IMG/VR virus record: IMGVR_UViG_3300022602_002919
Span: 1-22,665 of that record
Source: a virus
Length of the DNA stretch: 22,665 nt
Strand: one strand, 5' to 3'
Shown here: positions 1 to 22,665 of the stretch, one piece after another
How positions within the stretch are numbered: the first letter of the stretch is position 1
Layout of the letters: the number at the start of each line of letters is the position of its first letter
Notes under the pieces: model-generated
Told to the model about the DNA's origin: nothing
Database searches by the model: none
Seen by the model: only the letters and a program-made list of their open reading frames with translations
Made by a program: the position numbers and the translations under genes

Positions 1-1
1 C

Positions 2-478
2 ATCAACGGTATTGAAAACGGCCTTGGATCGGTCCTTGACAAGATCAAAAATGTTGGAAGTTCAATTATGGGAGCGTTCAAGTCCGTCCTTCATATCTTC
101 TCCCCGTCACTCGTGTTTCATGGCTACGGTAAAAACATCATGGAAGGTTTGGCACTCGGTATTACCGATAACGCAAAACTTGCCCAAGACGCAATCGGTG
201 GAGTTGGGGCGGACCTGTCAACAAACTTTTCGCTTGGCGGGATTAGTGGAGTTGGTGGGGTTGGCCCAATATCGGCAACGTCGGTTGGTGGAGGTCAAGG
301 GTCAGCCGTTCTGCACGTCACTTCTCCAATTCAAATCAGTGGACAAACAATCGCTCAGGTGGTCACTCAGTACCAACTACAGAACGCAAGGGCAACCGGA
401 ACCGTCCTTGGTCAATACTCTGGTGGCTCACAAACAGGTGCCGCTACGGGAATTAACGTTAATGCAATCAGCAGGTAA
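2..478 (+). CDS. Tail tape measure protein, C-terminal end (partial)
   Basis: The reading frame is open from the first bases of the window, so the gene starts upstream. The visible 158 residues read like the C terminus of phage tape measure proteins: a helical segment (INGIENGLGSVLDKIK), then the hallmark FSPSLVFHGYGKNIMEGLALGI, which corresponds to the common HSPSRVF..IG..I.EGL..GI block, then a Gly/Ser/Thr/Gln-rich tail. In tailed phages this protein sets tail length and passes through the tail tube. Its stop lies two bases before the next start, so the tail genes are translated in tight series. Identification rests on the C-terminal motif and on the tail gene that follows; the rest is outside the window. 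Confidence 0.85.
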   Translation: MNGIENGLGSVLDKIKNVGSSIMGAFKSVLHIFSPSLVFHGYGKNIMEGLALGITDNAKLAQDAIGGVGADLSTNFSLGGISGVGGVGPISATSVGGGQGSAVLHVTSPIQISGQTIAQVVTQYQLQNARATGTVLGQYSGGSQTGAATGINVNAISR

Positions 479-480
479 AA

Positions 481-3400
481 ATGGCAATCACTCACATCCA
501 AGACAAAACGACATCAAGTGGTGGAGCCGCTTCAGTCGTCGTTGCTCTTACGTCTAACCTCGGTTCTGGAAATACGCTCATTGCAACAACATTCCTTCCG
601 GCATACGTTGACACGGTTTCCGTTGTTGACAATCTTGGCAATCGTTGGATTCAAACCGCAACGAGTTACACAACGATTGGCGGAGCGGAGATATTCTACG
701 CTCGCGGAGTGAAACCTGGGGCGGCAAGCGTCACATTCACGTTCAACGCTACGGGTAGCATCCAGGTAAACGTCGCAGAATACGCCGGAGTTTGGTACGT
801 TGACCCACTAGACCAGTGGAGTCAGAACTACGGAATGTCCGCATCCCCTGCAGTGCAAACGCTCACACCTCGCTCTAGCGGAGAGTTGTTCGTTGGGGCA
901 ACAGTTGTTGGTGGTGCGTCAATCTCCGCTAACCCGAGTGGCTATACCGCACTGTCTGGAACGGGGGCAAGTGTTTCGGGAGCGTATTACATCAACAGCG
1001 GCTCGGTTTCCTCAACGCCAAGATGGACCGCCTCGGCATCAACCGCTTCGTGGGCGACGGTTGGAGCCTGTTTTGTGTCTGGTGCAAATGGGTTGAATCC
1101 ACTGCTTCGGTTTCCAGAAACGCTCGTGCAGGTAAGCACTACTAATAACTATCAAAATCCGCTCAACGGTTTGGGGACGTGGACGAACATTTCAAGTTAC
1201 GTGGAGCGAATGCAAATTGGTCCTTTCGGTAGACAGCACGAGTTGGACAGGATTCAAGCAACATCGGCAAACTTCACGGTCAATGCACGCGATGGCTCCT
1301 TCAATGCTTGGAACACAAACAGTTTCTTGTACAACGGCGGGCTTGGGCTAAAGCCAATGAATCCATTTCAAGTGACGGCTGCATGGAATGGAATTACTTA
1401 TCCAAAGTATTACGGATACTTCCAGTCAATCAAATTGGACATCAAGGATGTTCTCAACGTCAACGCAACCATACAATGCAACGACCTCTTGCAACTGCTC
1501 TCACTGAAGTACCTTTCCAACAACAACTATGCAAGTTTGGTGGAATCGGATGGTGGGGCAAATCTTGCGGCCTACTACAGGCTTGGTGATGAAATCGCAA
1601 CGTCTACGGTTATTGACTCATCGGGCAACAACAATACCGGCTCGCTAGTTTCTGGACTTGGAGGCATTCCTTCTTACGGAAAACTAGGTCCCTTCTTGTC
1701 CGACTCAAGCACCGCTCTTGACCTTACGAATGGAACGAATACATCGAACGGTGGATTCAAAACCGTTGACAACACGACCGAACCTCCCACAAATCACGAC
1801 TTCTTGAAAAGTTCCGCAAGTATCCAAGTCACTTCTTTTTCATTACCTTCCTCAGGGAACGCCGAAGCAGTTTGTGCTGGACCCGACGGCAACGTTTGGT
1901 TTGCCGTGCAAGGTGCCGCTGGCTCGGTGGTCAAGACAACACCAGCGGGCGTTTCGACGGCATACGTTCTTGCGGGCGCACAGCCGACTGGCGTTTGCTC
2001 CGACGGCACAAATCTTTGGGTATCGGATTTTAACGCCGCCGTTTGGAAAGTTACAACCGCTGGAGTTGCAACGAAGTACACACTCACAGCGGCCACCGCA
2101 GGAGATGTTTGCTATGGGCCAGACGGAAACATCTGGGTTGGTGATGAGTCGGGATACGTTTGGAAAGTTACGACATCCGGTTCCGTCGGGCCAAAAATCG
2201 GACTTAGTTCCGTACAGGCGTTTGGTGTTTGCACTGGTTCAGATAACAACATTTGGGTTGCCGGTCAAGATGGTTCGAATACTCAAATTGGTGCTGTTTG
2301 CAAGGTTGTTCCGGCAACTAACGCCGTTACAAAATACGACATCACCACGACGGGCACGTTCAACGGGATATGTAATGGGCCGGACGGTAATCTTTGGACA
2401 ACCAACTACAACTCGACTGCACGAACGGGTGGACGGGTTTGGAAGATCGGAACATCGGGAACCTTGTTGGCGAACTATTTATTGCCAGGCTCTTCTCCGA
2501 TTGGAATTTGTTCGGATGGAACATATTTATGGGTTGCCGACCCTAAGTACACATCACAACTTGGTGGTGGTGCTTGGAAGGTAACAACCTCAGGAGGGAC
2601 ACAACCGTACTGGTTTCAAAATGCGTTGGCCTACCCAACCTCGATCTGCCTTGGTGCTGATGGAAATATGTGGCTTGGTGACGTGGACTACGACTACATA
2701 GTTTGGAGACTGCCCAGAAACGGCACGAATGGTTGGTCGTTCGAATGTTGGTTCAAGTGGGCAGGTGCAAAACCTCAATTCACACTCAATCCCGGAACGT
2801 CTTCATCGGTTGCCGCCGTTCCTAACGGTGTCGTATTCCATGCCACAAGCACATTGTCTACGTCGTTCGCCGTTGAACTTCAACTCGGAACAGCGGAATA
2901 CAGCCAATACTCAACCTCTGGCACTTTGGTGAATTACCAAAACGCAATTTACTTCGGTTCGGCTACGGTTCCCTCCGTTCTTGCCGTTTCCCCAATCAAC
3001 CTTTTTGACGGAAACTGGCATCACCTCGTAGTCAATAGTGGATTTAATTCTTATCCGGTTGCATACATTGACTCAAACTTGGCGAGCCAGTTTGCACCCG
3101 CTGTAACGTCGTTCGGAAACCTGACAAACATCAACGTTGGAACTCCGCCACAAGGAACGACTGGGCTCACGCCAGCCGCAGGGGTTTTGGAAACCAACTC
3201 AACACCAGCAACCGCATTTCCAGGAGAACTAAGCGATGTGGCGTTTTACTCAGGAATCAACCTAACCGCATCACAAGTTCAAAATCACTACCTCACGGGA
3301 ACGTGGTTTCAACAACAAGAGTTCGGCGCAATTTCTGGTGGTACAACTGTCGCTCGGCTCAACAAAGCATTGCAGGTGCTTGGACTGAATCCTTTGTACG

Positions 3401-4182
3401 CACTAAGCGTTCCGTATCCGTTTAGGACATTGCTGTACGCCGAGGCCAATCCTCTGACAACGACTTCTGGGCTGAACTACATGCAAACAATTACCGAAAG
3501 TGAACCTGGTGTTATTTTCCAGAATCCTACTGGGACAATTTCTGCCTACAACCGTCAGTACCAATACCTGTCACCAAATAGCAATACTTCGCAAGCGGTC
3601 TTTGGCGACTACCCAGCCGCAACGTATTACTACGAGGGAAACACTTTATCCGTTGAAATGGATGACCTTGATACGTGGAACGAGATTCAAGCGCAGTCGG
3701 GTCGTCCTGGAAGTCAGTTGCAAACGTGGGGACCAAACCAATATCCACTCAACGCATCGGCATCAACGGCAGCGTATTCGGCAAGTGTTTACGGCAACCG
3801 AACGATGCAGGGTTTGACTTCACTTCAACAGCAGTACGACGGAGACGCATTGGCTTTGGCTCAAAACTATGCGAAGTGGTACAACCTGCCACTTGAGCGT
3901 GTAACTCAAATTCGCATCAACTCGCAGAGCAACAACGGAAACAACATCACCCAGATTCTTGGACGGGGCTTGATGGACCAAATAACCGTCTCGTACACGG
4001 GTCAAACGTCGAGCACGACCTTTACGCAGAATAGTGTTATCGAGCAAATTACCGACTCGGTGGACATGAACAATCCGACCTGGGCCACAACGTATGCCCT
4101 TTCTCCTTACGAACTGCTAATGTCACCTACGGTATTGGGCAGTTACCAATTCGGAGTTAGCACGTCGGTTCTTACCCTTTAG
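481..4182 (+). CDS. Large minor tail / tail hub protein with nested LamG and beta-propeller domains
   Basis: A 1233-residue virion protein directly after the tape measure gene, where baseplate hub and receptor-binding proteins usually lie. Residues ~1-200 are beta-rich and Thr/Ser/Gly-rich. Residues ~215-350 resemble the actinophage minor tail fold (TNISSYVERMQIGPFGRQHELDR, then NARDGSFNAWN and a KPMNPFQVTAAWNG stretch). From ~354 a LamG/concanavalin-like domain begins (AAYYRLGDE, DSSGNNNTGSL), and its second half resumes at ~751 (GWSFECWFKW, DGNWHHLVVN, GELSDVAFYSG). Between them, ~446-745, are seven repeats of the type xxC.GpDGNiWvg..g.vwKvtt.G, like the virginiamycin B lyase/NHL propeller. 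Residues ~960-1233 resemble the hub C-terminal part. The propeller probably binds a ligand rather than acting as a lyase, because I see no conserved catalytic His/Glu set. Confidence 0.82.
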   Translation: MAITHIQDKTTSSGGAASVVVALTSNLGSGNTLIATTFLPAYVDTVSVVDNLGNRWIQTATSYTTIGGAEIFYARGVKPGAASVTFTFNATGSIQVNVAEYAGVWYVDPLDQWSQNYGMSASPAVQTLTPRSSGELFVGATVVGGASISANPSGYTALSGTGASVSGAYYINSGSVSSTPRWTASASTASWATVGACFVSGANGLNPLLRFPETLVQVSTTNNYQNPLNGLGTWTNISSYVERMQIGPFGRQHELDRIQATSANFTVNARDGSFNAWNTNSFLYNGGLGLKPMNPFQVTAAWNGITYPKYYGYFQSIKLDIKDVLNVNATIQCNDLLQLLSLKYLSNNNYASLVESDGGANLAAYYRLGDEIATSTVIDSSGNNNTGSLVSGLGGIPSYGKLGPFLSDSSTALDLTNGTNTSNGGFKTVDNTTEPPTNHDFLKSSASIQVTSFSLPSSGNAEAVCAGPDGNVWFAVQGAAGSVVKTTPAGVSTAYVLAGAQPTGVCSDGTNLWVSDFNAAVWKVTTAGVATKYTLTAATAGDVCYGPDGNIWVGDESGYVWKVTTSGSVGPKIGLSSVQAFGVCTGSDNNIWVAGQDGSNTQIGAVCKVVPATNAVTKYDITTTGTFNGICNGPDGNLWTTNYNSTARTGGRVWKIGTSGTLLANYLLPGSSPIGICSDGTYLWVADPKYTSQLGGGAWKVTTSGGTQPYWFQNALAYPTSICLGADGNMWLGDVDYDYIVWRLPRNGTNGWSFECWFKWAGAKPQFTLNPGTSSSVAAVPNGVVFHATSTLSTSFAVELQLGTAEYSQYSTSGTLVNYQNAIYFGSATVPSVLAVSPINLFDGNWHHLVVNSGFNSYPVAYIDSNLASQFAPAVTSFGNLTNINVGTPPQGTTGLTPAAGVLETNSTPATAFPGELSDVAFYSGINLTASQVQNHYLTGTWFQQQEFGAISGGTTVARLNKALQVLGLNPLYALSVPYPFRTLLYAEANPLTTTSGLNYMQTITESEPGVIFQNPTGTISAYNRQYQYLSPNSNTSQAVFGDYPAATYYYEGNTLSVEMDDLDTWNEIQAQSGRPGSQLQTWGPNQYPLNASASTAAYSASVYGNRTMQGLTSLQQQYDGDALALAQNYAKWYNLPLERVTQIRINSQSNNGNNITQILGRGLMDQITVSYTGQTSSTTFTQNSVIEQITDSVDMNNPTWATTYALSPYELLMSPTVLGSYQFGVSTSVLTL

Positions 4183-4190
4183 GAGGAAAA

Positions 4191-4802
4191 ATGCAACAAA
4201 TGCCCAGCCTGCAATACGCCGAACAACATGGCCACTACCAACAAAAAGCGCAAGACCCTCGCTTTGTTGAGTCCCAGTTAATTGTCGGTGAAATCAATAA
4301 AATGAAAGTGGAAAATCCAGAACAAGGTTTTGGTATTTACGATTCACTGGTTGACCAACTCGTCAAGCACAGTGCGGAAATAACACGTCAACCCGAGCAT
4401 GAGCGAGAACCAGCAAACTGGACCGCTCCGCAGAGGTGCGTTTGGCGCTCCAGCAATTTGCCCTATCCAAAACGCCAACAAGTCGTTGAGGACAAAAGCA
4501 TTTTCCGAGAAGCAAAAGCATTCGCGTCCGTCAATGGTGGACGTTGGCTCGTCATGTGTCCGTTCACTGGGTGCAATGGAGCGCAGTACGCATCCTTTCA
4601 CGACCGAAGATTTTGGTGTGTTGATTGTGAGAACCGTGCGGTTGCTGGACAATGGGTAGAGGTCGTTTGGCCGAGTAACCTTAGAGACATAGAGAACCTA
4701 CTGATGGTTAGACCACAAAATGCCATGCACTGGCATCCGGGCGAAACCGTTGAGGAACTTGCCGAGCAAAACCAAATTGCACAACCGAAGGCTGACGACT
4801 AA
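4191..4802 (+). CDS. Phage structural-region protein with a zinc-ribbon-like motif
   Basis: A 203-residue protein behind a near-perfect AGGAGG Shine-Dalgarno eight bases upstream. The N-terminal half is polar and probably helical (MQQMPSLQYAEQHGHYQQ...). The C-terminal half has a four-cysteine pattern, MCPFTGCNGAQ ... FWCVDCEN, followed by WVEVVWP, HWHPGETVEEL. This arrangement (short zinc ribbon, VVWP, PGET near the C terminus) resembles small uncharacterised proteins found among tail genes of actinophages; that likeness is from memory. It may be a minor virion or assembly protein. No enzyme motif is visible, so no function is proposed. Confidence 0.7.
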   Translation: MQQMPSLQYAEQHGHYQQKAQDPRFVESQLIVGEINKMKVENPEQGFGIYDSLVDQLVKHSAEITRQPEHEREPANWTAPQRCVWRSSNLPYPKRQQVVEDKSIFREAKAFASVNGGRWLVMCPFTGCNGAQYASFHDRRFWCVDCENRAVAGQWVEVVWPSNLRDIENLLMVRPQNAMHWHPGETVEELAEQNQIAQPKADD

Positions 4803-4804
4803 TC

Positions 4805-5329
4805 ATGGCATCTTGGACCACTCCCGTAACCCATGCAACGGGCGACATTCTTTCCGTTTCCGACTGGAACGGCGTTGCTAACAACGAGACATTTCTTTAT
4901 CAAGCACCGTACGCGTTGTATTACAACTCCGTATCAACAACCCTTGTTGGCGGAACGCAAACAATCGTAACTTTCGGTGGTACGGGCTTTGCCAACTACG
5001 GATTTTCCGTTGCAAGTGGTACTAACGTGACGGTGCCACTAACCGGAATTTATTTGGTTTCTTCTCTTGTCACAACGTCGGGTGGTGGGGGAGGGTCCGC
5101 CGCTACGCCACTGGCTAACCAGGTTTTTCAAAATGGAAACCGAATTGCATGGGGTTCTGAAGGCCCAACAAATACTTCCTACCCGTCAGCGCTTTCAACG
5201 GTTTTGGCCTCTGCCACGTCAGGTTCATATTTTCAAGCAATTCCAAATAACTACTGGGCAACGGACCTTGCAACGGCACCGAGTCCTGATGAGACATATC
5301 TTTCCGCTTACTTTGTCGGCTCACAATAA
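4805..5329 (+). CDS. C1q-like jelly-roll minor structural / fibre protein
   Basis: A 174-residue protein starting two bases after the previous stop. The N terminus (MASWTTPVTHATGDILSVSD, then WNGVANNETFLYQAPY) is typical of phage decoration or fibre proteins. The rest is a beta-rich segment with the order expected of C1q/TNF-like trimeric jelly rolls: TQTIVTFGG, a central YGFSV..GTNVTVPLTGIYLVSS strand block, a Gly-rich loop and a final YLSAYFVG strand. Such domains commonly form trimeric tips or head/tail decorations that contact host glycans. No signal peptide or membrane segment is seen. Placement right after the hub block supports a virion role; the exact location on the particle is unknown. 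Confidence 0.72.
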   Translation: MASWTTPVTHATGDILSVSDWNGVANNETFLYQAPYALYYNSVSTTLVGGTQTIVTFGGTGFANYGFSVASGTNVTVPLTGIYLVSSLVTTSGGGGGSAATPLANQVFQNGNRIAWGSEGPTNTSYPSALSTVLASATSGSYFQAIPNNYWATDLATAPSPDETYLSAYFVGSQ

Positions 5330-5351
5330 AACAATTCAATCAAGGAGAACA

Positions 5352-6086
5352 ATGCAAGAACCACGTCCATTCGGAAAACTCGGATGCCTCCCCGGAAAAA
5401 TTCCGGTCGGGCTAAGAGACCTCACCTACTACGTTGCAGGTGACCTACCAAAAGCGCCACCAGCGGTAACCGTTCCCGATGTTGCAAATTGGGAAATGCT
5501 CGGCAACGACCAATATGGTGACTGCGGTGTTGCGGGCTTGAACCACGGCTTCATGGCCGACGCAAACATCACCAAGGAAAGCGAGACGTTTGCAAACGAC
5601 GACCAGACGGTTGCCTACTACTTGAACTACACGAACGGTCAAGATGCCGGTGTTGTCCTGGCCGACTACCTCAACTACGTTCGCACGCACGGCTTCTACG
5701 ACAACAAAGTTAGTGCCTACGCCCCCGTGAGCATCAACGATATTCCAACTCTTCAAACAGCAGTTTTCATGTACGGATTTGCCTATGCGGGAATCGCCGT
5801 CACTCACGAGATGCAGGTGGCATTTCAAGATCACCAACCTTGGACAGCCGAGGTTTGTTCTGGCCCCATCGTTGGTGGTCATTGTGTTCCACTCGTGGGC
5901 TACGACGATCAGTACCTTTACCTTGTCACTTGGGGTGGAATCCAAGCCATTTCATATTCGGCTTGGCACGCCATCGCCACAGAAGCCTGGGCAGTAATCA
6001 CGGGCGAGTTTGAGGCTGTGCACGGAGACGGACGTGGTGTGAGCATTTCAACATTACACAAAGACCTTGATAAACTAAACGCCTAA
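5352..6086 (+). CDS. Papain-like cysteine peptidase, probable lysis or virion-associated enzyme
   Basis: Start chosen at 5352, seven bases after an AAGGAG ribosome site; a longer in-frame extension to 5067 overlaps the C1q-like gene and is not credible. The 244-residue product has papain-fold landmarks: NDQYGDCGVAG (Gln54 as oxyanion residue, Cys58 as nucleophile) and GGHCVPLVGYDDQYLYLVTWGG (His177 followed by a TWG block). In papains the third catalytic residue is the Asn of NSWG; here the equivalent position reads Val-Thr-Trp-Gly (192-195), so the Asn is missing. The gene lies immediately before a holin, which suggests a role in lysis or cell-wall/protein cleavage. No signal peptide. It could instead be a virion protease carried with the tail. 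Confidence 0.75.
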   Translation: MQEPRPFGKLGCLPGKIPVGLRDLTYYVAGDLPKAPPAVTVPDVANWEMLGNDQYGDCGVAGLNHGFMADANITKESETFANDDQTVAYYLNYTNGQDAGVVLADYLNYVRTHGFYDNKVSAYAPVSINDIPTLQTAVFMYGFAYAGIAVTHEMQVAFQDHQPWTAEVCSGPIVGGHCVPLVGYDDQYLYLVTWGGIQAISYSAWHAIATEAWAVITGEFEAVHGDGRGVSISTLHKDLDKLNA

Positions 6087-6102
6087 ACCACTAAGGAGAA
6101 AT

Positions 6103-6423
6103 ATGTCCATCATTCAAAATGCCAAAAAGTACCAGAAACGAATTGCCGGTGACATCGTTACCGTCGGCGGTACGGTTGGAGCGCTCATCGCCATCTTGGT
6201 GAACGTCGCCCCATCGGTTCACATTCCGGCCCAGGCAACAGCGTCGCTCGTGGCGGCAAGTGCCATCGTAACGACCATCGTGCAACAGGCTCGTCGGGTT
6301 CAACGTGCAAAGGTAGCGGCAAACAAAGCGGCAATCGCGGCGATACTTTCGGCGGCCACTAAGCCAGCCAAAAAAGCACCCGCAAAGAAAGCGGCACCAG
6401 CAAAGCGAGTCGCAGGTAAGTGA
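6103..6423 (+). CDS. Holin-like membrane protein with Lys/Ala/Pro-rich tail
   Basis: A 106-residue protein with an AAGGAG site upstream. Residues ~16-40 (DIVTVGGTVGALIAILVNVAPSV) and ~43-62 (AQATASLVAASAIVTTIVQQ) are two hydrophobic stretches separated by a short turn, followed by a strongly basic tail rich in Lys, Ala and Pro (KKAPAKKAAPAKR). Small size, one or two membrane segments, a charged C terminus and position between two hydrolase genes fit a holin that forms the membrane lesion at the end of infection. The Lys/Ala/Pro tail resembles histone H1-like sequence and is longer than needed for a simple holin; it may bind anionic envelope polymers. Its stop overlaps the next start by one base. 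Confidence 0.75.
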   Translation: MSIIQNAKKYQKRIAGDIVTVGGTVGALIAILVNVAPSVHIPAQATASLVAASAIVTTIVQQARRVQRAKVAANKAAIAAILSAATKPAKKAPAKKAAPAKRVAGK

Positions 6424-6971
6424 TGCACTACGAGCCGGGAGCCATAGGTTTTAGTCACAGCAAAGGAATCATCGGATGGGCCATTCGGCTTGGTGAGTTC
6501 CTGCGTTTCCGTGACGGACAATTTTGGAATCACGCATTCATCGTCAGCGATCAGGTTGATGAAAATGGAGAGCAGTTGGTAATTCAGGCTCTCGGCTCGG
6601 GTGTGAACGCAAAGAAAAGACTTTCGGAAATCGCGCCTGGCGGAAGGTTCGAGATTCTTCCGTTGCCCGAAGACGTTCTGGCCGATGATGTACTCACCTT
6701 CGCCGAAGCGCAGGTTGGCGACAAGTATGGCTGGTTGAGCATCGCATCGGTTTCTCTACAGATTCTTTTGCCAAAATGGATTCCGCTTCCACGCATTCGA
6801 ACGGGGTCATCCTGGATTTGCTCGGCGCTTGCATCTGAGTCACTGCGCTGTGGCGGGTGGGTGCACAAGTGGGACGACATTTACTCGGTTGTGCCCAGCG
6901 AACTCTACGCCGCCATGACTGGCATTCCGGTCAAAGACCTTCCGTACAGGGACTTCGCTAAAACACACTGA
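6423..6971 (+). CDS. Permuted NlpC/P60 (YiiX/LRAT-like) papain-fold hydrolase
   Basis: Start set at ATG 6423, which overlaps the holin stop (TGATG); a GTG one codon earlier is possible. The 182-residue product shows the permuted papain-fold order, with histidine before cysteine: FWNHAFIV (His37) in the first third and SSWICSALASESL (Cys133) in the last third. In classic NlpC/P60 enzymes the cysteine comes first. Members of the permuted group cleave or transfer amide/ester bonds in cell-wall peptides or lipids. Coupling to the holin suggests a lysis enzyme acting on the host envelope. No signal peptide is present, as expected if release depends on the holin. Substrate is not readable from sequence. 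Confidence 0.75.
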   Translation: MHYEPGAIGFSHSKGIIGWAIRLGEFLRFRDGQFWNHAFIVSDQVDENGEQLVIQALGSGVNAKKRLSEIAPGGRFEILPLPEDVLADDVLTFAEAQVGDKYGWLSIASVSLQILLPKWIPLPRIRTGSSWICSALASESLRCGGWVHKWDDIYSVVPSELYAAMTGIPVKDLPYRDFAKTH

Positions 6972-6973
6972 GC

Positions 6974-6987
6974 GGGTTCGCCAACCC
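6974..6987 (+). terminator. Short GC hairpin at the end of the late operon
   Basis: GGGTT-CGCC-AACCC forms a perfect 5-bp stem with a 4-base loop, two bases after the stop of the last lysis gene and just before the first repeated promoter module. No T-tract follows directly (CCAAAAA instead), so it is at best a weak or factor-dependent terminator, or an mRNA 3'-end stabiliser. Confidence 0.35.
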
Positions 6988-6995
6988 CCAAAAAT

Positions 6996-7054
6996 CCTTG
7001 TAATTACTAAGGTTTTAGGCATACTTGTATTGGGATAAAATACGTGTGTACAAT
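6996..7054 (+). promoter_or_regulatory. Early promoter module, copy 1
   Basis: Contains the short dyad CCTT...AAGG followed by TTTT (6996-7016), then TTGTAT (-35, 7025-7030), an 18-base spacer containing GGGATAAAATA, and TACAAT (-10, 7049-7054). The arrangement recurs four more times in the window, each before an early operon. Predicted transcription start is about 7060-7062, on top of an ATG at 7061. Confidence 0.8.
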
Positions 7055-7072
7055 TAGACTATGGAAACAACC

Positions 7073-7087
7073 GCTCAAGAAGGGAGC
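7073..7087 (+). promoter_or_regulatory. SD-sequestering leader hairpin (type B), copy 1
   Basis: GCTC-AAGAAGG-GAGC: a perfect 4-bp stem whose loop and 3' arm contain the AAGGGAG ribosome site for the ATG at 7094. The same design with different stem bases recurs at 9050, 12472 and 17225. Confidence 0.65.
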
Positions 7088-7093
7088 ACGAAA

Positions 7094-7996
7094 ATGAAGA
7101 AGGCAACGGTGGTAAATCCGCACAACCGAGAAGTAGAAATTGACACGGAAATTGCTGCGGCTCACGAGGTTGTAAGAGAAGCGGCTTTCAAAGTCATGAC
7201 ACGTCGTGACCGCATCGGGGACACAATCGTTCAACCCGTCCGAAACGACCGATTGAATGGACAGTATTTTACTGATGCCGATGGGGTTGACGAGTTCATC
7301 GAGACGTGGGTTCTTGGCCACTCGCAAGACGAGGACAGGTACGGGCGCAAGACGAGCCACCGTTTTGGTTTTCAAAAGTTGAACACGGTTGCGTTCATCG
7401 AGCACGCTACGAACTTCGCTAACGCAAAAGAAGCGGCTCGTCTCGCAACTTGCGAAATGTCTTACGAAGATCGCAAGCAAACCGCAGGGATTATCCAACT
7501 GCTTATCAACGGGCGAATTGCCTTGGAGGTTGTCGAAATGATTGAGAACCTTCAAGCCGCTTGGGATGCTTTGGTGGAAGCGCGCGAGCGTCTTGCCGAA
7601 GCCAACAAAAAGTACGAAGGCTGGGCTCGTTTCTTTCTCGTGGCCAATAATGGCGGACACATCCACAAGGACATGGATTGCTCAACGTGCAACAAAATGG
7701 GTAAAGAAACCGATTTCATTTGGCTTCCCGAGTTGGCGGCGCTCACCGAAGCCGAAGCCGTTGAGGCTCACGGAGCAATCCTTTGCACGGTGTGTTACCC
7801 AAGCGCTCCGGTCGAATGGACCAATGGTGCAAAGCCTGGGGATGAACTTGTGTGCCCCGGTAGCGGCACCCGTCCGGCCTACGAAGAAATTGACTTTAGG
7901 TATCGCGAGGCCAAGTGCACCCACTGCGGAAAAGTAACGCCACTGAACAGGGACGGCGATGGTCCATTCCGCAAGCACAAGAAGGAGGTGGCATAA
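7094..7996 (+). CDS. Actinophage-type multi-zinc-ribbon protein of unknown function
   Basis: An ATG at 7061 lies at the predicted transcription start, so I chose the ATG at 7094, seven bases behind an AAGGGAG site (300 residues). The first ~150 residues are mostly helical and acidic/polar. A GHIHKDMDCSTCNKMG segment is followed by WLPELAALTEAEAVEAHG, ILCTVCYPSAP and CPGSGTRP, then a C-terminal CTHCGKVTPLNRDGDG ribbon. Several paired cysteines suggest two or three bound zinc ions. Similar Cys-rich proteins sit near ArdC-like antirestriction genes in actinophages and actinobacterial plasmids, and an ArdC-like gene lies 1.3 kb downstream here. A nucleic-acid-binding role is plausible but unproven. 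First gene of the early operon driven by module 1. Confidence 0.72.
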   Translation: MKKATVVNPHNREVEIDTEIAAAHEVVREAAFKVMTRRDRIGDTIVQPVRNDRLNGQYFTDADGVDEFIETWVLGHSQDEDRYGRKTSHRFGFQKLNTVAFIEHATNFANAKEAARLATCEMSYEDRKQTAGIIQLLINGRIALEVVEMIENLQAAWDALVEARERLAEANKKYEGWARFFLVANNGGHIHKDMDCSTCNKMGKETDFIWLPELAALTEAEAVEAHGAILCTVCYPSAPVEWTNGAKPGDELVCPGSGTRPAYEEIDFRYREAKCTHCGKVTPLNRDGDGPFRKHKKEVA

Positions 7997-8001
7997 CTCC
8001 T

Positions 8002-8084
8002 GAGACCAATTGGTCTCGCTGGTCACCGAGAGGAATTGCACCTCCGGCTCGGTGGCCACCGAGACAAGTTGATCGTCAACTTGT
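8002..8084 (+). promoter_or_regulatory. Multi-hairpin intergenic RNA element with mutually exclusive stems
   Basis: Three dyads overlap here. GAGACCAATTGGTCTC (8002-8017) is a perfect 16-base palindrome. GTCTCGCTGGTCACCGAG (8013-8030) pairs with CTCGGTGGCCACCGAGAC (8048-8065): 18 positions with one mismatch and one G.U. ACAAGTTGA-TCG-TCAACTTGT (8064-8084) is a perfect 9-bp stem. The first two share the GTCTC strand, so they cannot form together. A related hairpin lies at 17895-17941. No T-tract follows, so this looks like an attenuator, processing site or regulated leader rather than a plain terminator. Confidence 0.6.
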
Positions 8085-8110
8085 TGGAAACAAAAAAGGA
8101 AGGAATCGAA

Positions 8111-8227
8111 ATGGCTAACGAAAAAGAATTGCCAATCGTCGTTGTTTGCGCCGATTGTGGAGAGATGTCCGATTCGGTGTTGTGCCTTTGGTGCGCCGAG
8201 GAAGAAATGTTGGAGAATGCGTCATGA
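8111..8227 (+). CDS. Small zinc-ribbon protein (38 aa)
   Basis: A 38-residue ORF with an AAGGAAGGA ribosome site about eight bases upstream. It has two paired cysteines, CADCGEMSDSVLCLWC, forming a compact zinc knuckle, followed by an acidic helix EEEMLENA. Its stop overlaps the next ATG (ATGA), which argues for translational coupling. Small treble-clef or ribbon peptides of this type are frequent in actinophage early regions; no individual function is known to me. It follows the 8002-8084 hairpin element, which could control its expression separately from the upstream gene. Confidence 0.6.
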   Translation: MANEKELPIVVVCADCGEMSDSVLCLWCAEEEMLENAS

Positions 8228-8460
8228 ATCACGAACTACTCACCAACTATCGGTTGTTCAATGGGCTACCACAACAACCCCACAACGCACCGGGACCAAA
8301 CAACTACGGAGTGTGTGACGAGGACACCACGTTCTCCGTCATCGTGACTCAAGGAAACCGCTCAAAGACCCTGACGTGGGACGATATTGAAGCGGTCCCC
8401 GACGACATCATCTTGGCGCTTGGCCGTGAGTTGCGCGAGCGAAAGACTGCTGACCAATGA
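8224..8460 (+). CDS. Hypothetical early protein (78 aa)
   Basis: Start at ATG 8224, coupled by ATGA overlap to the preceding zinc peptide; a longer in-frame extension upstream would run through that gene and is unlikely. The product is polar, with GVCDEDTTFSVIVTQGNRSKTLTWDDIEAVPDDIILALGRELRER towards the C terminus: beta strands followed by an acidic helix. No motif that I recognise. It is the last rightward gene before the convergent GroES gene. Confidence 0.55.
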   Translation: MNHELLTNYRLFNGLPQQPHNAPGPNNYGVCDEDTTFSVIVTQGNRSKTLTWDDIEAVPDDIILALGRELRERKTADQ

Positions 8461-8576
8461 GCGACGAGACCTACAAAAGGAGGCACATTCTCTACGGCTA
8501 ATTGGTCACCAGAGCCCGCTCAGTTGCGTTCTAAGCGACGCTACCGTTGATTGGGTCCTACCGGAGCCCGAAAACG

Positions 8577-8873
8577 CTATTGGGCGATTTCGATGCCAAT
8601 AATTTCACTGTTAGATAAAATGACGTACTCAACGTTTTCAATCTCTAACGGTTGTCCCGATGATCGGTGAAAGAACACGCGGTCGCCCTCTTTGACGTCT
8701 AGCGAGACGCTCTCTCCGGTGTGTTCGGAGCGGTGACCAAGACCGGCATTTGCAACGGTGCCGTAGCGCAACGGACTTTGCGCGGACTCCGTGACGATGA
8801 GACCAGACTCGGTTGTATCGGAAACTTCGTCGGCTAGCACTGCGATTCGATCATGAAGTAAACGGAATGACAT
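8577..8873 (-). CDS. groES: GroES-like co-chaperonin (Cpn10)
   Basis: A leftward 98-residue protein, close to the usual GroES length of 95-97. It begins MSFRLLHDRIAVLADE, matching the conserved PLHDRVLV start, and contains the mobile loop ESGLIVTESAQ with a hydrophobic tripeptide (LIV) of the kind that docks onto GroEL. The core follows: RYGTVANAGLG, VKEGDRVFFHRSSGQ, and a C-terminal ENVEYVILSNSEIIGI block. It would cap the host GroEL chamber during folding of phage proteins, as phage T4 gp31 does for its capsid protein. It has its own AAAGGGAG site and a leftward promoter and stands alone between rightward operons, so it is expressed independently. Confidence 0.93.
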   Translation of the reverse strand: MSFRLLHDRIAVLADEVSDTTESGLIVTESAQSPLRYGTVANAGLGHRSEHTGESVSLDVKEGDRVFFHRSSGQPLEIENVEYVILSNSEIIGIEIAQ

Positions 8874-8910
8874 TTCAAAACTCCCTTTGTTCGGTTTTAC
8901 TACTGCAACG

Positions 8911-8939
8911 ATTCTAGCGCTCTTTGATGAGCCGGTCAG
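8911..8939 (-). promoter_or_regulatory. Leftward promoter for groES
   Basis: On the minus strand CTGACC (8934-8939), a 17-base spacer and TAGAAT (8911-8916) form a good sigma70-like promoter. Transcription would start near 8904, about 30 bases before the groES ATG. It lies back to back with promoter module 2 about 35 bases away, so a protein bound to that module's palindrome could affect both directions. Confidence 0.6.
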
Positions 8940-8973
8940 CCATTCCAGTCATATTAATTGGTTCCGAGAAATC

Positions 8974-9031
8974 CCCTTATTTGTAAGGGTTTTGAGGGTA
9001 TTTGCGTTGGGATAAAATATGTGTCTATAAT
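8974..9031 (+). promoter_or_regulatory. Early promoter module, copy 2
   Basis: Best-formed palindrome of the set: CCCTTA-TTTG-TAAGGG (8974-8989) followed by TTTT. Then TTGCGT (9002-9007), an 18-base spacer with GGGATAAAATA, and a consensus TATAAT (9026-9031). Confidence 0.85.
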
Positions 9032-9049
9032 GAACTTGTTGGAAGAAAC

Positions 9050-9064
9050 GCTCATGAAGGGAGC
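9050..9064 (+). promoter_or_regulatory. SD-sequestering leader hairpin (type B), copy 2
   Basis: GCTC-ATGAAGG-GAGC, a perfect 4-bp stem holding the GAAGGGAG ribosome site of the ATG at 9072. Confidence 0.65.
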
Positions 9065-9071
9065 AAATGAA

Positions 9072-9314
9072 ATGAGTAGCAAGGGTCACAACATAGTTAA
9101 CGGAGTTGCCAAACAACTCGTTCGCAAGCACAACGTTGAGCGTCTCGGTAGGACTTACGTTCTTACCGTTGACGGCGCGACGAACTACGTGTTTCGCTCG
9201 GGCAACGTTTGGGTTGCGAAGCACCACGACGCCGACGGCGAGTGGATTCACACACTCACGGCAAAGACGCTTGGAGAAGCAATCGAAAACCTAGTTGGAA
9301 AGGAAGTGGCTTAA
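9072..9314 (+). CDS. Hypothetical small protein upstream of the ArdC-like gene (80 aa)
   Basis: The reading frame is open back to 8958, but that includes the promoter, so the start is the ATG at 9072, nine bases after the GAAGGGAG site. The 80-residue basic product (SSKGHNIVNGVAKQLVRKHN, TYVLTVDGATNYVFRSGNVW, then HTLTAKTLGEAIENLVGKE) has a central beta hairpin and a C-terminal helix. I do not recognise the family. It directly abuts the ArdC-like gene with no spacing between stop and start, so the two are co-translated and may act together. Confidence 0.65.
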   Translation: MSSKGHNIVNGVAKQLVRKHNVERLGRTYVLTVDGATNYVFRSGNVWVAKHHDADGEWIHTLTAKTLGEAIENLVGKEVA

Positions 9315-10151
9315 ATGACAACCGACTTCAAAGACGCCAAGGCGGCGCTCGCTCAAATCGAAGCGGGCATTGCGAATCTAGCGACGACCGAAGGGTGGCA
9401 CGACTACCTCAAGGCCGCCACAAAATTTCACAACTACTCGCTCAACAACCTCATGTTGATTGCGATGCAATACCCCGAAGCATCTCAAGTTGCCGGTTAC
9501 AAAACGTGGCAGGCGCTCGGGCGACAGGTGCGCAAGGGTGAGACGGGCATCCGTATCTTGGCTCCGATGGTTGGTAAAGTGAAGGACGAAAACGGTGAAC
9601 CAACTGAGAAGACGAGGGTTTTCGGGTTCAAGACCGTTGCCGTTTTTGACGTTGCCCAAACCGACGGTGACGAGATTGTGTCTCCGGTGACGCTTCTCGA
9701 AGGAGAGGCTCCCGAGGGAATTTTCGAGCGACTCGTTGAGTTTGCTGAGAGCATCGGGTTCACTACGGAGATCAAAGGTGACGGGCTGGGCGGTGCAAAT
9801 GGCACCACCAACTTTGACACCAACACCATCTCAATCTTGGGCACCAATTCCCCGCTCCAACAAGTCAAGACGATGGCTCACGAAATCGGTCATGCCATCT
9901 TGCACACCGACCGAGAAGCCAAAATTGGTCGTGACCAGAAAGAGTTGGAAGCGGAGTCGGTGGCGTTCATCGTGTGCCAAGCCCTTGGAATAAAAACTGA
10001 CGACTACACGTTTGGCTATGTTCTCACTTGGAAGGGTGGAGACGCCGAAGCCACCAAAGGACTGCGTGAGAGCGCTTCACGCATCGTCAAGGCGGCGGAC
10101 CAGGTGATTGCCACATTGGAAGTCACGGAAAAGGTGGCGGTGGCGGCGTAA
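9315..10151 (+). CDS. ArdC-like antirestriction protein: ssDNA-binding domain plus zincin-like metallopeptidase
   Basis: A 278-residue protein with two domains. Residues ~10-130 match the ArdC N-terminal pattern: helix, HNYSLNNLMLIAMQYPEAS, VAGYKTWQALGRQVRKGETGIRILAP, then FGFKTVAVFDVAQTDG. Residues ~135-260 form an ImmA/IrrE-like zincin with HEIGH (His189, Glu190, His193) and a downstream ELEAES block (~210-215) that should supply the third zinc ligand. In plasmids ArdC-type proteins protect incoming single-stranded DNA from restriction; many phages carry the same architecture. Here it lies in the first early operons, where protection of injected DNA would be useful. Whether the peptidase acts on a host repressor or restriction enzyme cannot be told from sequence. 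Confidence 0.85.
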   Translation: MTTDFKDAKAALAQIEAGIANLATTEGWHDYLKAATKFHNYSLNNLMLIAMQYPEASQVAGYKTWQALGRQVRKGETGIRILAPMVGKVKDENGEPTEKTRVFGFKTVAVFDVAQTDGDEIVSPVTLLEGEAPEGIFERLVEFAESIGFTTEIKGDGLGGANGTTNFDTNTISILGTNSPLQQVKTMAHEIGHAILHTDREAKIGRDQKELEAESVAFIVCQALGIKTDDYTFGYVLTWKGGDAEATKGLRESASRIVKAADQVIATLEVTEKVAVAA

Positions 10152-10190
10152 CAGGCGCTACACTCTCATTAGGATGAACTTTTCAAGTTC

Positions 10191-10270
10191 GTAGGCCGGG
10201 AGTTCGGGGTTGCCTCCCGTACCTCCTTTCTGTACGGTGTTGTCTCCCTTCACCCCGACTCCCGGTCTGC
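10191..10270 (+). ncRNA. Putative structured RNA with anti-SD loops (strand uncertain)
   Basis: An extended dyad starts about 40 bases after the ArdC-like gene. Bases 10191-10210 pair with 10252-10270: about 19 pairs with one bulge (T10204) and two G.U. Within it CCGTAC (10217-10222) pairs with GTACGG (10232-10237) around the 9-base loop CTCCTTTCT. The + strand therefore exposes ACCTCCTTTCT, identical to the 3' tail of many bacterial 16S rRNAs (the anti-Shine-Dalgarno), and TGTCTCCCTTCA (10241-10252), perfectly complementary to the SD region at 17965-17976. A small perfect hairpin (GAACTT-TTC-AAGTTC) precedes it at 10176-10190. No coding frame or T-tract is evident. If the other strand is transcribed, the loops would instead show AAGGAGG and GAAGGGAG motifs. 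Confidence 0.5.
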
Positions 10271-10316
10271 ATTACGAAACCTTTACGGCACCCTTGTGCA
10301 ACTGTATGCTGAGGCC

Positions 10317-10490
10317 ATGAGCACGGCACGCATCACGAGTTCGACGGTGAAAGCATCCATGACGTCAGTAAGCGAGCACACCCTCAACGGAGCCGTGCAA
10401 GGGCTCATTTCATCATCATGCAATCAGAAGTGCGCTGAATTAGATACAGTGATACGTAGGGATTTTGATGAGGACTCACATGATGAGTGA
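10317..10490 (+). CDS. Uncertain small ORF (57 aa)
   Basis: ATG 10317 lies seven bases after a TATGCT (10305-10310) that has TTTACG 17 bases upstream, so this could be a leaderless mRNA; a short GAGG is too close to serve as a normal ribosome site. The product is polar, Ser/Thr-rich and has a very acidic end (RRDFDEDSHDE) with no motif I recognise. Its stop precedes the HTH gene start at 10502 by eleven bases. It may be real or may be untranslated leader for the genes behind it. Confidence 0.35.
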   Translation: MSTARITSSTVKASMTSVSEHTLNGAVQGLISSSCNQKCAELDTVIRRDFDEDSHDE

Positions 10491-10501
10491 TTGGAGAAAA
10501 A

Positions 10502-10759
10502 ATGGCGCTTCGAGACGCAATAAAAAAACCCGCAACGCAGTGCAAGGTGGCGCGTGCAGTTGCGATATTTAATGACGAAGACATTGAAACGCTCACGGAG
10601 TGGGTTGAGCAAGGCGCTCCATTGAGAAGGATGGTCGGAGCAATTCGGAACGAGTATCCCGAAAATTCTTTTGTTGAAGCAACACTCTCCGATCATCTGC
10701 GGGGCAGATGTGGATGTCCTGAGAAAACTTTGTTGAAGGGTGTGTGGGAAAATGTCTAA
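10502..10759 (+). CDS. Small helix-turn-helix protein, possibly terminase-small-subunit-like
   Basis: Start at ATG 10502 after a GGAGA site; an ATG at 10487 lacks one. The 85-residue product is all helical: FNDEDIETLTEWVEQGAPLRRMVGAIRNEY, then VEATLSDHLRGRCGC. This order (helix, helix-turn-helix, HxRGxCxC end) is familiar from small DNA-binding proteins of actinophages that often sit next to a metallophosphoesterase or terminase gene, and some act as the small terminase subunit. Here the large subunit is not in the window, so packaging is only a possibility. It overlaps the next gene by eight bases. Confidence 0.55.
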   Translation: MALRDAIKKPATQCKVARAVAIFNDEDIETLTEWVEQGAPLRRMVGAIRNEYPENSFVEATLSDHLRGRCGCPEKTLLKGVWENV

Positions 10760-10979
10760 GAAGGAAAAACTCAAAAACCAAGTTACAGAATTGTTACAGG
10801 AGAACTCCGAGTTACATTCAAAAATCAGTCACTTGGAGGATGTTCTTTGGCAATGCCTGAGTGGGTTATTCGAAGGGCTTGACCTACGGCTGGTTCGCCT
10901 TGACGACAAGGACAACTCACCAAGCCAATTCCCGCCCGAGGTAGTTAGCGGAATGCTCGAAGAGGCTCAAGAACGATGA
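10752..10979 (+). CDS. Coiled-coil protein (75 aa)
   Basis: Start at ATG 10752 (MSKKEKLKNQVTELLQEN), inside the end of the preceding gene. Residues ~4-35 have heptad spacing of Leu/Ile/Val (KLKNQVTELLQENSELHSKI), typical of a parallel coiled coil, followed by a mixed segment with DLRLVRLDDKD and an acidic helix end. Probably a dimerising accessory protein of its neighbours; tight overlaps on both sides (eight bases upstream, ATGA downstream) support coordinated translation with the HTH protein and the phosphoesterase. No family recognised. Confidence 0.55.
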   Translation: MSKKEKLKNQVTELLQENSELHSKISHLEDVLWQCLSGLFEGLDLRLVRLDDKDNSPSQFPPEVVSGMLEEAQER

Positions 10980-12154
10980 GTCTCAAAGACCGCACCACCG
11001 GACCACCGGAAAAACACCCAAAGGGATGGGAGCCTGGCGTCGTATGGAACGGTGACGCTGGAGAAGTTTCGTCGGGTCCAATGGAAGACCAACCTGACGA
11101 TGGCATCTGGCAAGAGATAGTCAAGGACTTTGGAGTCACGCGCTCCGTGCGAATCGTCCCCGGCTCGATTCAAGTGCGCGCATGGGAAACACACGACGGT
11201 CGAAAACTGCGCTACTACCGAGCCCGGCTAGAGCCTGCGAGCCTTGACGACGAAAATCGTGCGGACATCGAAGAACTCTGTAAGATGGTAGCGCGACGCC
11301 GACCGCTCACCGCCCCCAACCCCGGTGAGGGCGGCGATCGCTCTCTCGTTGTGGCGTTGGCCGATTGGCAAGTTGGCAAAGCCGGTGAAGTTGGTGGCGG
11401 AACTCCCGAGTTTGTGGAACGACTGCTCGCAACGTATGACCGTCTCCTCGCTCACGCCAAAAAGATGCGCAAAGACCACAGGGTCGAAACCGTCTATTGC
11501 ATTGGACTGGGAGATTTGATCGAAAACTGCGACGGGCATTATTCGGCCCAAACATTCAATGTTGATCTTGACCGACGTGAACAAGTTCGATTGGTGCGCC
11601 ATCTCATCTTGGAACTTATTGAGCAACTGGCAAAAGCAAACTTCCGAACAATCCTTGGAGCGGTGCCGGGCAACCACGGAGAAAATCGCAGAAACGGGAA
11701 GGCGTTCACGAACGTATTTTTAGACAACGATGATCTTGCCGTCGTTGAGCAAGTTGCCGAGATACTCGCACACAACCCCGAGCGGTACAACAACGTTTTT
11801 GTTCCGACCGGAGCAATTGCCGAGGACCACACAATGACTCTTGACGTCTCCGGTGTTCGCGTCGGCTTTGCGCATGGACATCAAATGCGCGCCAACCAAG
11901 CATCCTTGTGGTGGGCGAAACAAGCCTTGGGCAAACAACCCATCGCTCAAGCGGACCTACTCGTGAGTGGTCACTACCATCACTTGACAGTGAGCGAGTC
12001 GTCGGGGCGCACACACTTTCAAGCGCCAGCGATGGACGGTGGCTCACGTTGGTGGACCGCCATGAGTGGAGCGAGTGCTCCGAGCGGGATGCTCACGTTC
12101 CTTGCCGGTCAAGGTTGTGGCGTGCGCGGCTGGAGCGACCTCGCAGTTCTCTAA
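10976..12154 (+). CDS. Calcineurin-like metallophosphoesterase
   Basis: A 392-residue protein coupled by ATGA to the coiled-coil gene. The first ~110 residues (EIVKDFGVTRSVRIVPGSIQ, RAWETHDGRKLRYYRARLEP) form an N-terminal domain seen in actinophage members. The catalytic domain has the metallophosphoesterase blocks in order: ADWQVGK (a DxQ variant of DxH), GLGDLIEN, PGNHGEN, GFAHGHQM and SGHYHH. Two metal ions are expected. Family members cleave phosphodiesters, and phage members may trim DNA ends or act like SbcD/Mre11 nucleases. The variant first motif (Gln instead of His) is shared by phage relatives as far as I recall. Likely role: DNA processing or repair during replication. Confidence 0.82.
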   Translation: MSLKDRTTGPPEKHPKGWEPGVVWNGDAGEVSSGPMEDQPDDGIWQEIVKDFGVTRSVRIVPGSIQVRAWETHDGRKLRYYRARLEPASLDDENRADIEELCKMVARRRPLTAPNPGEGGDRSLVVALADWQVGKAGEVGGGTPEFVERLLATYDRLLAHAKKMRKDHRVETVYCIGLGDLIENCDGHYSAQTFNVDLDRREQVRLVRHLILELIEQLAKANFRTILGAVPGNHGENRRNGKAFTNVFLDNDDLAVVEQVAEILAHNPERYNNVFVPTGAIAEDHTMTLDVSGVRVGFAHGHQMRANQASLWWAKQALGKQPIAQADLLVSGHYHHLTVSESSGRTHFQAPAMDGGSRWWTAMSGASAPSGMLTFLAGQGCGVRGWSDLAVL

Positions 12155-12325
12155 TTACATTTGGTGTTGTATCGCCGGACAACGACACCCGCGCATCTCA
12201 AGTTGGGTGATGACATCGGCCACCGCTTGCGGAAGTTTTTGGAAGGGGATGCCGATCACGTCGCCCCGATAAAGGTCTCGTTTGCATCCGCATGGAAAAG
12301 TCAGTGTGAGTAGCGCGTTGTTCAT
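12155..12325 (-). CDS. Leftward Cys-rich small protein (56 aa)
   Basis: A minus-strand ORF that ends exactly where the phosphoesterase gene ends (stops adjacent, convergent). Translation: MNNALLTLTFPCGCKRDLY ... QLEMRGCRCPAIQHQM. Two Cys-x-Cys pairs (CGC near the N terminus, CRC near the C terminus) suggest one bound zinc. A TAGGG lies about ten bases before the ATG on that strand. The full use of the gap, with no in-frame stop, makes it more likely than chance, but it is short and I know no family. It is one of only two leftward genes in the window. Confidence 0.5.
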   Translation of the reverse strand: MNNALLTLTFPCGCKRDLYRGDVIGIPFQKLPQAVADVITQLEMRGCRCPAIQHQM

Positions 12326-12382
12326 GGGGTATTGACCCTACCCCATCTCAGAACCTTTCGCATTTTGACAACACCCAGTTTG

Positions 12383-12441
12383 CCCATATTTTATACGGGT
12401 TTTTATGATACTTGCATGGGATACCATAGTGTGCATATAAT
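12383..12441 (+). promoter_or_regulatory. Early promoter module, copy 3
   Basis: Imperfect palindrome CCCATATTTTATACGGG (12383-12399) plus TTTTT, then TTGCAT (12412-12417), an 18-base spacer with GGGATACCATA, and TATAAT (12436-12441). A second possible promoter (TTGACA at 12365, 16 bases, TATTTT) overlaps the palindrome, so a protein on the palindrome could choose between them. Confidence 0.82.
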
Positions 12442-12448
12442 GGAGTCA

Positions 12449-12465
12449 CGGGGCAAGGAGTCCCG
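12449..12465 (+). promoter_or_regulatory. Leader hairpin type A, copy 1
   Basis: CGGGGC-AAGGA-GTCCCG: six pairs including one G.U, loop AAGGA. It lies just after the predicted transcription start of module 3. The matching element at 17198-17218 has the same layout. Confidence 0.6.
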
Positions 12466-12471
12466 GAAGCA

Positions 12472-12489
12472 AGTCTTTGAAGGGAGACT
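12472..12489 (+). promoter_or_regulatory. SD-sequestering leader hairpin (type B), copy 3
   Basis: AGTCT-TTGAAGGG-AGACT: perfect 5-bp stem with the GAAGGG ribosome site of ATG 12493 in the loop. Confidence 0.7.
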
Positions 12490-12492
12490 GAA

Positions 12493-12660
12493 ATGGCAAA
12501 GCAAATCATCATGAAAACCGCTACGGAGCAAGATGCAAAATGTCCGTGTTGTGGGACGGGTACGCCCGCCAAAAATAAGTTCGACCTTTGCTCGCCTTGC
12601 TACCGAGACGTGGCTAGGGAAATGAAGCGAGATCGTGCGGCGGCGAGAGGGGGTTGTTAA
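12493..12660 (+). CDS. Small zinc-ribbon protein (55 aa)
   Basis: First gene behind module 3, with its ribosome site in the type B hairpin loop. The product begins MAKQIIMKTATEQDAKC and has CPCCGTGTPAKNKFDLCSPC, two CxxC pairs 16-17 residues apart, i.e. a compact zinc ribbon, followed by a basic helix (YRDVAREMKRDRAAARGG). Basic residues next to the ribbon suggest nucleic-acid binding. Stop and next start share one base. No named family recognised. Confidence 0.65.
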   Translation: MAKQIIMKTATEQDAKCPCCGTGTPAKNKFDLCSPCYRDVAREMKRDRAAARGGC

Positions 12661-12926
12661 TGGACACCACCAAGTACCATGACCTCACCCTTGCCGACAT
12701 CAAGGAGCACGAAGTGGCGTTGGAAGAACTTGCAGAGGACGAGCGGTACATCAACGGCATGGGCTACGGCTTTGAGGATTACCTTACCGAGATTGACAAG
12801 GGTTATTGGGCCGAAGATCGAGTAGATGGAAAGAGATGGTCTTGTGGCACAAGTCTTGAGACTCTTGAAATCAAGGCTCTACAAAAAATCTACCGACGAG
12901 TATGTCGGGAGATGAGAAACGGATGA
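12660..12926 (+). CDS. Hypothetical acidic early protein (88 aa)
   Basis: Start at ATG 12660, overlapping the previous stop by one base, with GAGAGGGGG upstream. The protein is acidic and helical: LTLADIKEHEVALEELAEDERYI, GFEDYLTEIDKGYWAEDR, then LETLEIKALQKIYRRVCREM. No conserved motif that I recognise. The acidic surface could suit a protein-binding or DNA-mimic role, but nothing in the sequence proves that. Confidence 0.6.
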   Translation: MDTTKYHDLTLADIKEHEVALEELAEDERYINGMGYGFEDYLTEIDKGYWAEDRVDGKRWSCGTSLETLEIKALQKIYRRVCREMRNG

Positions 12927-12949
12927 AACAAAAGAGAGAGGAAAACAAA

Positions 12950-13399
12950 ATGGCAATGTCAATTACACTTGACGAGGCATCTTTGTCTTGGCTTGAGCAA
13001 AACATCAAGAAGGGGTTGAGCCGCAAGCAACGGCGGATGCGCGAAGAGGTGCTCCGTCAACTTAAAGCGAGGCCGCCCAAGAGGGTAGAAGCAGTCGAGC
13101 CAAAGCGCCCGCACGGAAATCTTGGTCGTGTCCGCTACGGAACCGCAACCTATGACCTCTTGGCAACGTTCGTCAGGGTAAATCACGTCGGGCTGACAAG
13201 TGTTGAGGCCGCATCAGTCACATCCATGCGATACGAGTCGTTGAGGACGAGTTGCTCATCACTCAAGGAGAAGGGATTGCTCCGTACCGATGGTCGTCGT
13301 AACGGACGGTATGTTTACAAGATCACGTCTAAAGGTCGTCGGGTCTTTGAAGAAGCACGTTTGGCAAATCAAAAAAAGGAGATGATAGGTAATGTCTGA
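12950..13399 (+). CDS. Winged-helix DNA-binding protein
   Basis: ATG 12950 is preferred because AGAGAGGA lies eight bases upstream; ATG 12923 (coupled to the previous stop) is an alternative. The N-terminal part is basic and helical (SRKQRRMREEVLRQLKARPP). Residues ~65-140 form a winged helix: YDLLATFVRVNHVGLTSVEA, SLRTSCSSLKEKGLL, then the wing TDGRRNGRYVYKITSKGRRV. This is the MarR-like arrangement of phage transcription regulators. Lying directly ahead of the ERF gene, it may regulate the recombination operon or bind the phage promoter modules; its target is not known. The end overlaps the next gene by eight bases. Confidence 0.68.
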   Translation: MAMSITLDEASLSWLEQNIKKGLSRKQRRMREEVLRQLKARPPKRVEAVEPKRPHGNLGRVRYGTATYDLLATFVRVNHVGLTSVEAASVTSMRYESLRTSCSSLKEKGLLRTDGRRNGRYVYKITSKGRRVFEEARLANQKKEMIGNV

Positions 13400-14027
13400 A
13401 AATCAATTGATATTCAAAAAGATGGCTGAGGTATTAGCCGACACAATGCCCGTCGAAAAGAATGGATACAACCAAGCCCAAAAGTTTGCTTTCCGAAGCA
13501 TTGACGACACGGTTGCATCGGTCCGCAAGGCTCTCGTGAAGCACGGAGTAGCAATCTTGCCAGAGGTGTTGACGGTTGAACGTGACACCTATCTCACCGG
13601 CAAGGGCGCAACAATGAACGTTGCACACGTTTTGGTGTCGTACACTTTCATGGCGGAAGACGGCTCAAGCGTCTTGACTTCTATGACTGGCTCGGCGGCA
13701 GACAGCGGGGATAAGGCCGTGAGCAAGGCTTTGAGTATGGCATTCAAATACATGTGTTTCCAAACGTTTTTGTGTGGAACCGATGGGGACCCCGATGCCG
13801 AAGTTGTGGAAACGGCGGCGACGATTGACCCTACAATCTTGACGGCTAAGGACAAGGCGAAGATTGCCGAGTTCGGAAAGCGCGCACAGTTGGAGGGCGA
13901 TGCACTAAGGCTCGCCATTCAAGATGCGGTCGGCAGGGCGATCAATTCGACATCCGACTTGGTGCGAGATGACTTGCCGGAAATCGAAGCGTACCTTTCC
14001 GAAATGGAAACCGTAGGAAACCTATAA
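13392..14027 (+). CDS. erf: ERF-family single-strand annealing protein
   Basis: A 211-residue protein with the ERF signature: FKKMAEVLADTMPVEKNGYN, FAFRSIDDTVASVRKALVKH, VLVSYTFMAEDGSSVLTSMT, GSAADSGDKAVSKALSMAFKYMCFQTF. ERF proteins bind single-stranded DNA and promote annealing of complementary strands in phage recombination and genome circularisation. It is followed by SSB, and a YqaJ-type exonuclease lies 4.6 kb downstream, giving a full exonuclease/annealase/SSB set. The C-terminal third (TILTAKDKAKIAEFGKRAQL..) is helical and likely mediates SSB interaction. Confidence 0.9.
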   Translation: MSENQLIFKKMAEVLADTMPVEKNGYNQAQKFAFRSIDDTVASVRKALVKHGVAILPEVLTVERDTYLTGKGATMNVAHVLVSYTFMAEDGSSVLTSMTGSAADSGDKAVSKALSMAFKYMCFQTFLCGTDGDPDAEVVETAATIDPTILTAKDKAKIAEFGKRAQLEGDALRLAIQDAVGRAINSTSDLVRDDLPEIEAYLSEMETVGNL

Positions 14028-14051
14028 ACAAAAAAGAAAGAAGGTAATGAA

Positions 14052-14447
14052 ATGAGTAGTAGCACCATCATCGGAAATGTTGGTCGTGAGCCCGACTTGC
14101 GATTTAGTAACAGCGGTATGGCCGTTTGCCGATTTAGCGTGGCGGTCAACCGCCGCAAAAAAGACGGAGATGACTGGAAGGATGTCACAACGTGGCATGA
14201 CGTGACGTGCTTTGGTCCTTTGGCCGAAAACGTTGCCGAGACAATTGCCAAGGGTGATGAAATTATTGCTGAGGGGTACGTTGAGGAGCCACGACTTTAC
14301 GAGAAGAAGGATGGGTCAACCGGGGTGAGTCTCCCGTTCGTGGCCAACAGCCTCGGCGCATCGTTGCGTTGGAAGTCGTTGGGCGGAGCGGGTGCACCAA
14401 AAGCACCGAAGCCCAAGATGGAAACGTACTCGTCGGAGCCGTTCTAG
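14052..14447 (+). CDS. ssb: Single-stranded DNA-binding protein
   Basis: A 131-residue OB-fold protein: MSSSTIIGNVGREPDLRFSN, AVCRFSVAVNRRKK, TTWHDVTCFGPLAENVAETI, KGDEIIAEGYVEEPRLYEKK, SLPFVANSLGASLRW. The C-terminal tip is YSSEPF, which keeps the final Pro-Phe of bacterial SSB tails but has little of the usual acidic run (DDDIPF), so docking of host repair proteins may be weaker. It coats single-stranded DNA during replication and recombination. GAAGG lies about seven bases before the start. The stop shares one base with the GTG start of the next gene. Confidence 0.92.
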   Translation: MSSSTIIGNVGREPDLRFSNSGMAVCRFSVAVNRRKKDGDDWKDVTTWHDVTCFGPLAENVAETIAKGDEIIAEGYVEEPRLYEKKDGSTGVSLPFVANSLGASLRWKSLGGAGAPKAPKPKMETYSSEPF

Positions 14448-14746
14448 TGTCACGTCCATCTTCGGAGCCCACGGTCATTGAGCACGCCGCTTCCATTGTT
14501 GAGCGTGCCGAAATTCAAATGTTTGATCGTATGGGGTTCCTCGACCAAGACCTCCGAGCGCGCCGCTTTAGAGAGCGGTGGCGCTCGGTTGGTCTTGTGT
14601 TGGCGGCAATGGTTCTTACAGTCGGTTTGGCCACCACGGGCGAGAAGTCGTTTTTGAACGTTGGATGGATTGTCGGAGCGTTGCTTATTGCACTCATAGG
14701 TGTAATGATTGGTAGTTATGTTTACCGAAAGCGAGCACCTTGGTGA
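14447..14746 (+). CDS. Small two-span membrane protein
   Basis: Starts at GTG 14447, overlapping the SSB stop codon (TAGTG), with GGAG about nine bases upstream. The 99 residues comprise an N-terminal cytoplasmic helix (EHAASIVERAEIQMFDRMGF, RARRFRERWR) and two hydrophobic spans, SVGLVLAAMVLTVGLATTG and GWIVGALLIALIGVMIGSYV, with a short loop. A basic C terminus (YRKRAPW) follows. Placement between ssb and whiB is unusual for a lysis gene; superinfection exclusion or membrane anchoring of replication is possible, but nothing specific is recognisable. Confidence 0.68.
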   Translation: MSRPSSEPTVIEHAASIVERAEIQMFDRMGFLDQDLRARRFRERWRSVGLVLAAMVLTVGLATTGEKSFLNVGWIVGALLIALIGVMIGSYVYRKRAPW

Positions 14747-14760
14747 TGGCGTAGGAGTCA

Positions 14761-15084
14761 ATGGCGATGCTTAACTTGTCGTGGCAAGAAAAAGCATCGT
14801 GCTTTGGCCGAGGTACGACGTTGTTCTTCCCAGAGGAAGAGGACGTTTACGAATCTATTGATTTGCTTCGTCTCTTATGCCGCCGCTGTCCAATGCTTGA
14901 AAAATGCAAAGATCACTCCTTGCGCTATGAGGAGTTCGGTTTTTGGGCTGGCATGACAAAGGCGGAAAGAGACGCCGAGCGAAGGAAGCGTGGAATCATT
15001 CGACGTTCGATCAAGACATCGCATTTGTATGCGTTAAAGGGAGAGTACAGAAGTGAAACAAAAAATACGGAACGAGATACCTGA
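14761..15084 (+). CDS. WhiB-family iron-sulfur transcription factor
   Basis: A 107-residue protein with all WhiB hallmarks: SCFGRG (Cys14), LLCRRCPMLEKC (Cys40, Cys43, Cys49) and GFWAGMT (residues 60-66), which stands for the usual G[IV]WGG turn; a basic C-terminal segment (RDAERRKRGIIRRSIK) follows. The four cysteines hold a [4Fe-4S] cluster, and WhiB proteins bind the principal sigma factor. Phage WhiB proteins, as in mycobacteriophage TM4, can repress host WhiB2 and affect division and superinfection. WhiB occurs only in Actinobacteria and their phages, so this is the best host indicator. ATG 14767 has better spacing to the AGGAG site and may be the true start. The end overlaps the next gene by 32 bases. 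Confidence 0.93.
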   Translation: MAMLNLSWQEKASCFGRGTTLFFPEEEDVYESIDLLRLLCRRCPMLEKCKDHSLRYEEFGFWAGMTKAERDAERRKRGIIRRSIKTSHLYALKGEYRSETKNTERDT

Positions 15085-15280
15085 GCCACGTTGGTCATCG
15101 CCACGAGGCGAGTTGATTCTTTGCCAAGAGCACGTTGAACGAATTTGGCGGCGGGTTGGTGAATATGGTTGGCTAAAGATGGCCGACCACGAACTATTGG
15201 CATACCGTGAAGGCACAAAGAGAAATTTGCCTTGTCGGTTTTGCGATTCAACACAACAAACAAAAAACGAGGAGATGTAA
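15053..15280 (+). CDS. Small Cys/His zinc-binding-like protein (75 aa)
   Basis: GTG start at 15053, nine bases after AAGGGAG, reading out of the last 32 bases of whiB. The product carries LILCQEHVERIW near residue 24 and NLPCRFCDS near residue 60, which together could form one CxxH/CxxC zinc site. The middle is a polar helix (RRVGEYGWLKMADHELL). No family recognised. Stop and next start overlap (TAATG). Confidence 0.6.
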   Translation: MKQKIRNEIPEPRWSSPRGELILCQEHVERIWRRVGEYGWLKMADHELLAYREGTKRNLPCRFCDSTQQTKNEEM

Positions 15281-15600
15281 TGAAGCACGGAACACGAAGC
15301 GCGTACAACCACGACGGTTGCCGGTGCGAAATGTGCACGAAAGCCAACACGGAGCACCAGCGTAAGCAGTCCGAACGGATGAGGGCTAAGCCGAAAGAAG
15401 AAATCCCGCACGGGTACAACGGATACTCCAACTATGCGTGCCGCTGTGAGGTTTGTCGCTCGGCTGGACGTCAACGGAACGGTCTCTATCAAAAGCGACT
15501 GACGAGAGCGGCGAAGTGGGTTCGACAAAATGAGCCGGGGGTTTGGGCGGAGATTCTTGCGAGTGTCAAGAAAGAAGAGTTGTCGGGCGAATCGAAATGA
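15280..15600 (+). CDS. Tandem HG-CRCxxC zinc-finger protein
   Basis: Start at ATG 15280, coupled to the previous stop and preceded by GAGGAG. The 106-residue protein has two copies of one module: KHGTRSAYNHDGCRCEMCTKAN (first half) and PHGYNGYSNYACRCEVCRSAGR (second half). Each has His-Gly, an aromatic residue, then CRCxxC, followed by a basic helix. Proteins of this kind are widespread in actinophages and are thought to bind nucleic acid through the zinc modules. Here it sits just before the initiator-like gene, coupled by ATGA, so a role in replication is conceivable. Confidence 0.68.
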   Translation: MKHGTRSAYNHDGCRCEMCTKANTEHQRKQSERMRAKPKEEIPHGYNGYSNYACRCEVCRSAGRQRNGLYQKRLTRAAKWVRQNEPGVWAEILASVKKEELSGESK

Positions 15601-16439
15601 GCGTCAAGGTCATGTCATGGGTTTGGGAGCAAGACCTGCCGACCACGAAAAAGATGTTGCTACTTGCGATTGCGGACCACGCTGACGACGATGGAAACAA
15701 CGCCTGGCCATCAAAAGCACGATTAGCCAAGAAGGTTGGCGTTGAGACAAATCGAATTCGGACCTTGCTCCGTGAATTGGAGATTGACGGCTGGTTGAAG
15801 ACTCACAAACAGCGGGGTGGCACCTTGAATACCCCAACAGATCGTCGGCCGAATCTCTACAACATCATCATGGACCGGGGGCTCCCCCACGAGCCCCCGA
15901 CAGTAAAAACCGTGGAACGGGGGCTTCCCCAGGAGCCCTCGCGGGGGCTCCCCCACGATGCCCCGCGGGGGCTTCCCCAGGAGCCCCTAACCATAAGTAA
16001 TACATCCAATACATCCTTTGGTTCGCAAAAGCGAACGAAAAAGCCGGACACGATTTTCGATGCAGTGGTTTCCGTGTGTGGCCTCGACCCGTCAGTGATG
16101 ACATCGAGCGCACGCGGAGCGGTGAACAAGGCGGTCAAGGAACTGCGAGATGTCGAAGCGACAGCGGCGACCATTGTGCAGGTTGCCGATGCCTACCGAA
16201 AGAAGTGGCCCGAACTCTCTATTTCGCCGTCTGCGATTGCTAAGCACTATCCCTCCCTTTTCACAAACGGAACAGCCAAACAGCAAATGAAAGGCCACAC
16301 AAGCAACCTGACGTGCACCGATTGTGATGGCACCGGATGGAAAGAGGTAGAAGATCACGAAGTGGTCGGAAGAGGAACCGTGGAGCGTTGCGACCGTTGT
16401 GGCGGCTTCGGATATATGGATGACGACCCCAAGGTCTAA
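15597..16439 (+). CDS. Replication-initiator-like protein with winged helix and DnaJ-type zinc motif
   Basis: Start at ATG 15597 (ATGA overlap with previous stop); 280 residues. Residues ~5-75 form a helix-turn-helix of the phage/plasmid initiator type: MSWVWEQDLPTTKKMLLLAI, GNNAWPSKARLAKKVGVETN, RIRTLLRELEIDGWL. Residues 94-131 are an unusual linker of four RGLP(H/Q)(E/D)xP octapeptides encoded by GC-rich iteron-like DNA. The second half is helical (ARGAVNKAVKELRDVEATAA), and the C terminus carries two CxxCxGxG half-motifs (CTDCDGTGW, CDRCGGFGY), as in DnaJ zinc domains. By analogy with lambda O it may bind repeats inside its own gene and recruit the host helicase. No helicase or primase is seen in the window. 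Confidence 0.7.
   Translation: MSVKVMSWVWEQDLPTTKKMLLLAIADHADDDGNNAWPSKARLAKKVGVETNRIRTLLRELEIDGWLKTHKQRGGTLNTPTDRRPNLYNIIMDRGLPHEPPTVKTVERGLPQEPSRGLPHDAPRGLPQEPLTISNTSNTSFGSQKRTKKPDTIFDAVVSVCGLDPSVMTSSARGAVNKAVKELRDVEATAATIVQVADAYRKKWPELSISPSAIAKHYPSLFTNGTAKQQMKGHTSNLTCTDCDGTGWKEVEDHEVVGRGTVERCDRCGGFGYMDDDPKV
15876..16036 (+). other. Candidate replication origin: four iteron-like repeats plus AT-richer segment
   Basis: CGGGGGCTYCCCCA begins at 15876, 15918, 15942 and 15966; the last three are spaced exactly 24 bases. Each repeat contains an inner dyad, perfect in the first (GGGGGCTC-CCCCAC-GAGCCCCC). AT-richer DNA follows (15987-16015) with a tandem 9-mer AATACATCC, then a perfect hairpin GTTCGC-AAAA-GCGAAC (16021-16036). 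Repeats inside the initiator gene followed by an AT-rich stretch is the layout of the lambda origin in gene O. Confidence 0.5.
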
Positions 16440-16607
16440 GATGGAGAAGAAGCAACTGGAAAGAGGTCGCATTTGACTTACTAATGCACAAGGACGGCTA
16501 ACACTCGCCTGCTCCGAAGCGTCGCGAACGCGGAATGAAGTTTGTTCACGGAGTCCATATCAACTCGGCAAAGCAGTGATCGTCCCCACAGAGCAAAAGG
16601 AGTCAAC

Positions 16608-17126
16608 ATGCGCGAGAAGATCGCAATCCTAATTTCATTCATAGCAATTATTGTTTCAATACTTTTCATAACTTCGCCAAGTACGCAAAGCGCCAGCGCG
16701 AAGGTAATCAATACAAATCCAACTAACCAGTTGGTACTTCCAGCGAGAGCGATGGAATTGACATCGCAGTTGTCTCACCTCAACAAAACGCCACCGGCAC
16801 CAATCGTTGTGGTGATTTCAAATCCGATACCAAATTCGGTGACACCGACGGCACCACAAAGTGCACCAGTCACGTCAAGCGCTCCGCTTGGAGTTGACCC
16901 AACGCTTTACGCTGAATGGACACGCGTCAGTGTGTGCGAAGAGGGTGGTTGGGGGAACTACGGATTTCCCGCCTACCCAAACTCGCTCGGAATCAGCGCT
17001 ACGAACTGGTACGCCTCGGGCGGAACATCCGACTTGAGTATCAGCGCACAAATTGCCGTGGCAGAAAAGTTCAGGGCGCAATACGGAATGTCCATCCCCG
17101 ACCAAAATGGTTGTGCTGCGTGGTGA
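16608..17126 (+). CDS. Secreted or membrane-anchored Rpf-like muralytic protein
   Basis: ATG 16608 lies seven bases after AAAAGGAG. The 172-residue product begins with a signal/anchor (MREKIAILISFIAIIVSILF), followed by a Pro/Ser/Thr-rich linker (~residues 60-100). The C-terminal ~70 residues match the resuscitation-promoting factor fold: WTRVSVCEEGGW (Trp104, Cys110, Glu111 as presumed catalytic Glu), LGISATNWYASGG, then ISAQIAVAEKFRAQYGMSIP and a final GCAAW that supplies the second Cys of a disulfide. Rpf proteins are lysozyme-like enzymes that cleave peptidoglycan and help dormant actinobacteria resume growth. It is in the early region, away from the lysis genes, and has its own export signal. 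Its stop lies within the start of promoter module 4. Confidence 0.85.
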   Translation: MREKIAILISFIAIIVSILFITSPSTQSASAKVINTNPTNQLVLPARAMELTSQLSHLNKTPPAPIVVVISNPIPNSVTPTAPQSAPVTSSAPLGVDPTLYAEWTRVSVCEEGGWGNYGFPAYPNSLGISATNWYASGGTSDLSISAQIAVAEKFRAQYGMSIPDQNGCAAW

Positions 17127-17133
17127 CAGTTTC

Positions 17134-17192
17134 CCCTTATTTCCCAAGGGTTTTCTAGGGTGCTTGCATCGAGATAAAATAGGGTGTATGTT
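17134..17192 (+). promoter_or_regulatory. Early promoter module, copy 4
   Basis: CCCTT...AAGGG (17134-17150) plus TTTT, TTGCAT (17164-17169), spacer with GAGATAAAATA, and TATGTT (17187-17192) at 17 bases, the weakest -10 of the set. The preceding TGACAGTTTCCC is shared with module 5. Confidence 0.75.
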
Positions 17193-17197
17193 TTCTA

Positions 17198-17218
17198 CGT
17201 GGGGCAGGGAGCCCCATG
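17198..17218 (+). promoter_or_regulatory. Leader hairpin type A, copy 2
   Basis: CGTGGGGC-AGGGA-GCCCCATG: eight pairs including one G.U, with AGGGA in the loop. The ATG at its 3' end opens a five-codon frame (MKRVL, stop 17231-17233) that ends in the next hairpin. Confidence 0.62.
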
Positions 17219-17224
17219 AAGCGA

Positions 17225-17242
17225 GTTCTTTGAAGGGAGAAC
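17225..17242 (+). promoter_or_regulatory. SD-sequestering leader hairpin (type B), copy 4
   Basis: GTTCT-TTGAAGGG-AGAAC: perfect 5-bp stem, same loop as the copy at 12472 but with compensatory changes in the stem. It holds the ribosome site of ATG 17247. Confidence 0.72.
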
Positions 17243-17246
17243 CAAA

Positions 17247-17489
17247 ATGGAAATCACAAAGACCTACAAAATACATGCGGGTGCCAACCTGTCCGGTGCC
17301 GACCTATGCCTTGCCAACCTGACCGGTGCCGTTCTGCGCGGTGCCGATCTGAGCGGTGCCAACCTGCGTCGTGCCAACCTGACCGGTGCAATTCTGGAGG
17401 GTGCGAACCTGACCGGTGCCGTTCTGCGCGGTGCCGACCTGCGCGGTGCCGACCTGAGCAAAGCGAAGGGAATCGAGGTGGCGTCATGA
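17247..17489 (+). CDS. Pentapeptide-repeat protein (80 aa)
   Basis: Nearly the whole 80-residue protein is A(D/N)LxG-type repeats: [40 protein letters not shown] and so on, about eleven pentapeptides, i.e. almost three turns of a right-handed quadrilateral beta helix. The N-terminal [11 protein letters not shown] and C-terminal KAKGIEVAS cap it. Pentapeptide-repeat proteins such as MfpA and Qnr mimic DNA and bind DNA gyrase; this one is shorter, so gyrase binding is only a suggestion. First gene behind module 4, with its ribosome site in a type B hairpin. Related, shorter repeats occur in the ORF at 21856. Confidence 0.85.
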
Positions 17490-17647
17490 ACATCTGGACC
17501 CAGGACATCATGGACATTCTTGGTTGCGAGGTAGACCGAGCCAAACGAATTCAAATAGAAATGGGCGCATCGGGATTCAGTTTCAGCAACTCGACGATGG
17601 AAGAGTTTAAGAAGGAAGTGCTCTCGGTTGCAATCGAGATTGCTTGA
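17486..17647 (+). CDS. Hypothetical small protein (53 aa)
   Basis: ATG 17486 overlaps the pentapeptide gene stop (ATGA), with GAGGTGG upstream. The product is [20 protein letters not shown], then [33 protein letters not shown]: two amphipathic helices with an acidic face. No recognisable family. Coupling suggests joint production with the pentapeptide protein. Confidence 0.55.
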
Positions 17648-17683
17648 CCTGTTCAAACAACCACTACACAAGGAGATAACAAA

Positions 17684-17878
17684 ATGATAGTGACCACATC
17701 ACAAGAAAAGGAAATTAAAGATCAACTGGCAAAAATTGTCAAAGATTGGGACGAACTCACCGAAAATAATCGGTGGGCTTGGGTTCAAGACGCCATTGAC
17801 TCAATTTGCGAGACCGGCCACTTTGAAGTAGCCGCTTACAAAAATGTTCACGGAGTCCTTCGTTACGTCGAAGTGTGA
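17684..17878 (+). CDS. Hypothetical small protein (64 aa)
   Basis: Behind an AAGGAG site. The 64-residue product ([53 protein letters not shown]) is helical at first and ends in a beta strand; it is slightly acidic. No motif known to me. The 17895-17941 hairpin begins seventeen bases after its stop. Confidence 0.55.
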
Positions 17879-17894
17879 CCATCGGGGCCAATAG

Positions 17895-17941
17895 GTCTCG
17901 GTGGGTGTCGGTTTCGTGAGGTCACCGACGCCCACCGAGGC
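17895..17941 (+). promoter_or_regulatory. Long hairpin related to the 8002-8084 element
   Basis: CTCGGTGGGTGTCGGT (17897-17912) pairs with ACCGACGCCCACCGAG (17924-17939): 16 pairs with one G.U, extended by two more outside, loop of 11 bases. The flanks CCAATAGGTCTCG and ACCGAGGCAAGTTG match those of the 8013-8065 hairpin. No T-tract follows. Confidence 0.65.
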
Positions 17942-17960
17942 AAGTTGCTTCAAATAAATC

Positions 17961-17976
17961 TCTTTGAAGGGAGACA
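17961..17976 (+). promoter_or_regulatory. Type B-like SD motif, imperfect stem
   Basis: TCTTTGAAGGGAGACA keeps the same loop and 3' arm as the other type B hairpins, but the stem is only about 3 bp (TCT/AGA). TGAAGGGAGACA (17965-17976) is the exact reverse complement of 10241-10252. Confidence 0.5.
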
Positions 17977-17978
17977 TG

Positions 17979-18176
17979 ATGATTACTGCTGAGCCCTTGT
18001 GGGGCGAGTTGGAGGGTGGCTTGGTTTATATCGCCACCGATGGCGAGGTGTGCCCAAATGGGAACACGTGGCAAATGGAGCCTCTCACGGTTGCGGCGGC
18101 GTTACACCTTGCTGATGAAATACTGAGGGCGGCGCGCCAAGCGCTCATTTGGGAAGTAACGGAGGGAGAGGGATGA
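17979..18176 (+). CDS. Hypothetical small protein (65 aa)
   Basis: Two adjacent ATGs (17976, 17979); the second has better spacing from the AAGGG in the type B motif. The product is MITAEPLWGELEGGLVYIAT, DGEVCPNGNTWQMEPLTVAA, ALHLADEILRAARQALIWEV: an N-terminal beta hairpin and a C-terminal helix with Leu/Ala heptads. Acidic. No known family. It is coupled by ATGA to the winged-helix gene that follows and is preceded by the long hairpin, so its translation is probably regulated through the leader. Confidence 0.58.
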   Translation: MITAEPLWGELEGGLVYIATDGEVCPNGNTWQMEPLTVAAALHLADEILRAARQALIWEVTEGEG

Positions 18177-18589
18177 ACGTATCGTTATTCGATCAAGTGG
18201 TGGAAGTGGTTAATGAATCAAATCAATTACTCACCGACGTCATTCAAGCCGGAGCACGTCGAGACGACCCCGACACAACGCATCTGGCGGCTAACGACGG
18301 GGCGAGCCTGATTCGTTGGGGCAACCACCGCACCCGATTGCTTGAGACCTATTACCGCTCCATTCACGGGCTTACCGACGAAGAAAGCGCCGCTCTAGCG
18401 GGACTCACGCCACCTGCGTCGTCATCTCCCTGGAAACGTAGTTCGGAACTGCGAGAGCACGGACACATCGTAGACACCGGCGAGCGGGCCAAGTCATCGT
18501 TTGGAGCCGACGTCATGATTTGCAAAATCACACAAAAAGGAATCGTCGCTTACGAAGCGGCCAAGCAGAAAGAAAGTAAAAACCAATGA
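18173..18589 (+). CDS. Phage winged-helix protein (DPDT-type)
   Basis: ATG 18173, coupled by ATGA, with a GGAGGGAGAGG ribosome site. The 138-residue protein carries the pattern DPDTTHLAA, HRTRLLETYYRSIHGLTDEE, SAALAGL, SSPWKRSSELREHGHI, DTGERAKSSFGADVMICKIT. This is the winged helix found in many actinophage small DNA-binding proteins, with TDEESAALAG as the first helix and the EL..HG.I.DTG segment forming the recognition helix and wing. It overlaps the exonuclease gene by four bases and may assist or regulate it. Confidence 0.7.
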   Translation: MNVSLFDQVVEVVNESNQLLTDVIQAGARRDDPDTTHLAANDGASLIRWGNHRTRLLETYYRSIHGLTDEESAALAGLTPPASSSPWKRSSELREHGHIVDTGERAKSSFGADVMICKITQKGIVAYEAAKQKESKNQ

Positions 18590-19551
18590 CCGATCAACTC
18601 ATCATTACAAGTCTCACGTTCCCCGACGTGATTGCCGATACGTCTGACATGAGCAAGAGCGAGTGGCTTGAAACTCGTCATCGAGGCATCGGCGGTAGTG
18701 ATGCCGCCGCCATCTTGGGCGTGAGCCCATGGACCTCGCGCTACGCATTGTGGAGCGACAAGGTTGCTGACAAGCCCATCGAACTTGCCCAGACGCCAGC
18801 CATGGCGTTCGGCCACAAGATGGAGCCGGTCGTTGCCGACGCCTACGCAGAAAGCACGGGCGTTGACCTCGTGAACGACACGAACCTTTACGCTCACCCC
18901 GAGCACAAGTTTATGTTGGCCAACCTTGACCGGCTCATTCTTGGAAGCGACGGGAAACCCGCAAGCGTCTTGGAAATAAAAACGAGCGCCAACCCTTACT
19001 CGTGGGATGACGGAGTACCTCCGTACTACGTCTCGCAAGTTCAACACTACATGGCGGTCACGGGCTTACCGACATCGGTGGTGGCGGTGTTGCTTCAAGG
19101 CAAAGAGATGCGTCACTACGAGGTTCCACGAGACGACGCGTACATTGACAGACTCATCGAATTGGAAGCGGCCTTTTGGGATGAGGTAAACAAACGCGTT
19201 GAGCCCGACATTGATGGGTCCGATAGTACCCACCAAACAATTCGCAAGGCTTACACTGCATCGTCGGGGAAGGAAATTGACCTTGACGTGAGTGTTATGT
19301 CACTTATCGAACGACGGGCCGATGCAAAAGCAAAAGCCGATGTTGCCGCCGAAGAGGTGCGTAAGGTCGAAAGTGAAATCATGACGTTGCTACAAGACGC
19401 CGAAGTTGGTGTGGTCAACGGTGAACGTGTTGTCACTTGGAAAGAGCAGTCGCGTTCGAGCGTGGACACGAAGCGATTAAAAGCGGAGTACCCTGAGATT
19501 GCCGAAGCGCTCACAAAGTCATCATCGTTTCGTGTGCTCAAGGTTAAGTAG
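18586..19551 (+). CDS. YqaJ-like viral recombinase exonuclease
   Basis: A 321-residue protein with the YqaJ/lambda-exonuclease (PD-(D/E)xK) motifs in order: SEWLETRHRGIGGSDAAAIL, AMAFGHKMEPVVADAY, FMLANLDRLI (catalytic Asp), VLEIKT (ExK) and YYVSQVQHYMAVTGL (QxxHY). The C-terminal ~110 residues are a charged helical region (AKAKADVAAEEVRKVESEIM) usual in phage members. It resects double-stranded DNA ends 5' to 3', handing single strands to ERF. The two genes are 4.6 kb apart here and under different promoter modules, whereas in many phages they are adjacent. Confidence 0.9.
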   Translation: MTDQLIITSLTFPDVIADTSDMSKSEWLETRHRGIGGSDAAAILGVSPWTSRYALWSDKVADKPIELAQTPAMAFGHKMEPVVADAYAESTGVDLVNDTNLYAHPEHKFMLANLDRLILGSDGKPASVLEIKTSANPYSWDDGVPPYYVSQVQHYMAVTGLPTSVVAVLLQGKEMRHYEVPRDDAYIDRLIELEAAFWDEVNKRVEPDIDGSDSTHQTIRKAYTASSGKEIDLDVSVMSLIERRADAKAKADVAAEEVRKVESEIMTLLQDAEVGVVNGERVVTWKEQSRSSVDTKRLKAEYPEIAEALTKSSSFRVLKVK

Positions 19552-19560
19552 GTAGTTGGT

Positions 19561-19755
19561 GTGCCTTGGGATGCGGAAATACCGAAGCCGATACACGGTG
19601 TTGCGATTGCTCACCGGACCATGCAAAGTGCTGACGAGATATTGCGCATGGCCGGTGACCGACTGCATGAGTATATGAATGCGCTCAACATTGTTGACCA
19701 ACGAACGATCGCACTCATTGACGAAATTGATCGGTTGCGACGGGACTTGTATTAA
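19561..19755 (+). CDS. Hypothetical helical protein (64 aa)
   Basis: GTG start nine bases after the exonuclease stop; the AGGTAG before it is a modest ribosome site. The product is MPWDAEIPKPIHGVAIAHRT, MQSADEILRMAGDRLHEYMN, ALNIVDQRTIALIDEIDRLR, a two-helix protein ending in a coiled-coil-like stretch. No known family. Its stop abuts the next ATG directly. Confidence 0.55.
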   Translation: MPWDAEIPKPIHGVAIAHRTMQSADEILRMAGDRLHEYMNALNIVDQRTIALIDEIDRLRRDLY

Positions 19756-19968
19756 ATGACGGAGCGCTACTTGATGAGATGCTCATTGTGTGGTGGGCCG
19801 TGGGACATCACGGACATAAGGAAGCACTTGGACACCGAGCGCCATCGCTCGGGCGCTCGTGGTGATGGCTTCACAAGACGGGATGACAGTTTCCCTAGTA
19901 AATATAAGGGTTTTAAGAATACTTGCATCGGGATACAATACGGTACTATAATTAATTACACGGGGTGA
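19756..19968 (+). CDS. C2H2-like small zinc protein whose 3' end runs through promoter module 5
   Basis: The ATG immediately follows the previous stop. Residues 9-30 give RCSLCGGPWDITDIRKHLDT, then ERH: CxxC and HxxxxxxH spacing, a classical zinc-finger-like unit. From about residue 45 (DDSFPSKYKG...) the frame translates the palindrome, -35 and -10 of promoter module 5 and stops within the type A hairpin. The natural end was therefore probably near 19888, and the extra ~26 residues look like read-through into an inserted regulatory module. Confidence 0.55.
   Translation: MTERYLMRCSLCGGPWDITDIRKHLDTERHRSGARGDGFTRRDDSFPSKYKGFKNTCIGIQYGTIINYTG
19893..19952 (+). promoter_or_regulatory. Early promoter module, copy 5
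   Basis: CCCT...AGGG (19893-19910) plus TTTT, TTGCAT (19923-19928), 18-base spacer with GGGATACAATA, and TATAAT (19947-19952). It lies within the coding frame that starts at 19756 and shares TGACAGTTTCCC with module 4. Confidence 0.82.
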
Positions 19969-19976
19969 GGGCCTCG
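19961..19976 (+). promoter_or_regulatory. Leader hairpin type A, copy 3
   Basis: CGGGG-TGAGGG-CCTCG: five pairs with one G.U, G-rich loop. It lies just after the predicted transcription start of module 5. No type B hairpin follows here; the next gene uses a plain AAAGGAAA site. Confidence 0.45.
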
Positions 19977-20001
19977 GTAATACCAACGAAAGGAAATTCA
20001 A

Positions 20002-20280
20002 ATGGGAGATAGCAAAATTAAGCGATTGAGCCGCAAGCAACTTGGCAAAAAGACGCGCGTCGAGCAACACGACAAACTCAACAAAGGTGACCTCGTGAAG
20101 ATCAAAGGCGAGCAGGGAGTCTTTGAAGTTGTGTACGTTGACATTTTTGACAACGCACGCCCCGCTGAAGTCACCGTGGTCGGTGGTAGTTACGGTCGCA
20201 AGGCGTGGCGCACGTTCACTGAAACCGTGGTCACCAAGCGACCTCGCAAGCAACAAGTTGCACGGCGAGACGATGATTAA
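20002..20280 (+). CDS. Basic SH3/KOW-like small protein
   Basis: First gene behind module 5, with AAAGGAAA upstream. The 92-residue product is strongly basic at both ends (MGDSKIKRLSRKQLGKKTRV and KRPRKQQVARRDDD). Its centre, LNKGDLVKIKGEQGVFEVVY, PAEVTVVGGSYGRKAWRTF, reads like an SH3/KOW beta barrel, the fold used by many RNA-, DNA- and ribosome-binding proteins. A nucleic-acid role is likely but unspecific. The end overlaps the next gene by eight bases. Confidence 0.6.
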   Translation: MGDSKIKRLSRKQLGKKTRVEQHDKLNKGDLVKIKGEQGVFEVVYVDIFDNARPAEVTVVGGSYGRKAWRTFTETVVTKRPRKQQVARRDDD

Positions 20281-20449
20281 CTTCGACGCTAACGAGTTGC
20301 GAATCCTGTCCGAAATATCTGCTGACGAGTTGCGAATCTTGTCCAAGATATCTCGCGACGAGTTGCGAATTCTTGAAGCGGTGAATGATGTGGCGTTCAT
20401 TGAAGAGGAGCGAACAGTAATTACAAACGACAACAAAGGAGACGGATAG
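20273..20449 (+). CDS. Small repeat protein with three ELRIL units
   Basis: ATG 20273 lies inside the end of the previous gene. The 58-residue product begins MINFDANELRILSEIS and then has three 11-residue units: NELRILSEISA, DELRILSKISR, DELRILEAV, followed by an acidic tail. The spacing gives an amphipathic helix, probably oligomeric. The DNA is tandemly repeated too (33 bases, from 20291). The start resembles IDFDADELYVLS in the methyltransferase gene at 20948. Its TAG stop overlaps the next GTG start. Function unknown. Confidence 0.6.
   Translation: MINFDANELRILSEISADELRILSKISRDELRILEAVNDVAFIEEERTVITNDNKGDG
20291..20383 (+). repeat. 33-bp in-frame tandem repeat, three units
   Basis: Units start at 20291, 20324 and 20357 (last one incomplete) and share GAGTTGCGAATYYTG and, in the first two, an ATATCT block. 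The repeat keeps the reading frame, so unit number can change without frameshift. Confidence 0.75.
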
Positions 20450-20832
20450 TGGGCGCTGACCTTATTTACGGAATAGCGGAATGGCCAAAAGACTCTGACG
20501 GAAAAACAGTTGAACCGTCGGAAAACCTAAAAAATATCCTGCTTGATCGGCTGGAGGCGAGTCTTGAGGAAAACCTTTACTGGGAAGACTACGGAATTTT
20601 CGCACAGGAAGAGGACGACGACAAAGAACGCAAGCGACTTTACAACTGGGCAAAAGATTGGATAGTGGCATTGTTCGAAAGAGGACTCTATCCAAGAGAC
20701 ATGAAAACACTTCACCTCAAAGAAGGAGTGTACCTTTTGTCGGCTGATATGTCTTGGGGCGACACGCCAGAGTCGGTTGAGTTTCTGTGTTTTTTGGAAG
20801 GCACGGGGATTACCGAGGAGCCCATTGAATGA
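20449..20832 (+). CDS. Hypothetical acidic protein (127 aa)
   Basis: GTG start overlapping the previous stop (TAGTG) with AAAGGAG upstream. The protein is acidic: IYGIAEWPKDSDGKTVEPSE, NILLDRLEASLEENLYWEDY, FAQEEDDDKERKRLYNWAKD, WIVALFERGLYPRDMKTLHL, KEGVYLLSADMSW. The first half is helical, and the end is beta-rich. I recognise no family and no catalytic motif. After it, 20833-20947 has only frames of 12-16 codons and no clear structure. Confidence 0.6.
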   Translation: MGADLIYGIAEWPKDSDGKTVEPSENLKNILLDRLEASLEENLYWEDYGIFAQEEDDDKERKRLYNWAKDWIVALFERGLYPRDMKTLHLKEGVYLLSADMSWGDTPESVEFLCFLEGTGITEEPIE

Positions 20833-20947
20833 CAAACGAAAAAGGGGAGACGGCGGATATCCAATGATAATGCGATACAAGAGAACCGAAACGTCAGAAA
20901 CAGTAAACGGTTAGCCCGTAAAGCGAAGCAGTGACAGGAGAACTCAG

Positions 20948-21838
20948 GTGAGCCAGAAGCGCGACAAGAAAAAACTAAGCAACCGAAAGCACAAGAGGCT
21001 TCACAAAGAAACGGATGCGTGGCTAGTCAATCTGAGCATTGCTGTTGAAAAGATAGAGGCACGTTTGGACAAACAAGACAAGACCAGCGTGGCGATTGAC
21101 TTCGACGCCGATGAACTTTACGTCCTCTCGCAATACTGCAAGAACAAGAATCTAACCCTGCTGGAAGTGGTCGAAAAGTCCATACAGGATTTGGTTTCTA
21201 GGCTGGAAAAAGGAACAACAAGCGTGAGCAATAACCATCAAGATTTCGAAGCAGACTGGTGGGGCTCGTGTGCCAATACCTACGGTGAGGAATCCAAGCA
21301 AATTGTCTATGCGCGGTTGATGAACTTGAGTCCGCAAAATCTTGATGGCCATTGGCCGGTGTATGACATTGACGGAGGCAGTGTGTTGGATATTGGTGGC
21401 GGACCGTCATCCATGTTGCTCAAAACGATCAACGCCGGACACCGAACAGTGGTTGACCCATGCCCGTATCCAGATTGGGTTGCGGCTCGCTACGAGGCCG
21501 AAGGAATTGAATACATACGTTCCGCAGGGGAATCATTCATAAGTCCTGCAAGGTACGACGAGTGTTGGATTTACAATGTTCTCCAACACGTTGAAGACCC
21601 GACGGAAGTAATTGCAGTTGCGAGACGAAACGCCGACAGAATCCGAATTTTTGAATGGATTGACATCCCAGCCCATCCCGGACATTCGCACGAGTTGCAT
21701 AAGACAATGCTCGACGACCTTCTCTCCGTTGAGGGTAATGTTGTTGACCTCAATGAACGCGGGTGTGTTGGCAGGGCTTATTATTTTGCAGAGGCAAAAG
21801 GGGGTAGCAAGGTGACAAAACATTCGTGGGAATCATGA
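20948..21838 (+). CDS. SAM-dependent class I methyltransferase with N-terminal coiled coil
   Basis: GTG start at 20948, seven bases after AGGAG. Residues ~1-95 are basic and then helical (RDKKKLSNRKHKRLHKE, SIAVEKIEARLDKQDK, IDFDADELYVLSQYC). From ~105 the enzyme domain follows: EADWWGSCANTYGEE, motif I VLDIGGGPSSMLL (~145-157), VVDPCPYPDW, YDECWIYNVLQHVEDP (~205-220), IRIFEWIDIPAHPGHSHEL. The DIGGGP glycine-rich turn binds SAM. Similar proteins with the NVLQHV and FEWIDIP motifs occur in phages and may modify sugars or small metabolites rather than DNA; there is no DPPY-type DNA methylase motif. Target unknown. Confidence 0.78.
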   Translation: MSQKRDKKKLSNRKHKRLHKETDAWLVNLSIAVEKIEARLDKQDKTSVAIDFDADELYVLSQYCKNKNLTLLEVVEKSIQDLVSRLEKGTTSVSNNHQDFEADWWGSCANTYGEESKQIVYARLMNLSPQNLDGHWPVYDIDGGSVLDIGGGPSSMLLKTINAGHRTVVDPCPYPDWVAARYEAEGIEYIRSAGESFISPARYDECWIYNVLQHVEDPTEVIAVARRNADRIRIFEWIDIPAHPGHSHELHKTMLDDLLSVEGNVVDLNERGCVGRAYYFAEAKGGSKVTKHSWES

Positions 21839-21855
21839 ACGACCAAGGAGACAAC

Positions 21856-21993
21856 ATGAACACCGAGCCGAGTGCGGACCTGTGTCTGCCGGAGTGTCGG
21901 GCGGCCAACCTGAGTTGGGCGGACCTTCGTTGGTCGTTTGTCTACGACGGATGGAAAATCGAAGCCGGTCAACTTGTAAGGATGGAGAAATGA
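21856..21993 (+). CDS. Short degenerate pentapeptide-like protein (45 aa)
   Basis: ATG 21856 has AAGGAG five bases upstream; an in-frame ATG at 21835 (coupled to the methyltransferase stop) is possible. The product, MNTEPSADLCLPECRAANLS, WADLRWSFVYDGWKIEAGQL, keeps three A(D/N)L pentapeptide starts ([15 protein letters not shown]). ADLCL also occurs in the protein at 17247. It may be a truncated pentapeptide protein or a capping piece. Coupled by overlap to the next gene. Confidence 0.5.
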   Translation: MNTEPSADLCLPECRAANLSWADLRWSFVYDGWKIEAGQLVRMEK

Positions 21994-22196
21994 GTAATTA
22001 TCCAGCAGGAGTTAGTAGCAGAGACTTTGACGATGACGGTGATTACATCCGTTGCAAGAATTGTTCCGTTCCTTTCCATAGTCATTACGATCTTTGTCGG
22101 ATTGCGGACATCCAAAACTGTCGGGACGACTGGGACCCCGAGTTTGACGAGCCCTTGAAATACGAAGAAGATCAGTTTGGGATTTGGGATGACTAA
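21990..22196 (+). CDS. Cys-rich acidic small protein (68 aa)
   Basis: ATG 21990 overlaps the previous stop, after AGGATGGAG. The product contains YIRCKNCSVPFHSHYDLCRI and QNCRDDW: CxxC with two further cysteines and two histidines, a probable zinc knuckle, then a strongly acidic tail (DPEFDEPLKYEEDQFGIWDD). The acidic tail with a zinc site could mimic nucleic acid or contact host proteins, but there is no direct proof. No family recognised. Confidence 0.6.
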   Translation: MSNYPAGVSSRDFDDDGDYIRCKNCSVPFHSHYDLCRIADIQNCRDDWDPEFDEPLKYEEDQFGIWDD

Positions 22197-22241
22197 CACC
22201 GCAACAATCACGATAAATCCAAAAGAACTAGAGGAGTAGAA

Positions 22242-22397
22242 ATGAGCGACAAGTTGCAAGGCCCTGTTGTGAAATGTAAGAACTGCGGAGTCGAGATTGT
22301 CCCCAAAAATAAAGAGTGGCGTCACGTTCCGACGGGCTTTTGGAAGTGTTTCACCACCAACGCCGAACCAGGGGCCACGAAACAAGGGAAGAAGTGA
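22242..22397 (+). CDS. Small zinc-ribbon protein (51 aa)
   Basis: Behind GAGGAG. The 51-residue product MSDKLQGPVVKCKNCGVEIV, PKNKEWRHVPTGFWKCFTTN has CKNCG followed by a His and a Cys (RHVPTGFWKC), a CxxC...H...C zinc site, and a basic tail. The WRHVPTGFWKC stretch resembles the HxxTG.....C ribbon of small actinophage proteins. Role unknown. Confidence 0.6.
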   Translation: MSDKLQGPVVKCKNCGVEIVPKNKEWRHVPTGFWKCFTTNAEPGATKQGKK

Positions 22398-22398
22398 A

Positions 22399-22476
22399 AT
22401 GGTTTATGGAGTCTTTGCCGTTTTGTTGCTTGTAGTTGCCATTGAGTTGTTGGTCGGAACAAGCGGGAAGAAATAA
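22399..22476 (+). CDS. Single-span membrane peptide (25 aa)
   Basis: MVYGVFAVLLLVVAIELLVG, then TSGKK: one hydrophobic helix with a positive C-terminal end, preceded by an AAGGGAAG site. It could be a small membrane-active peptide, but an ORF this short can arise by chance; the intact hydrophobic core with a ribosome site is the only support. Confidence 0.45.
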   Translation: MVYGVFAVLLLVVAIELLVGTSGKK

Positions 22477-22495
22477 TGAACGAGAGAGGTGGGCT

Positions 22496-22665
22496 ATGAC
22501 GTTTGAAGAATGGTTAGATCATGGAATCAAAAACGGTTATTGTACTGAACAGTTTTGCAACACGCACGATGGCGGTCCATTGACTGAAAAGGAGATGCGA
22601 ATTTGGGACGAGGGTGGCGACCCTTGCTCTCATCACGTTCGATTAGGTACGCCGAAAGATTGGGA
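22496..22665 (+). CDS. Phage FEEW...THDGGPLT family small protein (partial)
   Basis: ATG 22496 follows GAGAGAGGTGGG; the frame is open to the end of the window. Visible part: MTFEEWLDHGIKNGYCTEQF, CNTHDGGPLTEKEMRIWDEG, GDPCSHHVRLG. The pattern FEEW..HG...GYC...C.THDG.P.T..E...WDEG.DPC...VRL is a common small-protein family in actinophages, of unknown function. Cys/His spacing suggests metal binding. Confidence 0.65.
   Translation, partial: MTFEEWLDHGIKNGYCTEQFCNTHDGGPLTEKEMRIWDEGGDPCSHHVRLGTPKDW

Follow-up and report, generated by a model that had tools for sequence, protein, structure and literature searches.

A phage hairpin with loops complementary to the phage's own start motif, a candidate anti-leader RNA with a parallel in cluster K mycobacteriophages

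Cluster K mycobacteriophages carry the Start-Associated Sequence (SAS), a repeated Shine-Dalgarno (SD)-containing motif at the starts of non-structural genes that is accompanied by one reverse copy (Pope 2011, PMC3203893). The SASs are confined to the non-structural half of the genomes, the start base of the motif is conserved in a way that rRNA pairing does not explain, and whether SASs bind a phage RNA or a protein was left open in that study (PMC3203893). In Adephagia, RNA-seq mapped the onset of late transcription to the interval separating genes 92 and 93 (PMC11373665). Here we describe a hairpin in an uncultivated phage whose loops are complementary to the phage's own start motif, together with a hairpin at the reverse SAS copy of cluster K phages, which is not described in the cited cluster K papers. 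The literature searched contained no account of an anti-SAS RNA; the ZoeJ expression study lies outside that scope and a prior mention is possible.

The window, i.e., the whole stretch of DNA analyzed, is the entire 22.7 kb record of an uncultivated virus. It encodes a WhiB-like ORF, and its MRE11 has relatives in phages of Streptomyces and Mycobacterium, which suggests that it is an actinobacterial phage. The element (10191-10270, + strand) starts 40 bases past the end, at 10151, of an ArdC-like gene (9315-10151, + strand; ArdcN and Peptidase_M78, Pfam 3.3e-14 and 1.7e-6), which lies directly upstream, and it is abutted by a small hairpin found by folding, GAACTT-TTC-AAGTTC (10176-10190, + strand). 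A first-pass annotation, made from the sequence alone, had described, behind this gene, a stem of about 19 bp that has a single bulge and two G.U pairs and bears a 6-bp stem on top. Folding of the + strand 80-mer confirmed this structure: 13 and 6 lower-stem pairs surround one bulge and include two G.U pairs, followed by a 2-bp and a 6-7-bp upper stem, with a minimum free energy of -42.5 and a z-score of -5.6 (0 of 200 shuffles were as good). No Rfam family reached its gathering score in the window.

The same annotation had also considered that the minus strand, if transcribed, would be a multi-SD decoy. The minus-strand loops read TGAAGGGAGACA and AGAAAGGAGGT, so that such a decoy would carry two strong SDs and act as a ribosome sponge. 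In a 120-nt context, however, the z-score was -4.3 on the + strand and only -2.1 on the minus strand, since the G.U pairs of the stem exist only on the + strand and become A.C on the other. In addition, most of the stem changes in the cluster K hairpins described below fit the + strand only, and a minus-strand promoter was not found near the element. We thus consider a minus-strand decoy very improbable.

Two CU-rich segments on the + strand are open, as the annotation had proposed. The apical loop region ACCTCCTTTCT (10221-10231) equals the canonical actinobacterial 16S rRNA 3' tail, and the inner-loop segment TGTCTCCCTTCA (10241-10252, unpaired core 10244-10251) is the complement of the phage start motif GAAGGGAG. 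The mean unpaired probability was 0.99 for CTCCTTTCT (10223-10231) and 0.82 for TCTCCCTTCA (10243-10252), in which the two end bases are mostly paired. The element thus holds C-rich segments unpaired within a stable structure, as C-rich-loop sRNAs do. On both strands of the window, the apical loop is the only match of at least 10 nt to the 16S tail used, which is the canonical actinobacterial one and may not be that of this phage's host. The apical loop itself had no match of at least 9 nt in the window, and judged by its sequence it would be a generic anti-SD. A second intergenic hairpin (8020-8057) carries CACCTCC close to its loop, in partial pairing with AGG.

The inner loop is of a different kind. 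All five + strand copies of the 8-mer GAAGGGAG lie at leaders, and its sole minus-strand copy is the inner loop; CTCCCTTC has one + strand occurrence in the window. In about 48 kb of G001 and G002, an unrelated phage with the same unusual promoter and different genes, GAAGGGAG has no copies at all. Taken together, these distributions indicate that the complementarity concerns a phage-specific start motif rather than a generic SD. A perfect partner for the canonical 16S tail would read GAAAGGAG, whereas the leaders carry GAAGGGAG; they deviate from the ideal SD (AAGGGAG versus AAAGGAG), and the inner loop follows the deviation as the exact Watson-Crick complement. When the loop was shuffled by mononucleotides, 1 of 5000 shuffles equalled its match to the five leaders, and 29 of 20000 reached at least 8 nt on all five, so that complementarity to several SD regions exceeds chance.

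The five inner-loop complements listed in the first-pass annotation are all correct, and the calculated pairing favors the loop over the 16S tail at each of them. The longest, a perfect 12-nt complement (17965-17976, + strand), directly precedes an ATG at 17977 (loop about -21 versus 16S tail -14.2 kcal/mol). It is followed by 11 nt before the gene at 12493 (12478-12488, + strand; about -20 versus -12.7 kcal/mol), 10 nt before a pentapeptide-repeat-like gene at 17247 (17231-17240, + strand; about -17 versus -12.4 kcal/mol), 9 nt before the gene at 9069 (9055-9063, + strand; -16.6 versus -11.6 kcal/mol), and 8 nt before a gene whose start lies near 7094, or at 7061 in its longest reading (7079-7086, + strand; -16.4 versus -12.3 kcal/mol). 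Overall, the loop gives -16 to -21 kcal/mol against about -12 to -14 kcal/mol for the 16S tail, a gain of 4 to 8 kcal/mol. The SD itself is partly paired in three of the leaders. RNAcofold, which does not represent loop-loop pairing, showed no gain when the element was combined with the leaders.

The leaders belong to repeated units. The gene at 9069 is the first in the promoter unit that contains the ArdC-like gene and the element, and the promoter of this unit (8984-9034, + strand; -35 TTGCGT, -10 TATAAT), identified from sequence repeats, has family members at 7007, 12394, about 17150 and 19905, each of the five standing behind a T-run hairpin. Two unrelated contigs, L150 and L151, have the same promoter. 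At least four of the five motif leaders sit behind this cassette of T-run hairpin and promoter (TTGnnTnGGGATAnnATA...TATAAT), and the five matches therefore represent one motif used five times, not five independent coincidences. The first-pass annotation had let the 11-12 nt matches carry the weight of the argument: the match to the five leaders does go beyond chance, but the leaders cannot be counted as independent. The leaders after the promoters at 12394 and near 17150 have an extra hairpin of the GGGGC(A)AGGAG(T)CCC type, with the SD in a small second hairpin. In the near-identical phage L001, an extra gene of about 690 bp (8197-8891) is inserted directly behind the leader at 12478; the leader is kept while the gene is changed, and the leader thus acts as a portable control element. 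A minus-strand ORF (8577-8873), divergent from the promoter at 8984, by eye reads as GroES-type co-chaperonin-like (MSFRLLHDRIAVLADEV...). Elsewhere in the window, a 24-bp palindromic repeat (CGGGGGCTCCCCCACGAGCCCCCG) occurs four times at 15876-15989 inside a replication-initiator-like ORF and might be an origin or an iteron array.

The position of the element just past a stop codon raises the alternative that it closes the ArdC operon as a 3'-end or terminator hairpin, with C/U-rich loops that are incidental. A possible promoter, TTTACG-N17-TATGCT (10282-10310, + strand), might come after it, 6 bases ahead of an ATG at 10317; it was found by eye, is weak, and is absent from the consensus-scan list, and if real it would put the element between two transcription units. 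The consensus promoter scan gave no convincing promoter at the element. Terminator-type hairpins in four other contigs (L060-L063) also have C-rich loops (GCCTCCCCCTG), which fits such an origin. However, an intrinsic terminator is a GC hairpin followed by a U-tract, and no U-tract follows the element on either strand, nor was the element called as a terminator. The T-run hairpins of this phage instead stand right ahead of its repeated promoters. A terminator would also leave unexplained why the match to the phage's motif is exact, and the parallel in K1, K5 and K4 phages makes coincidence unlikely. We therefore regard a terminator-like hairpin as an unlikely explanation. With this possible promoter (10282-10319, including the ATG), a possible leaderless ORF of 57 codons would start straight after the element.

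Relatives of the element itself were scarce. Searches of viral contigs with the element and its loop pattern returned only near-identical copies and, in unrelated settings, matches due to chance, with no diverged homologue; blastn of the ArdC-element region against named phages gave no match, and no similar hairpin stood behind ArdC among the ArdC relatives checked. The element is also absent from G001 and G002. One relative found in the MRE11, YqaJ and ArdC searches, L066, is syntenic for the stretch from g10487 to MRE11 and shares ERF, SSB and YqaJ, and has neither ArdC nor the element. Among other phages with a TCTTTGAAGGGAGA leader, the contigs inspected closely gave mostly coding or unrelated matches. 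Two further observations concern hairpins in other contigs. L066 has a large intergenic one (11920-11975) with ACCUCCUCC in its apical loop, and AGGAGGAG recurs near L066 gene starts. The terminator-like hairpin behind MRE11 in L060 (around 2000), L061 (around 5880), L062 (around 8425) and L063 (around 3675) keeps the loop GCCTCCCCCTG on wholly different stems.

The design seen in the window, a stable structure with open and motif-specific loops, recurs in cluster K, where the loop stays constant as the stem varies. In Anaya and Angelica, the lone reverse SAS coincides exactly with the apical loop of a strong hairpin of about 20 bp; it is likewise a hairpin loop in the K5 phage LilPharaoh and in the K4 phage Fionnbharth, there at a second locus, so that a single reverse-complement copy of the start motif in a hairpin loop is found in the window and in K1, K5 and K4 phages. 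Relatives of the K1 hairpin locus are present in 165 phage records. The 11-nt loop CCTCCTATCCC does not vary among eight diverged K1/K5 sequences, while pairs of the stem change (CG to UA, GC to AU, UA to UG, GU to AU or GC) and stay paired. In the stem alignment, 91% of cells were paired, versus 38-46% with the partner slid; covariation was modest, with two pairs changed on both sides. The anti-SAS loop was the best SAS binder of about 600 loops in each K1 and K5 genome scanned. In K4, a separate hairpin ahead of the primase has GTCCTCCTATCCG in its loop (z -6.9) and is kept in 27 phage records.

Calculated pairing of the K1 anti-SAS with the SAS amounts to -22.8 kcal/mol, versus -9.4 kcal/mol for the 16S tail. 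In this model, the pairing would account for the conserved start base of the SAS; SAS positions 12-13 could also pair with the anti-SAS loop, and position 11 would be a C.C mismatch. In Adephagia, genes 92 and 93 flank the hairpin, which lies within 58591-58807; gene 93 starts at 58879. The location of the K1 hairpin in the late-start gap and the confinement of SASs to non-structural genes suggest that the late leader in cluster K carries an RNA that would turn off the SAS genes, as an early-to-late switch.

The loop is not universal in cluster K. K2, K3 and K7 have many SASs, and an intact anti-SAS loop was not found in them, nor was the anti-SAS hairpin in K2 and K7; K8 has neither SAS nor anti-SAS. 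The loop has been lost or was never present in Pixie, Keshu, Yuna and Marshawn, and perfect SASs are retained in Pixie and in the K6 phage Unicorn. The first-pass annotation had named relatives that keep the stem and not the CU-rich loops as evidence against its proposal, and cluster K gives a divided answer: the K1/K5 loop is invariant on a drifting stem, whereas K3 phages, Yuna and Marshawn keep a hairpin at the homologous locus without the anti-SAS loop and K6 phages have a degenerate one. Since SAS phages without the loop exist, SASs do not depend on it, and the RNA would be an extra layer of control. Microbacterium cluster EF has a SAS of its own, with ten SASs; the 50 kb of AnnaSerena that were examined contain no reverse copy, and an intact anti-SAS loop was not found. 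The reverse SASs of ZoeJ (3724) and Aminay (7072) were rejected as anti-SAS, as they are ordinary SASs of leftward genes. Around 58800 of Pixie JF937104 (L168, 29787-29972), a palindromic hairpin has the + strand loop GGATAGGTA, which is SAS-like and not anti-SAS.

The several SAS phages without an anti-SAS loop also bear on the possibility that the element is a cis-acting or protein-bound site, with loops that are bound by an RNA-binding protein of phage or host, or by 30S-like partners, also recognizing the start motif, or that tune only their own operon. Pope 2011 (PMC3203893) left both a phage RNA and a protein open as the SAS partner, and the element lies within a unit whose first leader (9055) matches its loop. 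A site shared with a protein would be expected in the same orientation, however, and the loop is the reverse complement, as pairing predicts; we judge a cis-acting or protein-bound site improbable. The distribution in cluster K could alternatively reflect a weapon against other phages, an RNA that silences the start motifs of competing relatives and not its own, since the K1 loop would pair with the SASs of K2, K3, K6 and K7, which have the same SAS and no intact loop of their own. Here the carrier's own SASs would be hit equally, the motif match of the window phage is to itself, and Adephagia lysogens did not differ from non-lysogens across about 60 phages tested (PMC11373665), which makes an anti-phage role highly unlikely.

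The most likely interpretation, ahead of a terminator-like hairpin and of a cis-acting or protein-bound site, is a trans-acting anti-leader RNA that would block translation from the phage's own leaders, and we give it about an even chance. The + strand hairpin would ride on the ArdC operon transcript, or be a short RNA processed from it, and would offer two single-stranded anti-SD segments. The inner loop would be the dedicated anti-leader sequence for the GAAGGGAG start motif, and by pairing with leaders it would act as a competitor of the 30S subunit and reduce translation of some five genes in the early region; weaker, generic pairing would come from the apical loop, which copies the 16S tail. 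The regulon would include the first gene of the element's own promoter unit, providing feedback. We infer from sequence and calculated pairing that the RNA accumulates, pairs in trans and represses by pairing. The first-pass annotation had proposed a phage-encoded C-rich-loop RNA serving its own operons; its structure, open loops and complementarity to multiple leaders hold, with parallels in cluster K, while its function is a prediction. We tentatively extend this to the idea, somewhat less probable than its converse, that several actinobacterial phage lineages independently evolved an anti-start-motif hairpin RNA that sets translation of a whole regulon, the K1 version being an RNA-based early-to-late switch.

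The function of the SAS, including its conservation beyond the part that pairs with 16S rRNA, has been open since 2011, and a conserved hairpin loop at the unexplained reverse SAS, in the late-start gap of Adephagia, provides a concrete and testable mechanism for it. If true, one RNA would coordinate many of a phage's own genes at translation, a layer of control usually credited to transcription factors. Among known systems, the c4 antisense RNA of P1/P7 (PMC12197685) is also a phage RNA with complementary loops that block a phage ribosome site; c4 acts on the ant mRNA, whereas the window has five dispersed leaders sharing a motif, and the two are likened by design only. RNAIII and the Rsa family of Staphylococcus aureus (RsaA, PMC3961350) share the unpaired C/U-rich loops that pair with the SDs of several mRNAs, but these are host chromosomal RNAs with host targets and demonstrated expression, while the window element, known from sequence, faces a repeated motif of its own phage. 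The closest counterpart is the SAS/anti-SAS pair of cluster K (PMC3203893). The window has the motif TGAAGGGAGAC rather than the 13-bp GGGATAGGAGCCC, and with GAAGGGAG at its gene starts it is SAS-like in its working and is not classed as SAS. Its hairpin has two anti-SD segments, where that of cluster K has one, and lies behind ArdC, where that of K1 is at the late leader and that of K4 before the primase. Both have the same arrangement of a repeated SD start motif and a lone reverse copy in the loop of a hairpin, the apical loop in cluster K.
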